Source of the DNA: Thermoguttaceae bacterium
Lineage (GTDB): Bacteria; Planctomycetota; Planctomycetia; Pirellulales; Thermoguttaceae
Length of the DNA stretch: 64,000 nt
NCBI GenBank assembly: GCA_017434455.1
Contig: JAFRFG010000036.1
Span: 124,001 to 188,000 of the forward strand
Reading direction: 5' to 3'
In this document: positions 1-64,000 of the stretch, piece after piece
Layout of the letters: the number at the start of each line of letters is the position of its first letter
How positions within the stretch are numbered: position 1 is the stretch's first letter
The notes under the pieces: generated by a model
Databases searched by the model: none
The model's input: only the letters and a program-made list of their open reading frames with translations
Told to the model about the DNA's origin: nothing
Made by a program: the position numbers and the translations under genes

Positions 1-228
1 ATGGAAATCGCCGTCGATACGGAGGCGGCCTATGCCATGACCCGCCGCCTGGCCAAAGAGGAAGGCCTTTTGGTCGGTATCAGCGCCGCCGCCAATGTGC
101 TGGCGGCTGTTGAGACGGCAAAACAAGCGCCGGCCGACTCGGTCATCGTGACCGTTCTGTGTGACAGCGGGACACGCTATCTGGATGAGCCGGTTTGGCA
201 AGACGCTATCGACAAAGGAGACAATTGA
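1..228 (+). CDS. cysK: Cysteine synthase (O-acetylserine sulfhydrylase), C-terminal fragment
   Basis: The window opens inside this gene, so the ATG at base 1 is an internal methionine. The 75 visible residues match the end of PLP-dependent O-acetylserine sulfhydrylases: a helix with a charged RRLAKEEG stretch, the glycine-rich GLLVGISAAAN segment (small-residue turn of the fold), and a closing VTVLCDSGTRYL stretch typical of CysK/CysM. The family joins O-acetylserine with sulfide, or with sulfur on a carrier protein in CysM-type enzymes, to form cysteine. It ends one base before the next ATG (TGA 226-228, ATG 230) and is clearly in one operon with the sulfur-carrier/E1 fusion that follows. 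Whether it is sulfide-using CysK or carrier-using CysM cannot be decided from this fragment. Confidence 0.85.
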   Translation: MEIAVDTEAAYAMTRRLAKEEGLLVGISAAANVLAAVETAKQAPADSVIVTVLCDSGTRYLDEPVWQDAIDKGDN

Positions 229-229
229 T

Positions 230-1684
230 ATGGCAGCGACAGTACTCATTCCCACAACACTGCGCGGTTTCACAGGGAATCGGTCGGAACTTGCTCTTGC
301 CGGTTCAACGGTGGCGCAGGTTCTGGATGCCCTGGTAAAAGAATGCCCGGAGACGAAAACGGCGCTTTTCGACGGCGAGGGGAAACTGCGTTCCTTTGTG
401 AACGTATTCGTGGACGGCAGAAATATCAAAGAACTGGCGGGCTTTGAAACCGAAGTCAAAGACGGAACGGAGATCATGCTTATTCCCGCCATCGCCGGTG
501 GCTCCGGCAGGAAAAGTGTGTTAGGGGAACGGGAAGGCGAAAAGTTATCCAATGACGAAATATCCCGCTACAGCCGCCATCTGCTCTTAAAAGAGGTTGG
601 CCTCAAGGGACAGCTGCGGCTCAAAGCAGCCAAAGTACTGATCGTCGGTCTGGGCGGCCTCGGGACGCCCTTGGCGCAATACCTGGCGGCGGCGGGGGTC
701 GGAACGATCGGCCTTGTGGACTATGACGACGTGGAGGCCTCCAATCTGCAGCGTCAGGTTATCCATCGCACCCGCGATGTGGGCCGTCCCAAAGTCGCTT
801 CGGCGAAAGAGGCCGTGAAGAATATCAATCCCTTGGTGAAGACCGAGGCGTACAACCTGCGGCTCACGGCCGAAAACGCCCTGGACCTCATCGGGGAATA
901 CGATGTTGTCGCGGACGCGACAGACAACTACAAAAGCCGTTACCTCATCAATGACGCCTGCGCGCTTCTGGGAAAACCGGATGTGTTCGGCGCCATGTAC
1001 CAGTTCGAGGGACAGGCGTCGGTCTTTTACGCCAAGGAAGGACCTTGTTATCGCTGTGTCTACCCTTCCCCGCCCCCGCCGGGACTGGTTCCCTCCTGCG
1101 CCCAAGGGGGTGTGGTCGGGGTACTCCCCGGCATTATGGGCACCATCCAGGCCAATGAGGTCATTAAACTCATCGTCGGAGGCGGAGAACCCTTGATCGG
1201 GCGGCTGCTGGTATTTGATGCCTGGAGAATGAAGTTCCGGGAGTTGAAAATCGCCAAACAGAAGGAATGCCCGCTTTGCGGAAAGAAGCCGGCCATTGCG
1301 CAGCTCGCCGAGTACGACTACGACGAGTTCTGCGGCCTGCGGCAGGAAGAAAAGGAAGAGCCCATCCTGGGGCTGGAGGCCAAGGAACTGAAACGGCGCA
1401 TGGACGACGGGGATCCCCTGACCATCGTGGATATCCGTGAGCCCCATGAGAGGGCCATTGTTAAGTTTCCTAAGGCCGTGGTCATCCCTATCGGGCAGCT
1501 GGCCCGCCGGCAGAACGAGCTGAACCCCAAGGTGGACACGGTATTCATCTGCAAGGAAGGAAAACGAAGTATCCTCGCGATTCGCACCTTGCGGGAGGCG
1601 GGCTACCAGGGCCCTATGTTTAATCTGAAAGACGGTATCAATACCTGGGCCAGGGATGTCGACAGATCGCTGCCCCAGTATTGA
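230..1684 (+). CDS. moeB: Sulfur carrier (MoaD/ThiS-like) - MoeB/ThiF E1 - rhodanese triple fusion
   Basis: This 484-residue protein joins three sulfur-transfer modules. Residues 1-91 are a ubiquitin-like sulfur carrier that reaches the family's terminal Gly-Gly at 90-91, but here the chain continues with Ser-Gly-Arg-Lys. Residues about 105-365 are a MoeB/ThiF adenylating domain with the nucleotide motif GLGGLGT (140-146), the DYDDVEASNLQRQ segment, zinc ligand pairs CYRC (273-276) and CPLC (347-350), and PSCAQGG near 290. Residues about 385-484 are a rhodanese domain with catalytic Cys441 in CKEGKRS. The E1 would adenylate the carrier tail and the rhodanese would supply persulfide sulfur. 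The start at 230 has AAAGGAG at 215-221; a longer upstream reading overlaps cysK and adds no conserved sequence. Because Gly-Gly is internal, cleavage or an unconjugated role must be assumed. Confidence 0.88.
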   Translation: MAATVLIPTTLRGFTGNRSELALAGSTVAQVLDALVKECPETKTALFDGEGKLRSFVNVFVDGRNIKELAGFETEVKDGTEIMLIPAIAGGSGRKSVLGEREGEKLSNDEISRYSRHLLLKEVGLKGQLRLKAAKVLIVGLGGLGTPLAQYLAAAGVGTIGLVDYDDVEASNLQRQVIHRTRDVGRPKVASAKEAVKNINPLVKTEAYNLRLTAENALDLIGEYDVVADATDNYKSRYLINDACALLGKPDVFGAMYQFEGQASVFYAKEGPCYRCVYPSPPPPGLVPSCAQGGVVGVLPGIMGTIQANEVIKLIVGGGEPLIGRLLVFDAWRMKFRELKIAKQKECPLCGKKPAIAQLAEYDYDEFCGLRQEEKEEPILGLEAKELKRRMDDGDPLTIVDIREPHERAIVKFPKAVVIPIGQLARRQNELNPKVDTVFICKEGKRSILAIRTLREAGYQGPMFNLKDGINTWARDVDRSLPQY

Positions 1685-1698
1685 CATAGTTTGCGGTT

Positions 1699-1709
1699 CT
1701 TAAGCGGTT
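1699..1709 (+). promoter_or_regulatory. Recurring 11-mer CTTAAGCGGTT upstream of the encapsulin gene
   Basis: The same 11 bases occur on the minus strand at 22158-22168, directly upstream of the lipoprotein that starts at 22134. Here the element lies 39 bases before the encapsulin start. The surrounding leader also carries TGCGGTTC twice. Its role as an operator is inference from recurrence in leader regions only. Confidence 0.25.
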
Positions 1710-1748
1710 TAGGAACTGCGGTTCGAAAGTTTTTAGGAGGTATCGAGT

Positions 1749-2684
1749 ATGGCAGACGTGAAGAAAATTAACGCTTTGGGCAAAGCTGTTGCCTACAATC
1801 TCGCGGACGTCGCTAAGACGCGGCCGCAGTTCAAGTCAATCACTCCGCGCTGGCTCACGAAGCTCTTGGAGTTCAAGGGGCTTGAGTCCGGTATTTACCG
1901 GGTCAACAAAGTGGTGGAGGGGGATACTCCCCTGGATGTGCTCTGCAGTTCGGAGAAGAAGTCGGACATCATCCCCCAGGGCTACGTGGAATATGAGCTG
2001 GAGCCGAGGGAGTACATCTTAAACTCCATCTCCACCATCCTCAATGTCAACACGGCGGTGCAGGATGTGTTCAGTTCTCCCTACGATCAGGCCAAGGAGC
2101 AGCTTGCCCTCGCCATCGAGAGTCTTCGTGAAAGGCAGGAAAGCCAGATCATCAACAACGATGATTACGGCCTTTTGAAGAACGCTGCGGATTCCCAGCG
2201 TATCCAGACCAGGAACGGCGCGCCGACGCCGGATGACCTTGACGAGCTCATCACGAAGGTCTGGAAGGAGCCGTCCTTCTTCCTCGCCCACCCCCGCGCC
2301 ATCGCCGCCTTTGAGCGTGAATGCACGAAACGCGGTGTGCCGCCGGTTACCGTGAACCTTATCGGCGGCACCTTCATCACCTGGCGCGGCATCCCGCTGA
2401 TCCCCACCAACAAGCTGCTGGTCGACGGTCTCAAGGAGCCGAAGAGTCTCGGCGGCAAGACGAATATCCTGCTTCTGCGTACGGGGGAGACAAAGCGCGG
2501 GGTCATCGGGCTGTACCAGGCCGGTATGAAAGACGAGGCCTCCCGCGGTCTGTCCGTGCGCTATCGCGGCATCGACGACAAGGGTATCGCATCCTACCTC
2601 CTGTCGCTGTATTGCTCGGCCGCCATCCTTGCCGATGACGCCCTGGCTGTCCTGGAGGATGTGGAGGTAGGTGAATATGACTAA
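1749..2684 (+). CDS. Family 2A encapsulin shell protein (SrpI-like)
   Basis: This 311-residue protein is recognised as a family 2A encapsulin, a HK97-fold protein that assembles into an icosahedral shell. Characteristic stretches are SITPRWLTKLLEF near residue 28, EPREYILNSISTI near 83, SPYDQAKEQLALAIE, the long conserved DDLDELITKVWKEPSFFLAHP region (about 163-183), CTKRGVPP, FITWRGIPLIP, and SYLLSLYCSAAILADDALAVLED near the C-terminus. The length fits family 2A; the extra cyclic-nucleotide-binding domain of family 2B is absent. A strong AGGAGG sits at 1735-1740, eight bases before ATG. Its stop overlaps the start of the cysteine desulfurase by eight bases, a close coupling expected for shell and cargo. 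Related shells enclose cysteine desulfurase and have been linked to sulfur storage or sulfur starvation; that role is carried over by homology. Confidence 0.93.
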   Translation: MADVKKINALGKAVAYNLADVAKTRPQFKSITPRWLTKLLEFKGLESGIYRVNKVVEGDTPLDVLCSSEKKSDIIPQGYVEYELEPREYILNSISTILNVNTAVQDVFSSPYDQAKEQLALAIESLRERQESQIINNDDYGLLKNAADSQRIQTRNGAPTPDDLDELITKVWKEPSFFLAHPRAIAAFERECTKRGVPPVTVNLIGGTFITWRGIPLIPTNKLLVDGLKEPKSLGGKTNILLLRTGETKRGVIGLYQAGMKDEASRGLSVRYRGIDDKGIASYLLSLYCSAAILADDALAVLEDVEVGEYD

Positions 2685-4260
2685 TCATCCGTCCATTCCG
2701 GCAGGACTTCCCACGGAAGAAGAACTTCTGGCGTTGGCGAACCAGTTCGAGCCGGAAGTCTGCTCCCGGGGAATCGATGCCCTTCTGACCAGCGGGGATA
2801 CGCGGGTTCTGGACCACGCCGCGGCCAAGGCCGCGGCGGCGGAAGAAACACTCCGTCTGGGGGATGCCGACTACACCCGTCTGATCGATGATGCCCTCTC
2901 GGCGGGGGCGCCGCTGGCAGACGCGCTGCCCGTGAACGCGGGAAACGAGCTGGCCTACCGGCCTTCCGTCATTTCCGTCAAGGAGGCGGACGGTTTCGCG
3001 CCGGACACACAAAAGACTGCTCCTTCCGCGAAACAAAGCGGCATCGTCGTCGGCAGCAAGTCACTGGAGGATATCCGGCGGGATTTTCCGATTCTCTCGG
3101 AAAAAATCAACGGGCATGACCTCGTCTGGCTGGACAATGGGGCGACCACCCAGCGGCCCCAGGCCGTCATCGATCGTCTCGTGCGTTACTACCGCCACGA
3201 GAATTCCAATGTCCATCGCGGAGCCCATGAGCTGGCGGCGCGTTCGACGGATGCCTATGAGGGAGCCAGGCAGACAGTCGCCGATTTCATCGGGGCGCCG
3301 TCCAAAGACAACATCGTCTTTGTGCGCGGCACGACGGAAGGGATCAACCTCGTGGCGCAGAGCTACGTCAAGCAGTATCTCCGGCCGGGGGACGAGATTA
3401 TCCTGACGCTTTTGGAGCATCATGCCAACATTGTTCCCTGGCAACTCATCGCCGAGGAAACGGGGGCGGTGATCCGAGTGGTTCCCGTCGACGACAGCGG
3501 TCAGTTGATTTTGCCGGAGTATGAAAAACTGTTTTCCCGCCGGACAAAGTTTGTATCGGCCACCCATGTCTCCAATACCCTCGGTACCGTCACCCCTGTT
3601 CATGAGCTGGTACAGATTGCCCATCGTCACGGTGTGCGCGTCCTGATTGACGGCGCTCAGTCGGTGGCGCATCTTCCCGTGAATGTGGCCGCCTTGGACG
3701 CGGATTTCTTCGTTTTCTCCGGCCACAAGATTTTCGCTCCCACGGGGATCGGCGCGGTTTACGGAAAAACCGAGGTGCTGGAAGCCGCCAGACCTTACCA
3801 GGGCGGCGGGAATATGATCAAGGACGTGACCTTTGAACGCACCATCTACAACCCCGCGCCCAACAAGTTCGAGGCGGGAACCGGAAGCATCGCCGATGCC
3901 GTGGGGCTGGGGGCCGCCCTGGAATACCTCAGCGGTATCGGCATGGCGGACATCAGCCGCTATGAACGCGAGCTCACGGAGTATGCCATGAGAGAACTGG
4001 CGAAAATCCCGGGTCTAACCCTCATCGGTACGGCTCCGGGCAAGGCGGGAGTGCTCTCCTTTGTACTGGAAGGGCATGATAATGCGAGTGTCGGTGAATA
4101 CCTGAACCAATACGGCATCGCCGTCAGGGCAGGACATCACTGCGCCCAGCCCATCCTGCGCCATTTCGGGCTGGAGGGGACGGTTCGCCCCAGTCTGGCG
4201 TTTTACAATTCCCCGGACGACATCGACGCGCTGGTGCGCGCCATCCGGGCAATCGTGTAG
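2677..4260 (+). CDS. Encapsulin cargo cysteine desulfurase (SufS-like, with N-terminal targeting extension)
   Basis: This 527-residue PLP enzyme takes sulfur from L-cysteine, leaving alanine and an enzyme persulfide. Residues 1-128 are an Ala/Glu/Pro-rich, probably disordered extension with two more ordered patches (about 8-30 and 80-103). This is the position of the shell-targeting region in family 2A cargo. The catalytic domain starts near 129 and is of class II (SufS/CsdA) type: [32 protein letters not shown] lysine 351 in SGHKIF, and persulfide Cys489 in [14 protein letters not shown] at 2663-2667 is nine bases before the ATG at 2677; an earlier GTG at 2671 has too short a spacing. The start overlaps the encapsulin stop. 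A housekeeping SufS would lack the long extension, which supports the cargo call. Confidence 0.9.
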
Positions 4261-4270
4261 TTGACTTTAA

Positions 4271-4316
4271 TCGGCCGGCGGGACCAGACCGAGATCTGGA
4301 TCCGCCCGCCGGCCGA
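4271..4316. other. Nested inverted repeat between desulfurase and serine acetyltransferase
   Basis: Perfect 12-base arms TCGGCCGGCGGG (4271-4282) and its complement (4305-4316) enclose a 22-base loop that itself contains CCAGA/TCTGG arms. It is very GC-rich and lacks a T-run, so it is not a standard intrinsic terminator. It could stabilise or process the upstream mRNA or lower expression of the downstream gene; this is inference. Confidence 0.6.
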
Positions 4317-4337
4317 CTAAAACAAATGAGGGATTCT

Positions 4338-5291
4338 ATGCCGGACATTATAGAGCGGGGCATTCAAGACGTTATTCACGATATCCTGTCGGATTACGAG
4401 AAGGGACGCAGCATTGACAAATTGGATATGTTCCGCCAGCCGGACCGCCAGGTGGTGACCGAGTTGACGGAAAAGCTGTTCCGTATTGTTTTTCCCGGTT
4501 TTTTTAAGGATAAATCTTATCGCATCTATCACGCGAAAAACAGTCTGCCTTTGGTCATGGAAGATGTGGCCTATCTTCTCAATAAGCAGATAACCGTCGC
4601 GCTTCGCTACAACCTGAAACCCGGCCAGGGGGATGAGGACATTGACCGGCGCGCTGAACATATTACATTGGAATTTCTCAGGGGGATCCCCACGATTCGG
4701 GATTTCATAGAAACCGACGTACAGACGACCATGGACGGCGACCCGGCGGCCAACAGCGAGGACGAGATTATTTCTTCTTATCCCGGGATTCATGCCATCA
4801 CGGTGCACCGCCTGGCCCATGCGCTCCTTGGTCTCGGGGTGCCGGTGCTTCCCCGCATCATGAGCGAGTACGCCCACAGCCGCACGGGTATCGACATCCA
4901 TCCCGGCGCGAAAATTGGCAAATTTTTCTTTATCGACCATGGAACCGGTATCGTGATCGGCGAGACCACGACCATTGGAGATCATGTAAAAATTTACCAA
5001 GGGGTGACACTGGGGGCGCTTTCCACCAAGGGAGGCCGCCACCTTAAAAATCAGAAGCGCCACCCCACGATCGAGGACCATGTGACCATCTACTCCGGTG
5101 CCTCCATTTTAGGGGGCAATACCGTTATAGGGAAAGGGGCCGTCATTGGCGGCAACGCCTTCGTCACGAAGTCCGTCGCGCCTTTTACCCATATCAGCGT
5201 GAAAAACCAGGAACTTCGCTACGACAGAAAGAAAAACGTCGTAAACAAAACGGATATCGAGGAAGACGGGGATTGGTTCTACATGATCTGA
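4338..5291 (+). CDS. epsC: Serine O-acetyltransferase (EpsC type)
   Basis: This 317-residue enzyme acetylates L-serine to O-acetylserine, the substrate of the cysteine synthase at the start of the window. The N-terminal ~140 residues are helical, as in EpsC-type enzymes, longer than in classical CysE. The C-terminal half is a left-handed beta-helix of hexapeptide repeats with [22 protein letters not shown], the active-site [14 protein letters not shown] stretch, [34 protein letters not shown] and [13 protein letters not shown]. The ATG at 4338 is chosen over ATG 4326 because GAGGG at 4328-4332 is then at normal distance. Its place at the end of the sulfur operon suggests that serine activation, sulfur release and cysteine synthesis are expressed together. 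Confidence 0.9.
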
Positions 5292-5293
5292 TA

Positions 5294-5734
5294 TCAAATG
5301 TAGAACATAATGCTGGCGGCTTCCTTGTCGGCGGCGCCGAGAATATCCTCTAGGGAGACAGAGGCGAGAAGCTCACGGAGCTTTTCGTCCATCGGCCGAT
5401 AGATAAAGGAATCAATAGCGGAATCAATCTCCGGCATCTTGCCTCCCGTCGCGGGGGAGGCACTCTCCATAAGGGTAAGCTCGATGACCGACAGGATGTC
5501 GTAGGCACTGATTTCTCTCGGCGGCCTTGAAAGCAGGTATCCCCCCTGAGATCCTTTGATGGAATCGACAAGGTTGGAACGCTTCAGCAGGGCAAAGACT
5601 TGTTCCAGATAGATCTTGGAGATCCCCATTTTTTCGGAAATGGTCATGATCGTGACCGGGGAACCGGAGTCATAGTTTTTTGCCAGATAGGTCATGGCGG
5701 CTATGCCGTAGCGACCTTTCGCGGATATTTTCAT
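5294..5734 (-). CDS. Rrf2-family transcription regulator without cysteines (CymR-like logic)
   Basis: This 146-residue protein has the Rrf2 winged-helix start MKISAKGRYGIAAM, the helix-turn-helix region ISEKMGISKIYLEQVFALLKRSNLV and the wing SIKGSQGGYLLSRP. It contains no cysteine at all, so it cannot bind an Fe-S cluster through cysteines as IscR and NsrR do. In this it resembles CymR of Firmicutes, which senses cysteine status through contact with O-acetylserine sulfhydrylase; such a partner is encoded 5 kb away in the locus. The gene converges on the sulfur operon, its stop lying two bases after that of the acetyltransferase. ATG 5734 is preferred over an upstream ATG at 5743 because a GAGGA ribosome site fits it. 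That it controls the sulfur operon is inferred from position. Confidence 0.85.
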   Translation of the reverse strand: MKISAKGRYGIAAMTYLAKNYDSGSPVTIMTISEKMGISKIYLEQVFALLKRSNLVDSIKGSQGGYLLSRPPREISAYDILSVIELTLMESASPATGGKMPEIDSAIDSFIYRPMDEKLRELLASVSLEDILGAADKEAASIMFYI

Positions 5735-5759
5735 CGGAATCATCCTCTATGATGGCCTT

Positions 5760-5783
5760 TATAGAAATCATAGCATTTCTATA
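5760..5783. promoter_or_regulatory. Perfect palindrome, candidate Rrf2 operator
   Basis: TATAGAAAT (5760-5768) and ATTTCTATA (5775-5783) are perfect 9-base arms separated by CATAGC. The centre lies about 38 bases upstream of the Rrf2 start, in an AT-rich island unlike the GC-rich surroundings. A second, overlapping pair CTATGAT/ATCATAG spans the left part. Rrf2 proteins are dimers that bind such AT-rich dyads, so autoregulation is likely. No exact copy was seen upstream of the encapsulin gene. Confidence 0.6.
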
Positions 5784-5931
5784 TGTTTTCTTTGTTTTAA
5801 TAGATCATAGCGGATTTTGCGCCCGTGTCAACGAGGAGACGGCAAGAGAATCGGAAATTTCCATCCCCTCTTTCGCTGTCTAAGAACGGATGAAGTCCGG
5901 CGCGGGTATTTCCCGCGTTTATTCACGTAAG

Positions 5932-5956
5932 AAAAAAGCGGCCGCTTTCCGGCCGC
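5932..5956 (-). terminator. Intrinsic terminator for the propeller-like secreted protein gene
   Basis: A 7-base GC stem GCGGCCG/CGGCCGC (5938-5944, 5950-5956) with a 5-base loop is followed, read on the minus strand, by six T (A-run 5932-5937). It lies about 110 bases past the stop of the gene at 6069-6887. A second hairpin, CGCGGG/CCCGCG at 5901-5917 followed by TTTATT, would terminate plus-strand readthrough. Confidence 0.7.
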
Positions 5957-6068
5957 GTGATCCATGCCCAACACCCGGAAAACGCGTATGCTCCGGAAAT
6001 TCGATTATCGGCCGATCCCCTGTGTGACCGGCCAAGAACCGAAGAAGAACGCGATGAATGCCTGTCGA

Positions 6069-6887
6069 TCACTTCTTAGCCGCCGGCTCGGGGATCTCGT
6101 GAAACGCACCGTCGCGCAGTTCGTACCAGCGCAGGTCGATGACCAGATTTTTCCCCTCTCCCTCGCTTCGGCACACGAGAAACCGCGGCCGGCTCGGATC
6201 GTCCCCCTGGCGCGAGGCCGGAGCCAGATCGATCCCGGTGGAGACATCCAGTTCATACCGATCCAGCACGTTCATCTGACGGTCAACCCGAAGGGTGTTG
6301 TACGTCACCGTCGGGTCTTTGCGATAGAAACCGAAAATGATCGAGTCGTTCCAGGCGGCCGCCGTCTGCGTCCCGTAGTGGATACTCGCGCCGAAGTCGA
6401 TCTTATATTCCGCCACGAAGTTAAAGTCGGCGTCGTACTCGGCCACCCGATCGACGGAATGTTCCTCCCCCGTGGAGGGACCGCCGATGAAAAGATGATC
6501 ACCCAGGAAGGTGACTCCATCGGTCCCGCGGCTTTCGGTTAAATCGATCTTTCGAAGGAGGTTCAAGTCGGTGTCGTATTCGAACAGGCCGATATGCTCC
6601 TCGCAGGACATCGATACGTAGAGTTTGCCGTTATGCAGCGCGGGGTCTCCCGAATGCCAGGGGGCTTCTCTCCAGCAAAGGAGTTTTCCTGTCCAGTCCA
6701 CTTTGAAGATAGCGTTGGCCGAAACGAGGTAGACCGCGTCCTCATCGCAGCAGATCCCCTGGATATGGGTCGCCGCGTTGGCGAACGCCTCGTCGCTGAC
6801 CTCGATCGCGCGGACACGCGATACCCATAAAAGCGCGGTCAGCACCGCCAGAAACGTCAGGAAAAAGCGCGTCATTTTACCGTTCAT
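6069..6887 (-). CDS. Secreted beta-propeller-like protein, function unknown
   Basis: This 272-residue protein begins with a clear signal peptide: MNGKMTR, a hydrophobic core, then RVRA before the mature part. The mature chain shows repeated short beta-rich segments such as DAVYLVSANAIFKVDWTGKL, NGKLYVSMS, GLFEYDTDLNLLRKI, DHLFIGG, VAEYDADFNFVAEYKI and RVDRQMNVLDRY, the look of blades of a small beta-propeller. No catalytic motif was recognised. ATG 6887 is preferred because AAAGG lies eight to nine bases upstream and the signal peptide starts there; the reading frame is open further upstream without conserved features. It may be a periplasmic or surface binding protein. Confidence 0.7.
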   Translation of the reverse strand: MNGKMTRFFLTFLAVLTALLWVSRVRAIEVSDEAFANAATHIQGICCDEDAVYLVSANAIFKVDWTGKLLCWREAPWHSGDPALHNGKLYVSMSCEEHIGLFEYDTDLNLLRKIDLTESRGTDGVTFLGDHLFIGGPSTGEEHSVDRVAEYDADFNFVAEYKIDFGASIHYGTQTAAAWNDSIIFGFYRKDPTVTYNTLRVDRQMNVLDRYELDVSTGIDLAPASRQGDDPSRPRFLVCRSEGEGKNLVIDLRWYELRDGAFHEIPEPAAKK

Positions 6888-7018
6888 AGAGAAAACCTTT
6901 CGTTCGTTGTCGTTCCTTCTCTTCCGAGAGTCCCTCCGGAAAAGGGTATCCCAGGTGCGTCCCAAAGTCAAGTGTTTCGGTTCTATCCCGTTTTTACCCT
7001 CCCGACGACACGAATCGT

Positions 7019-7047
7019 TTGTATGCGGGAGGGCTTTTGTGTATAAT
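7019..7047 (+). promoter_or_regulatory. Sigma-70-type promoter of the Sel1-repeat gene
   Basis: TTGTAT (7019-7024) and TATAAT (7042-7047) are separated by exactly 17 bases, about 50 bases before the ATG at 7097. Confidence 0.6.
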
Positions 7048-7096
7048 GGAAATGTTTCGGTCACACTCCCCTTCCCCCAAAAAACAAGGATCAGCC

Positions 7097-8098
7097 ATGA
7101 AATCTTCCGCTCTCCTTCGCCCGGCGCTCGGGGCTGCCGCGCTCTTGACGCTGGCGCTTTTTTCCACCCTGTGGTTTGCCGCGGCCGACGCGGCCGACAG
7201 CCAAAGTGTCTCCGGTATCGTCGCCGACATCGAGGACGATCTGGCGGACGACTTAAGCTCCGACTTCGATGACGACGACAAGGATGTCGATGAGGACGAC
7301 GACCTCGACGACCTGGGGGAGGAACCGCCGCTTCTGGAAGAGGAGGGTGAGGAGGACGCCTCGACGGTCCCCGACCAGATGCGGGCTCTCTTCGCTCGGG
7401 CCGACGCGGGGGACGCCGAGGCCCAAAACCTGATCGGGGTTTGCTATTTCTATGGCAAGCGGGTCGAGAAGAATATCGGGGAAGCCGTCCGCTGGTTCTC
7501 CCGTTCCGCCGCGCTTGGAAATCCCAAGGGGCAGACCAACCTGGCGCTGTGCTATCTCGACGGCTCCGAAGGGAGGCGCAATGAGACCGAGGCCAAGCGG
7601 CTCCTTCGGCTTGCGGCCAATCAGGGATACGCCAACGCTCAGTACGAGCTCGGTTCCCTGCTGGAATCGTATGAGACGAAGACGACCGACAAAGAGGCCG
7701 CCGCCTGGCTGCGCCGAGCCGCCGAGCAGAATCATCCCTCGGCCCAGTACCAGCTGGGGGTCTGCTACGCTACCGGCAAGGGGGTCATCAAGAACGAGGA
7801 GACGGCGTTCGGCTGGTTCCGCAAGGCCGCCGATCAGGGACAGACCGACGCCGAGCTGGCGATGGGGCTGTGCTATACCTTCGGCCAGGGGGTGAGAGTC
7901 AACGGAGCCAAGGCGGTTCGCTGGCTCTATAAGGCCGCGAGGAAGGGGAACGCCGAGGCACAGTTCTACCTGGGAATGCACTATATCCACGGTGACGGGG
8001 TGAAACGCAGCACCGACGAGGCGGTCCGCTGGTTCCGCAAAGCCGCCGCTCAAGGACACGACGGGGCCGATGAAGAACTGCGGCGCCTGGGTAGGTAA
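7097..8098 (+). CDS. Exported Sel1-repeat protein with acidic N-terminal region
   Basis: This 333-residue protein has a signal peptide (residues 1 to about 33, ending AAADA), an Asp/Glu stretch of about 45 residues, and then six Sel1-like repeats from about residue 95 to the end. Each repeat has the pattern A-x-x-x-LG-x-CY-x-x-G-x-G-V-x-x-x-x-x-x-A-x-x-W-x-x-x-A-A, for example AQYQLGVCYATGKGV and AQFYLGMHYIHGDGV. Sel1 repeats form helical solenoids for protein-protein contact. AAGGA at 7086-7090 supports ATG 7097. The partner is unknown; the acidic region could bind cations or stay unstructured. Confidence 0.85.
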   Translation: MKSSALLRPALGAAALLTLALFSTLWFAAADAADSQSVSGIVADIEDDLADDLSSDFDDDDKDVDEDDDLDDLGEEPPLLEEEGEEDASTVPDQMRALFARADAGDAEAQNLIGVCYFYGKRVEKNIGEAVRWFSRSAALGNPKGQTNLALCYLDGSEGRRNETEAKRLLRLAANQGYANAQYELGSLLESYETKTTDKEAAAWLRRAAEQNHPSAQYQLGVCYATGKGVIKNEETAFGWFRKAADQGQTDAELAMGLCYTFGQGVRVNGAKAVRWLYKAARKGNAEAQFYLGMHYIHGDGVKRSTDEAVRWFRKAAAQGHDGADEELRRLGR

Positions 8099-8139
8099 AT
8101 AATAACCGTGACACAAAAGAGGAAGGGGAAAGGGGGGAA

Positions 8140-8210
8140 TTACCCGGCAAGGACTCGAACCTTGACTAAGGGAACCAAAATCCCTGGTGCTACCATTACA
8201 CCACCGGGTA
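8140..8210 (-). tRNA. tRNA-Gln(UUG)
   Basis: Read on the minus strand, the sequence folds as a complete cloverleaf: 7-base acceptor stem TACCCGG/CCGGGTA, D arm GTG-CAC with GG in the loop, anticodon arm AGGGA-TTTTGGT-TCCCT giving anticodon TTG, a 4-base variable loop, and T arm CAAGG-TTCGAGT-CCTTG. The discriminator is A (8140). The 3' CCA is not encoded. The weak first pair U1-A72 is usual for glutamine tRNAs. Confidence 0.96.
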
Positions 8211-8360
8211 ACAAGTGCCGATTCTCGGCGCCTTAGGGAAAAATTGCGGCAAGAGACATCCTGTCTCCCACCGCCTCCTTAGCGGTGTATTATGGGGGAA
8301 ATCGGAAATCTTACAATACCCCTTTGAGAAAAACCCCTCCCCCGGCAAGAAGCAGCCCCG

Positions 8361-9689
8361 ATGACTCCTTTCGTCCCCATAAGACCGCTTGGTGCCGACC
8401 GGGCTTCTTTGCGGAGGATCCTCTTTCTTGGCGTGGTGGTGGCGCTTCTGGTCGGGAGCATTTTTTGCCCGCGCTGCTTTCGGGTTCGTGTGGTCGGCTC
8501 GTCGATGGAACCGACCCTGCCCGGCCCGCGCGTGGAACTGCGCTGCCCGGTCTGCGGCCAAGTGACCTCCCTGACCGCCGAGATGGAAACCCTCCGCCAT
8601 CTGGACGATTTCCGCTGTTGCGGCTGCCGCTGTTGCGGCTACACCCTTGTCCCGATTCAGCCAAACACGGTCCCCGGAAGTTCCCTGAAGATCACCTCCA
8701 AGTGGAGACATTTCCCCAAACGAGGGGAGGTGGTTTTGGTCACCCCGCCGACCGACGAAGATACTCCCCCGGCCATTAAGCGGGTGATAGGACTGCCGGG
8801 TGAGCGGGTCGAGATCGTTCGGGGGGATATCCTCATCGATGGTCAGCCGGTTCGGGACGCTCCCTGGGACCGGGAGCTTACCGCGCTCGACTCGATGACA
8901 CCGCATTGCCAGGGACGGGCCCTTCTGTTCACCCACACCGCCGCGGTCCCCTTTGGGGACGATCAAGCCGACTTGCCTCGTCCCGATCCGATTCCGACCC
9001 CGCTGACCAACGAGATCCCCCGGCTGGAAACAGCCCAGCCGGTCGCCGTGGAATACCTTCGTGATTTTGTCCTGGATGTCACCCTCTCCTCCGCCAAGGG
9101 GGAGGAGCCGATACGGATCGCCGTCGATCAAGGGGATCTCCGCTGGCTGGTCACCTTCGATCGAAAAAGAGGAGAGCTCTCGGTGGCGCAGGCGCCGGGG
9201 GAAAGCGATAATACCATCGACCAATGGCAGGCGGAGGACTTTTCCCTATCCCCCGCCGCGTCGGTATCCTTGGGCAACCTCTTCACAGGCGGCGGAACAA
9301 GCCGCCTGCAGATACGTTTTCTTCACCAAAACGCCGAAATTCTGCTCGATGGTCAATCGCGGCTGATCGTCCCCGCCGGCGTTCCCCTGGACGATTGGAA
9401 AAAGGGGAAGAACCTCCCCATCAGCACCCCGGCGGCGGTCCTGCTCCCGGAGGGGCTCCCCATCGATCAAGAGGATCCCGAGGCACTCCTGGCCGCCTGC
9501 GGAATCGAGGAGCTTACGCTGCGGCGCGGCGGGTGCTTCAGCGAGCCGAACCCCGGGCGCGTCTACGAGGTTCCCCGGGGGTGTTACTTCCTTCTCGGGG
9601 ACAATTCGGCCACTTCGATCGACGGCCGCCTTTGGCCGGCGTTTGTCCCGAGGGGGGCGATCCGCGGCGCGGTAACCTCTTGCCTGTAA
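8361..9689 (+). CDS. Signal peptidase I (first of two), with cysteine-rich and large inserted domains
   Basis: This 442-residue membrane peptidase removes signal peptides at the outer face of the inner membrane. One membrane helix (about 18-36) precedes the nucleophile Ser48 in GSSMEPTL; the general base is Lys140 in AIKRVIGLPGE; the closing box GDNSATSIDGRLWP is near 415. Two cysteine clusters (CPVC at 62-65 and the RCCGCRCC patch at 86-92) sit between nucleophile and lysine and look like a metal site. About 200 extra residues with a beta-rich character lie between the lysine box and the last box, where the usual enzyme has fewer. It is followed by a second, larger paralogue. There is no strong ribosome site before ATG 8361. 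Confidence 0.88.
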   Translation: MTPFVPIRPLGADRASLRRILFLGVVVALLVGSIFCPRCFRVRVVGSSMEPTLPGPRVELRCPVCGQVTSLTAEMETLRHLDDFRCCGCRCCGYTLVPIQPNTVPGSSLKITSKWRHFPKRGEVVLVTPPTDEDTPPAIKRVIGLPGERVEIVRGDILIDGQPVRDAPWDRELTALDSMTPHCQGRALLFTHTAAVPFGDDQADLPRPDPIPTPLTNEIPRLETAQPVAVEYLRDFVLDVTLSSAKGEEPIRIAVDQGDLRWLVTFDRKRGELSVAQAPGESDNTIDQWQAEDFSLSPAASVSLGNLFTGGGTSRLQIRFLHQNAEILLDGQSRLIVPAGVPLDDWKKGKNLPISTPAAVLLPEGLPIDQEDPEALLAACGIEELTLRRGGCFSEPNPGRVYEVPRGCYFLLGDNSATSIDGRLWPAFVPRGAIRGAVTSCL

Positions 9690-9708
9690 AGAGTTGCTCT
9701 AATATAAT
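9680..9708 (+). promoter_or_regulatory. Promoter of the second signal peptidase gene
   Basis: TTGCCT (9680-9685), 17 bases, TATAAT (9703-9708). It overlaps the stop codon of the first peptidase gene and implies a leader of about 95 bases. Confidence 0.5.
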
Positions 9709-9742
9709 GGTTCAATCCATTTTTTCTGGAAATTTCCGCCCC

Positions 9743-9786
9743 GCCAACACAGCTCCTCCGGCTGACTCCGGGGCTTTAGTGTTGGC
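9743..9786 (+). other. Leader hairpin upstream of the second signal peptidase
   Basis: GCCAACAC (9743-9750) and GTGTTGGC (9779-9786) are perfect 8-base arms around a GC-rich loop that can pair further. No T-run follows, so a regulatory leader structure is more likely than a terminator. Confidence 0.4.
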
Positions 9787-9809
9787 CGTTCATCTATAGA
9801 ACAGCGCGC

Positions 9810-11756
9810 ATGGAATCCCCAAACATTATCCGCAATGAAACGTCGATCGAGCAGGGAGTCATGTTTCAGTCCATTCGCGAAATGGTCGAAACGCTGGCGG
9901 TCGCCCTTCTTTTGTCGATCCTCTTTAAGTTCTTCATTGCCGAGGCGTACGTCATTCCGACCGGTTCGATGGCCCCCACGCTGATGGGACGCCACAAAGA
10001 TGTCCTCTGCCCGGAGTGTGGTTTCCGGTTCCAGGTCAACGCCAGCGAAGAGATGGACAACGAACACAACATCCCTAACGGGATCGTTGTCGCCGCGGGA
10101 ACCTGCCCCAACTGCGGCCATACCCAAAAACTTCTCGATACCCCGTCGTTCAAGGGGGATCGCGTCATCGTCAATAAGTGCGTCCCCTCGATGCGTCCGA
10201 CCCGCCGCTGGGATGTCTCCGTTTTCCGCTGTCCCGCGGTCCCTAAGAATAACTATATCAAGCGGATCGTCGGCCTCCCCAACGAGGATGTCCGTATCCA
10301 GTACGGCGATATCTTTGTCCGCGCCGTCGATCCCGACGGGACGCGCGGTGAGTTTGAAATCGCCAATAAGCCGCTTGACTACCTCCTGTCGATTCTCCAG
10401 ACGGTCGACGACGACTCCTGCCGACCGGCCCGCCTGCTGGCGGCCGGCTGGCCCTCGCGCTGGCGGGATGAGCTCTCGCGCCAGAACCCAGGCGGCGGCA
10501 ATGCCGGCTGGGTCGAGGTCGACGGCGGTTTTTACTGCTCGGGGAAGGCGGTGCCGGCGCCGGATTCGCCGGGTTTCGAACCGGCCTCGATGGAGGCGTT
10601 TGACGCCGAGCGGCAAAAGCTCCAAGAGCAGAAGGTGATCACCGACGACGGAACACTCTGGCTGCGCTACCGCCATATCGTCACCCCATCAGAGGTGTGG
10701 AACGCGCTCGACCAGCAGCAGCCGGCCGGCACGTGGCTGGAAAACGGCAAGGTTCAAAACAATCCCCAGCTGGTGACCGACATGACGGCCTACAACACCG
10801 GTATCCCTGTCCGGGATCCGCGCAGCGCCGAAACCTATGGCGGTTTGACCCAGCACAAATCGGTCGGCGGACTGGGGTTCAACTGGACGGGGGATTTGGC
10901 GATCTCCTGTCAGATGAGTTTCGGCGCCTTCAGCCAGGAGGAACAGATCACCTTCGAGCTGGTCAAAGGGGGAACGCTCTTCCGCGCCCGAATTCTTCCG
11001 GCCGAATCGAAGGCGGTTTTAGAAATCCCGTCGATTCCGCTCTTCACGCCGCTGGAGGCCCCGATCACACTAGCCCCCGAGAAAAAATACAAGGTGGTTT
11101 TCCTCAATATCGACGAGCAGCTGCGCCTGGTCATCGACGGCCGCCCGGTCGAGTTCCCCAATGACGGCCGGTACGACCATCTCTGCCAGCCCCTGTCCAA
11201 CGGCACGCCCGGGGTGCTGCCGCGCAACCGCGACCCGAACGGGCTTGACCTGTCGCCGGCGGCGATCGGCGTCAAGGCCGGGGCGGTCGAGGTCAGTCAC
11301 CTGAAGATTCTCCGCGACATCTACTACATCGCGATGGGGGAAGACCATCAGGAACCGATCGAATCGATCTTCTCGCGCGGCGCGGTTGAGGGTCAGCTGG
11401 TCTCGATGCGCTCCAACGCGCGCTGCGATCGATTCTTCGCCCGTCCGCTGGCCAACCTCAGTGAGGAAACCCTCACCGAGTTCTACAGCGACCCCAGCCG
11501 GTGGAACGGTTACGGAAACACCAAGTCGGTCCTCTTCCGTCAGGGAAACAACGCTTTCCTCGCTTTGGGGGACAACAGCGGACTGAGCCAAGACAGCCGT
11601 CTGTGGGCCGAAAACCGCGACGATATTCCTCACTATGTCGACCGCCAGCTGATGCTCGGCAAGGCCGTCTGCGTTTTCTGGCCGCACGGGAAACCGATTC
11701 CCGGGACAAACCTCTTCCTCATTCCCGACTTCGCCCGAATGCGGGGGATCGATTAG
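9810..11756 (+). CDS. lepB: Signal peptidase I (second), with zinc ribbon and very large insertion
   Basis: This 648-residue protein has a membrane helix at about 28-45, nucleophile Ser53 in PTGSMAPTL, and base Lys151 in YIKRIVGLPNED. Between them CPEC (67-70) and CPNC (99-102) form a textbook zinc-ribbon pair. The final box ALGDNSGLSQDSRLW is near 585, so over 400 residues separate the lysine and last boxes. This insert contains lamin-G/concanavalin-like beta strands (for example LGFNWTGDLAISCQMSFGAF and KVVFLNIDEQLRLVIDGRPVEF). Escherichia coli LepB is about 320 residues. The tandem arrangement with the gene at 8361 points to an old duplication. It has its own promoter. Confidence 0.9.
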   Translation: MESPNIIRNETSIEQGVMFQSIREMVETLAVALLLSILFKFFIAEAYVIPTGSMAPTLMGRHKDVLCPECGFRFQVNASEEMDNEHNIPNGIVVAAGTCPNCGHTQKLLDTPSFKGDRVIVNKCVPSMRPTRRWDVSVFRCPAVPKNNYIKRIVGLPNEDVRIQYGDIFVRAVDPDGTRGEFEIANKPLDYLLSILQTVDDDSCRPARLLAAGWPSRWRDELSRQNPGGGNAGWVEVDGGFYCSGKAVPAPDSPGFEPASMEAFDAERQKLQEQKVITDDGTLWLRYRHIVTPSEVWNALDQQQPAGTWLENGKVQNNPQLVTDMTAYNTGIPVRDPRSAETYGGLTQHKSVGGLGFNWTGDLAISCQMSFGAFSQEEQITFELVKGGTLFRARILPAESKAVLEIPSIPLFTPLEAPITLAPEKKYKVVFLNIDEQLRLVIDGRPVEFPNDGRYDHLCQPLSNGTPGVLPRNRDPNGLDLSPAAIGVKAGAVEVSHLKILRDIYYIAMGEDHQEPIESIFSRGAVEGQLVSMRSNARCDRFFARPLANLSEETLTEFYSDPSRWNGYGNTKSVLFRQGNNAFLALGDNSGLSQDSRLWAENRDDIPHYVDRQLMLGKAVCVFWPHGKPIPGTNLFLIPDFARMRGID

Positions 11757-11848
11757 CGAATCAACAGCTTGGACATGATCGGGACTCTACAGCCGCGATA
11801 ACCCACACGCCAAAATAAGAAGGATCAGCTTTAAGGAATCAAAGAGCT

Positions 11849-13126
11849 ATGCTTGACAGAAAATTCATCCTCGAAAATGCCGAGGCGGTGAAACTCAACT
11901 GCAAAAACCGCAATGTGACCGCCGACGTCGACCGGTTCATCAAATTGGAAACCGAGCGTCGAGAGGGACAGCGCCGCCTGGAGGAACTCAATCAAGAGGC
12001 GAACGCCACGGCGAAAAAGGTTGGCAAGTGCGCCACCCCCGAGGAGCGGGTCGCGACGATCGAGCTGGGGAAGAAGCTCCGTGAACAGATCAGTCAACTC
12101 GCTTCGGTACTGAAGAACACGGAAGCGGAAGTTGATCTGCTCCAGCGTTCCATCCCCAATATGGCGCACCCGGACGCGCCGATCGGCGATGACGACACCG
12201 CCAATACCGCCTGCGCCTACGGGAAGACCCCGCTGCCGAAATTCGACTTTACTCCGCTTGATCACGTCGAACTGGCCAAGGGGCTCGATCTGATCGATTT
12301 CGAGGGGGGAGCGCGCGTGGCGGGCGCCGGTTTTTACTTCCTCAAGAACGAGGCGGTCCTCCTGGAATTGGCGCTTCAGCAGTATGCCGTCAGTTTCCTG
12401 ATGAAACACGGGTTTACCCCCGCCTCGACACCCGACCTGGCGAAGAACGAGATTCTGCAGGGAACCGGCTATATCCCCCGCGGGAACGAGACCCAGATCT
12501 ATTCGATCGAGAATACCGACTTGTCGTTGGTCGCCACCGCCGAAATCACCCTCGGCGGTCTGCTGGCCGGACGGGTGGTCGACGCCGAGGAACTCCCCAT
12601 GAAGTTCTGCGGCACCAGCCACTGTTTCCGCACCGAAGCGGGCGCCGCCGGGCGCGCCTCGCGCGGCCTGTATCGGGTCCATCAGTTCACCAAGATCGAG
12701 ATGTTCGCCTTTACCCTCCCAGAACAGAGCGAGGCGATGCACAACGAGCTTCTGTCCATGGAGCGGGAAATCTTCGACAATCTCGGTCTCCCCTATCGTG
12801 TCGTCGACACCGCCACCGGTGACCTCGGCGGCCCGGCCTACCGCAAGTTCGACCTTGAGGCGTGGATGCCCGGCCGCGGCGATTACGGTGAGGTGACCAG
12901 TACCTCGAACTGCACCGACTACCAGGCCCGCCGCCTGAACGCCCGTTACAAGAACAAGGACGAAAAGGGGACCCACTTCCTTCATACGCTCAACGGTACG
13001 GCGATCGCCGTGAGCAGGGCGTTGGTGGCGATTATGGAGAACTACCAGCGGGTCGACGGATCGATCGTCGTCCCCGAGGTTTTGCGTCCCTGCGTCGGCT
13101 GCGACGTGATTGAGCGAAAGAAATAA
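11849..13126 (+). CDS. serS: Seryl-tRNA synthetase
   Basis: The protein has the usual 425 residues. An N-terminal coiled-coil arm (residues about 25-105) binds tRNA-Ser; the class II core contains motif 2 FRTEAGAAGRASRGLYRVHQF and motif 3 LNGTAIAVSRALVAIMENYQ, with the serine pocket TAEITL. It charges tRNA-Ser with serine in the cytoplasm, and also supplies the first step toward selenocysteine where present. It appears to share a transcript with the small membrane protein 11 bases downstream. AAAGAG lies just upstream of ATG 11849. Confidence 0.97.
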   Translation: MLDRKFILENAEAVKLNCKNRNVTADVDRFIKLETERREGQRRLEELNQEANATAKKVGKCATPEERVATIELGKKLREQISQLASVLKNTEAEVDLLQRSIPNMAHPDAPIGDDDTANTACAYGKTPLPKFDFTPLDHVELAKGLDLIDFEGGARVAGAGFYFLKNEAVLLELALQQYAVSFLMKHGFTPASTPDLAKNEILQGTGYIPRGNETQIYSIENTDLSLVATAEITLGGLLAGRVVDAEELPMKFCGTSHCFRTEAGAAGRASRGLYRVHQFTKIEMFAFTLPEQSEAMHNELLSMEREIFDNLGLPYRVVDTATGDLGGPAYRKFDLEAWMPGRGDYGEVTSTSNCTDYQARRLNARYKNKDEKGTHFLHTLNGTAIAVSRALVAIMENYQRVDGSIVVPEVLRPCVGCDVIERKK

Positions 13127-13137
13127 GGGGAAAAAAT

Positions 13138-13332
13138 ATGAGCGCGCTGTTCGCCTATTTTGAGTTTTCCGCCTTCAAGCTGGCGATCCTCCCGGTGGTC
13201 GCCTTCGCGCTGGTCTACGCCGCGTCGCGTCATGAACGGCCGGAGACGATCCTCCGGCACGCTTTTAAGGTCCTTCTGTGGACGGTCGCGGCCACGGCGG
13301 TCTTCTACATTCTTCTTCGCCGGTTCACCTGA
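13138..13332 (+). CDS. Small two-helix membrane protein, unknown
   Basis: This 64-residue product consists of two hydrophobic helices (about 10-28 and 45-60) joined by a charged turn SRHERPETILRHAFK. AAGGGGA precedes the ATG at a normal distance, and the gene sits 11 bases after serS and 50 bases before trkA. These make it a believable gene. No family was recognised. Its place before a potassium-uptake subunit may be chance. Confidence 0.6.
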   Translation: MSALFAYFEFSAFKLAILPVVAFALVYAASRHERPETILRHAFKVLLWTVAATAVFYILLRRFT

Positions 13333-13382
13333 CGTGAACCGGCGCCGGAAACTTATTCGATAAGGAGCGGTTGGTAAGAAGC

Positions 13383-14762
13383 ATGAAAATTCTCATTATC
13401 GGGGGAGGAGTCATCGGCAAGGCGATCGCCGAATTCCTCAGCAGCAAAAAACATACCGTCACGGTGATTGAAAAAGACCCGGACAAATCCCAGCAGCTCA
13501 GCATACAGCTCGAAGCTACGGTGATTGAAGGTTCGGCGCTCTCCCCCGCCGTTCTCGACGACGCGAACATCAGCGATACCGACCTGTGTCTTTCGCTCAC
13601 CGGAAACGCCGAACTGAACCTTGTCACCGCTTCTCTGGCCAAAGGGATGGGGGCCAAGCGGGTCGCCGCCCGAGTCTACGCCGACATCTTCGACGGCATG
13701 GGGGAGTTTGACTTTGCCTCCCATTTCAGGATCGATCGGCTCCTTTGTGTCGAACACCTCACCGCCACGGCGATGGTGCGCAAGATCGGGGAACCGGTGA
13801 TCATGAATGATCACATCGCCCGCGACCGCATCAAGGTGCAAGATATCGCCATCACCAAAGAGACCAAGGTGTGCGGTGTCCCGCTGCGCGAGCTGAAGCT
13901 CCCCTCCGAGGTGCGGATCGGCGCCATCCGCCGCAAAACAGCGGCTGAAGATTCGGAAGAACCGATCGAGGAGACCTTCATCCCAAACGCCGACACCGTC
14001 ATCAAACTTGGCGACCAAATCACCATCATCGGTCTCCCCAAGTGGATCGAGGCGATCGAAAAGCGTTTCGAGCAGACCGGCGCCAAGCAAGCCGTCTCGA
14101 TCATCGGCGGAAGCCGTTCGGGGGTCTGTCTGGCAAAGATCTTAAAAGCGCAGAGGTACCGGGTTCGGCTGCTCGAAAAAGAAGAGCGCCGCGCCAAGGC
14201 GCTGTCCAAAAAACTCGCCGGTACCTGCGACATTCTCCATGCTGACGCGCGCCGGGTCGAGTCGCTCTTAAATGACGCCGAGGTCCGCGAAGAGACGATC
14301 TTTATTGCCGCGTCCGACGACGATGAGGATAACGTCATGACCTGCCTGGAGGCCGGTCAGCTCGGTGTGAAGCGAACCATCACGCTGATCCGCCACTCCG
14401 ACTACGCCAGTGTCCTCAAAAAATTGGGACTCAACGAGACGGTGAGTCCCTACTATCTCGTTCAGCAAGAGGTTGAAAGTCTTCTCCAAACCGGCCCGGT
14501 ACGCTATAAAAACAGCGACGCGGTCGGCGGCGGGATCCTCTTGGTCGAACTGGATGTCGGTGAAAATTCGCCTTTAACCCAAAAACAACTCAAAGATGTC
14601 GACAGGCCAAAAGACTCCCTTTTGATCGCTCGTATCCGAGGAAACGCCATCGCGGTCCCCGGGGCGGACGACATCTTGGAAGCCGGCGATATCATCGTCG
14701 CCCTGGTCTACGAAAAAGACCTGCCCGCTTTGATCGACGCGGTCACCGCCCAGAAGGGGTAG
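13383..14762 (+). CDS. trkA: Trk potassium uptake regulatory subunit TrkA
   Basis: This 459-residue cytoplasmic protein carries two tandem RCK units, each with a nucleotide-binding Rossmann half and a C-terminal ligand half. The first begins MKILIIGGGVIGKAIAEFL, the second near residue 232 with SIIGGSRSGVCLAKIL. Acidic residues at the ends of the second strands (VIEKD, LLEKE) fit NAD(H) binding. TrkA gates the TrkH/TrkG potassium channel; no trkH is in the window. ATG 13383 matches the family's usual start; a TTG at 13371 has AAGGAG three bases upstream, which is too close. Confidence 0.93.
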   Translation: MKILIIGGGVIGKAIAEFLSSKKHTVTVIEKDPDKSQQLSIQLEATVIEGSALSPAVLDDANISDTDLCLSLTGNAELNLVTASLAKGMGAKRVAARVYADIFDGMGEFDFASHFRIDRLLCVEHLTATAMVRKIGEPVIMNDHIARDRIKVQDIAITKETKVCGVPLRELKLPSEVRIGAIRRKTAAEDSEEPIEETFIPNADTVIKLGDQITIIGLPKWIEAIEKRFEQTGAKQAVSIIGGSRSGVCLAKILKAQRYRVRLLEKEERRAKALSKKLAGTCDILHADARRVESLLNDAEVREETIFIAASDDDEDNVMTCLEAGQLGVKRTITLIRHSDYASVLKKLGLNETVSPYYLVQQEVESLLQTGPVRYKNSDAVGGGILLVELDVGENSPLTQKQLKDVDRPKDSLLIARIRGNAIAVPGADDILEAGDIIVALVYEKDLPALIDAVTAQKG

Positions 14763-14814
14763 GGGTACAAGATAACAACGCGAAAGCCCTTTTTCTCTGT
14801 CAGGAGGATATTCG

Positions 14815-15762
14815 ATGAACCCAAGAAGGATCTTCACCACACAAAGCGCCCTTAACTCCCCGCGCCGCTTTACAAGCTGGGGATATGTCCTGCTGTTGTC
14901 AGCCGCCTTGGCCGCCGCTTTGACCGGCTGCTCGAAAAGGCAGTCCGACGGCTATTACGACGATGGAATCAAAGCGCTCAACGCCGGCCAATACAAAGAG
15001 GCGATCGACTTCTTCACCCTGGCGACCGAGTCAAATCCCAGAAACGCCGCCGCCTATCTGGCTCGGGGAATCTGTTCCCTCAAGCTGGGAGACTATGAGC
15101 CGTCTTTGCGTGATTTTCAAACAACCTTGACCCTCAGTCCCGGGAATATCGACGCTCGGCGGGGAAGCGGCGAGGCGCACCTGGGGCTGGAACAGTGGGA
15201 AGAGGCGGCCAAAGATTTCGACGCCGTTTTAGCCGTCGCCCCCGACGACCTCAACACGCTGAACAACCGTGGTTTTGCTCGTTCTCATATGGAAATGCTC
15301 CAAGAGGCGCTGGACGACTTCGACGCCTGTATCGCCAAAGACCCGAAATGCGCCCTGTACCTGCACAACCGCGGCTCCTTGTACCGCCGGCTGGAACAGC
15401 CGAATTCCGCCTTGGCCGATTTCAACGACGCTATCGCGCTGAGTCCCGACGATCCGATCCTCTACATCACGCGCGGCTCGACCCACTACCAAGCCGGCCG
15501 CTGGGACGACGCGATGCGGGACTTCAATACCGCCATCGAAAAAGACGGCACTTTGGCCGCCGGGTACAAATACCGGGGGATGTGCCTCAAGAGCCAGGGG
15601 GAATGGAAGCAGGCCATCACCGACTTTACCCGCGCCATCGAGCTGGATCCCCTTGACGGTGAGCTCTACTACGAACGGGGCTCCGCCGCGCTTCAGGCCG
15701 GCGACCAGCAGATGTACGACGATGATATGGCCAAATTCGGCGCGTTGACCGAACAACAATAA
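14815..15762 (+). CDS. TPR-repeat lipoprotein
   Basis: This 315-residue protein has an N-terminal signal segment with lipobox LTGC, giving lipidated Cys39. The rest is about seven tetratricopeptide repeats, such as GIKALNAGQYKEAIDFFTLA, AYLARGICSLKLGDYEPSLRDF and LYYERGSAALQAGDQQMY. TPR solenoids are protein-protein scaffolds; a lipid-anchored form would act in the periplasm. AGGAGG (14800s) precedes the ATG closely. It lies between trkA and recG on the same strand. The partner cannot be told from sequence. Confidence 0.85.
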   Translation: MNPRRIFTTQSALNSPRRFTSWGYVLLLSAALAAALTGCSKRQSDGYYDDGIKALNAGQYKEAIDFFTLATESNPRNAAAYLARGICSLKLGDYEPSLRDFQTTLTLSPGNIDARRGSGEAHLGLEQWEEAAKDFDAVLAVAPDDLNTLNNRGFARSHMEMLQEALDDFDACIAKDPKCALYLHNRGSLYRRLEQPNSALADFNDAIALSPDDPILYITRGSTHYQAGRWDDAMRDFNTAIEKDGTLAAGYKYRGMCLKSQGEWKQAITDFTRAIELDPLDGELYYERGSAALQAGDQQMYDDDMAKFGALTEQQ

Positions 15763-15790
15763 CCGATCGTTTTCCTACCCCTAAAAATCT

Positions 15791-18169
15791 ATGACGGAGG
15801 AACAGTACCAGTCGCTCTTCGGCCCGATTGAGTATGTCAAAGGGGTCGGGCCGGCCCGGGCGTTATTGCTCAGGCGGCTGGGAATTGTTCGTCCCGTCGA
15901 TCTTCTCTTCCACTTTCCCCGCTCCTACCAAGACCTCACCCGGTTGAGGAACGTCGACGGCTTCGAAGAAGGTTTGGAATTGACCGTCGCCTCGACCGTC
16001 GTCTCTTCCGATCTGCGTTTCATCCCCCGCCGTCGGGGGCTGTCGGTTCTCAAAGCGCGGATGACCGACCCCGCCGGCACGCCGTTTGACGTGGTCTGGT
16101 TCAATATGCCCTGGCTCTCGGAGCAGCTCTCATCGGGCCGGCGCTGTTTTTTGTTCGGTAAGCCGAAGCTCGAAAAAAGCGGCCGCCGCTGGCAGCTGTC
16201 CAATCCCAAGGTGATCTGGCGCCCGATGCCGGAGGAAGAAAAAACAAGCGAAGGCGACAGCGGCGGCGCCCCTTCCCCGGCCCAAGAGTCCCCTACCGAA
16301 GAATTCCCTCCCTACCTGCCGAACTACCCGCTGACCGAGGGGCTCAAGTCGTACCATCTCCAGCGGATCATCCGGCCGCTGCTCGATACCCTCCCGCCGC
16401 TGCTGAGCGATGTCTTCCCCGACTCCTTCCGCCGGGAACACCACCTCGACTCGCTGGCCGAGGCGATTCGCTCGATCCACTTTCCCGAGAGCATCGAGGC
16501 GCTGCGCCGAGCGCAGCGGCGTTTCATCTATCAGGAATTCTTCCTCTTTCAGCTGGCGCTGGGGCTTCGCCGCCGTCAGCATATCGCCTGGCTCAAGGCC
16601 GAACCGCTCCCCGGTTCTCCCGCGCTTTTGAAGCGAATTTTCAGCCGCTTCCCCTACGAGATGACCGACGCGCAAAAGCGGGTCATCGGTGAGATCTCCG
16701 ACGATCTGGGACGAACGACACCGATGAACCGCCTCCTTCAGGGGGATGTCGGCAGCGGAAAGACACTCGTCGCCGCGGCGGCGATCCTGCAGGTCATCGC
16801 CCACCGCCATCAGGCGGTCCTGATGGCCCCGACCGAAATCCTCGCCCGGCAGCACCTCCAGACCTTCTCCCGTCTGCTGGAAGACTCCCAAGTGAAAATC
16901 GTCGGCCTGTTCGGCGGCCAAAAAAGCGCCGAGCGCGCGGCGATCCTCGCGGACATCGCCTCGGGGAGGGCCGACTTGATTATTGGGACCCAGGCGATTA
17001 TCGCCGGAAGCATCACCTTCGCCCATCTGGGGCTGGTCGTGATCGACGAGCAGCATAAATTCGGGGTTCTGCAGCGGGCACGCCTCAAGAGCGCAGCGGG
17101 GTTTGACCCGCACTACCTGGTAATGACCGCCACCCCTATCCCGCGGTCGGTCACGATGACCCTCTTCGGCGATCTGGATGTCTCCCTCCTCGACGCCGCG
17201 CCGCCGGGGCGCAAGCCGGTCAAAACCTATATCGTCGCTCCCCAAGATCGGGAGGCCTGGTGGGCCTTTTTCCGCGAAAAGATCGAGCGGGGACGACAGG
17301 GATACGTGGTTGTCCCCCGGGTCGGTGAAAACCAAGCCCCCCTCCCCCCCGAACCGATCCTCTGGGAAGAGGATGTTTTGGCCGATATCCCCGCCTCGGC
17401 TCCCCGTTTCCGGCCCTCCGGGGTCACGGAAGAGGAGGAACCGGGGGAAGAATCGGCTTCGACGCTCAAAAGCGTCGATTCTATCTGCCGCGAGCTCTCC
17501 GAAGGGCCGCTCAAAGGGCTGCGCCTCGGGATACTCCACGGCAGGATGAGTACCGAGGAAAAACAGCGTGTGATGCTCGACTTTCGCTCACGCCAGATCG
17601 AGGTGCTCATCACCACCACGGTCATCGAAGTCGGGGTCGATGTCCCCAACGCCACGCTTATGGCGATCGAAAACGCCGATCGATTCGGGCTGGCGCAGCT
17701 CCATCAGCTGCGCGGCCGTGTAGGACGCGGGCGACACACGGGGTTTTGCGCCGTCTTTCGAACCGAGGAAGAGATTCCCCCCGGTGATGACGGCCAAGAA
17801 TCGAAAGAAACCGCCGGACGGCAGAAAAAGCAAAGCACTTCCAAAAGAAAAAAGGACACCACCGGCAATCTGCTCGACACGGAAACGCCCCTGGATGTTT
17901 TCGCCTCTTCCACCGACGGTTTCTATCTGGCCGAGCGGGACCTTCAGTTTCGCGGCCCGGGAGATCTGTTCGGTACAAGACAGCACGGAATCTGCTCTTT
18001 CCGTGTGGCCGACATCGCTCGTGACCAAGAGATTCTGCTCGAAACGCGCCGCGACGCCGCCGATCTTCTCGACAAGGACCCTGGATTAAGCGACGAGGAT
18101 TACCGAGCGCTGCGCTCCCAGGTATTAAAAAAATATGGAACAGCACTCAACCTGGGCGATGTTGGTTGA
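15791..18169 (+). CDS. recG: ATP-dependent DNA helicase RecG
   Basis: This 792-residue helicase remodels stalled replication forks and branched DNA. It shows the wedge OB-fold region in the N-terminal third, Walker A GDVGSGKT near residue 318, the DEQH box in VVIDEQHKFG, motif III TATPIPR, and the C-terminal QLRGRVGRG. The length exceeds that of Escherichia coli RecG (693); part of the excess is a Lys/Glu/Gln-rich low-complexity insert at about residues 657-695 between the GRVGRG motif and the final domain, and another acidic insert lies near 545. Its last codons double as the terminator of the converging gene. Confidence 0.96.
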   Translation: MTEEQYQSLFGPIEYVKGVGPARALLLRRLGIVRPVDLLFHFPRSYQDLTRLRNVDGFEEGLELTVASTVVSSDLRFIPRRRGLSVLKARMTDPAGTPFDVVWFNMPWLSEQLSSGRRCFLFGKPKLEKSGRRWQLSNPKVIWRPMPEEEKTSEGDSGGAPSPAQESPTEEFPPYLPNYPLTEGLKSYHLQRIIRPLLDTLPPLLSDVFPDSFRREHHLDSLAEAIRSIHFPESIEALRRAQRRFIYQEFFLFQLALGLRRRQHIAWLKAEPLPGSPALLKRIFSRFPYEMTDAQKRVIGEISDDLGRTTPMNRLLQGDVGSGKTLVAAAAILQVIAHRHQAVLMAPTEILARQHLQTFSRLLEDSQVKIVGLFGGQKSAERAAILADIASGRADLIIGTQAIIAGSITFAHLGLVVIDEQHKFGVLQRARLKSAAGFDPHYLVMTATPIPRSVTMTLFGDLDVSLLDAAPPGRKPVKTYIVAPQDREAWWAFFREKIERGRQGYVVVPRVGENQAPLPPEPILWEEDVLADIPASAPRFRPSGVTEEEEPGEESASTLKSVDSICRELSEGPLKGLRLGILHGRMSTEEKQRVMLDFRSRQIEVLITTTVIEVGVDVPNATLMAIENADRFGLAQLHQLRGRVGRGRHTGFCAVFRTEEEIPPGDDGQESKETAGRQKKQSTSKRKKDTTGNLLDTETPLDVFASSTDGFYLAERDLQFRGPGDLFGTRQHGICSFRVADIARDQEILLETRRDAADLLDKDPGLSDEDYRALRSQVLKKYGTALNLGDVG

Positions 18170-18182
18170 GTGCCGTTCCATA
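18127..18182 (-). terminator. Terminator of the beta-barrel gene, embedded in the end of recG
   Basis: Arms at 18134-18152 and 18164-18182 pair over 19 bases with one mismatch around an 11-base loop. On the minus strand the stem is followed by seven T (18127-18133). The structure lies 37 bases past the stop of the gene at 18219-19871 and includes the recG stop codon (18167-18169). On the plus strand no T-run follows. Confidence 0.85.
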
Positions 18183-18218
18183 CAGGATGGGATGTTTCAG
18201 CCCTTGTTCCGGACCGCG

Positions 18219-19871
18219 CTACTTGTTGATCTGCGCGGTGAACATAATGCCGTGGGCCAGGACGTCGGTGTTCCGCTCGTCTCTGTCTTCCTTGCAGCGG
18301 AAGTAGGTCCCGTTCGGGTTGATCACGTAGTCGTTGACGGTCGTCCCGCGGGCCACATTGCCCAGGTACATGAACTGGTAACCAACCTTGAAGGAAAGCG
18401 CTTCGGTCCAGTACCACGAGGCCTCGATCTTGGCTTCGACCCCAGGAGTGAACTGGTTGAAGTACTCCTTGTAGCTGAAGCGGTTAGCGACCGTTCCGAG
18501 CGGGGACTTGGTCGACAGACCACCGGTACCGTCATTGTCATTGTCGTTGTTGGAGGAGGAATTGGAGTTGTTGTTGCTCCCGCTGAGGTTCCCCTCCTGA
18601 TCCGCCTCGGCCTTCAGACCAAACTGACCGTATCCACGGATGTTCTGGCGGTTGAAACCGGCGAAGAACATACCCTCGGCACCGAACCGCCACCGGCCGT
18701 TGGCCAGAGAGTAACGGCCGCCGACCTGGGGACCGACGATATGGTTCTCGGCCTCAAACTTCCAGAGCGAGTAACCGAGGTCGGCACCGCTGAAGCTCTC
18801 GTTGGTCTCGGTGTTCTCGGCGTAGTTTTCCGACTGAGTCCCGATCGCCCCGCCGTTGCTGGCCGCCATTTGGCCGTCAGACAAAACCTGGACACGAACC
18901 GAGTCGTAGGTGTTCGACGTCCGGGTGGTCGAGTGACCGAAGAAGCTCATATCGTCGTCGAAGCAGGTGTAGCGGACACCGCCTTCCAGCTCGAGCAGCC
19001 CTCTGTTGAACGGGTGGAACCGGTAGTTGTACATCGCCTCGACCGACCAGTAGTTCAGATGGGTCTCGATCTGGTACATGTCGTAGACAATCGGAATCGG
19101 GACAATGGCGTACACCCCGCGCTGCGTGTCGGTTCCCGACTCATTGTTGCTGTCGTTATTGGTATTGTTATTGGTGTTGTTCGAAGAGTAGTCGTTGTCG
19201 TACTCGGTCGAAGAACTGTTGTTCCCCCTCATATCGACGATCGCCCAGAGGTGGCCGATTCGGGCCATCGAGTGCGGGTCGACCAAGCTGAACGAACTGT
19301 CCGTCCCGACACTTCCGCCGCCGACGCCGGTGAAGACGTAGTAGTCGGCCGAAGCGTTGCCGCGGGTGATTTCGGCGATGTAGTCCGACGCCAAGATCGT
19401 CAGCGGGTCGTAGATGTTGATGCTCGCGTCAAGACCGGCCACCCTGTCAGAGTAAGGCGACACGATCTGGCTGCGAACCTGCCAGCCGTGGTGCCCGATC
19501 TGACGGCCGATCTCAAACTCGGTCGTGTTGCTGAAGCGGGACTTGAACTCAGATGTGTTCATCTGGTTCCCCATCCGCGCCATCGTGTAGACGCCGGCGA
19601 ACTCGTTCGTCACGTACCAGGGCTGTTCCCCGTACTCGTTGTTCCCGTAGCGGTCAAACCCGATCTCCCGTGTCGACGGTAACGTCACGGCGATCAACCC
19701 GGCGCCGATGCTCCCGTAGAGACCTTCACGAGCATAGGCCCCGCCGCCAAACTGGTCGTCGGGGTATGGTGAGAAGAGCCGCATTTCGGAGATCTGACCC
19801 CAGGATACCTGCGTGCTCGCCATAAGAAGCAGCGCACCCGCAATAGCCCATTTCATCCTGAATTTCGACAT
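18219..19871 (-). CDS. Putative outer-membrane beta-barrel protein (BBP7-like)
   Basis: This 550-residue protein has a signal peptide ending VSWGQ near residue 26. The mature part has alternating polar/hydrophobic strands with frequent aromatic ends (FEIGRQIGHHGWQVRSQIV, SVEAMYNYRFHPFNRGLLELEGGVRY, EASWYWTEALSFKVGYQFMYL), as in outer-membrane barrels. It resembles the beta-barrel porin family 7 known from planctomycetes; this assignment is by general appearance. Two loops are almost only Asn, Ser, Asp and Thr (about residues 224-246 and 433-450). The gene is alone and faces recG. Confidence 0.6.
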   Translation of the reverse strand: MSKFRMKWAIAGALLLMASTQVSWGQISEMRLFSPYPDDQFGGGAYAREGLYGSIGAGLIAVTLPSTREIGFDRYGNNEYGEQPWYVTNEFAGVYTMARMGNQMNTSEFKSRFSNTTEFEIGRQIGHHGWQVRSQIVSPYSDRVAGLDASINIYDPLTILASDYIAEITRGNASADYYVFTGVGGGSVGTDSSFSLVDPHSMARIGHLWAIVDMRGNNSSSTEYDNDYSSNNTNNNTNNDSNNESGTDTQRGVYAIVPIPIVYDMYQIETHLNYWSVEAMYNYRFHPFNRGLLELEGGVRYTCFDDDMSFFGHSTTRTSNTYDSVRVQVLSDGQMAASNGGAIGTQSENYAENTETNESFSGADLGYSLWKFEAENHIVGPQVGGRYSLANGRWRFGAEGMFFAGFNRQNIRGYGQFGLKAEADQEGNLSGSNNNSNSSSNNDNDNDGTGGLSTKSPLGTVANRFSYKEYFNQFTPGVEAKIEASWYWTEALSFKVGYQFMYLGNVARGTTVNDYVINPNGTYFRCKEDRDERNTDVLAHGIMFTAQINK

Positions 19872-20214
19872 GGTTCAATACCCATCATCTAGGCTTAGTG
19901 AAACATCCATGCATCCATAAGCGAATCACCGGGTACACACCCGGCCACCTACTTATGGCTGTAGCGGTATTATCGGTGATTTAATCTCCCGCAGTTGAAT
20001 CAGAATTGCCCTAAGAAGGATTTTTTTCGGTCGAGCCGCTAAATTTTCTTTCTCGATCCGCTTCTTTGTACAATATGGGCAATATGGAGATGCTGCACAA
20101 GAACACGATTCACAAAATAGGCAAATTCGACAAAACTTACTCCCCGACCGGTTCGATGCGGCCGGGGAGTAAGCCGCGTTTCCTCGGGATACTCGACGAT
20201 GCAGCCGGTGGATA
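19872..20214. other. Intergenic region, 343 bases
   Basis: This gap separates two minus-strand genes. It contains the terminator of the upstream lipoprotein gene (20135-20172) and must carry the promoter of the beta-barrel gene, but no convincing -35/-10 pair was found. The middle is AT-rich. Confidence 0.6.
20131..20172 (-). terminator. Terminator of the DUF11-like lipoprotein gene
   Basis: Perfect 11-base arms CTTACTCCCCG (20135-20145) and CGGGGAGTAAG (20162-20172) lie 43 bases past the stop at 20215. On the minus strand TTTTG follows, a short T-tract. Confidence 0.65.
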
Positions 20215-22134
20215 CTAGGGGACGACATTGATCGTCAGATGCTGCTCGGCCAGTACCGAACGGGTCCGTCCGTCCAAAAGCCGAATGGCAATCGACTGAA
20301 CCCCAACATTTTGGCTGACGAAATTGATCGGGTAGTCGGTATCGAAGGCGATGGAAGCAAACTCCAAGGGGCGGTCTTCCGAGGCGGTGTGACGCGCCCC
20401 GGTCTCGTCGACGATGTACGAGACTCCATCGGGGAAGACCATCGAGATGATCGCCGAATCGACCTGGCCGGTCTTCATCGCCTTAATGACCGCCGAGAAC
20501 TTCTCGCCAACGCGCGCCTGCTCCGGAAGCGGGACGACCATCGTCAATCGGGCGGGAGAATTGTTGTAGGTCGAGGAGGGGGTGCTTCCTCCGCCGGAAT
20601 CGCCCCCGAGGCCGCTGCCGGGAGTCGGCGCGAACAGATCACCCGAATTGGGAGTGATCGGCTGCACCGGCTCAACCGGCTGGGCCGGGTTGACGAGCGT
20701 CGAGGAGGTTCGGCGCTCGACGCGGGCGTTGAAATCGTAGACCCCCGCGGCAATGACGTTCATATCGAACTGAATCGGTATCGTGCCGTGCGGAGGGATC
20801 CCGTCCAGAAGCCAGGTAAGTGTCTGACCATCCTGGTAGGCGGCGGCCGGCTGGGCCGCGGCGAAGGTCATTCCGCTGGGGACATTGACGCGGACCACCG
20901 CGTCGACCGTCTGATCGGTCAGGTTGGTGACGTGCATCGAGTAGGCCGCGCGCGAACCGATCGCCACCCGCTCCGCCCCGGCGAACTGAAGCGTCAGGGG
21001 TGCCTTCCCCGTCCAGGTTTGCGAAATAATCCGCTCGTCGACCACCACCCGCTCCTGGGAGCCGGACGCCGGCCGGATGATCTGAACCTTGAGCTTGGTA
21101 CATCCGTCCGCCCCCTCGCGCTGGTTGAGGATCGTCTTCGCCACCCCCTGATCGTCGGTCATGACCTCGACGGTCTGGTCAAAATTCGGCCCAAACCCGA
21201 CCGGCGGCCCCGATACCACCTCGTAGCGGACCAGCCAGCCGGGACGCGGCTCATCGGTCGATCGCCGATAGACCGCGGTCTGAAGCGTTTGCGCCTCGCC
21301 GATCGGCGCGATCCCCGACTTCGGGTAGTAGAACGACGCGTCGATCCAATGGATCTGGCCGCCGGCGGTGCGATGATTCCAGTTGTCGATATCCGACGCC
21401 AGCACCGAAATCGAGCTGGTCCCCTCCTGGAACGATTGAACCGTCGTCCATGACTGCCCCCGAAGGATACTGACGTCGTCGGTCTGAGACGCCGTCCCGC
21501 GGTGGATCCTCCACAATCGGCTGGAGGTGACCGTCAGCATCGAACGGTCATCGATCTTCTTGCTGCTGGTGATATCGCAATAGAGGCATCCGTTGCGCGG
21601 ATTCCCCGTCAGGAAGCGGCCGACACCGTCTAGATTCCATTCGAGTTTTTCGCCGACACGCAGGTACTCGTTCTCCGGTCCGATGTAGCTGGCGACCATA
21701 ATCACCTCGGTTCCGACCTGCGCGATGATCGAACGGGGCTCCAGGACCACCAAAGGACCGGTCCCTTCATACTTTTTCGGGAAGAGAACCGCTCCGTCGG
21801 GATGCTGAGCCGTCCATCGGCTCGACTCCTCTCCATGGATGGGCATTGGCGCCGACTGCGAGACGTTCTGCCAGCAGGGGATCGTGTCGCCGCAGGTCGA
21901 ACTCCCCGAGACGTTCCGCTCCAGCTCCAACTCGCGCGAGCTGGAAAGCCGATCGGCGCCGGCCTCGGGCCACTTGCACAGCGACTCTCCCGTCGGATCG
22001 AGCGACGGCAGCGACTGGCATCCCAGCGCCGCGCAAAGGATCAGCGCCAGGATGGGCAGACAGAGCATTTGGACCGGCACAGCTCGGCCCTTGATGCTCT
22101 CGGCACAGTGACGTGTTTGTCCCCGCTGGTACAC
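20215..22134 (-). CDS. Large lipoprotein with DUF11-like repeats
   Basis: This 639-residue protein begins with a hydrophobic segment and lipobox AALGC (lipidated Cys39). A beta-sandwich-like stretch at about 395-470 (VTNLTDQTVDAVVRVNVPSGMTF, LTWLLDGIPPHGTIPIQFDM) fits the DUF11/CARDB type seen in surface proteins, and a second similar unit follows at about 545-635 after a Pro/Gly/Ser linker. The start is a GTG (22132-22134) with AAAGGAT eight bases upstream; the next methionine at residue 23 would also leave a lipobox. It is probably anchored in the envelope and may be structural or adhesive. It does not form an operon with the divergent neighbour. Confidence 0.75.
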   Translation of the reverse strand: MYQRGQTRHCAESIKGRAVPVQMLCLPILALILCAALGCQSLPSLDPTGESLCKWPEAGADRLSSSRELELERNVSGSSTCGDTIPCWQNVSQSAPMPIHGEESSRWTAQHPDGAVLFPKKYEGTGPLVVLEPRSIIAQVGTEVIMVASYIGPENEYLRVGEKLEWNLDGVGRFLTGNPRNGCLYCDITSSKKIDDRSMLTVTSSRLWRIHRGTASQTDDVSILRGQSWTTVQSFQEGTSSISVLASDIDNWNHRTAGGQIHWIDASFYYPKSGIAPIGEAQTLQTAVYRRSTDEPRPGWLVRYEVVSGPPVGFGPNFDQTVEVMTDDQGVAKTILNQREGADGCTKLKVQIIRPASGSQERVVVDERIISQTWTGKAPLTLQFAGAERVAIGSRAAYSMHVTNLTDQTVDAVVRVNVPSGMTFAAAQPAAAYQDGQTLTWLLDGIPPHGTIPIQFDMNVIAAGVYDFNARVERRTSSTLVNPAQPVEPVQPITPNSGDLFAPTPGSGLGGDSGGGSTPSSTYNNSPARLTMVVPLPEQARVGEKFSAVIKAMKTGQVDSAIISMVFPDGVSYIVDETGARHTASEDRPLEFASIAFDTDYPINFVSQNVGVQSIAIRLLDGRTRSVLAEQHLTINVVP

Positions 22135-22544
22135 GGCAAGATCCTTTCGGTCGGTTTAACCGCTTAAGCGCAAATAATAGATTCCTCCAATGAAATCTAT
22201 CTAACCATAATTGTATTCACATCTGGTAAAACAGATAAAACAAATACGAAAGCCACGGCGGCTTTTCTCCTGAAAAACTCCCGTTCATCCGGCACAATCG
22301 ATACAACCGTTAAAATCGTTCCTGGGAGGGGGCCCCACACCGTCTCAAAGGGCCCTCGTATATCCCGAAAGAACCCCATAATATATTGTCTGGCGGAGGG
22401 GAATCGTTATACTCCGAAATTAAAGAGGAAGATTCCCCACACCTTGCCCGCGTGCCGATAAAAATCAATAAACAGCATAACGGCTTTGATCTTACACGCT
22501 TTCAACGTTCCTCGCCGGGGTCTTCCAAGAAGGGAAATACGTTC
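22135..22544. other. Divergent intergenic region with adjoining palindromes
   Basis: About 410 bases separate two divergent genes. CGGTTTAACCG (22152-22162) is directly joined to the perfect palindrome CGCTTAAGCG (22161-22170), just upstream of the GTG at 22134. The rest is AT-rich up to 22260 with no promoter pair that stands out. An in-frame extension of the downstream gene through 22386-22544 has no conserved features. Confidence 0.45.
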
Positions 22545-24932
22545 ATGGGCATTTTTCTGACGAACCGTCTGGCTCTGCTCGTCCGCGTTGGGTTCTGGTC
22601 TTTGATCGTCTCGCCGGCCCTCTTCCTCTCCCCTTCCCTGGGAGCCGCCGAACCGGCTCAGGACAGCAGCGACAAGTCCCCCTTTGCCGGAACCACCGAG
22701 ATGTTCCGGCGCTTTGAGGATTCCCCCGCCGTTTCGATACGCCGGCAAAGCGGAGGAGAAGAAATTCCGATCATCGATAACCAAGGTCGAGTCGTCTTCT
22801 CGCGGCCGGAAGACAAGCCGGTCGAGGAGATGACCGAAGAGGACTTCTACAAAACACTCACCCCCACCGAGAGCGCGGTTCTCACCCCGCAGCCGCAAAC
22901 CGCGCCGGAGTGGATCCGCGCCGCGGTTATTATTTCCCGCGTCGGGCGCAAACCGCTGGCCAAGCTTCTGTTCACCAAGTCGATCGACGCGCCCGGAACC
23001 CCCGAGCAATTCGCCGCGATGCTCGATGATGTCGGCCCCGATAAACTCTACGCGCTGGCCGGCGATGCCCAGTTGGGGGATCAGACCCGAAAGGTGATCG
23101 ATCGGGTCATGACCGAATCCCGCAAGTGGTGGGAAAATCCTGAAACTATCCGCCAGGCCTTCGAACAAACGATGGCCGGTTCTCAGCAGGACAAAGAAAA
23201 CGCCGTTTTGGCCCTGCGCAAAGGGGATATTGCCTCGCTGAACCTCCTGGTCTCGGAATTGTGTTCGGAGGACCGGCGGCGCGGCGATCAGGCGGCCGAG
23301 ATCTTAAGCGGTTTCGGTCAGTCGGCCCGTGACGCCCTTATGGTGATGGTTTTTCAGATGCGGGACGACTCCCAGCTGGAAAGAATTGCCGCCGTCATCG
23401 CTCAGACGAAGGGGTTCCTCTGTATCGACCCGCTGTTGGCCCGCTATTGGGACGAGCGGCTCAGTGACTCGGCGCGTGAAGCGCTGGGCGAGGCGATTGA
23501 AAAGCAGCTCGGCCGGATCCCCGACCGCTCGCAGGCGGCGATCGACGCCGCCGCGCAGGGGATGCGCTTTTTCGATAAAAAAGTCCCCTGCCCCGCTTCC
23601 TCCCCCGACGCTATCCCCTGCTGGAGCTGGGACAACAGCGCCGGTGAGCTGAAGCGCTCTTTCCTCACCTTTGACCAGTACTGCCGGAAGAACGCCGCCG
23701 AAGAATTCCTCTGCGCCAAGGCGCTCGACGGCGACTCGCTTTCCATCTCCTCGTTTGCCGCGCTGGCTCTGGCCGAGGAGACACTCTACCAAGGGGGGCT
23801 CGACTCGCCGGTCGATCTGGACGCCTTCAGGGAGCGCTTCGGCCGGGAGAAACCAAACGACTGGCTCCTGGCGCTGGAACAGGCGCTCTTGAGCGGTCAT
23901 GAGAAGGGAGGAATCATCCCGGCGATGCTTCTGGGGGAAACCGAAGATGTTTCCCTCGTCACCGGCGCCGGCGACCCGGCCGAGCCGACTGCCCTGGTTC
24001 GCGCCGCCTCGGCAAAAGACCGCCGTCTTCGTTTCACCGCCCTTTCGGCGATCGACCGGATCGATCCCCCGGTCTCCTTCCCCGGCTGTTCGCAGGTGAT
24101 CAATTCCCTGCTGCACTTCAGCACGGCCAGCGGGAAGCGGTACGCCGTGATCGGAACATCGAAGTTGGAAATCGCTTCCCTCATCGGGAATGTCTTTGCC
24201 GACGGTTCGGTCCGAATCGTCCCGACGACCACCGGGGGTGAGTTGATGCGTCTGGCTCAGGACAACGCCGATGTCGAGTATGTTGTCGCCAGCTCCTACC
24301 TCCGGACGCCCGATGTCATGACCATCGCCCAGGCGATGGCGGTCGACTACCGCACCAGCGATATTCCGATTTTTGTCACGATCGAGGAGGAGTATTACGA
24401 GCCCCGGGCCGACCTTCAAGCCGCTTCCGCGCCGAACGCCGTCGCGCTCCCGCTCCCCCAAGACCGCGAAACAGGCCGGTGGGCTTTAGAAGAACTCTAT
24501 CGCCAGACCAACCCCGAGCAGGAGCCGGTGGAGGTTCGCCTCGAACAGGCCAAAAAGGCGATCGACATGCTCAGCCGCCGTCTGGCCGAAGGGCAGTCGT
24601 TCTGTGAGCCGGAGACACTCGATAAGATCGCCGTCAATTTTCTCCATCGCGGCGAGGTGCGGGATGAGGCAAGGGCCTTCGCTTTGGGAATCGGAACGAG
24701 CACCGTTCAAACCGAATTGGTCGCCGCCTGTGTCGATCGGAGCATCCCCATCGCCGAACGGAAGAAATTCCTCGAAACCAGCCGGGAACATATTGAAAAA
24801 TACGGCCTGCGTCTTCGGGGCCCCCAGCTTCGGCAGATCGACGATATGCTTCTTGGGTCCGATCAGTTCCCCGATCAGGACAAAGAGCTGCTCGACGACC
24901 TGTACAACCTCGTAAAAGATCACACGAACTAA
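22545..24932 (+). CDS. Exported HEAT-like helical protein with a receiver-like module, unknown function
   Basis: This 795-residue protein starts with a signal peptide (residues 1-33, ending SLGAA). The middle is helical and resembles HEAT-type solenoids (for example EILSGFGQSARDALMVMVFQMRDDSQLERIAAVI). Near residues 520-610 an alpha/beta stretch reads RYAVIGTSKLEIASLIGNVF, VEYVVASSYLRTPDVMTIAQ and SDIPIFVTIEEE, which recalls the fold of a receiver domain, but the phosphoacceptor region was not recognised. The start at 22545 is supported by the signal peptide and by AAGGGA just upstream. Family unknown; similar giant exported HEAT-like proteins are frequent in planctomycetes. Confidence 0.7.
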   Translation: MGIFLTNRLALLVRVGFWSLIVSPALFLSPSLGAAEPAQDSSDKSPFAGTTEMFRRFEDSPAVSIRRQSGGEEIPIIDNQGRVVFSRPEDKPVEEMTEEDFYKTLTPTESAVLTPQPQTAPEWIRAAVIISRVGRKPLAKLLFTKSIDAPGTPEQFAAMLDDVGPDKLYALAGDAQLGDQTRKVIDRVMTESRKWWENPETIRQAFEQTMAGSQQDKENAVLALRKGDIASLNLLVSELCSEDRRRGDQAAEILSGFGQSARDALMVMVFQMRDDSQLERIAAVIAQTKGFLCIDPLLARYWDERLSDSAREALGEAIEKQLGRIPDRSQAAIDAAAQGMRFFDKKVPCPASSPDAIPCWSWDNSAGELKRSFLTFDQYCRKNAAEEFLCAKALDGDSLSISSFAALALAEETLYQGGLDSPVDLDAFRERFGREKPNDWLLALEQALLSGHEKGGIIPAMLLGETEDVSLVTGAGDPAEPTALVRAASAKDRRLRFTALSAIDRIDPPVSFPGCSQVINSLLHFSTASGKRYAVIGTSKLEIASLIGNVFADGSVRIVPTTTGGELMRLAQDNADVEYVVASSYLRTPDVMTIAQAMAVDYRTSDIPIFVTIEEEYYEPRADLQAASAPNAVALPLPQDRETGRWALEELYRQTNPEQEPVEVRLEQAKKAIDMLSRRLAEGQSFCEPETLDKIAVNFLHRGEVRDEARAFALGIGTSTVQTELVAACVDRSIPIAERKKFLETSREHIEKYGLRLRGPQLRQIDDMLLGSDQFPDQDKELLDDLYNLVKDHTN

Positions 24933-24964
24933 CCGGCGCGGGCCGAGGAGGCCGGCCGCTTTCT

Positions 24965-27634
24965 TTAGCGGCGGTCGGTCCTCACGGTGTTGATTCTGCG
25001 GCGAATCCCCACGGCGATCCCAATGATCAGCGGCAAGATCGGAGGAAGGAGAACCGCCAGCAGTTTATATCGCCCCTGAATCGTCCGAATGGTCTCGGCC
25101 AGACGGCGCTGGGTCTCGGCCGCTTTTCGGTCATACTCCTTCTTTTTATCATCGTGCAGCATATTCAACCGCCGCTGCATCGACTGCATTTCCGACTGCA
25201 GCTCGGGGGCCTCCCCCGGATTGTCACGATGAGCGAAATCTTTCCGATTGACCAGCTCGGCGATCCGCTCGTTCATCCGCGTCTCCTCGGCGCGGCACCC
25301 GGCCTCGAACTCCTTCTGGATGGCGATGAGCGACTCCGAGGCCTGCTGCCGGATCCCGCCGGTCGCGTCCTCCAGCGCCTCCAGCCGGCGATGGCGTGTC
25401 CGCCGGCTCCGAATGGCGATCAGCCCGTCGTCACCGATCAAACGGTCCACCGCGTTTAACAGGAATGTCACATTGTCAAAATCCAGCGCCATCCCGCGAT
25501 CCGCGTCGGTCCCCGTCTCGCGCAGGGCGAAAAACCCCCCGGTCATCATATCGAGGTCGGCGACTAAAACAGTGTTCAGTTCCGGGGGAGTTTCTTCCTC
25601 TGGACGCTGAAACATCGGCGGTATCTTGCCGGTGATTCGAGCCGCCAAGGTATAGATTCCCGGGTGACTGGTCCGCGTGCGCGCCTGAGAACGGATCCCA
25701 AGCGAGACGATATCGCTGACCGACGCGGTCCCGCCGCCGACGGTCTGAATCCACGGCCGACAGAGTGTCTCGGAGGAACGATCGGGGACGATATAGCCGG
25801 TAAAGGGAAAGAGAAGATGTTCCAGCGACGCGACCGCCGGTTCTTTGGTATCGAATGAGCTGGCAAGCTCTTTATCTTCTTTGCCCTTTTCGTCCCCCGC
25901 GCCGATCACCGCCGGACGGTCGTCCACAAAGACGAACTCGTTCGATAGACCGGAGAGTTTCGGGTACGGGTTGTAATCCCTCCAGACCAGATCGGTTCCG
26001 AACAGGACCCCCAACAAGGACCAGAGGATCCGGATATCCCCCTTCTCGGTGGTGAAACCGGGCATGCCGGGACGCTTCGGAACCGTCGTGCCGGTAAGAA
26101 CATCGGCGACGAACAGCGGCCAGGGATCCTCGAAAATCAAAGTCGGTGTCCCGCGCCGAACCAGGTCGATGAACCGCGTCATCGCCGCCGGCGGCAGCGT
26201 CGACGGCTGAACCGCCAGAAGAAGATCAAACGAGCCGCGGTCGACATCTTCCGAACAATCGATCTGGCTGACCGAATAACGGCGTGACAGTTCCTCGAGG
26301 ATCGGCCAAGGGCCCGAGACCCGGTCGCCGTAGGCGTCGCTGCGGCCGAACAGCGCCGCGTCAGTCATCACGACACCAATACGCTTGCGCGGCCGATCGG
26401 AGACACTCAGCAGTGAGGAAAGAAGCTCGTACTCGGAGGAAAGCCCCCGGTGCATAAAGGGGATCACCGACGTCTTCGGCCCGCTTCGAAAAACCACCGT
26501 CATAAAGACCGGGACCGAACGCGCCTGGCCGCGCTGATCGCAGACAATGGTTTTGGGACGGATATCATAGCGTTTCTCCAGCTGACTGGCCGCCTCGGTA
26601 TTCGGCTCCACCCGTCGGATAGAGAGAAAGCATCGGGAACCGAGACGATCTTTCATCTCCTCCAGGAACGACAAAAGGTCGGTCCGTGTTTTGAGCATCT
26701 CCGGAGGAATCTCGCCGCTGAGGTACGCCTCGATCGTCACCGGCCACTGGGACTGGAACGAGTCGATCGCCTCGATGGTTTCCTTCGAGAGTGTACTGAG
26801 CCGTTCGGCCGACCAGTCGCTGCGCAGATCACAGCGCCGCAGAACACCGGTGAGAATCGCCGCCAGAATCACAAACGACACGAGACGAACGAGGGTATGC
26901 CCCCAAAACAGAACGCTTCCGTGGTCGACGCGGCGGCGCTTGAGCAGGCGATTGGCCGCCCAAAGCCCAAGAGCGGTTACCGAGGCGAAATAAACCAGCG
27001 ACGAGAGGGCGACCGTTCCGCGGCTGAACGGCTCGAACGCCGTCTGAATATCGGCGGCCCGAAGAAAATCGACGATCTTTGGGGGAAAGGGGAGCGCGTC
27101 GGCCCAATGCAGAACGACCAGGGGAACATTCAGCAGAACCCCGGCCAAATAGGCGATCGTCAGCTGGTAAGTGAAGAACGACGCCAGCATCCCGAGGGAT
27201 ATCATCGTCATCCCGAGAAAAAAGTACCCGATGCAGGTAGTCAAAAACAGTCCCGGATCGGGCTTGCCGAGGAACGACAGAACCAGCCAGGCGGCCAGCG
27301 ACGCGAAGGCCAGCGACGCGGCGTAGATTCCGACCGCGGCGGCGAATTTCCCCAGAACGATTCGCCAGCTGGTCAGCGGTGAGGTGAGCAGAAGCTCCTC
27401 GGTGCCAAAGCGCCGCTCATCGGCCCAGATCCCCATCGTGACCGACGGAATAAAGACAAGGAGAATCAGCGGAAAATGACGACTGAGCTGATCGAGGTTC
27501 GCCAGGTTCGAGTTGACGAACTCGTCGGGGAGAAAGGCCGCGCACGAACAGGCCAGGGTAAAGACGCACAGAAAGACGTACCCGGTCGGGTTCAGAAAGT
27601 AGGCGGTGAAGTTTCTCTTAAACAGCGCAAACAT
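24965..27634 (-). CDS. ABC-2 permease fused to a GldG-like auxiliary domain
   Basis: This 889-residue membrane protein joins two usually separate parts. Residues 1-245 hold six membrane helices of a GldF-type ABC-2 permease (FKRNFTAYFLNPTGYVFLC, then a conserved ADERRFGTEELLLTSPL loop). From about 255 a further helix leads into a long periplasmic region of the GldG/ABC-auxiliary type (LSKETIEAIDSFQSQWPVTIEAYLS, TLIFEDPWPLF near 520), ending in a coiled coil (about 775-860) and a last membrane helix. It follows the ATPase gene directly, so the two form one exporter of unknown substrate. ATG 27634 is chosen because MFALFKRNF matches the family start; an upstream TTG overlaps the ATPase stop. 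Confidence 0.85.
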   Translation of the reverse strand: MFALFKRNFTAYFLNPTGYVFLCVFTLACSCAAFLPDEFVNSNLANLDQLSRHFPLILLVFIPSVTMGIWADERRFGTEELLLTSPLTSWRIVLGKFAAAVGIYAASLAFASLAAWLVLSFLGKPDPGLFLTTCIGYFFLGMTMISLGMLASFFTYQLTIAYLAGVLLNVPLVVLHWADALPFPPKIVDFLRAADIQTAFEPFSRGTVALSSLVYFASVTALGLWAANRLLKRRRVDHGSVLFWGHTLVRLVSFVILAAILTGVLRRCDLRSDWSAERLSTLSKETIEAIDSFQSQWPVTIEAYLSGEIPPEMLKTRTDLLSFLEEMKDRLGSRCFLSIRRVEPNTEAASQLEKRYDIRPKTIVCDQRGQARSVPVFMTVVFRSGPKTSVIPFMHRGLSSEYELLSSLLSVSDRPRKRIGVVMTDAALFGRSDAYGDRVSGPWPILEELSRRYSVSQIDCSEDVDRGSFDLLLAVQPSTLPPAAMTRFIDLVRRGTPTLIFEDPWPLFVADVLTGTTVPKRPGMPGFTTEKGDIRILWSLLGVLFGTDLVWRDYNPYPKLSGLSNEFVFVDDRPAVIGAGDEKGKEDKELASSFDTKEPAVASLEHLLFPFTGYIVPDRSSETLCRPWIQTVGGGTASVSDIVSLGIRSQARTRTSHPGIYTLAARITGKIPPMFQRPEEETPPELNTVLVADLDMMTGGFFALRETGTDADRGMALDFDNVTFLLNAVDRLIGDDGLIAIRSRRTRHRRLEALEDATGGIRQQASESLIAIQKEFEAGCRAEETRMNERIAELVNRKDFAHRDNPGEAPELQSEMQSMQRRLNMLHDDKKKEYDRKAAETQRRLAETIRTIQGRYKLLAVLLPPILPLIIGIAVGIRRRINTVRTDRR

Positions 27635-27663
27635 ATCTTTTCTTTGTTGGAGATATCTTCCGT

Positions 27664-28365
27664 TCAATCGGCCGACAGTTCGGTGAATCTCTTCTCGGCC
27701 CGGGCCGTGTCAAACTCTGCCGCCGGCCCGTCAAAGACCAGACACCCCTTGTTGATGAACAGTACGCGCGTCGCCACGGCACTGACTTCCTGAAGAATGT
27801 GGGTGGACAGAAGAATGGTCCGCTCTCGGCCGATGCGGCGGATCGTCTCCCGCATCTGAAGAATCTGCCTGGGATCGAGCCCGGTCGTCGGCTCGTCGAG
27901 AATCAGAACCTCGGGCTGATGCAAAAGGACATGGGCCATCCCCACCCGCTGACGATACCCCTTGGAGAGACGGCCGATCGGCTTGCGGCGCACCGGCTCG
28001 AGTGAACACAATTCGATAGCCCGATCGATCGCCTCGGCGCGGCGCGGCCGTTCGATTGAATAAAGACCGGCGAAGAACGACAACATCGACTCGGGGGTCA
28101 TATCGGGATAGAGCGGACCGTTTTCAGGGAGATACCCCAAATGCCGTGCCCCCTCGGTACGATTCGTCGTCATATCGATCCCGGCAATCCGTGCCGTCCC
28201 GCTGGTCGGGGGGATGTAGCCGGTCAGCAGTTTCATCGTCGTGCTCTTTCCCGCGCCGTTCACCCCGAGGAAAGCGACCACCTCCCCGGCCGAAATACGG
28301 AACGACACGTCGGTCACCGCGGCGAAACGGCCGTAGGTCTTCACCAGGTGGTCGGCCTCAATCAT
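27664..28365 (-). CDS. ABC transporter ATP-binding protein (GldA/Nod type)
   Basis: This 233-residue ATPase has Walker A GVNGAGKST near residue 38, the Q-loop region YLPENGPLYPDMT, signature LSKGYRQRV, Walker B VLILDEPTTGLDP and the switch histidine in LLSTHIL. It powers the fused permease encoded 29 bases downstream. The start at 28365 (MIEADHLVKTYG) is typical of the family. Two longer readings exist: ATG 28395, and a GTG at 28431 whose GTGA overlaps the stop of the upstream hydrolase gene and could allow coupled translation. The substrate is not known. Confidence 0.9.
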   Translation of the reverse strand: MIEADHLVKTYGRFAAVTDVSFRISAGEVVAFLGVNGAGKSTTMKLLTGYIPPTSGTARIAGIDMTTNRTEGARHLGYLPENGPLYPDMTPESMLSFFAGLYSIERPRRAEAIDRAIELCSLEPVRRKPIGRLSKGYRQRVGMAHVLLHQPEVLILDEPTTGLDPRQILQMRETIRRIGRERTILLSTHILQEVSAVATRVLFINKGCLVFDGPAAEFDTARAEKRFTELSAD

Positions 28366-28427
28366 CGGCCTGTTTTCGTTCTTGGCTTGGGTCATCAGAG
28401 CAATCGCCGTCGTTTTGTCAATCTTCT

Positions 28428-29186
28428 TCACCAGGAGAAGGGTTCACCGGGCCGCAGTACCACCGGCTCGGCCTCGGTGTATTCCTTCACCGCCTCGGCC
28501 CAGAGCCGCGGATCCTGGGCGATGGGGGCCCATGTACCGTAGTGCGTCGGAATCACCCGTTTCGGGCGCAGTGCGCGGATCGCGTCGAGCGACATCTCCG
28601 GACCGAAGGTGTACCGATCGCCGATGGGGAGGACGGCCAGCTCCAGCCCGAGGGAACCGATGTATTCCATCTCGGAGAACCAACCGGTGTCGCAGGCGAA
28701 ATAAAGATTGCAGCAGTCGGCGGCGCGCTGAGAGAAGGGGACAATCGCGCCGCGGTTCCACGGTGCCTTCGGGATCGAAACAAGGAAACCGCAGGAGTTT
28801 CCCCCCGATGAACCGTCGGGCATCGTCGAACTGTGCAGCGCCGGGGTCATCGTCACATAAATTTCGGAGAGCCCCTCCTCGCCGGAATCGATCTTCAGCG
28901 GGATCGTCCCGCCGATATTCATCGGTTCGGTTCGTGAGACTTTCTTCTGGTTGAACCAGCCGGCCGGTTCGGCCATGGCGATAATCGTCGCGCCGGTTCT
29001 TCGAGCGATATCGACGGCCTGGGCACAGTGGTCGGCGTGGCCGTGTGAGACGAGAAGATAATCGGCCTCGACCTGGTCAAAACGGACCGGAGCCGAGTCG
29101 GGGAGGAAGGGATCGACCACCAATACGCTGTTTCCCAACCGAATCTGCCAGCAGTTATGCCCCAGCCAAGTGAGTTGTTTGTCCAT
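28428..29186 (-). CDS. UPF0173-type metallo-beta-lactamase-fold hydrolase
   Basis: This 252-residue protein has the metal-binding motif HGHADH near residue 49, an early WLGHNCW typical of the UPF0173 branch, a later histidine in TPALHSS, the conserved ACDTGW and PIGDRYTFGPEMS, and a closing THYGTW. The family coordinates two metal ions and hydrolyses ester or amide bonds in substrates that are mostly not known. It lies directly upstream of the ABC ATPase on the same strand and may be transcribed with it. Confidence 0.9.
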   Translation of the reverse strand: MDKQLTWLGHNCWQIRLGNSVLVVDPFLPDSAPVRFDQVEADYLLVSHGHADHCAQAVDIARRTGATIIAMAEPAGWFNQKKVSRTEPMNIGGTIPLKIDSGEEGLSEIYVTMTPALHSSTMPDGSSGGNSCGFLVSIPKAPWNRGAIVPFSQRAADCCNLYFACDTGWFSEMEYIGSLGLELAVLPIGDRYTFGPEMSLDAIRALRPKRVIPTHYGTWAPIAQDPRLWAEAVKEYTEAEPVVLRPGEPFSW

Positions 29187-29249
29187 TGTTCACTGACCTT
29201 CTGTTTAAGTTTTTAATATGGTCTTGTTTGTTCGTGTCACGTTCGATTA

Positions 29250-31007
29250 TTATCTGAACTGCCCCGCCTCAATGACCTGAAACGGGTCGCCCTGCATCGG
29301 CGCCTCGCCTGCGTCGTCCTGGGGGAATTCCACCTCCTGATCCGAGAAGTCCCCCTGGGGGAGGAGATTCGACAGAACATCTTCGGTCGACGGCTCGGAA
29401 GAGGCCGCACCGGTGATCACCGACATCGAAAACCCGAGGCCATACATCGACAGATCTTTATAGAATACCTGCCTGGCCGGGGATACCGTTCCGTCGGCCA
29501 CCACCTCGGACCGCCGGACCATTCGTGTCCCCGCCAGGTAGCCGACCACCTGGGTACTCCAGACATCGCCGCCCGCGGTAACTTTATCCCATATTTTTTT
29601 CATCGTCTCCAGATCGACCAGCCCTTGGGCATAGATCCAGGCGGCGTGCCGGAAATTCTTCTCCACCGGTCGATCCATGGCGGGCCGGGCGCCGATGATC
29701 CGGTCGATCATCGGCGAGGTCATTCCGGGAATGGCGGCCAAAACCGGCCGGGGGGCGAGATTCACGTTTACCCGCCCGGTGATGACCGTCGAGCGGGCCG
29801 TCGAGACGTAATCGAGATAGGCGAACAGCGAATCGGCCGACGATCGCCGATCGTCGATGGGGGACCGGTAGAGGGTTCCGGCCGCCGGGTCGTCGGCGCT
29901 GGGGACAAAGACCTTCGCGCCGACAATATCTAAGGGGGTCCCCAAAGAGGCGGTCGGTGGAATCGAGTAATCGAGAACCTCGGCGGTCGCTTTTTTCGTC
30001 TGGCCGCCGGCCGACTTATCGGCCGGTCCATACTGACGATAGAGCGTCACAAAGGCGGCGATTTCATCGTTGGTGTAGGCGGCCAGCTCATCGTGGAGGA
30101 ACCGCAAATCCGAACCGTTCAGATCGACGCGCGGCTGCCCCTCGGGATCGACGTCCCGCTCGGCGCTGTAGACCGTCAGCAGTTCCGACCACGGAAGCGG
30201 ATCGGTCCGATTCTTTTCGTCCGTCTTTTCTCCCGGCACCGAGCGCAGTGACCCGATCACTTCTCCCTGCGGCGCGGCGGTGGGGCGGCCATCGGCTTTC
30301 AGGCCAAAACAATACGCCTCGTCGGTCCCATAGAGCTGGTAGCGGGTCACGTCGCGCGCCAGGAGGATCTCTTCCAGGAAGACCGGCACCGCGTTGCGTG
30401 GACTGTACGGCAGACGTTTTCCGGCGTAGTACGAAGCTTCGGCCCCGTGGGGACGGGTCCTTTCGTCGGGATCGATCCAGTCAAGGATCGAATCGGCCAT
30501 CACGTCGGTCATCCCGGGGAGAGCCATCAGCGCCTCGCGGCCGCTGCCGGGGGATTCCAATTCCCACGCCAGGACGGAAGAGAGATTTAGCCGCGAGGAC
30601 TCGTTCACCATCCCGTAGCGAAGCCCCTCGACCGTGTCGCGTGTGAACTTAGGCGCCAAAAAGGTAAACCGGGGTTCCCCCGATTCCAACCCTCCCTCGC
30701 TTTGCTCGGGAACCACCGGCACGGCGCGGAAGAGGCGGGGATTGTCATAGACGCCGCCAAGGCGCTGGCGTTCTTTGTCACTAAGTCCGGCAAGGACACG
30801 CAGCAAGGTCGCTCCCGACTGATTCGCCGAGACGGTCTTCAGTTCACCGAGCCGTTTGGCCGTCGTGCGCCGCTCGATCTTCATCAGCCCCAAAAGGGCG
30901 GCGGCACCGAGGGTCAGCACGGCGATGATGATCGTCACCACGAACATCGCGATTCCCCGCTCTTTCCGGCGGCTCGGCGCAATCGGTCCGAAGGGTACCC
31001 TTCTCAT
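29250..31007 (-). CDS. gspK: Type II secretion minor pseudopilin GspK-like protein
   Basis: This 585-residue protein begins with a short basic leader and the hydrophobic stretch RRKERGIAMFVVTIIIAVLTL, the class III signal/transmembrane pattern of pseudopilins, with the cleavage glycine just before IAMF. The mature part carries GspK hallmarks: GMVNESSRLNLSSVL, ALPGMTDVMADSILDWIDPDE (near 165) and the second helix-hairpin NVNLAPRPVLAAIPGMTSPMIDRII near 425. In other bacteria GspK sits at the pseudopilus tip with GspI and GspJ. It is longer than usual (about 320 residues). Its ATG overlaps the lgt stop by four bases (ATGA). No other gsp gene is in the window. Confidence 0.82.
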   Translation of the reverse strand: MRRVPFGPIAPSRRKERGIAMFVVTIIIAVLTLGAAALLGLMKIERRTTAKRLGELKTVSANQSGATLLRVLAGLSDKERQRLGGVYDNPRLFRAVPVVPEQSEGGLESGEPRFTFLAPKFTRDTVEGLRYGMVNESSRLNLSSVLAWELESPGSGREALMALPGMTDVMADSILDWIDPDERTRPHGAEASYYAGKRLPYSPRNAVPVFLEEILLARDVTRYQLYGTDEAYCFGLKADGRPTAAPQGEVIGSLRSVPGEKTDEKNRTDPLPWSELLTVYSAERDVDPEGQPRVDLNGSDLRFLHDELAAYTNDEIAAFVTLYRQYGPADKSAGGQTKKATAEVLDYSIPPTASLGTPLDIVGAKVFVPSADDPAAGTLYRSPIDDRRSSADSLFAYLDYVSTARSTVITGRVNVNLAPRPVLAAIPGMTSPMIDRIIGARPAMDRPVEKNFRHAAWIYAQGLVDLETMKKIWDKVTAGGDVWSTQVVGYLAGTRMVRRSEVVADGTVSPARQVFYKDLSMYGLGFSMSVITGAASSEPSTEDVLSNLLPQGDFSDQEVEFPQDDAGEAPMQGDPFQVIEAGQFR

Positions 31008-32530
31008 GATCCATCGGTCCGGGACGCGTTCCCCGGGGAAACAGAGGGCTCACCCGCCGCGCGGCGGGAGTAGATCAACAGTCCAATGGCGATCACCAGC
31101 ATCACCACCGAAACGCACTGCGAGACCGAAAGCCCCGTCCCACAGAACGACAGCTCGTCGGTGCGGACCAGCTCCAAACAGAAACGCGTCAGCGCGTAGA
31201 GGATCAACATCCAGGCGAAGAGTACCCCCGGGCGATGGCACCACCGTGAAAGCAAGAGCAATATCACAAACAGCGCCAGCGCGCTAACGCTGCTGTACAG
31301 CTGCGTCGGATGGACCGGAAGAACCGTGTACGGCCCGGCGTGAAACGCCAAACGGACAAAACGAGAATCGTTCTGTTTCGCCGAATCGGCATCGGCGGCA
31401 TCGGCGGTGTCAGACGGCTTCTCGGCGTTGGACGGCTTCTCGGCGTCGGACGGTTTCTCGGCGTTGGGGTCCTCGACATCGAAGATCACCACCGGAGAGC
31501 TCGACAGGGAACCCGATTCGTAGAGCATAAACCGGAAGAGGTCGTCGTTGCATCGGATCGGGAAGGTAGCCGCCTGCTCAATCTGTTGATCGCTCGGACG
31601 CGGCTCTTCCCGGCCCTCGGCCGGTATCAGGCCGACACGCAGCACCGTCATCCCCGGAACCAAACCCGCTTTGGCGGCTTCGCTGTCCGGGACGACCGAG
31701 GCGATTCGAACCGGACCGGGAATATCGCCTCGCAGCCGCGGGTATGCCTTTTTAATCGAAAAAATAGAACCCTTGGCCTCGGCGTGCTGTGAGGGTTCCT
31801 CTAGGATGAACCCTCCCAGCGGCGCGAGGCCGTTTTCCATCTGAGCGAAGTGCGCCGGCGAGGCGACGGGAAAGTGAACCCCGACGGGGCAGTCGCACGG
31901 TCCGCCAAAACAGCAGCCGTTCATAAAACAGCCGAGCCGCCCCAAAGCGATCCCGAGCATCAAAGCGGGAGCAAAAACATCGAGTGTCTGTAAGATGGGG
32001 AGCTTTTTCTTTTTCAGGTAGACGTAACTGCCGACAATGCCGCCAATGATTCCGCCGTAGACGACCAAACCTCCCTTGGTCAGGTCGATCGCGCGAATCA
32101 CCGTATGGATGAGCGTGTCCGATCGGATTTGATCCCAATACTCCAGAAGATAGAAGATCCGGGCGCCGATCAGGCCGCAGACCACCTGGACGACGATGAT
32201 CGGAAGGAGATGTTCAGGGGATAAACCCTGTTTTTTTCCCCGAGCTACCACCACCAGCGAGGCGGCGACGATGGCCAGCATCAAGAACAGACCATACCCT
32301 CGGATCGGAAATCCCTCGGCGTCCCCCACCACCGGCGCCACCCAGGCGACCAGCGCCGCGGCCACCGCGCCGAGAAGCAGATCGCTTAACAGATCCTCCT
32401 TCCGGCCGGCCAGTACCGAACGCAGCGACATCACGACGGTCACCGCGACAATTCCCCAAAAGAGGAGTCCAAACCCAAACAGCGGGATACCGAACAGCTC
32501 GGGGGGAATGTGGAACAGGGTAGGACGCAT
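31004..32530 (-). CDS. lgt: Prolipoprotein diacylglyceryl transferase with a PDZ-like insertion
   Basis: This 508-residue membrane enzyme moves diacylglycerol from phosphatidylglycerol to the lipobox cysteine of prolipoproteins; several such lipoproteins are encoded nearby. The Lgt core is clear: GGLVVYGGIIGG, the conserved GRLGCFMNGCCFGGP (about 184-198), and HPTQLYSSV with the essential histidine region after position 390. Between these, about 200 extra residues include a PDZ-like stretch (VRIASVVPDSEAAKAGLVPGM) and a repeated AEKPSD low-complexity part. Escherichia coli Lgt has 291 residues and no such insert. GGAGGAA before ATG 32530 decides the start. The gene lies between panC and gspK in a minus-strand run. 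Confidence 0.9.
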   Translation of the reverse strand: MRPTLFHIPPELFGIPLFGFGLLFWGIVAVTVVMSLRSVLAGRKEDLLSDLLLGAVAAALVAWVAPVVGDAEGFPIRGYGLFLMLAIVAASLVVVARGKKQGLSPEHLLPIIVVQVVCGLIGARIFYLLEYWDQIRSDTLIHTVIRAIDLTKGGLVVYGGIIGGIVGSYVYLKKKKLPILQTLDVFAPALMLGIALGRLGCFMNGCCFGGPCDCPVGVHFPVASPAHFAQMENGLAPLGGFILEEPSQHAEAKGSIFSIKKAYPRLRGDIPGPVRIASVVPDSEAAKAGLVPGMTVLRVGLIPAEGREEPRPSDQQIEQAATFPIRCNDDLFRFMLYESGSLSSSPVVIFDVEDPNAEKPSDAEKPSNAEKPSDTADAADADSAKQNDSRFVRLAFHAGPYTVLPVHPTQLYSSVSALALFVILLLLSRWCHRPGVLFAWMLILYALTRFCLELVRTDELSFCGTGLSVSQCVSVVMLVIAIGLLIYSRRAAGEPSVSPGNASRTDGS

Positions 32531-32552
32531 AGAAGTTCCTCCGGGGGTCTTC

Positions 32553-33422
32553 CTAACGCTTCGGAGTAATAACGCGGTTATCAATCAGTCGTGTCGAGCC
32601 GATACGAGCCGCCAAAAGAATCACCACATTCCCCGCCACGCGTTCCATCTCGGTGAGGGTATCGGGGTCGGCAACGACGACGTAATCGACCGACGCGCCC
32701 TCGATCTGTTCGATCTTTTGGCGAATATCGGCGCAGATGACCGCGGTGTCGCGCACCCCCGCGGCGATTTGCTTTTCGGCCTGCGTCAGCGAGCGGCTCA
32801 GTACCAGGGCGTCTTGCCGCTCTTTCTCGGAGAGATAGCGGTTTCGGCTGCTCATCGCGATACCGTCCGGCTCGCGAATGATCGGACAGGAGACGATCTT
32901 GATCGGGACATTGAGATCGTCCACCATTTTTTTCACCACGGCGATCTGCTGAAAATCTTTCTGCCCAAAGTAGGCGCGATCGGCACGCGTCAGATTGAAG
33001 AGCTTCAGCACCACCGTCGCCACGCCGTCAAAGTGAGTGGGGCGGAATTTTCCTTCGAGAACCGCGGTAACCCCGCCAATATGAACATTGGCGTCGAACC
33101 CCTTCGGATACATCGCCTCGGGACTTGGGGCAAAGACGATGTCGGCCCCGCCGATTTCGGCGAGCTTCTCGATATCGTCGGGGAGGGTCCTCGGATATTT
33201 CTCGTAATCCTCCCCCGGCGCGAATTGTGTCGGGTTTACAAAGATCGAGACGACGGTCACATCGTTCTCCTCTTTGGACGCTAAGACTAGACTTAAATGG
33301 CCGTAGTGGAGGGCTCCCATCGTCGGGACAAGCCCAATCGACTTGTTTTCGGCGCGAAGGGCGCCGATCCGCTCTTGGAGCGCGGCCGGGTTGGTGATAA
33401 TTTCGGGTTGGATCGTATCCAT
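32553..33422 (-). CDS. panC: Pantothenate synthetase
   Basis: This 289-residue enzyme joins pantoate and beta-alanine using ATP, the last step of pantothenate (vitamin B5) synthesis. It has the nucleotide motif VPTMGALHYGHLSLV, the pantoate-binding FVNPTQF, GQKDFQQ and the SRNRYLS motif that replaces KMSKS. AGGA nine bases before ATG 33422 decides the start; the frame is open further upstream without conserved sequence. No panB or panD is in the window. Confidence 0.96.
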   Translation of the reverse strand: MDTIQPEIITNPAALQERIGALRAENKSIGLVPTMGALHYGHLSLVLASKEENDVTVVSIFVNPTQFAPGEDYEKYPRTLPDDIEKLAEIGGADIVFAPSPEAMYPKGFDANVHIGGVTAVLEGKFRPTHFDGVATVVLKLFNLTRADRAYFGQKDFQQIAVVKKMVDDLNVPIKIVSCPIIREPDGIAMSSRNRYLSEKERQDALVLSRSLTQAEKQIAAGVRDTAVICADIRQKIEQIEGASVDYVVVADPDTLTEMERVAGNVVILLAARIGSTRLIDNRVITPKR

Positions 33423-33562
33423 GAGGCGGTTCCTGCTTGAGGCGCGCGGCAAGAAGCCGGCGCGCGTATCCTGGCGCGGGGAGAGCGAAAAACTCTCCCA
33501 CCTGCCGTATTGTACCGGTCTTCACTAATTCCGGGAAGAGAAATTTCTCCTGCGGCAAGGCG

Positions 33563-34423
33563 TTACCGGTAGAAGCTTCGAACCCGCTTGAGGGCCTGGA
33601 CGCCGCGCAGCTGAAGAACTTCGTTCACACAGCAAATCGCCGGGTCGTCATCGCTCAGAAGCCGATAGTTTCTTTTCACCGAGCCAATGACATAGTCGAG
33701 TCCCAGCGGCATCGCCAGGGTGAGAAAAGCGCTCTCCAGCGGGCTTTTGACCGGGGAACCGTCCACTTTCCGCTTCGGCGGGAGCATCACCGTGAAGTTG
33801 CTCAGACCGACGGAGGCGTGAACCCCGCTCATCTCGGGGTTATTATGGATCTTTTCGAGAGTCGCTAAGAGGCGGGGAAGATTCCCCTCGGTATCGGAAG
33901 CCAGCGGCGCGATCCCCGCGTCGAAGAAGATATCGTCGTTCGGAATCCCGCGTGATTTGGCCAGCTCGAAGAGCTGAAGCGCCGCTTCATACGTTTCTTC
34001 GGCGCTGTGGCACGGCCCGCCGGAACCATCGGGAAGACGCCGCTCGGAAACCAGCAGAATAGGGCGGAAGGGGACACGGTCGTAGAGCTCAAACATCTCC
34101 ACCCTCAAGGGGGAGATGGAGTTGAGGATCGGTTTGCCTCGGCCGGGGTCACAGGCAAGCAGCCCCGCTTCGGCCAATTCCGGGTCGGGGGTATCGATCG
34201 AAAGGGGAAGAGGGCTTCGGCGCTGAACCACCTCGACAGCGCGGCGCATCACATCGGCCGAGTAGCTGCCGACGTTAACATCGATCACCGAAGCACCGTT
34301 TTCCGACTGGAAATGGGCCAGTTCACCAATCGCGTCAAAATCTTCCGCCTCATAGAGCTGATGGGTCGAGGGAACCGAGTCATTGATCGATTCACCGATG
34401 ATCCGAAGAGCGTCAATCGCCAT
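33563..34423 (-). CDS. Pterin-binding (DHPS/methyltetrahydrofolate-type) protein
   Basis: This 286-residue TIM barrel begins RIIGESINDSVPSTHQLYEAEDF, followed by GASVIDVNVGSYSADV and PLPLSIDTPDPELAEAGLLA. These are the pterin-binding signatures of dihydropteroate synthase and of the methyltetrahydrofolate-binding domains of MetH and AcsE. KPILNSISPLRVEMFELY and DDIFFDAGIAPLASDTEGN follow the same plan. DHPS usually has a different first loop, so a methyl-folate-binding methyltransferase-like role is more likely, but no corrinoid partner is visible nearby. AAGGA precedes the ATG. Confidence 0.82.
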   Translation of the reverse strand: MAIDALRIIGESINDSVPSTHQLYEAEDFDAIGELAHFQSENGASVIDVNVGSYSADVMRRAVEVVQRRSPLPLSIDTPDPELAEAGLLACDPGRGKPILNSISPLRVEMFELYDRVPFRPILLVSERRLPDGSGGPCHSAEETYEAALQLFELAKSRGIPNDDIFFDAGIAPLASDTEGNLPRLLATLEKIHNNPEMSGVHASVGLSNFTVMLPPKRKVDGSPVKSPLESAFLTLAMPLGLDYVIGSVKRNYRLLSDDDPAICCVNEVLQLRGVQALKRVRSFYR

Positions 34424-34486
34424 AAGTATTCCTTTCCTTGATAGATACCGCTGTGAACAAAGGGGCCGGCTGCCCCCTCTTCCTAG

Positions 34487-34515
34487 AATGTAAAGAGTAT
34501 TTGTGTTCTTTCAAT
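34487..34515 (-). promoter_or_regulatory. Promoter of the pterin-binding protein gene
   Basis: On the minus strand TTGAAA (34515-34510), 17 bases, TACATT (34492-34487). The implied leader is about 55 bases. It lies next to the terminator of the upstream gene. Confidence 0.45.
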
Positions 34516-34523
34516 AGTGACCA

Positions 34524-34560
34524 AAAAAAAAGACCATCCGCGCGAGCGGGTGGTCTTTTA
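34524..34560 (-). terminator. Strong terminator of the Cys-rich protein gene (bidirectional in form)
   Basis: Stem GACCATCCGC (34533-34542) / GCGGGTGGTC (34547-34556) with loop GCGA and one G-T pair. On the minus strand nine T follow (34524-34532); on the plus strand four T follow. Confidence 0.85.
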
Positions 34561-34614
34561 ATCTGTTAGCCCAGGGAGACCTCAATCAACGATACCGAAT
34601 GAGGTTTTAAGGGC

Positions 34615-34643
34615 AAGAGGCCATCGCCGAACGACGGCCTCTT
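34615..34643 (-). other. Additional hairpin in the 3' leader of the Cys-rich gene
   Basis: Arms AAGAGGCCATCG (34615-34626) and CGACGGCCTCTT (34632-34643) surround a 5-base loop. The single non-complementary position is A-C on plus but G-T on minus, so the hairpin is stable in minus-strand RNA, that is in the 3' end of the Cys-rich mRNA. Confidence 0.6.
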
Positions 34644-34658
34644 TCAATGAACGATCGC

Positions 34659-35150
34659 TTAGCAACCGCAAGCCGGGGCACAAGCCGGAGCCGGAGCCGG
34701 GGCGCAAGCCGGAGCACAGGCCGGAGCCGGAGCGCAGCAAGGAGCGCAGAGCTTGGGCAGGCAGAGCTTGGGCAGGCAGATCTTCGGCAGGCAGATCTTC
34801 GGCAGGCAGGGAGCGCAGCACGGAGCCGGAGCGCAAGCCGGGGCGCAGGCGGGCTCACAAGCGGCGGGCTCACAAGCCGGAGCAGCCGGAGCGCAAGCGG
34901 GCTCACAGGCGGCGGGCTCACAAGCCGGAGCCGGGGCGCAAGCCGGAGCGCAGCAGGCGAAGCACGGCTTCGGGAAGCAGAACTTCGGCAGGCAAGGAGC
35001 GCAGCACGGGGCCGGAGCCGGAGCACAGGCCGGAGCGCAAGCGGGGACGTCACAGCCAGCCGGGGCGCAAGCGCCACAGTCGGCCAGAACCGCGCAAGCC
35101 GAAACCATAACGATCACGGCAAACAGCGGAAGAAGGTTACGAAGCTTCAT
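34659..35150 (-). CDS. Exported Cys/Ala/Pro repeat protein
   Basis: This 163-residue protein has a hydrophobic leader (MKLRNLLPLFAVIVMVSAC) and a mature part of almost only Cys, Ala, Pro and Glu. I count 35 cysteines. Units such as ACAPAPACEPAACEPACAPA recur, and two blocks of CLPKxC (once with FCFPK variants, once four times in a row) alternate with them. The leader could be cut after AVLA, or VSAC could act as a lipobox. AGGAG eight bases before the ATG, a promoter and a strong terminator show it is a single expressed gene. Such a chain could be cross-linked by disulfides into a wall-like layer, or bind metals. Function is not known. Confidence 0.8.
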   Translation of the reverse strand: MKLRNLLPLFAVIVMVSACAVLADCGACAPAGCDVPACAPACAPAPAPCCAPCLPKFCFPKPCFACCAPACAPAPACEPAACEPACAPAAPACEPAACEPACAPACAPAPCCAPCLPKICLPKICLPKLCLPKLCAPCCAPAPACAPACAPAPAPACAPACGC

Positions 35151-35320
35151 CAGTAAATCTCCTAACTTGGGGTACAGATTTTAGGCACGGCGCCTATAAC
35201 AAACTTCTCCAAGGGTTCTTATCGACAGCCAGCCATCGAGCTTTTACAACCCAAGGTACGTTTCGTATTTTACCGGGCATAGCGGTTTTTCACACTCTGC
35301 CCAAACACTTTCTTTAGTCC

Positions 35321-35348
35321 AGTATACATTGCGTTTCGGCGTTTTCAA
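35321..35348 (-). promoter_or_regulatory. Promoter of the Cys-rich protein gene
   Basis: On the minus strand TTGAAA (35348-35343), 16 bases, TATACT (35326-35321). The leader would be about 165 bases. Confidence 0.5.
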
Positions 35349-35408
35349 GGAAAAAACGAAAACTTTTCTTCCCTGCTGATTCACGCCCGCAGCAAATACC
35401 TTCCTATT

Positions 35409-35419
35409 CGGTATAACCG
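35409..35419. promoter_or_regulatory. CGGTATAACCG element, 61 bases upstream of the Cys-rich -35 box
   Basis: The same near-palindrome occurs in opposite orientation at 43417-43427, at almost the same distance upstream of the predicted PilM-operon promoter. A regulator site is inferred. Confidence 0.35.
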
Positions 35420-35633
35420 GCAAACTTTAGCCGGCACCTCAAAGGGCTTGCCGGAGACCTCCCAAGGAGGCCGCCTGCAAACGCTCAGTGTAATTAACGG
35501 CTTTTTCCCCCTGAGCTTTTACCCTTTTCGACTAAAAACAGCGTCAGACCATGGATCAGCCATCCACAGCGACCATTTTAATCGACATATCTTCTTTATT
35601 CTAAGAAGATTCCCTATCTTACAACGAAAAGGC

Positions 35634-35670
35634 AGCAAAAAAAAGGGGGGGTCTCCCCCCCTTTTTTTGT
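35634..35670 (-). terminator. Terminator of the PilM-type operon
   Basis: Seven G (35645-35651), loop TCT, seven C (35655-35661), flanked by A-run on the left (35637-35644) and T-run on the right. It is the end of the operon on the minus strand and would also stop plus-strand transcription. Confidence 0.85.
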
Positions 35671-35680
35671 TTTTACTCTT

Positions 35681-37600
35681 TTAATAGTCGCTCGACTGTG
35701 AGAAAGCCGGCGTTTGCATTTGGGCTCCCGTCATCCCGGACGCGGACGGCTTATACCGCTGGAGTTCCCGATTGTCGGTCCGAAATTCGTGAATCTTGAT
35801 CAGGCCGTTGGGGTCGAGGAAGAAGGCCTCCGAAGGAGTCTGTACCTTATAGGCGCCGGCCTGGACCTCTTGACCGCCGAAGGCGTCGATCAGACACAGG
35901 TCGGAATGATGGTTGTCGACCCCCTTCCCCTTCTTGTCTTTCTTACCGGTGGTGCCGAGGACGGAGTCCATACGGGTGATCCCGGCGCCATTGAGATCAA
36001 TCGGATTGTGTTTTTCACGCGGCCAGTTCGCCATTTGGCCTCGGGCCAGTTTCTTCCCCTCCGCGACAGACTCCTGAGCGTCTTCGGTGCTGAAGAACAG
36101 GGAGGAGACGGTCACCTTCGGATCGAGCCATGGCGAGGAAGCCGGGGTAATCGATTCCACCAGAACGCGCGACTCCGTCCCCAAAGCGACCGAGTTGGAC
36201 GGCTCGCTGAACGCCGATTGAACGGTCATCTGGTCCACGGTGGTCGGATCTTCCACCAGATTGGTTTCGAGCTTCCAGTTCGGGTTGAACAGGATAAGCT
36301 TGACGCGGTACTGGTAGGTCACCCCGGGTTCGGCGTTGAAATCGAAGAAACGGAACAGATAGAAACTCTCCTCCGCCTTCTTGAGCTTCCTAACCTGCTG
36401 CTGACCATTGATGCCGCGGCGGCCAAGCGAACGCCCCATCATACCGGCGCCGCCGGGACCGGGGCCGCTCGGACCGCCCATACTCGGGCCTTCCGGATCA
36501 CCGGGACCGGACACCATCCCACCCATCGGCCCGCCCATCATACCGCCCGAACGGCGATTCTGGCGGGCGCCGGCGGTATTTCCTCCGCCGTATTCGTACT
36601 GGGACTGGGCGCGGGAGAGACTAAAGTCGCGTTTCTGCTGCTCTTTAACCTCGTCCTCCTGCTTTTTCTGCTCTTTGAGCATCGTGGCCTGCTCCTCTAT
36701 ATGCTCGGTATCCATCAGGGGGATCTCCGGCAGATAAGCCACTTCGTCTTGGAACGCCTTGTTGAGCATCGGAGGACAGGGCATCGCCAGCTCGGGAAGC
36801 GCGCCAAAAGGAGGAGCGATATGATCCTCAGAGACAGGATCGACACCATAGCCGTTCCATTGATCGACCTCGTCCTCGTAGATTTCCTCAAGATTAAGGG
36901 GGTCCCAATTTTGGACTTGGCCATCTTCGCCGACAACCCCTCGCTCGATCTCGAAGGAGACGTAGACGGGGAAATCACGGTCAACGTCGGTGAACTGGGC
37001 CTTGGAGAATTTTTCGTTGAAAATCCGCAGCTGTTCCCCAACCGGAACCAGACCGGTCACGACAATCCAGTTTCGGCCCTGAATCCTTCCGGCCGCGGCC
37101 GACGAGGAGCCCATGGCGCCGGTGCCGCCGTAACCGCCCATAGCGCCCCCAATAGTGAAGGCACCGCTTTTCAGCAGGGTATTCGGGACGTATTGAATCG
37201 CGCCGATGCAGGAGACCGCTCGCAACCCCCGCACCGGAAGAGGATTATCGATGCTGGGACGCTTGATCATTTCGGGGAAGAGCGAATCTTCCCAGCGGAT
37301 CGGGGTACGGTATTGCTCGGGGCTGAGAGCGGTCTTGATCAAATCGGAGTAGGCCTTGTAATCGTAGACCTTCAGCGTGTTGTCGACATCATCGAGGCCG
37401 ACCTTATTCTCCTGGATCTTTTGCTTCGCCTTCTTGGCGGAATCCTCCATGTCGTGCGGCTGAAGTTTGAATTTCTCCAGACCGCTCCCCTTTGCCGCCA
37501 TCATCGCGGCAAGGGCAAGAAGCACCACGAAAAGGAACTTTTCAAAGTGCGCCGAGAGGAAATTCTGGAAGGAAGAACCGCTCCCTTTTTTCTTAGCCAT
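35681..37600 (-). CDS. Membrane-anchored protein of the PilM-type operon, third gene
   Basis: This 639-residue protein has a basic N-terminus, one membrane helix (about 22-38) and a large outer domain. A Gly/Met/Pro-rich stretch at about 345-395 (GGPMGG, GGPSGPGPGG) splits it. The second half has a beta-rich part (FYLFRFFDFNAEPGVTYQYRVKLILFNPNW), followed by a short KKDKKGKG patch. The topology (short cytosolic tail, one helix, outer domain) is that of PilN/PilO/PilP-type pilus or secretion subunits, and the neighbour is a PilM homologue. No direct family match was recognised. The start is set at ATG 37600; a GTG one codon earlier is possible. Confidence 0.7.
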   Translation of the reverse strand: MAKKKGSGSSFQNFLSAHFEKFLFVVLLALAAMMAAKGSGLEKFKLQPHDMEDSAKKAKQKIQENKVGLDDVDNTLKVYDYKAYSDLIKTALSPEQYRTPIRWEDSLFPEMIKRPSIDNPLPVRGLRAVSCIGAIQYVPNTLLKSGAFTIGGAMGGYGGTGAMGSSSAAAGRIQGRNWIVVTGLVPVGEQLRIFNEKFSKAQFTDVDRDFPVYVSFEIERGVVGEDGQVQNWDPLNLEEIYEDEVDQWNGYGVDPVSEDHIAPPFGALPELAMPCPPMLNKAFQDEVAYLPEIPLMDTEHIEEQATMLKEQKKQEDEVKEQQKRDFSLSRAQSQYEYGGGNTAGARQNRRSGGMMGGPMGGMVSGPGDPEGPSMGGPSGPGPGGAGMMGRSLGRRGINGQQQVRKLKKAEESFYLFRFFDFNAEPGVTYQYRVKLILFNPNWKLETNLVEDPTTVDQMTVQSAFSEPSNSVALGTESRVLVESITPASSPWLDPKVTVSSLFFSTEDAQESVAEGKKLARGQMANWPREKHNPIDLNGAGITRMDSVLGTTGKKDKKGKGVDNHHSDLCLIDAFGGQEVQAGAYKVQTPSEAFFLDPNGLIKIHEFRTDNRELQRYKPSASGMTGAQMQTPAFSQSSDY

Positions 37601-37700
37601 CACCTACACCCGCTGCTGTATTCTTGGATTGTTATATTCTTGCTTGTGAATAATTCCGGCGCGCGGCCATTGCCGATCGCGCGCGCCGCGCGGCCACTGC

Positions 37701-40256
37701 CTACTCTTCTTCCTCTTCCGAGTTATCCGAGTCGTCTTCACCGGTGTCGTTCCCCGAAGGGGCCTGCGGCGCCGCGGAGGGTTGGTTCTGCCCAGCGGCG
37801 GCCGCGCCGGCATCGGATTGACCCGCGGTGTTTTCACCGCTTTCGTCCTCGGCACCTTCCGAGGTGCCTTGATCAGCGCCCGGTCCATTGGGGGCGGTGC
37901 CGTTGGGACCGGGCTGCTGTCCGGCGGCATCGGCCTTCCCCTCATCCTTTTCCCCCTCTTCGGCGTTGCCTGTTCCCAGGAGCTCCTTGTCGGGCTCGGT
38001 ATACAGACGGATCACCCCATACAGTTCGATCGTGATCACATCGGCGCCATACTCACTCTCTTCGGCGGTGCGGGCCCCGCGACCGACAGAGATCCCGCCC
38101 GAGTTGTTGCTGGGACGATTCCTCGCGGCGGAGGGACCGCCGGGACCACTCGGACCGTCCATCATATCGGGGTCCACATAACCACCCTGACCGCCCGCCG
38201 GGCCGCCGGGCCCCCCGGGACCACTCGGACCGCCCATCGGGCCGCCCGGACCTCCGGGACCGCTCGGACCACCCATCGGGCCGCCGGGTCCGCCGGGGCC
38301 GCTCGGACCGGCCATTCGCATCGAAGCGGCCGCCGTACCGAAACCCGTTTCCCCATTGAGGCAGACACGAAGGTGACGGACATCGATCGGCATCGGGCTG
38401 TTGGCGCAGCAGACCAGAAGGTCGGAAATCCGACGCTGGTCGATCACCAGACGAAGCATCACCGGCATCTTTTTGAATTCGGCATAGGGGGAAGCTCCCG
38501 AGCCATCGTAGATCGGCTGGTTTGCCTCATCGAGATAGCGCCCGTAGAGAATCCCCTGCAGCGCCGCGGCCTCTTGTTGTTCCTTCTGGGTCGAGCCGGC
38601 GCCGGCCATCCCGGCGGAGGAACCGCCCGACATGGTTCTGGAACCGCTGGAACCAAAGCCGGATCCGGATGATCCCATGCCCCCTGAGGACATAGAGCCC
38701 CCCATACCGACGCCCACGCCCATACCCATGCCCATGCCGCCTCCGGGGCCTCCCATGCCGCCGGCCGCCGAGACGTCGTACGTCGCCATCGTGGTCGAGC
38801 TGACCATCGTCTGCCACGCGGCACCGGCATCCTGACCGATAAGCATCTGCTCAATGCGTTTGACCGGAGATTGGGCAATATCGTTCTTGGCCAACTCGAT
38901 TTTGGCTCGATCCTCGTCGGTCCACTGCATTTCGTCACTGGCGGGCTTATACCGGTTAGTCTCCACCAAAATACCGATAATCGAGTTGTAGACCCACAGA
39001 TCTTCCTGGAGGTACCAGACCTCCACCGACATCGGGACACCGTTCACTCCCCAAGTGATCATTTTGAAGACCTCAGGGCTTGTCCAGTCGATATTGCCGA
39101 CGATTCGAACGCGCTGCTCGTACATCGGCAGACCGGGATAAAGTTCGGTGGTCTCATCAAAGGAATAGTCGGGATCCCAAATAAGATCATCCGCGGCCCT
39201 AGCTTGGACCTGCATCACTGCCGGATCGATCCCGTACCCGGGAATAGAGCTCTTCGAACCTAACATGGAGGATCCCATTCCCCCACGCGCGGAAGACCTG
39301 GCCGTCCCCGCCCCGGGCCCCCCCATCGGGCCGCCGGGTCCACCGGGACCGCTGGGACCGGCCATCGGACCGGCCATCGGACCGCCCATCGGACCACCGG
39401 GGCTGTCTAAGTCATCCATCCCCCCGGGACCACCGGGTCCCCCCATCGGGCCGCCGGGACCGCCGGGCGACATTCGAGACGACCTCGACACCGCGCCGCT
39501 GGTGACATAATCACGCGGGGAGGAGATCATCGGATCGAGTTCACGATAGAAGGGAACGCGATCAGTCAAACCGGCCAGACGGCTGCGCAGCTGGCTGTCT
39601 TCCACCTCTTCGAGGTAGAACTCTTTGTCGTCGTAGAGATAGACCGTCCCGTTCCAGGCGACGACGTAAAGAAGTCCCTCTTCGGGATCTTGGAAGACCG
39701 GCTGAAAACGACTGACCGGGGGATTTTGGCTCTTGTCGGTAACCAGCGTGTATTCTTTCAGCTGGGCACGGCGCAAGTTGATATCTTTGAGCAGCTCGGG
39801 AATGTTGTTGACCAGATAGTACCCATAGTCTTCGAGCAAATACGGTCGCTTGGGGTCAATCGGAGTCCCGAACTTCGTCTTCGGATCTTCAACAAAATCG
39901 AGGAATTCACGCGAGAGCTTCTGTGGCCAGCGGTTGTAAGTCCGCTGATCTTGGTACATCGAGGACCAGGCGCTGAAGATGTTCCCCGCCAGGAGATCCT
40001 TCTCATCCTGGATCAGCTTGATGGTTTCGTCGTTCGGATGCTTCGCGTCGGAAGCGATCTTATCGGTCGCGGACTTCTCCGATTCGTATTGACCCGTCTT
40101 GCTCGTGTACTCTTCCTTAATTTTGTTCATTGATTTTGAACCAAAGAACAAAACCAGAAGAACCGCGACAGGCACCCCCACCCAGAAGCCGATCTGCTTC
40201 ACGTCCTGGAGGGTCATTTTTGTCTTATTCGCTTTGACAGTGGTCGCTTTTGCCAT
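37701..40256 (-). CDS. Membrane-anchored protein of the PilM-type operon, second gene, with collagen-like repeats
   Basis: This 851-residue protein has a short basic tail, a membrane helix (about 22-42) and then a helical/coiled stretch, as in PilO-like subunits. Two long Gly/Pro/Met-rich blocks, at about 260-325 and 645-700, repeat units such as GPSGPGGPGGPMG. A third Gly/Met/Ser block lies at about 510-560. The last 90 residues are acidic and Gly/Gln/Ala-rich, ending in five Glu. Between the blocks are ordinary alpha/beta stretches (IDWTSPEVFKMITWGVNGVPM, VMLRLVIDQRRISDLLVCCANS). The second looks like the PilO/GspM type of ferredoxin-like fold; this is tentative. ATG 40256 has no clear ribosome site. 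Confidence 0.7.
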   Translation of the reverse strand: MAKATTVKANKTKMTLQDVKQIGFWVGVPVAVLLVLFFGSKSMNKIKEEYTSKTGQYESEKSATDKIASDAKHPNDETIKLIQDEKDLLAGNIFSAWSSMYQDQRTYNRWPQKLSREFLDFVEDPKTKFGTPIDPKRPYLLEDYGYYLVNNIPELLKDINLRRAQLKEYTLVTDKSQNPPVSRFQPVFQDPEEGLLYVVAWNGTVYLYDDKEFYLEEVEDSQLRSRLAGLTDRVPFYRELDPMISSPRDYVTSGAVSRSSRMSPGGPGGPMGGPGGPGGMDDLDSPGGPMGGPMAGPMAGPSGPGGPGGPMGGPGAGTARSSARGGMGSSMLGSKSSIPGYGIDPAVMQVQARAADDLIWDPDYSFDETTELYPGLPMYEQRVRIVGNIDWTSPEVFKMITWGVNGVPMSVEVWYLQEDLWVYNSIIGILVETNRYKPASDEMQWTDEDRAKIELAKNDIAQSPVKRIEQMLIGQDAGAAWQTMVSSTTMATYDVSAAGGMGGPGGGMGMGMGVGVGMGGSMSSGGMGSSGSGFGSSGSRTMSGGSSAGMAGAGSTQKEQQEAAALQGILYGRYLDEANQPIYDGSGASPYAEFKKMPVMLRLVIDQRRISDLLVCCANSPMPIDVRHLRVCLNGETGFGTAAASMRMAGPSGPGGPGGPMGGPSGPGGPGGPMGGPSGPGGPGGPAGGQGGYVDPDMMDGPSGPGGPSAARNRPSNNSGGISVGRGARTAEESEYGADVITIELYGVIRLYTEPDKELLGTGNAEEGEKDEGKADAAGQQPGPNGTAPNGPGADQGTSEGAEDESGENTAGQSDAGAAAAGQNQPSAAPQAPSGNDTGEDDSDNSEEEEE

Positions 40257-40316
40257 GGTATTTTGATGTTCTGTTCGGGAAATTCGTTCAACAGTCCAAT
40301 CGCTGGACAACGACCG

Positions 40317-43160
40317 TTAGTTCTCGTCATCAGCCGCTTGCTCGGCGGCGTCACCGCCGCCTTCCGCCGGCGTCTCTTCCGGCTGAGGAGCGGCCTGCTC
40401 CTCGGCCTCGGCGGCGGGTTCGGCATTCTCAGCGGCGGGAGCGGTGCCGGCGGAAGCACTCTCATCGGCTCCCTCGCCGCCCTCGGTCTGGGCAGCGTTG
40501 TCACTGTTCGCCCCGGCTCCCGGTTTCCCCCCCTTGGCACCGTTCTTCGCGCCGGATTTTTCGTCGGCCTGGCGCTTTGCCTCACGCTCGGCGCGCTGCT
40601 TCTCTCGGAGGGTGGGAGGCGTCTCGACCCAGACCATCTGGACGTCAAAATCAAAACGACGGAGCTTGAGAATCTTCTCATCACTCATCTGGTTGGCGAT
40701 ATTCCCCAGCGCGGAAGAGGAGATTCCGCCTCCCATACTGCTGGGACCGGGGCCGCTCGGACCGCCGGGACCGGTAGGACCGGAGGGTCCCATACCGCTG
40801 GACATCATGCCGCCGGGCCCCATACTGACGGTATCGGGGTCGACCGGACCGGGACCGGAAGGACCTCCCATGGACATTCCCCTCCGGGAGGAAGTACCAC
40901 TGGTCCCGTTGATTCTTGTCTCTTGGATTTTGCGCAACTGCTCCACCGCCGCCTCCGGGTCGAGGACGCGGTAGTTGTTATCGATGGGGCCGGGATCCAG
41001 CATGACCGGATAATTCAGACCGAATTCTTTGTAGGTCCACGTCTCGGTCAGGCCTTTTCCCTCGATTCTCTGCTTTTCCAAGCTGACAGGCAGTTCGATG
41101 GAACCGTGCTTGATTCGAGGCAAAAAGACGCGGCGCACATACTCCGGGCCGCGATTGGGGTCATCGAGACTCTCGGGGTTATGGTAATGGTAGCAGTGAA
41201 GCTGAACGATCCTTCCCGGCCCGGTCGGCGCGGGAATCAGGGCCAGACGCGCGTCACTGGTCTCGGTATATTCGGCGATCGATGTGTCCGCCCCACCTTT
41301 GCCGCCGACTCCCGGCTTGCCCCCCTTGGCGCCGGTTTTACCCTTGGCGGCGGTCGATTTGGCCGTGGTTTTCCCCGCGGCGGGCTTGGCAGCGGTCTTG
41401 GCAGTGGTCTTCCCGGCCGTGGTTTTTCCGAGCTTTCCTTTTCCCTTGGCGTTCTTTCCCTTGGCACCGGCCTTGGTGGAAACGGGGATCAGCTCTTCGG
41501 CGGTAGGAGTGAAATTAAACCCATCCTCCAGGGTGACGGGGGAATCTTCCTCGAACCACTTCGCCTCAATGTCGTCAATCGAATACCACTGGCGAACCCC
41601 CTCGAACCATGTCGACAGTTCCTCACAGGCAAGAACCTCGATATTGTCGATATAGACACGGTTTTGAGCGGTGATCTCGGTGGCCTTCTTTCGTGTCGGC
41701 GTGTCATTGCTAAAGACGTCGGGAGGGAGAGAATCGGCGGGGAAGATGGTGTTGAGGACCGTTAGGAACTCCAGCCAGGTAAGCCGTCCCTCAACGTTGC
41801 TGGTTAAGGTTTTGCCCACCTCGTCGATTGTCTTGAAATCCGAGACCTGAGAAGAGACATCTTTCTTGATCTTTTGGGACAAAGAGGTTGCGTCTTTCGC
41901 GGCGCTGTACGCTCTGTCGTATTCGGGGGTATCGACTTTGCTGAAGGCCATCGTCGCGGCGATGTACTGAATGGCCATCGCCAAAATCAGTATCGCGGCG
42001 GCCGCCAGGGCCCACGGTTTTTTACTGTTGATATAGCGCTCGCGGAGAACCTCTTTCGGCATCAGGTTGACACTGAGGGTCGCTTGATGGAGCTGCTCCA
42101 GCGCCAAGCCGTAGGCAATGGAGAAGGAGGAGAGATTCCCGGTAAACTGCGGGTTGGCCAGAACCTCCTGCCCTTCCAGACGCTTGAACCGAGAGGGAAT
42201 CTCGACCTCGTAGCCGCTGCTCTTCGCCAGGAACTGGCGCAGACCGGGGAGTTTCATCGCGTTGCCGAACGCGTAGATCTTTCTGATATTTGCCCGCTTA
42301 TTGAGACTGCAATAATACTTGATCGAACGGTCGATTTCGGCGTACAGCTCGTTGAAGACCGACCGCATCGCCAAAATAACCGCCTTCGGATCTTGGCTGG
42401 TGGCGGCGTTGCGCTTGATATGCTCGGCGTTCGAGAAGGTGAGCTTCAGCGACTTGGTCAGGGCTTTGGTGAACGCGTTTCCGCCCAAAACGATGTTGCG
42501 CAGCCAAACGGAAACACCGTTGGTGATCACCACTTCGGTTGAATCGGTTCCGACATTGATGAGGACATCGTAGTCGTTCAGGGACGAAAGATCAGCGCCG
42601 TCGAGCTCACCGGGTTCGTACCGCTCGTTGACATAGCAGTTATACAGGGCGATCGGAACACCCTGGATGCTGTCGACCGACAGACCGTTGCTCTCGTACT
42701 GATTGAGGGTCTTGTTGGTCAGCTCCTTCTTCATGGCGTACATGAAGATGTTCGCGTCAATAAGGATGTTCCCCTCCTGGAAACCGCCCACCTGACGGTA
42801 ATTCCAGATCACCTCATCCAAATCGAACGGGAGCCACTGACGAACTTCATACTTGACAAGGTCTTTGAGCTTGCGAGGATCGACCGGCGGAAGCGGCTGA
42901 AAACGCCACAGCGCGTTCTGTCCGCTCACCGAGATCGCCACTTTCTCTCCGGCAATATCGTTGCGCGACAGAAACTGGGCAATCGTCTCGGCCATGATCT
43001 GTGCCGCGTCGGCGCCCGGCTGCGACAGAACCTTGCTGTGCTCGATGTAGTCGAACCCAAGAACCTGCATCGTCCCCGGTTCACTCCCTGCCGTACAGCG
43101 CAAGGCCTTTAAAGAGGTATTCCCTATATCGATTCCCCAGACAATATGATTACTGGCCAT
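40317..43160 (-). CDS. pilM: PilM-type actin-like ATPase fused to a PilN-like segment, with H1-like linker
   Basis: This 947-residue protein starts with the actin-like PilM fold (residues 1-360): WGIDIGNTSLKALR, VKYEVRQWLPFDLDEVIW, NYDVLINVGTDSTEVV and IYAFGNAMKLPGLRQFL. Residues about 375-400 and a membrane helix (PWALAAAAILILAMAIQYI) with the preceding VNLMPKEV correspond to the start of PilN, so PilM and PilN appear fused. A long outer part follows. A Lys/Ala/Gly/Thr-rich linker (about 560-627) looks like eukaryotic histone H1 tails, a Gly/Pro/Met block sits at about 780-825, and the tail is acidic. PilM and PilN normally form the inner-membrane platform of type IV pili or type II secretion. 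It is the first gene of the operon. Confidence 0.88.
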   Translation of the reverse strand: MASNHIVWGIDIGNTSLKALRCTAGSEPGTMQVLGFDYIEHSKVLSQPGADAAQIMAETIAQFLSRNDIAGEKVAISVSGQNALWRFQPLPPVDPRKLKDLVKYEVRQWLPFDLDEVIWNYRQVGGFQEGNILIDANIFMYAMKKELTNKTLNQYESNGLSVDSIQGVPIALYNCYVNERYEPGELDGADLSSLNDYDVLINVGTDSTEVVITNGVSVWLRNIVLGGNAFTKALTKSLKLTFSNAEHIKRNAATSQDPKAVILAMRSVFNELYAEIDRSIKYYCSLNKRANIRKIYAFGNAMKLPGLRQFLAKSSGYEVEIPSRFKRLEGQEVLANPQFTGNLSSFSIAYGLALEQLHQATLSVNLMPKEVLRERYINSKKPWALAAAAILILAMAIQYIAATMAFSKVDTPEYDRAYSAAKDATSLSQKIKKDVSSQVSDFKTIDEVGKTLTSNVEGRLTWLEFLTVLNTIFPADSLPPDVFSNDTPTRKKATEITAQNRVYIDNIEVLACEELSTWFEGVRQWYSIDDIEAKWFEEDSPVTLEDGFNFTPTAEELIPVSTKAGAKGKNAKGKGKLGKTTAGKTTAKTAAKPAAGKTTAKSTAAKGKTGAKGGKPGVGGKGGADTSIAEYTETSDARLALIPAPTGPGRIVQLHCYHYHNPESLDDPNRGPEYVRRVFLPRIKHGSIELPVSLEKQRIEGKGLTETWTYKEFGLNYPVMLDPGPIDNNYRVLDPEAAVEQLRKIQETRINGTSGTSSRRGMSMGGPSGPGPVDPDTVSMGPGGMMSSGMGPSGPTGPGGPSGPGPSSMGGGISSSALGNIANQMSDEKILKLRRFDFDVQMVWVETPPTLREKQRAEREAKRQADEKSGAKNGAKGGKPGAGANSDNAAQTEGGEGADESASAGTAPAAENAEPAAEAEEQAAPQPEETPAEGGGDAAEQAADDEN

Positions 43161-43214
43161 GGGCTCGTTCCTGTCGACGCGGCGCGATCCTTAAAAATTC
43201 TTGGAATTTCTCGC

Positions 43215-43232
43215 TTAACCGCTAACGGTTAA
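43215..43232. promoter_or_regulatory. Palindrome in the PilM operon leader
   Basis: Perfect 7-base arms TTAACCG and CGGTTAA around CTAA, 55-72 bases upstream of the pilM start. Related half-sites occur at 22152-22170. Confidence 0.4.
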
Positions 43233-43327
43233 ACAGTCTACCCTACCCTTAGGAGAAAGCATCTGCCCAAAATGGGCAAGATAAAAAGCCGATACAAATC
43301 TCCCGCGCATAGACCTCTACAATTACG

Positions 43328-43355
43328 ATTTTACTTGTTACGTGGGGTTTTACAA
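43328..43355 (-). promoter_or_regulatory. Candidate promoter of the PilM-type operon
   Basis: On the minus strand TTGTAA (43355-43350), 16 bases, TAAAAT (43333-43328); leader of about 160 bases. Confidence 0.35.
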
Positions 43356-43416
43356 GGTTTGTATTTAAACCATCCTGCTTTTTTTAGATAAAAAAGCTTA
43401 AGTTTAGCGGTTTTAA

Positions 43417-43427
43417 CGGTTATACCG
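43417..43427. promoter_or_regulatory. CGGTTATACCG element, 62 bases upstream of the pilM -35 box
   Basis: Reverse complement of the element at 35409-35419. See the finding on paired promoters. Confidence 0.35.
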
Positions 43428-43495
43428 CAGACCGTCCCCCCCAACACGTCTTTCTTGGCCGCGAGGGGGACGGGCTGACGAAAACCGGCTCGTGA

Positions 43496-45526
43496 TTAAG
43501 ATTCGGCCGATTCCTCTTTTCGTTCCTCAGTCGGTTTAACGACCTGGGCCAGCGGGGGAGAAGGTTCGTCGGAGCTGACGATGAGGACGTTCTCTCCAAA
43601 ATCGACCCCTTCCTCCTCGATCGGTTTGCCGTCCTCCCCCAGTTTCATATCCGCGGCGGAGGTCTTTTTCTTAGCCACCGAGACCAAGTCATCCATAATC
43701 CCGCTTCGTTCCTCCCCCGAGATATCGGCCAAGGCATCGGCCACCTCCCCGAGGTAACGGAGGAAAATACTTCGGCGTTCCCCTTCCTGCTTGACGCGAT
43801 CGCGGCGCTTGAGGAAGACCCCCATTTTACGGCCGACCGCCTGCAGCGCCAGACGGAGTTCCTTTTGAATTTCGGGATAGGCGGCGATCGCCTCTTTCGA
43901 CTCACTGGTGAAAGGAACCCAGACGCTGGCCAAATGGACCATCACGGTGATCGGCCCGCGGGGGAGCTGGCCGCGCGACTGCGCCAGCCCGTAGGGGCGC
44001 CAGTTCATCTGCATGACCTGCTGTGTGATCAGACACGCGCCGGGCTGAAACTGCAGCGGGACACGATTGGCGTAACGATAGATGTTCATCGTCTGCCCCT
44101 CGTTGAGATTCAGCGTCCGAAGTGACTCGGCCAGAGCGTCGAACTCTTTCGGCGAAATCTTCGCCGGGGAGACACGGGGACGAATCTTCGCGTTTTTAAT
44201 TATCTTATCGGCCCCATCGGCACCGATCCCGTCGAACGAGGTGGTCAGAAACTGCCGGATCGTCCGCGCGTCGCTTTCGTGCAGGAGTTCGGCCAGCGTC
44301 TCGCGGGAAACCTTCTGGGTCGCGGGACCGCCGCCGTAGGCCAATCCCACTTCGATTTGAAACGGATTCCCCCGATAGACCGCGGGCGGCCGTGTCGCCG
44401 AGGCGAAAAACTCCCCGGGAACCACCTTGTGCAGTCCGGCGAGAATATTCGCCTCCCCGATCGGGACAATACAGTCGGTGGAGGGCGCGGGGATCTTCGT
44501 TTCGGCGATTGTTTTAAACAGGGCCTCGGCTTCGGAACGAGTCACCTCACCGGGAACCGTTCGGGGAGAGAGCTTGGCGCCGGCCGCCAGGGTGTTGGCA
44601 ATCGGCTTGGAGACGCGCGAAAACGAGTCGGTCAGGAACTTTTGCAGCGTCGGCGCCGTGGTGTCGCGGAGCATCTCTAAAAAGCGCCCGAACTCAATCC
44701 CGTAAGGATGGGGCTTGATCTCGGTCGGCTCCCGGGGAATCTCTTGGAGCGTTCGAGGATAGAGTGTCTCGACACCATCGGGATTGACGTAGTGGAAACA
44801 GGCGTGCGGGTTAGAGATAGCCGTCTGCTCGAGATACTCATCGACACTTCCGCGGCCCCGCTGATATTTCGCCTCCAGCTCGATCGTCACCCGGGTTCCG
44901 TGGGGAACTTCTATCCATTCGATCTGGTTGTCGCTGATGAACTGCCGGCCGATATCATTGGGCGGAATATCAATCCCGTCCCCGTCGCCGTTGAGGATCA
45001 CGGGGCGGTTGAATTTCGTATCCATCCGGATCACGTAATAGTGCGCGGGCTTTCGCGGGGAGACTTTCGAGATGATCCGAACCGGTTTCCCCGTGGTGAG
45101 CAGGCCGTACATCCCCGCGGCGCTGATCCCGATCCCCTGCTGACCGCGGCTCATCCGAAGACGGTGAAATTTGGATCCGTAAAGGAGCTTGCCGAAAATC
45201 AGCGGAATCTGCTTTTTGACGATCCCCGGACCGTTGTCCTGAACCCCGACCAAAAAGCGGTTCGGGGCGGTCATCTCGACACGCACCCATATCTCGGGGA
45301 GGATACCCGCTTCCTCACAGGCGTCGAGGGAATTGTCGACCGCCTCTTTGACGGTCGTCAGGAGTGCCTTGCGCGGGTTGTCGAAACCGAGAAGATGCCG
45401 GTTTTTGGCGAAAAATTCACTGACAGAGATCTCCTTCTGCTCGGCAGCCATTTTTCGGGCATCGGTACGGCGGCCTTTCGTGTTTTCCGATTCCGGTGTC
45501 GTATGATCGGATGGGGACTGACTCAT
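43496..45526 (-). CDS. top6B: DNA topoisomerase VI subunit B
   Basis: This 676-residue protein is the ATP-binding subunit of topoisomerase VI, which passes one duplex through a double-strand break. It has the GHKL ATPase motifs: AVDNSLDACEEAG (N box), DNGPGIVKKQIPLIFGKLLYGSKFH (G1 box and ATP lid) and RGQQGIGISAAGMYG, plus HGTRVTIELEA. The transducer domain contains PLQFQPGACLITQQV. After the Top6B core the chain continues about 60 acidic, Lys-rich residues. The enzyme is typical of archaea and plants and is found in some bacteria. The A subunit with the cutting tyrosine is not adjacent or anywhere in the window. AGGAAGG precedes the ATG. Confidence 0.95.
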   Translation of the reverse strand: MSQSPSDHTTPESENTKGRRTDARKMAAEQKEISVSEFFAKNRHLLGFDNPRKALLTTVKEAVDNSLDACEEAGILPEIWVRVEMTAPNRFLVGVQDNGPGIVKKQIPLIFGKLLYGSKFHRLRMSRGQQGIGISAAGMYGLLTTGKPVRIISKVSPRKPAHYYVIRMDTKFNRPVILNGDGDGIDIPPNDIGRQFISDNQIEWIEVPHGTRVTIELEAKYQRGRGSVDEYLEQTAISNPHACFHYVNPDGVETLYPRTLQEIPREPTEIKPHPYGIEFGRFLEMLRDTTAPTLQKFLTDSFSRVSKPIANTLAAGAKLSPRTVPGEVTRSEAEALFKTIAETKIPAPSTDCIVPIGEANILAGLHKVVPGEFFASATRPPAVYRGNPFQIEVGLAYGGGPATQKVSRETLAELLHESDARTIRQFLTTSFDGIGADGADKIIKNAKIRPRVSPAKISPKEFDALAESLRTLNLNEGQTMNIYRYANRVPLQFQPGACLITQQVMQMNWRPYGLAQSRGQLPRGPITVMVHLASVWVPFTSESKEAIAAYPEIQKELRLALQAVGRKMGVFLKRRDRVKQEGERRSIFLRYLGEVADALADISGEERSGIMDDLVSVAKKKTSAADMKLGEDGKPIEEEGVDFGENVLIVSSDEPSPPLAQVVKPTEERKEESAES

Positions 45527-45950
45527 GAACGAACCTTCCTAACCTAATCAAAGGACCCGCCGGATCCTTGTCGGACCATTCCTCTTGCGGCATCTTCGTC
45601 CTTTTTAACGGGTAATGTACAAAAGAAAGGGGATTTATACAAGGTCGGTGGCGCCGACGGGCTCTTTTGCCCGTCCTCTTTGCCGCGGCAGCCGCCGGTC
45701 ACAAAAGTTCCTCCCACAAGACTAAAACGGCTGTTTCTTCTTTACCTTGGCGGACAACGGCGCTATAATACCACATAGGCGGGGGTAACCGCGTTTTTTC
45801 GCCGGAGGTTCAACCATTTGCGTGGGGACGAGACATTCTCGGCCGGGACAGGTGTCCGCCGTCTCGCCGCCCTCTCGCGACAGAAGTTTCTGCCGCGAAA
45901 GACGTATGGGCCCCCGCCGTTTTTTCCTTGCTCTTTTTCTCTTCCCCGGC
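45527..45950. other. Intergenic region between top6B and kdsB
   Basis: This 424-base gap holds the predicted top6B promoter (45614-45642). No other gene or RNA was recognised; open frames on the minus strand at 45722-46030 are basic, low-complexity and overlap kdsB. Confidence 0.5.
45614..45642 (-). promoter_or_regulatory. Promoter of top6B
   Basis: On the minus strand TTGTAT (45642-45637), 17 bases, TACATT (45619-45614); leader of about 80 bases. Confidence 0.45.
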
Positions 45951-46712
45951 TTAATGCTTTCGGCAGTACTCTTTAAACCGTCGGTAATCTTCCGGGGTAT
46001 CGATTCCGACGGAGCGTTCCTGGACCACATCGACCAAAATCGTGTGACCGTTGTCCAGCGCTCGAAGCTGCTCGAGGGATTCGATCTTCTCGACGGTCGA
46101 TTTCGGCATCGATCGGTAACTCAGCAGAAAATCACGCCGATAGGCGTAGATTCCCAGGTGGAGGAAAAAGACCGGTTCGTGGGCGTTCAGATAGGCGGCC
46201 GCGCCGGCGCGAGGGTACGGAATCGGGCTTCGACTGAAGTAAAGAGCCCGGCCGCGCCGATCAAAAACCACCTTGACGCAGGCGGGATCCATGAGAATTG
46301 CCTCCTCACGGATCGGCGTGGCCAGTGTCGCCATCGAGGCGGCCGGATCGGAAGCGAGAAGCCGGATCAGCCGATCAATCGACTCCGGGGCCAAAAGCGG
46401 CTCATCCCCTTGAACATTGACGATGATTTCGGCGTCGAGCGTTTCGGCGACTTCGGCAATTCGATCGGTGCCGCACGCGGCGTTCGGATCGGTATAGCGG
46501 ACGTCGGCGCCAAAGCGCTTGGCCGCCTCATAGATTTTTTCATGATCGCAGGCGATGATCACCTGCCGGGCCAAAGCGCTGCGACAGGCCGATTCCCAGG
46601 CGTATTGGATCAGAGGTTTTCCCGTCTGGTCGAGCAAAAGCTTATTCGGCAGGCGGGTCGAGGCGAGCCGGGCGGGAATGATGATGACACTTTCGGGTAT
46701 AGATGGATCCAT
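45951..46712 (-). CDS. kdsB: 3-deoxy-manno-octulosonate cytidylyltransferase
   Basis: This 253-residue enzyme activates KDO with CTP to form CMP-KDO, needed for the inner core of lipopolysaccharide. It begins with the nucleotide signature IIIPARLASTRLPNKLLLD and has the conserved GTDRIAEV, VNVQGDEPLL, VKVVFDRRGRALYFSRSPIPY, HLGIYAYRRDFL and the closing GIDTPEDYRRF. Its presence supports an LPS-like outer membrane, as accepted for planctomycetes. No other KDO genes are nearby. Confidence 0.95.
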   Translation of the reverse strand: MDPSIPESVIIIPARLASTRLPNKLLLDQTGKPLIQYAWESACRSALARQVIIACDHEKIYEAAKRFGADVRYTDPNAACGTDRIAEVAETLDAEIIVNVQGDEPLLAPESIDRLIRLLASDPAASMATLATPIREEAILMDPACVKVVFDRRGRALYFSRSPIPYPRAGAAAYLNAHEPVFFLHLGIYAYRRDFLLSYRSMPKSTVEKIESLEQLRALDNGHTILVDVVQERSVGIDTPEDYRRFKEYCRKH

Positions 46713-46872
46713 CGCTCTGTAAGAATCGGTCTTGTGGTTTGCCTGTTTCCCAAAACGGCTTCCCGAAGACAGTCCCGGGACTTGCTTCGGATTAGGGTCT
46801 ACCGTCGGGAACCGGTTTTTGATAGAATTTGGGGTTGTAGTCTACAGGTATTTTTACGGAAAGTCTCTCGTT

Positions 46873-47793
46873 ATGGAAAGACCAGTTCACGACATCCGTT
46901 TGTCGGATGCCCTGCGTATCTGTCTTGAGGACCTCCAAAGCGCCGGTATCGACCGCCTCCGGTCCTGCTCGCCGGAAGAGATCCGGCCGATGGAAACCCT
47001 CTTGACCATCGACCAGCCCCGCGGCGCCGCGCCGCCGGTCAGCCCGCCGGCGGCCCCCTCACCCCCCACGGCAAGCCAAAGGCCTGCGGCCGCCTCTCCC
47101 AAAAGATCGACTTTCAACCTGATGGATGACCCTATGTCCCCCAAACCGAAATCCACCGAAACGGTTCCTTCCGACCCCGCCACGCAGGCAAAAATCGCGG
47201 CCGCTCTTGCCCTTTCCGACCAGCGCGAAGAGTGTCTCCTCGCTTTGGCGAAGGTTGTCCAAGGATGTACACGCTGCCCAATTCTGGCGCCGCGGCGGAC
47301 AAACACCGTCTTTGGAAGCGGCAACCCGAACGCCGAACTGGTCTTTGTGGGGGAAGGCCCCGGGGCCGACGAGGACGCGCAGGGGCTCCCGTTCGTCGGG
47401 CGCAGCGGCCAGCTGCTGACCGATATCATCGAAAAGGGGATGCGTATCTCCCGGTCCGAGGTCTATATCTGCAATATCGTCCGGTGCCGCCCCCCGGAGA
47501 ACCGCCGGCCCACAGACGAGGAGGCGGCCTTCTGCCGCCCCTTCCTCGACGCGACACTGGAGGTGATTCGTCCGAAATACCTTTGCCTCCTCGGCGCCAC
47601 GGCCGCGCAGTCCCTGCTCGGGACGACCGAATCGATAGGGAAGCTGCGCGGACGCGTGCATGAGTATCGGGGCGCCCGGGTGATCTGCACCTACCACCCG
47701 TCGTACCTCCTGCGCAACCCCGCGGCCAAGCGGCAAACGTGGGAGGATATCAAACTGCTCCTCCAAATCATGGGCCGGGAAGTTTCTCAATAA
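46873..47793 (+). CDS. Uracil-DNA glycosylase, family 4 (Fe-S type)
   Basis: This 306-residue enzyme removes uracil from DNA. The N-terminal 110 residues are a variable, Pro/Ala-rich extension. The catalytic domain has CTRCPI (first two cluster cysteines), the active-site motif [35 protein letters not shown] (further cysteine in the cluster), [12 protein letters not shown] and the DNA-reading motif HPSYLLR. Start ATG 46873 is supported by GGAAAG at a usual distance; the frame is open further upstream, where it would overlap kdsB's divergent leader. It lies divergent from kdsB. Confidence 0.93.
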
Positions 47794-47803
47794 GCTCTTT
47801 CCC

Positions 47804-50338
47804 TCACGCGGCCGGTTGATCCTCCCCGGCCGGTTCATCGGACGGGACCTCCGACGGCTGCTCTTCGGCGGCCGGTTCACTGGCCGGGGCCTCCGCCGGC
47901 TGTTCCTCGGCGGCAGGTTCATCGGACGGGGCCTCCGACGGCTGTTCCTCGGCGGCCGGTTCACTGGCCGGGACCTCCGACGGCTGTTCCTCGGCGGCCG
48001 GTTCATCGGACGGGGCTTCCGACGGCTGTTCCTCGGCGGCCGGTTCATCGGACGGAGCCTCCGACGGCTGATCCTCAGCGACCGGCTGCTCTTCGTCTTT
48101 CCGCTCGATTCCCGCCAGATTCGCGAGCCAGTTGCCTCTCACCCGAGCGCCGTAAGCGAGCGGAACGGCAACCTTGCCGTACAGATCGATTGCCTCCTCG
48201 TACTGACCCTGCTGTTCACAGATTTGACCGAGCAGCAAGCCGGAGGGGCTTTGCCACATCCGAATCATCGCCAGCTGGCCCGGCACCTGAGCCATCGCAA
48301 AGAGTTCCTGACCGTTGGGCAGCTGGCTGCACTGCAGCTGGAGACGGTCGGCCACATCCAGAAGCTGACTGAATAAAGAGATATCCTCCAGCTGGTTCTT
48401 CAAATGTTCCCGAGCCGTCGAAAGATTCCCCTGCGACACAGCGACCAGCGCCTGATCAAACCGAATCGACGACCGGAAGAACTCTTGGAGCGAAACCTCT
48501 TTCCACTGCTGGAGCGTATAAATCGCCGCCAACGCCCGCTTATTGTCCTCACTGAGCTGTTCACCGCGCTGCGAGGCCTCTTGGTCGGCCTGGGCGACAA
48601 GCATCGAGACGTTTTGCGGGAGCTGCGATAGAGTCTGCTTCAGCAACCGGTCGGGAATCTTTCCCTGCTGGAACCAGTAGGCCGCGCTGTTTTCACCGAC
48701 CATATTTCCGGCGAGGAAGAGAATCTTTCCCCCCCATAAAGGGGCGTAGGTCACCTCGTTTTGATGCAGCACCGAGGTGAAGTCACTTCCGGTACTGGTC
48801 CCCTCGGGAGCCGCCTCCTTACTGTTGCTGTCGTTTTCGATCGACAGATCGGCCCCTGCCTCGATCGTGCGCAGATACGGTTCCATCAAGAGCTGCGACT
48901 CTTCGGGGAAAAGGAGCTGATCGATCATGGGAGACCAAAGGTCCATCGCCGGCTCGACGGTACTGACATGGGAGATCGTTCCCAATCGCTCGGCCAGCTG
49001 GTCATACGAAACGGCCAGAACCGTCGCGTCCATATATTGTTCGCTGTTGAAGGCCGGCTCGAGAATCCGCATCCGTTCCGAAAGCTCAAACGGTCCGGCC
49101 AGAACAAGCGCCTTGACCGAGGCAAAATCTTCCGCCTTCAGGGGGACGGGGTTCTCTTCCGACAAATCAAGCTGACGCAGGAGCGAATCATCGGCGGCCA
49201 CGTCGTCGAGCGAGGCGATTTTTGTGATCCGAATCGATCGATCCTCCCCTTCGCCAGGGAGCTCAAGCGCGTTGGCGGCGGGGATCGGAAGACCAAGTCC
49301 GGGAATGAACAGCGCCGTGGAATTGTTGATCACCACCGCCACCACCGGGGGGAAGGCCGCAAGCTGTTCGGCGGAACCGGCCGCCGGCTGGACCAGGAAC
49401 GAATCGATACGGTACTGACGCAGCAGCCCCATAAAGACCACCGCGCGCTCTATCGCCGTCCCCTGTCCGGTGATCAGGGTTTGCCACGGCATCTGCCGGA
49501 TCTCCCCTTTAGGGCCGGTGACACCCGCGGCGCGAAGGGCCACCAGACGACAGGACCAATCAAACAGGCGAAGCGCGATCTCGGTATCGTTCTGGCAGTC
49601 GGCGATAATCCAGTTGGTCGCGCTGCGCATCCAGACCGACTCTTCAAGGTGATAGGCGTCGGCGGGACGAAATTCCCGGCCATCCAAGCGGCACAGAACC
49701 GACAGTTCGGTCAGTCCGGAGGCGACCGTCATGAAGGAAAAACCGACCGGAAACTCACACTTCTTCAAGGCATCCTGCATCAGATGCCCTTTGTCCATAA
49801 ACTGAAACTCGGAGGCGCTGTCAAGGGCGTTCTTTAACGCCTCGGCCGTTTGGCAGCTGAGGACTAAAGAACGGGCGTGAAACAGCTCGGCCAGGGGACG
49901 GCATTGCTGGGAAAAATCGTTCAGCAGGGAAACCAGCGCCTGTCCGTCTTCCTGGGTCGGCTGTTCGGTGGTTAAAAACGCCTGAAGCGACGAATCGATA
50001 TTCGAAGCCAAGGGGGCAAGCGCGCCGAGCTGCTCTTTGAGTGAAGCGACCCGGTCCAGCGGACGAAAATCTTCCACCGCGGGCTGTTCACGAAGCCAGC
50101 CGTTGAGACGGGCCGTATTGTTTTGAAGATAAGTCGGGTCGACATGCTCCTGCATCTCGTTGGCGGCTTGAACCAACTGATTGATCAGTTTTTGATCCTG
50201 CTGGAGCCGTTCGGCCTGACTGGCCCGCTGACCGGAACCAAAATTCGTCTCTTCCCGCTGGCAGCCGGACGAGAGAAGAATCAGTGAAAAAAAGGCCGCC
50301 GAGACCGCCAGACCGACTCGTATGCTGTTTCGTTTCAT
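47804..50338 (-). CDS. Large lipoprotein with Pro/Glu/Ala tandem-repeat tail
   Basis: This 844-residue protein has a signal segment with lipobox SSGC (lipidated Cys26). The body is mostly helical with many Gln, Leu and Asp and no recognised family; stretches with transglutaminase-like or TPR-like look (AIERAVVFMGLLRQYRIDSFLVQP; GQICEQQGQYEEAIDLYGKVAVPLAYG) suggest a protease/TPR-like build. The last 90 residues are six near-identical 14-residue repeats of the form EEQPSEAPSDEPAA (47815-48085). ATG 50338 is preferred for the signal peptide start; the frame is open upstream without conserved content. It converges with the glycosylase gene, 10 bases apart. Confidence 0.75.
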   Translation of the reverse strand: MKRNSIRVGLAVSAAFFSLILLSSGCQREETNFGSGQRASQAERLQQDQKLINQLVQAANEMQEHVDPTYLQNNTARLNGWLREQPAVEDFRPLDRVASLKEQLGALAPLASNIDSSLQAFLTTEQPTQEDGQALVSLLNDFSQQCRPLAELFHARSLVLSCQTAEALKNALDSASEFQFMDKGHLMQDALKKCEFPVGFSFMTVASGLTELSVLCRLDGREFRPADAYHLEESVWMRSATNWIIADCQNDTEIALRLFDWSCRLVALRAAGVTGPKGEIRQMPWQTLITGQGTAIERAVVFMGLLRQYRIDSFLVQPAAGSAEQLAAFPPVVAVVINNSTALFIPGLGLPIPAANALELPGEGEDRSIRITKIASLDDVAADDSLLRQLDLSEENPVPLKAEDFASVKALVLAGPFELSERMRILEPAFNSEQYMDATVLAVSYDQLAERLGTISHVSTVEPAMDLWSPMIDQLLFPEESQLLMEPYLRTIEAGADLSIENDSNSKEAAPEGTSTGSDFTSVLHQNEVTYAPLWGGKILFLAGNMVGENSAAYWFQQGKIPDRLLKQTLSQLPQNVSMLVAQADQEASQRGEQLSEDNKRALAAIYTLQQWKEVSLQEFFRSSIRFDQALVAVSQGNLSTAREHLKNQLEDISLFSQLLDVADRLQLQCSQLPNGQELFAMAQVPGQLAMIRMWQSPSGLLLGQICEQQGQYEEAIDLYGKVAVPLAYGARVRGNWLANLAGIERKDEEQPVAEDQPSEAPSDEPAAEEQPSEAPSDEPAAEEQPSEVPASEPAAEEQPSEAPSDEPAAEEQPAEAPASEPAAEEQPSEVPSDEPAGEDQPAA
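47815..48085 (-). repeat. 42-base tandem repeat, six units, in the lipoprotein tail
   Basis: Units encode EEQPSEAPSDEPAA with variants VPASEP and AEAPAS. Nucleotide differences are mostly single bases, which points to recent expansion or gene conversion. Confidence 0.85.
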
Positions 50339-50515
50339 CCCAGGGAAACCCTTCCGCGTTTTGATAAAACCGTTTTTCACCACGTTCCAGACAATCGGCG
50401 CAAGAGGAAAGCGTTTAAAAAACAAAAACGGATGTCCCCTTCGCGCGCTGGGCATGCCGCGGGACACCCGTTTTCGTTCGTACGACGCATCCCCTGACGG
50501 GGGGATTATATCAGA

Positions 50516-52000
50516 TTAAGTCAATTTGAGCAAATTGCCGACCGTCTCCAAAACGGTACCGGTCAGCGCGAACGGCTGGCTCCAGCTCCACATCGTCCGG
50601 ATCAGTTCATAGACACCGATCCCAGCCAGACACAAAAGAAGGAGGCAGGGAATCAAACCGAGCCAGACCGACATGGTGGAATATTCGGCGTCGGCAACCA
50701 CGGGAGCCGCCGCAGCCGGCTGAGTGAAAGAATCTCCCACCGGTTCGGCACCGATGTCACCCGCCCCGTCCACGACCGGGGTTTCAACCGAAGGAAGGCC
50801 GCCGAAACCACCGCCCGCCTCTTCGGCCCCAAAGCCGCCGGTGCCGAAGCCGCCATCATCGAGGCCGCCTTCGCCGAAACCGTCACCAAAACCGGTCGAG
50901 GGATCGGTTTCGGTAAAGCCGCTCTCGGCAAAGTCATTGCCAAACGTTCCGTCCAGACCGGCGGCCGCCTCGGAGGGTTGGGCATCGTCGGCTGCCGGCT
51001 TCGGCGAGGGATCGGTTTCCCCGCCGGCCAAGCCATAGACGCCGCCGGCATCGGTTTCATCATCGGTGACGGTGACGAACGGATCGTCATCCATCACGGC
51101 CGCGGCATTGTCATCGGCCAGCGGAATGATCTGAGAGGAACTTTCGGAATCGGACTCGTCATCGGAGGGAGAGGTCGCCAGCTGGAATTCTTCCTGATGA
51201 TCGTCGTTCGACTGCGGCAAATCGGAGAGGGTGAGTTCCTCGGGCTGATCGTCGGCAAGCCGCAGCTCCTCGACTTCTTGGGAGGCGCCTTTTCCGAGGT
51301 TCTCCGGGGCCCCCTGAATTCGGGTCGGTTCCTCGTCGGCGGTCGTGAAGATATCGTCGTCGTCTTCCATCAAGGAGATACCGCTGGCACCGGCCACGTT
51401 CACCTGATCGGGTCCGTCGTCGAGCGAAATCCCGCTGTCGCCGCCCAGGTTCATTCCGCTGCCGCTGCCCCCGAGAATAAAATCGTCGGCATCGGACATC
51501 CCCCCCAGATCGACGTTCGATCCGCCCAGAATATCGTCGTCGAGCGAAATGCCGCTGTCCGACGAGGTATGAACAACGTCCTCATCTTCATCCAGCAGTG
51601 AGATACCGCTGTCGGCGGCCTCTTCGAACGAAAGATCATCGTCGTTGCCCGAGATGCCGCTGTTATCGTCGACCAGGACAACGTCTTTGTCGCCACCGTC
51701 GTTTCGCGCGCTGATCGGGATATTGCTGACCAGCGACTCAAAGGAGTTCGTATCCGCCGTCTGGGTCACGGCCTCATCGTCGGTATCGCTCAGAAGATCC
51801 GACTCAGCGGCGCCCAGCGAGGCGGAAGAATCACTTCGGCTTTTGATCTGGTTGGCAAGATAGGTGTCGATATCTTCTTTGCGGAATTTCCACGTATTGC
51901 CGTCTTTGAAGGCGCGCAAAAGCCCCTTCTCCCTCATTCGGTTGAGTTCGCCCGGGGTGATCTTGAGGACGTTTGCCGCCTGTTCCAGTGTATAATACAT
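50516..52000 (-). CDS. Predicted membrane-tethered DNA-binding protein with SGISL repeats
   Basis: This 494-residue protein opens with an excisionase/MerR-like helix-turn-helix: YYTLEQAANVLKITPGELNRMREKGLLRAFKDGNTWKFRKEDIDTYL (residues 2-48). A very acidic, Ser/Gly-rich region of about 380 residues follows. It carries the short motif SGISL four times (about residues 130-215) and SGISG once, each next to Asp. A Gly/Phe-rich part comes later. A membrane helix (about 447-470) leaves a tail of about 24 residues. The plan suggests a DNA-binding head held at the membrane by a long flexible arm. The gene lies 44 bases after a small membrane protein gene on the same strand. Confidence 0.75.
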   Translation of the reverse strand: MYYTLEQAANVLKITPGELNRMREKGLLRAFKDGNTWKFRKEDIDTYLANQIKSRSDSSASLGAAESDLLSDTDDEAVTQTADTNSFESLVSNIPISARNDGGDKDVVLVDDNSGISGNDDDLSFEEAADSGISLLDEDEDVVHTSSDSGISLDDDILGGSNVDLGGMSDADDFILGGSGSGMNLGGDSGISLDDGPDQVNVAGASGISLMEDDDDIFTTADEEPTRIQGAPENLGKGASQEVEELRLADDQPEELTLSDLPQSNDDHQEEFQLATSPSDDESDSESSSQIIPLADDNAAAVMDDDPFVTVTDDETDAGGVYGLAGGETDPSPKPAADDAQPSEAAAGLDGTFGNDFAESGFTETDPSTGFGDGFGEGGLDDGGFGTGGFGAEEAGGGFGGLPSVETPVVDGAGDIGAEPVGDSFTQPAAAAPVVADAEYSTMSVWLGLIPCLLLLCLAGIGVYELIRTMWSWSQPFALTGTVLETVGNLLKLT

Positions 52001-52044
52001 AGTGCTTTCCGATCCAGGTTGCTTTGAAGCTGCCCGAAAATGTT

Positions 52045-52497
52045 TTATTGGCCGGTCCTGCTCGAGGCGGAGCGCTGAACCGCTTCGCGAATTTCACCGG
52101 GAGTCAGCCCTGTCCCGTTGAAATCCTCCATTTTTAGATCCCACTCAAAATTTCGATTCGCCACGAACTCGATCTTCCCCTGCAGATCGATATGGTAGAC
52201 GCAGATCCGTTTCGATTCGGAATCGACCAGAACGATCTGCCGAATCCCACCCTCCAGGACATGCTCAAACGCATAGAGGTCGGGAACCTCCAGAGGACGG
52301 GAGACCTGTGCCGTCGCCGAGGGAACGGCAGGCGCGTAATCTTGAAAGCCGGTATTCTGCAAAGCCGCTCGTGTATCGGGCCGGAAGTGGCTGAACAGAA
52401 CCAGGGCCAAAAGAATACCCCAGAACAACCAGCCGCTCCCTTTTTTGCCGTCGCGTCTGTCTTGCCGCTTTCCCTGCTCGTCGTCTGTGTTCCGCAT
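52045..52497 (-). CDS. Small one-helix membrane protein, unknown
   Basis: This 150-residue protein has a basic N-terminal tail (about 1-20), one membrane helix (WLFWGILLALVLFSHF) and a soluble part with beta-like stretches (RQIVLVDSESKRICVYHIDLQGKIEFVANRNF). It precedes the membrane-tethered DNA-binding protein gene by 44 bases, so the two are likely cotranscribed and might act together at the membrane. No family was recognised. Confidence 0.65.
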   Translation of the reverse strand: MRNTDDEQGKRQDRRDGKKGSGWLFWGILLALVLFSHFRPDTRAALQNTGFQDYAPAVPSATAQVSRPLEVPDLYAFEHVLEGGIRQIVLVDSESKRICVYHIDLQGKIEFVANRNFEWDLKMEDFNGTGLTPGEIREAVQRSASSRTGQ

Positions 52498-52856
52498 AAC
52501 CGTTCGTTTTCCTTAACATCGGGCACCGGGAAGTACCCGCTTAAGTTGGGCAGACCCCCCCAGACTTCATACGAAAGGTCTCGCCGGGAGTTCCCCGTCC
52601 TTAGAGGAAACTGTCCGACAGAACGTCTCGCGTATTTTGCCTAGAGTATCTACCTTGTTTTTATTTTATTGAACAAAACCGAATGTTTCAAGGACAGACT
52701 TCCCAATTTTCCTAACTTTTTTCTTTTTTCATAAAAAAGGGGTTTGTTTCTAGGAGTCGGAATACCTGCCTCGATTGTTTTGATTGTATCACTTAAGTCA
52801 GTTTTGTATGTCTCTGGGAGACCCGAATATTTGGATAGGCAAAGAGCCCTGTATCC
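52498..52856. other. AT-rich intergenic region, 359 bases
   Basis: Between the small membrane protein gene and the epimerase gene, both on the minus strand. 52650-52800 is strongly AT-rich compared with the GC-rich genes. A small hairpin GTCTC-TGG-GAGAC lies near 52815. No gene or RNA was recognised. Confidence 0.45.
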
Positions 52857-53816
52857 CTAACGGTTCTCTTCCAGCCACCGGGCATACGCGCGAATCCCCT
52901 CGGTAAAGGTCGTCTTCGGCCGGTAACCGAACAGCCGCCCGGCCTTCGTGACGTCGGCGGCGGTCCGCTCCACGTCTCCCATTTGGGGTGGCCGGCGATC
53001 GATCACCGCCTTCTTCCCGAGGGCGGTCTCGATTTCAGAGATCATCCGCGCCAAACTGACCGGCTCTCCCCCGCCTAAATTCACGATCTCAAACGGTGAG
53101 CCGTCATAATCGAGCGCCGCCGTCAGACCGTTGAGGATGTCGTCGATATAGGTGTAGTCCCGAACGGTTCTTCCATCGCCGTAGACCGGGATCGGTTCCC
53201 CGGATAATATCTTCCGACAGAATTTGGCGATGGCCAAGTCGGGACGCTGGCGTCGTCCGTAGACCGTGAAAAACCGAAGAGCGGTCACCGACAGGCCATA
53301 GAGGCGGTGCCAGGTGTAGCAGAGCTGTTCACACGCCGATTTCGTCGCCGCGTACGGAGAAATGGGATGGGTGACATCGAAGTCTTCGGAAAAAAGGGGT
53401 TCGGGGCGATTCCCATAGACCGAACTGGACGAGGCGAAGATAAAACGGCGGGTGGGGCTTTTGCGCATTGCCTCCAAAAGCGAGACGGTGGCCGAGATGT
53501 TGTCGCGGCAGTAGACCTCGGGGGCCAGAATCGACGGACGAACCCCCGCTCGGGCGGCCAAATGGATCACCGCGTCGAAGGGGTGCTTTCGCTCGGCAAA
53601 GAGGCGCTCTAAAAGGGAAGTGTCGTTGAGATCGCCTTTGACCAGGTGAAAGCCGCGGTGAGCAAGGGCGTCGGCGAGGTTTCGCTCTTTGATGGCCGGG
53701 TCGTAGAAGTCGTTGAAGTTATCGATCCCCGTCACCTCGGCCCCTTCGGCCAAAAGACGGTCGGTCAGGTTCGAACCGATGAACCCGGCGGCTCCGGTGA
53801 TGAGAATACGCTTCAT
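52857..53816 (-). CDS. NAD-dependent sugar epimerase, UDP-glucuronate 4-epimerase-like
   Basis: This 319-residue short-chain dehydrogenase-type enzyme has the NAD motif ITGAAGFIGSNL, the catalytic region FASSSSVYGN, and Tyr-x-x-x-Lys in YAATKSACE. GLSVTALRFFTVYGRRQRPD and the closing GYRPKTTFTEGIRAYARWLEE are typical of the UDP-glucuronate/UDP-galactose epimerase branch. It changes the configuration of a nucleotide sugar for surface polysaccharide. It lies last in a run with queD, rluD and a hydrolase gene. Confidence 0.88.
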   Translation of the reverse strand: MKRILITGAAGFIGSNLTDRLLAEGAEVTGIDNFNDFYDPAIKERNLADALAHRGFHLVKGDLNDTSLLERLFAERKHPFDAVIHLAARAGVRPSILAPEVYCRDNISATVSLLEAMRKSPTRRFIFASSSSVYGNRPEPLFSEDFDVTHPISPYAATKSACEQLCYTWHRLYGLSVTALRFFTVYGRRQRPDLAIAKFCRKILSGEPIPVYGDGRTVRDYTYIDDILNGLTAALDYDGSPFEIVNLGGGEPVSLARMISEIETALGKKAVIDRRPPQMGDVERTAADVTKAGRLFGYRPKTTFTEGIRAYARWLEENR

Positions 53817-53836
53817 GGGATCCCCCGCGCGGAAAG

Positions 53837-54796
53837 TTACTTGTCCAAGAATCGCTCGATCGCGCCGCAGGTATCTTCCGGAGCGTCCTCCAAGAGATAG
53901 TGCCCGGCTCTTTCCAGTTTAACGACATCCGCCGCCGGATAATAGGAGAGGAACCGCTTGAGGAAGTCGGTCGGAAAACACCAATCCTGCACCCCCCACA
54001 AAAGAAGAACCGGCTTGTCGCGAAACAGCGGGAGTTTCTCCTCGATCTCCCGGAGGGTCTTGTAGGAACGGTGGTGCTCGGACAGCGGGACATCCTGGAC
54101 AAACTCACAGACCGCCACGCGGTTTTTCCAGCAGTTGTACGGCGCCAGCAAACCGGCGACTACCCCCTCGGGGAGTCCCTCGGGACGATTGGTCGCCATC
54201 CGGACCGCCGCGCGGCAGAAAAGGTTCATCCCCTGAATCAAAAAGCGGCTCAACACAGGGATGCGCCCCATCCGAATCCGGATCGGGCAGCGCTGAGAGC
54301 GAAACGCGGCGGTATTCATCAGTACCAGACGGGAGAAACGCTCCGGCAGCCGGGTCGCCGCCCCCATCCCGACCGCCCCCCCCCAGTCGTGCGCGATCAG
54401 CGTGATGTTCTTCAGGTTCAGTTTTTTGATCAGTTGGCACAGATCGCCGGCCCGTCGGTCGAGTGAATAGGGATGGGCCGACCTCGGCGGTTTCTCGGAG
54501 AGACCGCAGCCGATATGATCGACGGCGATCACTCGATACCGGGTCCGGAATTTCTCGATCAGCGACCGGAAGAAGAACGACCAGGTCGGATTGCCGTGAA
54601 CCATGAGCAGCACCGGCAGGCCGCCGGAGGATTCCCCCTCGGGCTTCTCGTCAATGTAGTGCAGGGCGAAACCGCCGATTTGAACATAATGGGACTGGAA
54701 CGGGTAAAGAGGACGCCAGAGCTCCTCGTTCTTCAGACGTAAATCGAGCGCCTCGGCCCCGGGGGAAGAATCTGCGGACGTACGATCTGCGGGCAT
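53837..54796 (-). CDS. Alpha/beta hydrolase, haloalkane dehalogenase-like
   Basis: This 319-residue protein has the lid-less start LLMVHGNPTWSFFFRSLI (oxyanion HGNPTW), VIAVDHIGCGLSEKP, the nucleophile Asp in LIAHDWGGAVGMGAA, and the closing His in LERAGHYLLED. HGNPTW and HDWGG fit the haloalkane dehalogenase/epoxide hydrolase branch. The true substrate cannot be told. ATG 54796 has AGAGGA eight bases upstream; a GTG at 54841 would overlap the rluD stop. Confidence 0.88.
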   Translation of the reverse strand: MPADRTSADSSPGAEALDLRLKNEELWRPLYPFQSHYVQIGGFALHYIDEKPEGESSGGLPVLLMVHGNPTWSFFFRSLIEKFRTRYRVIAVDHIGCGLSEKPPRSAHPYSLDRRAGDLCQLIKKLNLKNITLIAHDWGGAVGMGAATRLPERFSRLVLMNTAAFRSQRCPIRIRMGRIPVLSRFLIQGMNLFCRAAVRMATNRPEGLPEGVVAGLLAPYNCWKNRVAVCEFVQDVPLSEHHRSYKTLREIEEKLPLFRDKPVLLLWGVQDWCFPTDFLKRFLSYYPAADVVKLERAGHYLLEDAPEDTCGAIERFLDK

Positions 54797-54830
54797 AGGG
54801 TTTATCCTCTGTTGATGGCTCGTTTGGGGG

Positions 54831-55991
54831 TCACTCGGCACGAAAGGTTCGGATCGCCTCCAGGGTTCTTGTCATATCTTCGGGGATCGGCGCCTCGACC
54901 ACCAGCTTCTTTCCCGTAATAGGGTGAACAAAGGTCAGTTTGCGGGCGTGAAGCGCCTGGCGGGAAAGAAGCGTTTCGGCCATCGAACGCTGCTGCTCGG
55001 GTGTCGTGCCGAAGACCGGCTTGCCGATAACCCCGGCAATCTCTCCGCGGGTCAGCGAGCGGTGATTGCCGTAGAGCCGATCGCACAATACCGGAGTCCC
55101 TTTATAAGCGAGATGGACACGGATCTGGTGGGTACGCCCGGTGCGGGGCAGCGCGCGGACGGTCGAAAACCCACGGAACCGCTCGACCACCTCAAAGTAG
55201 GTCTCGGCTTCTTTGGCTTCGGGGTCGAACGGTGCGGCCATCATTTTCTCGCGGCTTTTGGGATGATGGCCTATCGGCTGGTCGACCACATCGCGATCGG
55301 CGGACATATTCCCGGAGACGATCGCGAAATACTCTTTATGGATCTGACGCTCCTGAAACAGCGACGCCAAAAGGGCGTGAATCTCATCGTTCTTCGCCAC
55401 CAGGATCACCCCGCTGGTATCCCGGTCGAGCCGATGGACAATCCCGGGGCGGCCGGGACCACGGACCGTGCTGAGCTGTCCGGCGTACCGATAGGCCAGC
55501 GCGCCGACAAGCGTCCCCGCCCAATGGCCTCGGGAGGGGTGAACCACCATGTTCGCCGGTTTATTGATCACCGCCAGAACATCGTCCTCGTAAAGAACCT
55601 CCAGCGGGATATCCTCGGGGATCGGCGACTGCCGGGGAAGTTCCGGAAGGGTGAACGAGACCACCTCGCCCGGGCGGAGGCGGTACGACGGCTTGCCGTG
55701 ACGCCCGCTGACATCGACCCCCTCGGCCTGGATAGCGCGGCGAATCAAGACGCGGCTGTACTGGGGATAGAAATGGGCCAAGAACAGATCCAGCCGCCAT
55801 CCGGATTGAGCATCCTCGACGGTGCGCGTCATCGTCTGCCCCGGTTCGGGGAGAGAACCTCTTTCAAAGAAGGACGTCTGCGATCCCGTCCCCGCGGGAG
55901 GCAGAGGACAGAGTTCATCGTCCGGGAGGTTCTCGCCGTCGAGATAATCACCGTTACTGCCGGAACCGTCGTCGTTTCGAGGATCTCTCAC
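54831..55991 (-). CDS. rluD: RluA/RluD-family pseudouridine synthase
   Basis: This 386-residue enzyme converts uridine to pseudouridine in RNA, probably 23S rRNA. An N-terminal extension of about 55 acidic residues precedes an S4 RNA-binding domain (DLFLAHFYPQYSRVLIRRAIQAEGVDVSG). The catalytic domain has the RluA signature IVHRLDRDTSGVILVAK with the essential Asp, then ALPRTGRTHQIRVHLAYKG. The RluD branch is supported by the S4 domain. It starts 12 bases after the queD stop and lies 34 bases before the hydrolase start. Confidence 0.9.
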   Translation of the reverse strand: MRDPRNDDGSGSNGDYLDGENLPDDELCPLPPAGTGSQTSFFERGSLPEPGQTMTRTVEDAQSGWRLDLFLAHFYPQYSRVLIRRAIQAEGVDVSGRHGKPSYRLRPGEVVSFTLPELPRQSPIPEDIPLEVLYEDDVLAVINKPANMVVHPSRGHWAGTLVGALAYRYAGQLSTVRGPGRPGIVHRLDRDTSGVILVAKNDEIHALLASLFQERQIHKEYFAIVSGNMSADRDVVDQPIGHHPKSREKMMAAPFDPEAKEAETYFEVVERFRGFSTVRALPRTGRTHQIRVHLAYKGTPVLCDRLYGNHRSLTRGEIAGVIGKPVFGTTPEQQRSMAETLLSRQALHARKLTFVHPITGKKLVVEAPIPEDMTRTLEAIRTFRAE

Positions 55992-56003
55992 AGGCCCGTC
56001 CCC

Positions 56004-56438
56004 CTATTTTGCCCCTTCCGGACCACGGGGGAGCGGGTCATCGCTATAGATCGCGCGGCATTTTCGCGTCTCCCAAAACTCCACGCACCGCACGGGGAGC
56101 CCCTGGCTCTTGGCCTGTCGAAAGATCATCTGCGCGATCCGCTCGGCGGTCGGCGGGCCGTCCGTCTCAACTACCGACTCCCCCGCTCCTTGGAGAACGG
56201 CGCAAAGAGGATCATCGCGATCGAGCAATATCTGATGATCGAGTGTCTGGTCGATCCATCCGCCGAGCATGGCTTTTAAATCGGTAAAATCACAGACCAT
56301 TCCCGAGGCATTGAGCTCCCCGGTGAAGAGGGTCACGCGAACCAGCCCATTGTGCCCGTGCAGACGGCGGCACCGGCCCGGATGCGAGGCCAGCCGGTGA
56401 CCGTAGCAGAAATGAAAATCGCGCGAGACACAAAACAT
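56004..56438 (-). CDS. queD: 6-pyruvoyltetrahydropterin synthase / 6-carboxytetrahydropterin synthase family
   Basis: This 144-residue enzyme has the zinc histidines in GHRLASH and RLHGHNG, the cysteine between them, VCDFTDLKAML, LDHQILLD and a late CVEFWET. QueD makes carboxytetrahydropterin toward queuosine; the sister enzyme PTPS makes pyruvoyltetrahydropterin. No other queuosine gene is in the window. ATG 56438 is preferred because AGAGGG lies at normal distance; a GTG at 56462 has no such site. Confidence 0.88.
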   Translation of the reverse strand: MFCVSRDFHFCYGHRLASHPGRCRRLHGHNGLVRVTLFTGELNASGMVCDFTDLKAMLGGWIDQTLDHQILLDRDDPLCAVLQGAGESVVETDGPPTAERIAQMIFRQAKSQGLPVRCVEFWETRKCRAIYSDDPLPRGPEGAK

Positions 56439-56630
56439 CGGCACCCTCTTTGAATCACCCAAAAATTCACCCCCGCAAAAACGTCCGGCGGCCTTATCCG
56501 AAAAGACAACGCCCCGAACGGATTATAACAGGAGAGCAGATAAATTAACAGACTGGGGAAAAGCGCCAAAAGCGCCTCTTCCCCCTTCTAAATTAAGGGG
56601 AAGAGGCAATCCGATCGACAAGGGATGTTT

Positions 56631-56912
56631 TTAGCGAATCTCCTCCAGCTGGCGGCGGTATTCGTCCCGTTCTTTTCGTGTCGCCTCCAGATCGAAGAGG
56701 AGATACTTCATATCGAGCCGAAGCTGAGAAAGCGCGTCCTGAATAAAAGTCAAAATGCGGCGGCGGCGGTCTAAACAGGCCTCACTGCGCTGGAGCGCGG
56801 CGGACAACTGGGTTCGGTACTGCGGCGGCAGCTCTTCGATCAAGCAAGCCAGTTCAGCCAGTTCAGCGACTTTCACCACCTTTTGTTTTTCTGAGGACGA
56901 CTCCATAGCCAC
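56631..56912 (-). CDS. Small coiled-coil protein, unknown
   Basis: This 93-residue product is a predicted helix-rich, charged protein with heptad-like Leu spacing (IQDALSQLRLDMKYLLFDLEATRKERDEYRRQLEEI). Its ribosome site AGGAG lies 5 bases before a GTG (56912) and 11 before an ATG (56906), so either may start it. A perfect 7-base hairpin TCGTCCC-CAC-GGGACGA (56932-56948) sits just upstream in the leader. No family was recognised. Confidence 0.6.
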   Translation of the reverse strand: MAMESSSEKQKVVKVAELAELACLIEELPPQYRTQLSAALQRSEACLDRRRRILTFIQDALSQLRLDMKYLLFDLEATRKERDEYRRQLEEIR

Positions 56913-57289
56913 GTTTGCTCCTAACTATCTCTCGTCCCCACGGGACGAAAGCTGTCAGCGGATGTTTTTGTTTCTGTAATATCGACTCCCCCTTCTTCGG
57001 AGGAGCTCTCCCAGGGGCGCGGAGCGCTGTTCTTGTTACGTCCGGTGCCTGGGTTTTATCCCTATTATAAGATAAAAAAACACCGGTTTGTGGATATTTT
57101 CCGGATTTTTTCTAAAGCTTCCGCCGCGGGCGAAAACACGCGGGTGTTTCTATGGTGTTTTTCAGGGGAATGACCTTGCCGCCAAGGGGTTTTTTCGCTA
57201 CCGTACCGTCCATTACGGTGGGTTTTTGCCCCCCTTCGGCATTCTTTGAAATTAAAAGATTCTTCAAGATATAAGGGTTTTCCGGAAAC
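56913..57289. other. Divergent intergenic region
   Basis: This 377-base gap holds the leader hairpin of the small coiled-coil gene (56932-56948). Near its right end TTGAAA (57246-57251) and TATAAG (57270-57275) could form a plus-strand promoter with an 18-base spacer; the transcript would begin about 10 bases before the GTG at 57290, almost leaderless. No RNA gene was recognised. Confidence 0.35.
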
Positions 57290-60200
57290 GTGTCCTCCCT
57301 TGCGCAAACCGTCTCCTCGGTCTGGCGCGCGGCCGCTGCGGCCGCGGCGCTGTTTGCCGTCATGACGTTTGCCGAAGCGCAGTCCCCCTCGGCGGGGTGG
57401 ACCGAATCGTTCGAGACCGAGGGGATCAGTTGGATTCCGCTCTATCAAATCAACGGCGTTCGGCTGGTCGAACAGGTCCGTTCGAGCGATTTTCCGCACT
57501 CCGGCCGGCAGAGTGAGCGCCTGACGCTCGACTTCAGCCGTGAAAACCTCCCCTTGGGTCAACACAGCGGCCCGTCGATCAGCTCATCGGGCTGCTGCTT
57601 CCTCGGGCATTATGTCGATTACCCCCTGTTGGTCGACGAGACCGGCCCCTCGGTTTGGGTCCGAACCGAAGGGGTCCCCGTCACTTTGGGGGTTCTCGTT
57701 GTTCTTCCCAAGACGATCCGCCCCGACACGCGTACCCCCCTGACCCTTCTTTTGTCGGGAAGCACCTCATCCGGAAGCGGCCAGTGGGAAGAGCTCACTT
57801 TCGGTGAGAAACTGCACCAAGAGCTGGAGCTGACCGTCCAGGCGATCCGGTTTGAGCATAAGATCGCCATCAACACCGCCAACGCCTACATCCGCCAGGT
57901 GATTCTCTTCGCGGAAGCCGGCCGGGGAAAGGCAACCGTGTGGGTCGATGATCTGCGGATCACCGAACACGCCTCACGCCCGCTGGAATTCCTCCGCCAG
58001 GAGGAAAAGAACGCGCGATTCGATCCGATCAATCTGTTGGCCTTTCGGTTTAAAGCGACCGGTTCGACCATCGCCGTCGAGTCGGCCGACACCACACTCC
58101 TCCCCGAGGAACCGTTCGGCATCGGCCAAAACGCCGGGACCGCCGACGAGGAGAAGCCGGAGGAACGTCTCCCCTCCTTCATGCGCGGCGATATCACTGC
58201 GGCGGTCGCGCGTCCCCAAAACGGGCTGATCCACGACTCCCCCGAGGCGATCCGGCAAACCGCCTTCGAGGCGCGCCCGGGAAATATTCCCCAGACTTCC
58301 GATGAGGCGGCGATCATCTCCGGGAGCGGGACCCGGCCGACGGGGTCGCTTTTAGCCGATTCGTTCCCGGAACCGTCGGAGGATTTTCCGGAGATACGAT
58401 TCAATCAGCAGTTTCTCACGTTCAACGGAACCAAGCCGATCGCCATTCGCGCCGTGGAGTACCAGGGGGAACCGTTCTCCTTCCTCAAGGGGCTCCAGTT
58501 CAATGCCATCTGGCTGAAAACCCCGCCGACCCGTGAGCAGCTCAGCGAGGCGCGCCAAAACCGTCTGTGGCTGATCGCCCCCCCTCCGGTTGGCGGCCAG
58601 ACGATCGCGAGCACCAACAGCACGCCGGCCGACCCGCCCGAAGGGGTTCTCCCCTACTTCAATCGCGCACAGGTCGACAGTGCCTACGATCCGGTGATCG
58701 CCTGGGATTTTGGAAGCACCCTCAACGCCGACCAGGCGGAGCTGGTTCGACGCTCCGCCGAATTCATCCACCGGCTCGACACCCGTCAGCGGCCGATCAT
58801 CGGCCGCGTCGCCACGGGGGTGGTCAACTATACGTCGTACGGAAGCGGTATCGACGCCATCGTCCTCGAGCGCCGGCCGATGCTCGGTTCTCTCGATTTT
58901 TCCCGTTACGGCCGCTGGCTCAGCGACTATCAGAAGATTGGGGAACCCGGCTACCCCTACTGGAACGAAATCCAGACCGAGCCGGACTCCTCCCTGCTGG
59001 CCCAATGCCGATTTTTTGGCGCCACCGACGAACTCCCCGGGATCGTCTCGTACGAACAGATGCGCCAGCAAGTCCGTCTGTCGCTGGCCGCGGGAATCCA
59101 CGGCCTGATCTTCAGTTCCAGCTCGGCGCTGTGCGGCCCCGACCACGAATCGCAATACCGGGCGGCGGCTCTGGAGCTGATCAACCTGGAGCTGCTGCTG
59201 ATCGACTCCTGGTTCGCCTCCGGAAGCGCCGAAGAGATGATTGACTCGGAGGACGGAACCATTGGCGCGGCGATCCTTACCACCGAGCGGACAAGTCTGC
59301 TTCTGCCGCTGTCGACCGAATCGGACAGTCAGTTCGTCTTCAGCCAGGGGGCGGCGACCAATCGATCGTTCATCGTTCCGGCCCGAGACGGCTGCCGATC
59401 CGACCTTCTCCTCCCCGGCGCGATTCGAACCGTCCCCTCCCACCGAAAGGCGGGGGGGATACACCTCGATATGGACGAGATCAGCATGAACTCCCTCGTC
59501 TATATGGCACAGTCCGAGTGGTATACCCGCGTCACCGCGGAAAAGTGCAATTCCGTCCTGGGGAAACGGATGGCCGAACTGGCGATTCGACTGGCGAAGA
59601 TGCGGCTGGATCTCTTCCGAGAGACGATCGGGACCCTTCAGCAGATGGAACAGCAGGGGGGGATTCCGACGGTCAATAAACGCTCGCTCCTCCCGCTGAC
59701 CGAGCAAACCACCGTTCTCCTCCAGGCGTGCGAGTCGATCGCCCAAGCCGAAGACTACTATAACCAGAACGATTTTTCCCAGGCCTATCTCGAGGCGGAA
59801 CGCTCGACGCGGGAAATCCGCGGCACCGCGCATCGGCTGCGCAAACAGACCACCCGATTCGATCAGAATGTCCCGGTCCTTCCGGTTTCGATCAGCTTCG
59901 AGACCCTCCCGGCGTACATCGACACCTACGGAAAAATCACCTCGCGCCGGGTAAAAATCGGAACCGAAAATCGACTCGTCGGGGGAGATATGGAGCGGGC
60001 GGACGACTGGTCACGCGCCGGATGGAGCCGACAAGAGACACTGGTTCCCGGGATAGAGTCCCACCTCAACCGCTCCGGCGAGGCGGCCCACTCCGGTTCG
60101 TTCGGCCTACTCTTCACCCTCACGTCCACCGAAAGCGTCCCTCCGGCGGAGCTGTCGAATCCGCCGCTGGCGGTCAGCGTCTCGTTCCCGGTCCATACCG

Positions 60201-60451
60201 GCGAGATGCTCTGCGTCGAAGGGTGGATCGCCATCCCCCAGACCCTCACCAGCGGGGTCGACGGATTTATGGTCTACGATAACCACGGAGGAATCGCGCT
60301 GGCTCAGCGTTACCAGGATCGGACCGGGTGGCGCCCCTTCGCGTTCTATCGTTTCGCCGCCTGGGACGGCGAGATGACGCTGACCTTCGCTATGTCGGGG
60401 CTCGGGACGGTGAAACTCGACGATGTTTCGGTCAGAACGGTCAGCCCGTAA
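57290..60451 (+). CDS. Giant exported protein, unknown (possible glycan-related)
   Basis: This 1053-residue protein begins with a signal peptide (GTG start, hydrophobic AAAAAAALFAVMTF, then AEAQ). Two beta-sandwich-like regions, at about 35-225 (VWVDDLRI) and 900-1050 (GEMLCVEGWIAIPQ, GTVKLDDVSV), look like carbohydrate-binding modules. The middle (about 375-640) has alpha/beta elements including DPVIAWDFGSTL, RPIIGRVATGV, YPYWNEIQTEPDSSLLAQ and AAGIHGLIFSSSSAL, as in a barrel of the glycoside hydrolase type, but no acid/base pair can be named. A helical segment (about 760-870) follows, part of which is repeated at the end of the window. A family name is not offered. Confidence 0.75.
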   Translation: MSSLAQTVSSVWRAAAAAAALFAVMTFAEAQSPSAGWTESFETEGISWIPLYQINGVRLVEQVRSSDFPHSGRQSERLTLDFSRENLPLGQHSGPSISSSGCCFLGHYVDYPLLVDETGPSVWVRTEGVPVTLGVLVVLPKTIRPDTRTPLTLLLSGSTSSGSGQWEELTFGEKLHQELELTVQAIRFEHKIAINTANAYIRQVILFAEAGRGKATVWVDDLRITEHASRPLEFLRQEEKNARFDPINLLAFRFKATGSTIAVESADTTLLPEEPFGIGQNAGTADEEKPEERLPSFMRGDITAAVARPQNGLIHDSPEAIRQTAFEARPGNIPQTSDEAAIISGSGTRPTGSLLADSFPEPSEDFPEIRFNQQFLTFNGTKPIAIRAVEYQGEPFSFLKGLQFNAIWLKTPPTREQLSEARQNRLWLIAPPPVGGQTIASTNSTPADPPEGVLPYFNRAQVDSAYDPVIAWDFGSTLNADQAELVRRSAEFIHRLDTRQRPIIGRVATGVVNYTSYGSGIDAIVLERRPMLGSLDFSRYGRWLSDYQKIGEPGYPYWNEIQTEPDSSLLAQCRFFGATDELPGIVSYEQMRQQVRLSLAAGIHGLIFSSSSALCGPDHESQYRAAALELINLELLLIDSWFASGSAEEMIDSEDGTIGAAILTTERTSLLLPLSTESDSQFVFSQGAATNRSFIVPARDGCRSDLLLPGAIRTVPSHRKAGGIHLDMDEISMNSLVYMAQSEWYTRVTAEKCNSVLGKRMAELAIRLAKMRLDLFRETIGTLQQMEQQGGIPTVNKRSLLPLTEQTTVLLQACESIAQAEDYYNQNDFSQAYLEAERSTREIRGTAHRLRKQTTRFDQNVPVLPVSISFETLPAYIDTYGKITSRRVKIGTENRLVGGDMERADDWSRAGWSRQETLVPGIESHLNRSGEAAHSGSFGLLFTLTSTESVPPAELSNPPLAVSVSFPVHTGEMLCVEGWIAIPQTLTSGVDGFMVYDNHGGIALAQRYQDRTGWRPFAFYRFAAWDGEMTLTFAMSGLGTVKLDDVSVRTVSP
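59638..59847 (+). repeat. Copy A of a 210-base duplication
   Basis: Matches 63791-64000 without gaps, nine mismatches, same strand. It lies inside the giant exported gene, covering residues about 784-853. Confidence 0.95.
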
Positions 60452-60467
60452 CCGGTAAAGCCCCTCT

Positions 60468-61456
60468 TCAGCCGGCAGCGCGTTTCCCCTTCCCCGTCAC
60501 CAGGCGGGCTATAGCGCGAAGAGCCGGGAAGGATCGCAGCCAACCGTGGCCGAACGACAAAAGGGCGCGCGCATAGCAAATTGGGTGACGCAGCAGGGAA
60601 ACATGCCGGCGCAGCATCGTCCACGCCACGCCGTACGCCCGATCGAACCCCTTTTGATAGATGAACCAGGGGATAAACCACTGCAGGACAAACCGCCGCA
60701 CCGAAACGCGGCGCTCGGGGGGAATCTTCCCTTGAGCGTCCCACTGTTCGATCGACAGCAGGGTCGCCGGATAGTGCGACTGACCCCGCTGCTTGACCTT
60801 TTCCTTGGCGTTTTGGGCCATCACGCCGATATCACAGTGATAGAGGGTCTCTTCCCGAGGAATAAAAGCTGTTTGCCGTGATTTAAGCACGATACGCATA
60901 ATAAGGTGGATGTCGGTCCCTATTTTCAGTCCAACAGGGAAAAGACCCGTCTCTTCGAGAAGCGTACGCCGAACGGCGATAGTTCCGATCCAAGGTGTGA
61001 ACCGACCAAATAACCCATCTCGAAAACAGTCCTCAGATAAAAGCGGTTTGTCTATCCCCTCTGTTTTCATCGCCGGAACGGAACGGCCGTCTTGATAAAT
61101 TCTACGATAAGAAGAATAACAAAAGTCAATTTCCTGATGATCACAGATGACACGATAATGATCTTCCAAAAAACCCGGCAGCCACTGATCATCGGCGTCG
61201 AGGAAGGTCAGCCACATCCTCGAAGAGGCTTCGATCCCACGGTTGCGGCCCCCCCCTCGCCGCGGTTCTCCTGTCGGATTAACTTCACGCGCGGATCGGT
61301 ATACCGGGCGATCACCTCGGCGCTGTCGTCGGGGGAACCATCGTCGACCAAGATCAATTCAAAATCGTCAAACGTCTGAGCCAGGACCGATTCAATCGCT
61401 CTGCCTACCCATTGGCGGGCCTTATAGACCGGGACTACCACGGAAAAAAATGGCAT
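60468..61456 (-). pseudogene. Family 2 glycosyltransferase split by a one-base frameshift
   Basis: The first part (61456 down to about 61250) reads SVVVPVYKARQWVGRAIESVLAQTF, LILVDDGSPDDSAEVIARY and QENRGEGG, then runs out of frame. The second part continues in another frame as RNRGIEASSR (upstream of ATG 61217) and WLTFLDADDQWLPGFL with the DxD metal motif, up to the stop at 60468. Together they give a normal GT2 enzyme of about 339 residues. The break is at a run of eight G followed by CC on the minus strand (61247-61256 on plus); adding one C restores the expected GARNRG. ATG 61456 has AAAGGA at a good distance. It may be a sequencing error, a broken gene, or a phase-variable one. Confidence 0.85.
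61247..61256 (-). other. G8 tract at the glycosyltransferase frameshift
   Basis: Eight C on the plus strand (61249-61256) just before CGC codons of the expected ENRGxxxARN motif. The frame changes here and nowhere else in the gene. Confidence 0.8.
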
Positions 61457-61475
61457 CGTTTTTCCTTTCAACCTC

Positions 61476-62384
61476 TTACCGATCATCCGGGCCGTTAAGC
61501 TCCACGGAGAGCTCCGAGAGTTTCATCGGGAGCTCGATAACAAAATTCCAGGTTCGGTTCCCCTCGGGAATCTCAAAGAGATACTCCAATTCCGTCCCCG
61601 TATCGCTGACTTTCAGTGGACGAACACCCTTCGGCTCAACCGGAGCCGAAAGCTCGGCGCCGGCGTCAATCAAATAGGCGCGAAGCGCGGCGGCTCGCTG
61701 CCGGTGGGAGTCAAAAAAATCGGCCGCCTCGCCATAGTTCACTCCCGCGCGAAGACGAAGTGTCCCCTCTTGGCGAAGGGCCTCGATCAGCGTGACACGG
61801 AAATCCCCCTCTTCCCAGCGCTCAAGGTACTCTCCCTTCGAACCGAGGCGCGGCGCCAGGATATCCGAGAAGACCATCGGCATCACCGACCAGCCAACCA
61901 ACAGCTCGCAGACGGCCCGGATCCGAACGAAATGGGGAGGTTCCTTACCGGCTTGAAAGATCTCCTCTAGGGGTTCTTCACGGCGGAGTTTCACTCTCAG
62001 CGCGCGATGAGTCTGGCCCGCTTCGGGGAAAATCGTCCGGGGTGAATCGGTGGCGCTGATCCAGCGTTCCCCTTGTTCGTCGGTCAGAACCAAGGTTTCG
62101 GCCGCCAGGGTAAGGCGGTAGAAGGTGACCGATATCGGCGCTTCGCCCCCTGTGCGTACCTGGTCTTGCCAGCGAACGGAAAGGTCGGCCCAGAGCATCC
62201 CGTCTTCGGCCGCGGTCACAGTGCCGGGAAGATCCAGATGAACAGCCCCCCGCAGACAAGCGGCCTGCTGCTCGGCCGAAAGGGGAAACGCGGGCCGATC
62301 GGCTCGGGAGGAGGAGGCAAAAAAAAGAGTTCCCCCAAAAAGAGGGAACAAAAAAAGGAGGGGAAGGCCGTATTTGTGATACAT
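61476..62384 (-). CDS. Exported protein of unknown function
   Basis: This 302-residue protein has a signal peptide (MYHKYGLPLLFLFPLFGGTLFFASSSRA). The mature part is beta-rich with many charged residues (APISVTFYRLTLAAETLVLTDEQGERWISA, GNRTWNFVIELPMKLSELSVEL) and ends close to the glycosyltransferase start (19 bases). No family was recognised. ATG 62384 is chosen because the signal peptide starts there and AGGGGAAGGAG precedes it. Confidence 0.7.
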   Translation of the reverse strand: MYHKYGLPLLFLFPLFGGTLFFASSSRADRPAFPLSAEQQAACLRGAVHLDLPGTVTAAEDGMLWADLSVRWQDQVRTGGEAPISVTFYRLTLAAETLVLTDEQGERWISATDSPRTIFPEAGQTHRALRVKLRREEPLEEIFQAGKEPPHFVRIRAVCELLVGWSVMPMVFSDILAPRLGSKGEYLERWEEGDFRVTLIEALRQEGTLRLRAGVNYGEAADFFDSHRQRAAALRAYLIDAGAELSAPVEPKGVRPLKVSDTGTELEYLFEIPEGNRTWNFVIELPMKLSELSVELNGPDDR

Positions 62385-62444
62385 CTCCTTCCCCTCCTTC
62401 GGCACTTGGAACGTTTTGCCGCCGAACCTTTCGGTGACCTGTTT

Positions 62445-63368
62445 TTATTCGGCCTCGGGCACGGCGTCGCCGGTGGTCGCGTCGGCGGCCGCCTCATCAG
62501 CCGGCGCATCGGCGGCATCGGTAGCCGGGATATCCTTGGTCGCCTCAAAAGCGCTGTCGTCGGACGGATCGAGGTTATCGTGCGTCCCCTCGGGGAGGAT
62601 CGACTCATCGGCGGGACGGGCCGGAGGAACCGGCATATTGCGGAACTGATCGGCCGACTGACGGTAGTAGGCGACCGTCATCGGAGCGTCGAGCATGTTG
62701 ATACGCTCTTGGGCGCGCTCGGCGTAGGGGGTCGCGACGAAGGAGCTGACGATCTTCTGATAATCGGCCTTGGCACTGGCCAAGGCGGTGTCGACGGCGG
62801 CGTCGTCAGCGGCGATCGCGGCGAGCCCCTCTTCGGCCGTGGCGACACCGAACAAAGCCCGGGCGGTAAAGCTCGGGTCTTTGGCCATCGAAGAGTCGGC
62901 GACCTCTTTGAGTGTAGCGATTGCCTCGTTGTACGACGCGGCCGGATCGAGAGCGGCAACGGCCTCATCGTTGTACTGGGCCTTGCTGTTGGCCCGCTTC
63001 TGGGCGACCTGTGAATCGGCCTGATTCAGCTGCCCCTCGCCCAAGGCGATACGGGCCTGGGCACCGATATCCCCGCTCTTGTACTGGTCGGCCAACTGGC
63101 GATAACCAACGGCGGCGAGGGCCGGATCGACAGAGCCGAACATCCCGCCGGAGGAGGCCTGATAATAGGCGTCATCCAGACGGCGCTGAGCCAGATTCTT
63201 TCTTCCGGTGAAGTAGCGGACAAAGATGACCGCGGCGATTGCCACAAGAATGATCAGGACATACTGCAGAACCAGCTGCCGGTTCGTCTTGCACTGCTGA
63301 ATAAACTTCAGAAGCCAGACCTCAAGTGAATTTTTTTCACGCTCGTGCTTTGCCGATGCCTTCGCCAT
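62445..63368 (-). CDS. Membrane-anchored helical/TPR-like protein
   Basis: This 307-residue protein has a basic cytosolic tail (about 1-35), one membrane helix (QYVLIILVAIAAVIFVRYF) and an outer helical part with Ala-rich repeats of TPR size (AAVGYRQLADQYKSGDIGAQARIALGEGQLNQA; ARALFGVATAEEGLAAIAAD), resembling YfgM-type ancillary proteins of the Sec pathway. The last 70 residues are acidic and Ala/Pro/Asp-rich. AGGA precedes ATG. It lies 60 bases before the exported protein gene and may share its transcript. Confidence 0.75.
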   Translation of the reverse strand: MAKASAKHEREKNSLEVWLLKFIQQCKTNRQLVLQYVLIILVAIAAVIFVRYFTGRKNLAQRRLDDAYYQASSGGMFGSVDPALAAVGYRQLADQYKSGDIGAQARIALGEGQLNQADSQVAQKRANSKAQYNDEAVAALDPAASYNEAIATLKEVADSSMAKDPSFTARALFGVATAEEGLAAIAADDAAVDTALASAKADYQKIVSSFVATPYAERAQERINMLDAPMTVAYYRQSADQFRNMPVPPARPADESILPEGTHDNLDPSDDSAFEATKDIPATDAADAPADEAAADATTGDAVPEAE

Positions 63369-63524
63369 ATCCCGCGTTCCTGCCTTTCACGGTCGTTTGT
63401 ATTTTTCTTATCTTACGGAATCTTTAGCTGTCGGTTCACGATAAAAACAACAGCCAGCTTGGGTAAAGTATAAACTTTTAACCCTCTAAGTCAACCGCCG
63501 TTAAATTTAGGTACCCCTCCCCGG

Positions 63525-63790
63525 CTAGCGGCGGCGCTGCCGCGAGCCGGCAAACAGACGAGGCACGAAGCAGAGGACCTGCGTGACAGCCGAGACAGTC
63601 GCGGCGGCGTACGTCACAGCGGCGGCACCGAGCACTTTGCGGATCATCGGCATTTGCCCTTCCGAGACGATCCCCAATTGGGGAAGAATCTGTTTGGCGC
63701 GGGCACTGGCGTTGTACTCCACCGAGAGATTGACCAGCTGAAAAACCGCCACCCACGAGAAGAGGAGAACGCCGAGAAGGACCATCCCTA
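63525..63790 (-). pseudogene. Zinc metallopeptidase (YugP/Zn_peptidase_2), C-terminal fragment
   Basis: The fragment reads LIGMVLLGVLLFSWVAVFQLVNL, then SVEYNASARAKQIL and RKVLGAAAVTYAAATVSAVTQVL before the stop at 63525. These are the membrane helices and the conserved PVEFNASRRA-type and VLNAAALTYVAA-type blocks at the end of YugP-like peptidases. The zinc-binding part and the first helices are missing: at 63790/63791 the sequence changes to the 210-base repeat. A longer frame over the junction reads antisense of the repeated gene and is not a real N-terminus. Confidence 0.82.
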
Positions 63791-64000
63791 TCAGCAAATG
63801 GAACAGCAGGTGGGGATTCCGACAGTCAATAAACGCTCGCTCCTCCCGCTGACCGAGCAGACCACCGTTCTCCTCCGGGCGTGCGAGTCGATCGCCCAAG
63901 CCGAAGACTACTACAGCCAGAACGATTTTCCCCAGGCCTATCTCGAGGCGGAACGCTCGACGCGGGAGATCCGCGGCACCGCGCATCGGCTGCGCAAACA
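63791..64000 (+). repeat. Copy B of the 210-base duplication, cut by the window end
   Basis: Aligned with 59638-59847 without gaps; nine differences in 210 bases (about 96% identity). The reading frame stays open and four of the differences change an amino acid (Gly to Val, Gln to Arg, Asn to Ser, Ser to Pro). It replaces the rest of the zinc peptidase gene. Confidence 0.95.

Follow-up and report, generated by a model that had tools for sequence, protein, structure and literature searches.

Adenylation requires a free carboxylate, and a glycine internal to a polypeptide chain has none. In the HcyS/HcyF/HcyD system of Wolinella, a JAMM protease trims the tail of the carrier and later releases homocysteine. 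That carriers fused to other proteins are set free by JAB peptidases is a prediction of Iyer et al. (2006; PMC1779556); MoaX of Mycobacterium tuberculosis is cut between Gly82 and Ser83 (PMC4326299), a JAMM of Deinococcus cuts MoaD-MoaE (DR0402; PMC8832034), and Mec+ of M. tuberculosis has been described as hydrolysing the CysO-cysteine adduct (PMC3227635). Carriers joined to an activating enzyme are also on record, the accessible part of a 2024 survey listing MoaD-MoeB and MoaD-MoeB-rhodanese fusions identified computationally in archaea and a few bacteria (PMC11237513).

Here we describe, in a 64,000-nucleotide stretch of bacterial DNA (the window; C3:124001-188000), a gene that very likely encodes a JAMM-processed precursor of the CysO type, with carrier, E1 and rhodanese in one chain. 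Such a precursor would tie a protein-thiocarboxylate sulfur relay to a Family 2A encapsulin and would name the parts of that relay: a single zymogen-like chain that combines rhodanese, E1 and carrier, and the JAMM as the release step.

Results

Architecture of the fusion protein

Positions 230-1684 (+) of the window translate as a single open frame of 484 amino acids with no internal stop. Its residues 1-91 (230..502, +) form a beta-grasp sulfur-carrier domain of the CysO/MoaD/SAMP1 type (PF02597, E 7e-12) that ends in PAIAGG and also exceeds the cut-off of the NCBIfam SAMP1 model NF041918 (63.9 bits; cut-off 60). The codons for Gly90-Gly91 occupy bases 497-502, after which the frame continues with SGRKS; as 393 more residues follow Gly91, the Gly-Gly is not the free C-terminus of the primary product, and a free end would require cleavage. 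The putative JAMM cleavage site, Gly90-Gly91/Ser92 (497..505, +), is suggested by its conservation among relatives and by the cut of MoaX at the same Gly-Gly/Ser (PMC4326299). Beyond it lies a variable linker without cysteine (residues 92-105; 503..544, +), which spans 13-28 residues in relatives.

Three Pfam domains, all well above cut-off, lie along the chain: ThiS (5-91), ThiF (114-348) and Rhodanese (384-475). Similarity to MoeB and Uba4 begins at residue 105, with an E1-like adenylation domain of the MoeB/MoeZ/Uba4 type (545..1285, +; PF00899, E 4.5e-84) that has the Gly-rich loop GLGGLG, crossover-loop Cys290 and two CxxC pairs (CYRC/CPLC). A connector bearing Cys368 in EFCGL (1286..1378, +) leads to the rhodanese domain (1379..1654, +; PF00581, E 2.6e-12), where Cys441 lies in the active-site loop CKEGKRS. 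On alignment, Cys290, Cys368 and Cys441 correspond to Cys202, Cys305 and Cys397 of Uba4, which are its thioester, sulfur-release and persulfide cysteines, respectively (PMC7527816). Together, the Gly-rich loop, crossover cysteine, two CxxC pairs and rhodanese cysteine place this part of the protein with the E1-rhodaneses MoeZ, Uba4 and MOCS3. A first-pass annotation had read the same order, Gly90-Gly91 followed without stop by SGRKS, a MoeB domain and a rhodanese, and both the frame and the Pfam domains bear it out.

That annotation had also proposed structure prediction for the linker at 92-105. In the AlphaFold model the individual domains are confident; pLDDT is about 60 across the linker and below 50 at residues 88-93, so that the Gly-Gly junction is, as modelled, an exposed, flexible site in a disordered region. 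Docking of the carrier onto the E1 is not confident (pTM 0.64), and the model is silent on contact in cis.

The surrounding operon and its origin

The fusion is embedded in a set of sulfur genes. A CysM-type cysteine synthase of 308 residues (L002:15302-16228, +) begins 699 bases left of the window, has its 3' end at window positions 1..228 (+), and terminates with a stop codon 1 nt ahead of the fusion ATG; its best PDB match is E. coli cysteine synthase B, and CysM of M. tuberculosis is matched as well. Downstream, a SrpI-like Family 2A encapsulin shell protein (1749..2684, +) scores above the cut-off of its family model (NF041162, 479 bits; cut-off 380). The next gene (2671..4260, +) encodes a SufS-like cysteine desulfurase that falls just below the model for the encapsulated enzyme (NF041166, 790.6 bits; cut-off 800), exceeds the TIGR01979 cut-off, and carries an N-terminal extension of ~130 residues as in encapsulated cargo. 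The first-pass annotation was right about the desulfurase-encapsulin neighbourhood. An EpsC-type serine O-acetyltransferase follows (4326..5291, +; NF041874, 156 bits; cut-off 150), and on the opposite strand an Rrf2 regulator (5294..5743, -; PF02082, E 1.5e-27), nearest CymR (NF047409, E 6e-27, below its cut-off) and a probable regulator of sulfur status.

Several features set this sulfur island apart from its host. The fusion shares 90% identity with that of a Veillonellaceae MAG and, on the tree, clusters with Selenomonadaceae; none of the six other genomes of the genus has the Gly-Gly-bearing form, their fusion being either the altered version described below or lacking; and G+C content is 0.53-0.58 over most of the island, against about 0.60 around it. 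The window also encodes a seryl-tRNA synthetase, which shares 65-68% identity with those of the genome's own GTDB family and 36-38% with those of donor-like genomes of the Selenomonadaceae/Veillonellaceae type; on these identities contamination by a foreign contig was rejected, as far as tested. A native synthetase beside a Veillonellaceae-like fusion indicates an island within a native contig that was probably acquired laterally, as judged from sequence comparison. Similar proteins (MNGKxxRFFLT...) flank the island at window positions 6069-7064(-) and at L002:9351-10604(-), as if duplicated at insertion.

A single JAMM gene beyond the window edge

It had been remarked that no JAMM-type protease is in the window. 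Although literally true, this reflects where the window edge cuts the locus: the only Prok-JAB (JAMM) match in the genome (C3:121033-121407, 90.5 bits) is found 2.6 kb to the left of window base 1 and 2.8 kb from the fusion. The encoded protein has 144 residues and is of the HcyD type, with motifs EACG and HSHPATPSRPSEED. Its E...HxHx7SxxD motif is intact and an internal Gly-Gly occurs in the same genome, the combination expected of a JAMM-processed fused carrier.

This JAMM belongs to a divergent operon with the order 69-residue carrier (tail MGGGSR), E1 without rhodanese, JAMM, TusA and a 730-residue MetY-CysK protein. The arrangement HcyS-HcyF-JAMM-TusA-MetY/CysK is one that we take to match the HcyS/HcyF/HcyD system of Wolinella. 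It also corresponds to operon type 4e of Iyer et al. (PMC1779556). The last gene (L002:10522-12714(-); C3:118522-120714) joins MetY, an O-acetylhomoserine sulfhydrylase, and CysK in one chain; MetY and CysK are separate genes in many related loci and in L093. HcyS-like genes occur in 35 loci (e.g. L002:14249-14458(-)) with the invariant end FLYFMGGG and then a variable tail of one to five residues or more (SR, Q, AR, CK, GYGVH). The genome encodes three carriers, namely the fusion, the HcyS-like protein and a ThiS ending in GGG (on C47); two of the three have residues after the Gly-Gly, and one JAMM is available to them.

Recurrence of the fusion and linkage to JAMM genes

The search of related genomes for the fusion and for a JAMM, which the first-pass annotation had put forward as a check, was productive on both counts. 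The scan took one genome per species, and about 80 relatives were compared in all. Fusions with 50-90% identity were found at 76 loci, nearly all as a single open frame, apart from L023, which has a frameshift, and loci truncated by contig ends. The hosts are nearly all gut or rumen bacteria, including Selenomonadaceae, Ruminococcus, Lachnospiraceae and a Succinivibrionaceae. A sequencing or frameshift artefact is ruled out by conservation of the frame in more than 70 loci, and a stop or frameshift near base 503, named at the outset as what would undo the fusion, did not materialise in a frame that recurs in 76. The layout, initially considered unusual, is so relative to textbook carriers; within this gene family, carrier-E1-rhodanese is the rule.

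Reading continues across the site in 75 sequences, the window included; Gly90 and Gly91 are invariant in these, and the residue that follows is Ser in 47, Ala in 27 and Thr in one. Mean entropy is 0.18 bits for residues 86-91 against 1.73 in the linker, where S-V-[L/I] at 96-98 (bases 515-523) is alone conserved (Ser 68/75, Val 60/75), possibly as a docking motif for the JAMM, the shell or the E1.

A JAMM gene is present within the fetched stretch at 54 of the 76 loci and less than 400 nt upstream of the fusion at 35, often as cysM-JAMM-fusion-shell-desulfurase-acetyltransferase. Where no JAMM was nearby (22 loci), 19 of the genomes have one elsewhere; none was found in three draft genomes with an intact Gly-Gly fusion (G004, L006; G009, L029; G011, L032). 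At L029, the encapsulin is absent downstream of the fusion. In a sample of 120 genomes from one Ruminococcus-containing family, a JAMM over cut-off occurred in 4/4 fusion genomes and 12/116 others (Fisher p 2e-4).

Two JAMM subtypes were distinguished: Mec-like (ECCG), adjoining the fusion, and HcyD-like (EACG or EDCG). Gly-Gly is followed by Ser-Gly in 18/23 loci with the HcyD type only and in 1/30 with the Mec type, and the second residue after Gly-Gly is Pro in 24/30 Mec-type loci. On the tree of the E1-rhodanese part this covariation shrinks to five independent pairs, of which three to four agree, with none opposed for the Pro trait; sign tests over the five contrasts gave p values of mostly 0.06-0.125. 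That the residues after Gly-Gly appear to track JAMM subtype is therefore suggestive and phylogenetically confounded.

Four states of the carrier terminus among relatives

Relatives display the carrier in four states. In two single-contig genomes at least 99% complete (G372, G333), it is unfused and ends IAGG-stop; an HcyD-like JAMM was not found in either, G372 having a weak Prok-JAB match (E 1e-6). In G582 the carrier is unfused and capped by one residue (IAGGF-stop; L114:3650-2193(-)), with a JAMM directly upstream; this form looks like a halfway stage from the free to the fused carrier. The third state, fused with Gly-Gly, comprises 74 loci besides the window, together with five genomes from another genus in the window's family (G595, G598, G607, G610 and G611, the operon of the last having both JAMM types).

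The fourth state, fused with the Gly-Gly lost, occurs in four genomes of the window's own genus (G539, G540, G541, G543), as fusions of sister species at L093:7317-9056(+), L094:3-1559(+), L095:1707-3380(-) and L096:3875-5509(-). Glu replaces Gly91 in 4/4; Cys290 and Cys368 are likewise missing from all four, and Gly145 from 3/4; the zinc CxxC pairs and rhodanese Cys441 are retained. The linker is a tract of 74-119 residues with 8-16 cysteines in the three measured, and in L093 contains tandem CGSPCDSGCESV-like repeats. These genes adjoin a 77%-identical 2A encapsulin, and the desulfurase where the contig extends. Loss of the equivalent of Uba4 Arg77/MoeB Arg73 (residue 175) was considered as a hallmark of this locked form and rejected, as Ser, Cys and Thr also occur there in Gly-Gly-bearing fusions.

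No JAMM was found in any of the six other genomes of the genus; as the fourth-state drafts are 73-86% complete, such absence is weak in any one genome but persuasive in all. On the E1-rhodanese tree the Gly-Gly-less fusions form one clade inside the Gly-Gly-bearing ones (100*), so the Gly-Gly was probably lost from a fused, Gly-Gly-bearing ancestor. A Fisher test of Gly-Gly against JAMM gave 2e-5, the Gly-Gly losses constituting a single evolutionary event. That the Gly-Gly is lost where there is no JAMM speaks, on evolutionary grounds, for a need for release.

Discussion

A proposed route for sulfur, and its alternatives

We propose that a JAMM metalloprotease, for which the HcyD-type protein is the only candidate in the genome, would cut between Gly91 and Ser92. 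Judged from conservation and gene content, cleavage after Gly91 is the part of the scheme in which we place the highest confidence: an internal glycine offers no carboxylate to adenylate, so a conserved Gly-Gly beside an intact E1 implies release, and in close relatives without a JAMM the carrier is free or its Gly-Gly is broken. The E1 would then adenylate the freed Gly91 carboxylate, which would pass via a Cys290 thioester and receive persulfide sulfur from rhodanese Cys441, leaving a thiocarboxylate on the carrier. This would most likely feed the adjacent, probably co-transcribed CysM, with O-acetylserine supplied by the operon's acetyltransferase, and the JAMM would also release cysteine from its adduct with the carrier, the part that Mec+ plays for CysO. 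We favour CysM as the acceptor, with some reservation. The encapsulated desulfurase would be the likely source or store of sulfur for the rhodanese, although a link to the encapsulin sulfur pool seems to us evenly balanced between true and false. Because the encapsulated desulfurase consumes cysteine, a simple desulfurase-CysM loop would be futile; a deposit-and-withdraw scheme, in which sulfur would be held inside the shell, is tentatively preferred, and a literature search on stored encapsulin sulfur gave nothing beyond the 2021 survey.

The first-pass annotation had offered two options, a protease that cuts after the Gly-Gly or a carrier that acts only inside the fusion. The former is strongly supported for this gene; the latter suits the sister species that lack a JAMM. 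For the window protein, a carrier never released, which would act only within the fusion through other sulfur chemistry or as a tethered regulatory domain, is very improbable. Gly-Gly-less fused relatives in JAMM-free sister species lend it some credit, as does a Cys-rich linker that could carry persulfides; against it, an internal glycine lacks the carboxylate that adenylation needs, the linker here has no cysteine, and Gly91, Cys290 and Cys368 are intact here and not in those sister-species fusions. A cut after Gly91 by a non-JAMM protease, or by the precursor itself, would accommodate the three Gly-Gly-intact drafts without a detected JAMM, and the MoaX protease was left unnamed by the 2015 study (PMC4326299); we nevertheless consider it improbable given the strong linkage of JAMM genes, often placed between cysM and the fusion, and the loss of Gly-Gly where the JAMM is absent in the window's own genus. 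It does count against cleavage by a JAMM that the genome's single copy sits in the HcyS operon and may act on HcyS specifically.

That the fusion is merely apparent, with carrier and E1 produced apart through internal initiation or frameshifting, is suggested by a GTG in the window's linker with an AGGA-like stretch upstream; yet an internal start would leave the carrier C-terminus unfreed, and in-frame start codons within 16 codons after the Gly-Gly occur in only 31/75 loci, none of them conserved, which makes this explanation exceedingly remote. Cleavage by the JAMM could also serve an acceptor outside cysteine synthesis (molybdopterin/tungstopterin, tRNA thiolation or thiazole). MoeZR exemplifies an E1 shared by several carriers and pathways, and an adjacent cysM is absent from several related loci. 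Here, however, cysM ends 1 nt before the fusion and a serine acetyltransferase lies downstream; no MoaE-type partner was noted nearby, and the genome has its own ThiS (C47). Another acceptor is on this evidence unlikely, though it merits serious consideration.

The locked sister-species form may, we tentatively suggest and with somewhat more doubt than belief, be a novel sulfur protein, holding persulfide or polysulfide on its Cys tract beside the sulfur-handling encapsulin in place of thiocarboxylate chemistry, the window protein representing the ancestral mechanism. If so, both states exist in one genus and the switch is directly testable, and the genus offers a ready-made protein pair for testing the need for release.

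Comparison with known systems

The Wolinella HcyS-HcyF-HcyD system resembles the present one in that the carrier is made with residues after the Gly-Gly that a JAMM removes; it differs in that the cap has one to five residues, against a whole E1-rhodanese here, and in having an E1 without rhodanese, with TusA instead. The CysO-MoeZ-CysM-Mec+ pathway of M. tuberculosis shares a CysO-like carrier, an E1-rhodanese with two CxxC pairs, an adjacent cysM and a JAMM (PMC3227635), and many relatives have the order cysM-JAMM-carrier; here, in contrast, carrier and MoeZ are one chain with the Gly-Gly buried, and the operon also encodes a 2A encapsulin with its desulfurase, and an acetyltransferase. The actinobacterial CysO precedent originally invoked for cleavage is loose, as the activity described for Mec+ is hydrolysis of the CysO-cysteine adduct and not release of a fused carrier. 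MoaX and the Deinococcus JAMM are closer: MoaX likewise has an internal Gly-Gly followed by Ser and requires cleavage for activity, but in both cases the partner is the acceptor enzyme MoaE, whereas here it is the activating E1 and the rhodanese.

The fusions in the accessible part of the 2024 survey have the same domain order, in other lineages and with assignment to molybdopterin; that part does not describe JAMM linkage, Gly-Gly status or encapsulin context (PMC11237513). Family 2A encapsulin-cysteine desulfurase operons, in the portions of two accounts available, have in common with this locus the shell, cargo, serine acetyltransferase and rhodanese; those portions do not mention carrier, E1 or JAMM components, and the rhodanese is here, unlike there, part of a carrier-E1 fusion (PMC8346489, PMC8049743). 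In mostly non-subscription literature we found no description of a CysO-type carrier-E1-rhodanese precursor in a 2A encapsulin operon, nor of the systematic JAMM linkage or the locked Cys-rich derivative, such silence being weak evidence. The principle is known from MoaX, DR0402, HcyS and CysO; its placement next to a 2A encapsulin and the locked Cys-rich derivative represent new variants.

Follow-up and report, generated by a model that had tools for sequence, protein, structure and literature searches.

A gene on the minus strand of the window (the whole 64,000-nucleotide stretch of Thermoguttaceae bacterium DNA that was analysed) encodes a Cys/Pro/Ala repeat protein that, by its sequence, is a member of an unnamed, widespread family of putatively exported Thermoguttaceae proteins built from C-x-P-x (CxPx) repeats. 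We propose with moderate confidence that it is a structural envelope protein, exported by Sec and linked by disulfides to the YTV wall. The gene and its associated elements were assigned as follows:

34659 to 35150, minus strand: Cys/Pro/Ala repeat protein gene (163 amino acids, 35 Cys; stop codon at 34659-34661), supported by homologues and a codon-position test
35082 to 35150, minus strand: signal-like N terminus MKLRNLLPLFAVIVMVSACAVLA, from the sequence, relatives' starts and an AlphaFold helix at residues 6-26
35159 to 35163, minus strand: ribosome-binding site AGGAG before the ATG, from the sequence
35321 to 35348, minus strand: sigma-70-like promoter candidate TTGAAA-16-TATACT, a consensus match only
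34615 to 34643, minus strand: first 3′ hairpin, -22.3 kcal/mol, from folding; a first 3′ hairpin is also present at the other 6 genus loci
34522 to 34559, minus strand: Rho-independent-type terminator hairpin and U run, from folding; U-run hairpins are also present at the other 6 genus loci

The coordinates and the 35 Cys in 163 residues given by the initial annotation were correct, with the gene reading from 35150 to 34659. Its Cys fraction (0.215) was the highest of any ATG-started frame of 100 or more amino acids in the window (105 frames), the next being 0.056, and when the gene's bases were shuffled 10,000 times no more than 19 Cys were reached, versus the actual 35. Signal peptidase I probably cleaves after VLA; the mature chain would then number 140 amino acids, among them 35 Pro, 43 Ala and 34 Cys (24%). 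As previously described, this chain is made almost entirely of two repeat types, mainly CAPA/CEPA words interrupted by two CLPK/CFPK blocks (C-x-P-x words in the protein: CAPA 12, CLPK 5, CEPA 4, CAPC 3, CFPK 1). Intervals between cysteines are mostly 5 and 4 residues with Pro between, and 5 of 33 have CxxC spacing. The protein matched 0 Pfam families (YTV domain, PF13885 and metallothioneins included), no named family in NCBIfam and, by sequence, nothing in the PDB, where the single match of the family profile was cytochrome c554 (E 0.057). The AlphaFold model (pTM 0.23; helix at 6-26) was unusable at pLDDT 49 and gave no fold. A bacterial lipoprotein was also considered, as VSAC resembles a lipobox by eye, and was rejected because the orthologues from two other genomes of the genus, G001 and G003, lack a Cys at that position (MKLRNLLSLVAVVALVASVAMAQQAC).

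Since 2 of the 5 alternative frames are also stop-free across the repetitive DNA, the open frame by itself is weak evidence for a protein. Codon-position changes between relatives show that the frame is translated and under selection. Over the 270 codons compared between G001 and G003, positions 1/2/3 carried 21/21/87 changes; 69 codons differed synonymously and 33 non-synonymously. The corresponding values were 24/26/70, 41 and 36 between the window gene and the G003 copy (153 codons), and 11/11/27, 17 and 14 between the window gene and the G005 copy (138 codons). The start region could be aligned from the ribosome site onward across the window genome (G000), G001 and G003. All 7 genus loci have a first hairpin after the stop codon followed by a U-run hairpin, although the sequences differ, with the window genome and G005 on one side and the other five on the other. 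A spurious frame, open by chance across a GC-rich repeat and yielding no protein product, would suit the several open frames and the tandem repeats seen at the DNA level. Against it stand the excess of changes at third positions and the bias towards synonymous change among relatives, the conserved start region and ribosome site, the two 3′ hairpins at every genus locus and homologues across the family. This reading was rejected on the codon-position evidence, and its probability is negligible.

The gene had been credited with its own ribosome site, a candidate promoter and a terminator, and all are present: AGGAG, TTGAAA-16-TATACT and a -23.3 kcal/mol hairpin (z -5.6) followed by a U run, the last absent from the list produced by a pattern scan. 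Three promoter-like sites were found in the region, versus 0.4 expected. The additional 3′ hairpin had been called stable only in its own RNA; it is more stable there (z -4.7), but "only" was an overstatement, as the other strand reaches -16.9 kcal/mol (z -1.65). The gene is real and in all likelihood expressed. Two possible regulatory sites lie within 35151-35680, the motif CGCCGAAACG and, ahead of the ribosome site, a short AGGC...GCCT element; the window genome, G001 and G003 share both upstream of this gene, the AGGC...GCCT match being looser in G001.

In a single-sequence search, homologues were found in 6/6 other genomes of the genus, and 10 of 40 relatives matched, the window genome included. 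Length varies among the three complete direct copies, from which alone lengths were taken because the remaining genus copies of this type run off contig ends: 163 residues in the window genome, 294 in G001 and 291 in G003. A five-member profile matched 72 of 119 family genomes (five of the 72 contributed its rows), representing 36 of 40 genera; across an order-wide sample, it matched 7/7 family genomes, the window genome included, versus 10/70 outside the family. Because HMMER E-values may be inflated on low-complexity chains, this contrast between family and non-family weighs more than single matches. The initial annotation had proposed a search for homologues with changing repeat numbers, and these were present in 6/6 other genus genomes, with the profile matches extending across the family; a lack of homologues of like composition in related genomes, which it had named as the finding that would speak against its idea, was looked for, and the idea survived. 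Literature searches of partial coverage returned no description of the CxPx family.

For the anatomy of the family, 33 proteins were listed and 31 measured, the coordinates of the other two being wrong. Each of the 31 begins with basic residues and a hydrophobic stretch, followed by CxPx arrays, the start having been picked by that rule. The x of CxP was E in 310 cases, A in 211, R in 72, L in 37 and K in 37. In 21/31, acidic and basic residues form fewer charge runs than in shuffles (p ≤ 0.05); the window protein, which has 11 charges, does not reach significance (p = 0.12). The number of cysteines after the signal was odd in 16 proteins and even in 15, which would be expected were pairing to extend beyond a single chain; this parity fits metal binding equally well. 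Many members outside the genus carry [KR]xCGLLxRLRAR or CRPRTC blocks in place of the genus's CLPK.

A second type (MKKC...) is carried by G001, G003 and G006. At G001:C193 (L060:6487-8140), a stretch of about 1.7 kb contains two CxPx-type genes on the same strand, of which one has an acidic tail, and this pairing suggests a local duplication. The window genome also encodes a distinct Cys/Pro/Arg-rich protein, apparently exported (G000:C8, L051:1552-2019, minus strand; 142 amino acids, 29 Cys, CRPCCPPP-type repeats), which was one of the 31 measured and is a neighbour in kind, with homology unproven. A simple CxPx DNA pattern was tried as a lineage marker and rejected: 61 of 218 class genomes matched, but many of the matches were no more than DNA repeats, and a reversed control matched as well. 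The longer form of the pattern gave no match in the window genome, and the shorter form gave 4 matches there versus 3 for the control.

Planctomycete envelopes have been described since the 1980s as cystine- and proline-rich protein. SDS-resistant planctomycete envelopes are described as Pro- and Cys-rich and disulfide-stabilised (PMC3035269), YTV proteins as cysteine-rich and present in planctomycete wall preparations (PMC8567305), and a YTV protein as belonging to the genes essential in Planctopirus limnophila (PMC10632474). Counting against a wall reading, the Isosphaera wall is reported in PMC3072084 to be without Cys or Pro. YTV (PF07639) matches were found in 38/40 relatives and in the window genome, where the YTV wall protein (L158, G000:C50:112410 onward, plus strand) has an 819-residue frame with 95 Cys. 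Its C terminus reads KVCRPCEPCCQACEPCGTSCAPACESACEPAAPACEPAGC (fuller end, CRPCEPCCQACEPCGTSCAPACESACEPAAPACEPAGC) and contains the CxPA module of the window protein. The 40-residue YTV tail scored 122 against the window protein, versus a mean of 76.7 (sd 9.0, max 109) for 2000 tail shuffles and 46 for the best other 40-residue stretch of the same YTV protein, with the caveat that low-complexity repeats may look alike by convergence.

Of 23 YTV regions, 17 had a closed frame and a recognisable end, the other six being cut, masked or without a qualifying frame. A tail with at least 2 CxP was present in 8/9 YTV proteins from the family versus 3/8 from other families of the order, so that module and free-standing protein tend to share a family. 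Like the window protein, YTV proteins appear exported, have Cys/Pro-rich repeats and are restricted to planctomycetes. The window protein differs in having no YTV repeat and 163 rather than about 800 amino acids, and it consists of the tail module and CLPK blocks. A class A PBP glycosyltransferase (GT51) was found in 0/7 genus genomes and in 10/14 control genomes. Loss of class A PBPs is known in the PVC group (PMC8406291), and the missing glycosyltransferase does not mean that peptidoglycan is absent.

In the proposed envelope role, the protein would be exported by Sec, and the mature chain would form a flexible C-x-P-x string (CAPA/CEPA) broken by basic-hydrophobic CLPK blocks. Beyond the inner membrane its cysteines would cross-link between molecules, joining copies of the protein to one another and to the YTV scaffold at its CxPA tail, making the protein a disulfide mortar, as keratin-associated proteins are for hair keratin. 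Repeat number would be free to vary because cross-link density would count more than fold. Of the three functions suggested by the initial annotation, the tail of the genome's own YTV protein, with its CxPA module, strengthens the case for a coat, and an adhesive and a metal sink keep the lower likelihoods given below. YTV proteins were previously the sole components found named for the Cys/Pro-rich planctomycete wall; a second family sharing the YTV tail module supplies named genes that make a wall role directly testable.

VKOR was found in 0/4 genus genomes, DsbA in 1/4 (the window genome being without a match), and DsbB in 0/16 family genomes, the window genome included, and in 2/8 other members of the order. 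That DsbA, DsbB and VKOR were not found in the window genome counts against disulfides, a gap that is common to the YTV proteins of the genus; as DsbB is also missing from 6/8 other order members, its absence says little on redox state. The sister genome G003 came from goat duodenum, a habitat that is probably oxygen-poor, so disulfides may not form readily. Cytochrome bd, tried as a possible sign of oxygen use, gave only weak partial matches in 7/7 genus genomes. For subunit I these matches (G000-G006; G000:C50:2375-3028, minus strand, in the window genome) are N-terminal only and mark a divergent bd-like protein.

One rival reading is an extracytoplasmic metal or thiol sink in the anaerobic gut, with reduced cysteines that would take up soft metals or act as a buffer against sulfide or oxidants. 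The 24% Cys of the mature chain, the lack of DsbA, DsbB and VKOR matches in the window genome and the equal frequency of odd and even Cys counts all point that way. Metallothioneins are likewise small and very Cys-rich, with little fold. Classic metallothioneins are cytosolic, whereas the window protein has a predicted signal peptide, and it differs further in having no Pfam match and in its Pro-rich spacing, with main intervals of 5 and 4 and few CxxC (5/33). No metal-handling gene was seen beside the window gene, which also speaks against a sink, and we consider this function unlikely.

The conserved neighbour in the genus is a PilM operon and not a wall gene. Upstream of the Cys gene lie:

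35681 to 37603, minus strand: 640-amino-acid protein with no Pfam family, conserved in G001 and G003
37701 to 40310, minus strand: 855-869-amino-acid protein with no Pfam family, part of the block conserved in G001 and G003
40317 to 43160, minus strand: 947-amino-acid PilM_2 domain protein (PF11104, E 8e-26), in the same conserved block

This block (35681-43160) resembles an unusually composed pilus or type II secretion platform. Separately, 43496-45526 of the window encodes, in a bacterium, a protein that has the transducer domain of topoisomerase VI subunit B (PF09239, E 6.6e-51). The neighbourhood counts against a wall role and leaves room for one in a pilus or in adhesion: the window protein could be a surface partner of the PilM-type apparatus, pilus-associated or part of a fibre or holdfast, with Cys repeats giving adhesion or fibre cohesion. 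The three-gene block lies directly upstream in the window genome, G001 and G003, the only genus genomes with contigs spanning that side; the 640-amino-acid neighbour is about 41% identical across block copies, and the downstream genes differ between the three genomes. However, the gene is separated from the PilM block by 530 bases containing the gene's own promoter candidate and a terminator-like site, and the block was not found in the 13 kb around the homologue in G272, from another genus. A PilM partnership is rated as rather improbable, and the disulfide-linked envelope protein is preferred.

A broader and more speculative picture, to which we give somewhat less than even weight, is that Thermoguttaceae have a two-component, hair-like wall. 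Small, fast-evolving CxPx mortar proteins would share the CxPA tail module of long YTV scaffolds and lock these through disulfides (or, in the absence of oxygen, through shared metal ions). Class A PBP glycosyltransferase would be missing from these bacteria, which would have converged on the arrangement of keratin plus keratin-associated proteins.

Two known systems invite comparison. The chlamydial cysteine-rich envelope proteins OmcA and OmcB have a disulfide role and belong to the same PVC superphylum, and they similarly offer a disulfide-held envelope instead of a strong peptidoglycan layer. They differ in that no Pfam family is matched here, and in that Chlamydia has DsbA and DsbB, according to PMC6752827, which were not found in the window genome. 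When six relatives were scanned with PF13885 (hair high-sulfur keratin-associated protein; Pfam cut-off 27 bits), L120, L131 and L130 scored 69.7, 48.9 and 47.9 bits, above the cut-off, L126 fell below it, and L118 and L053 had no match. Short Cys-Pro repeats in variable copy number are common to the window protein and the keratin-associated proteins (PF13885/PF01500). The differences are that the window protein itself has no PF13885 match and that the animal proteins are cytoplasmic. The simplest explanation of this likeness is convergence on Cys-Pro repeats that serve the same mechanical purpose, rather than shared ancestry, and the CxPx family offers a bacterial comparison for keratin-associated proteins.
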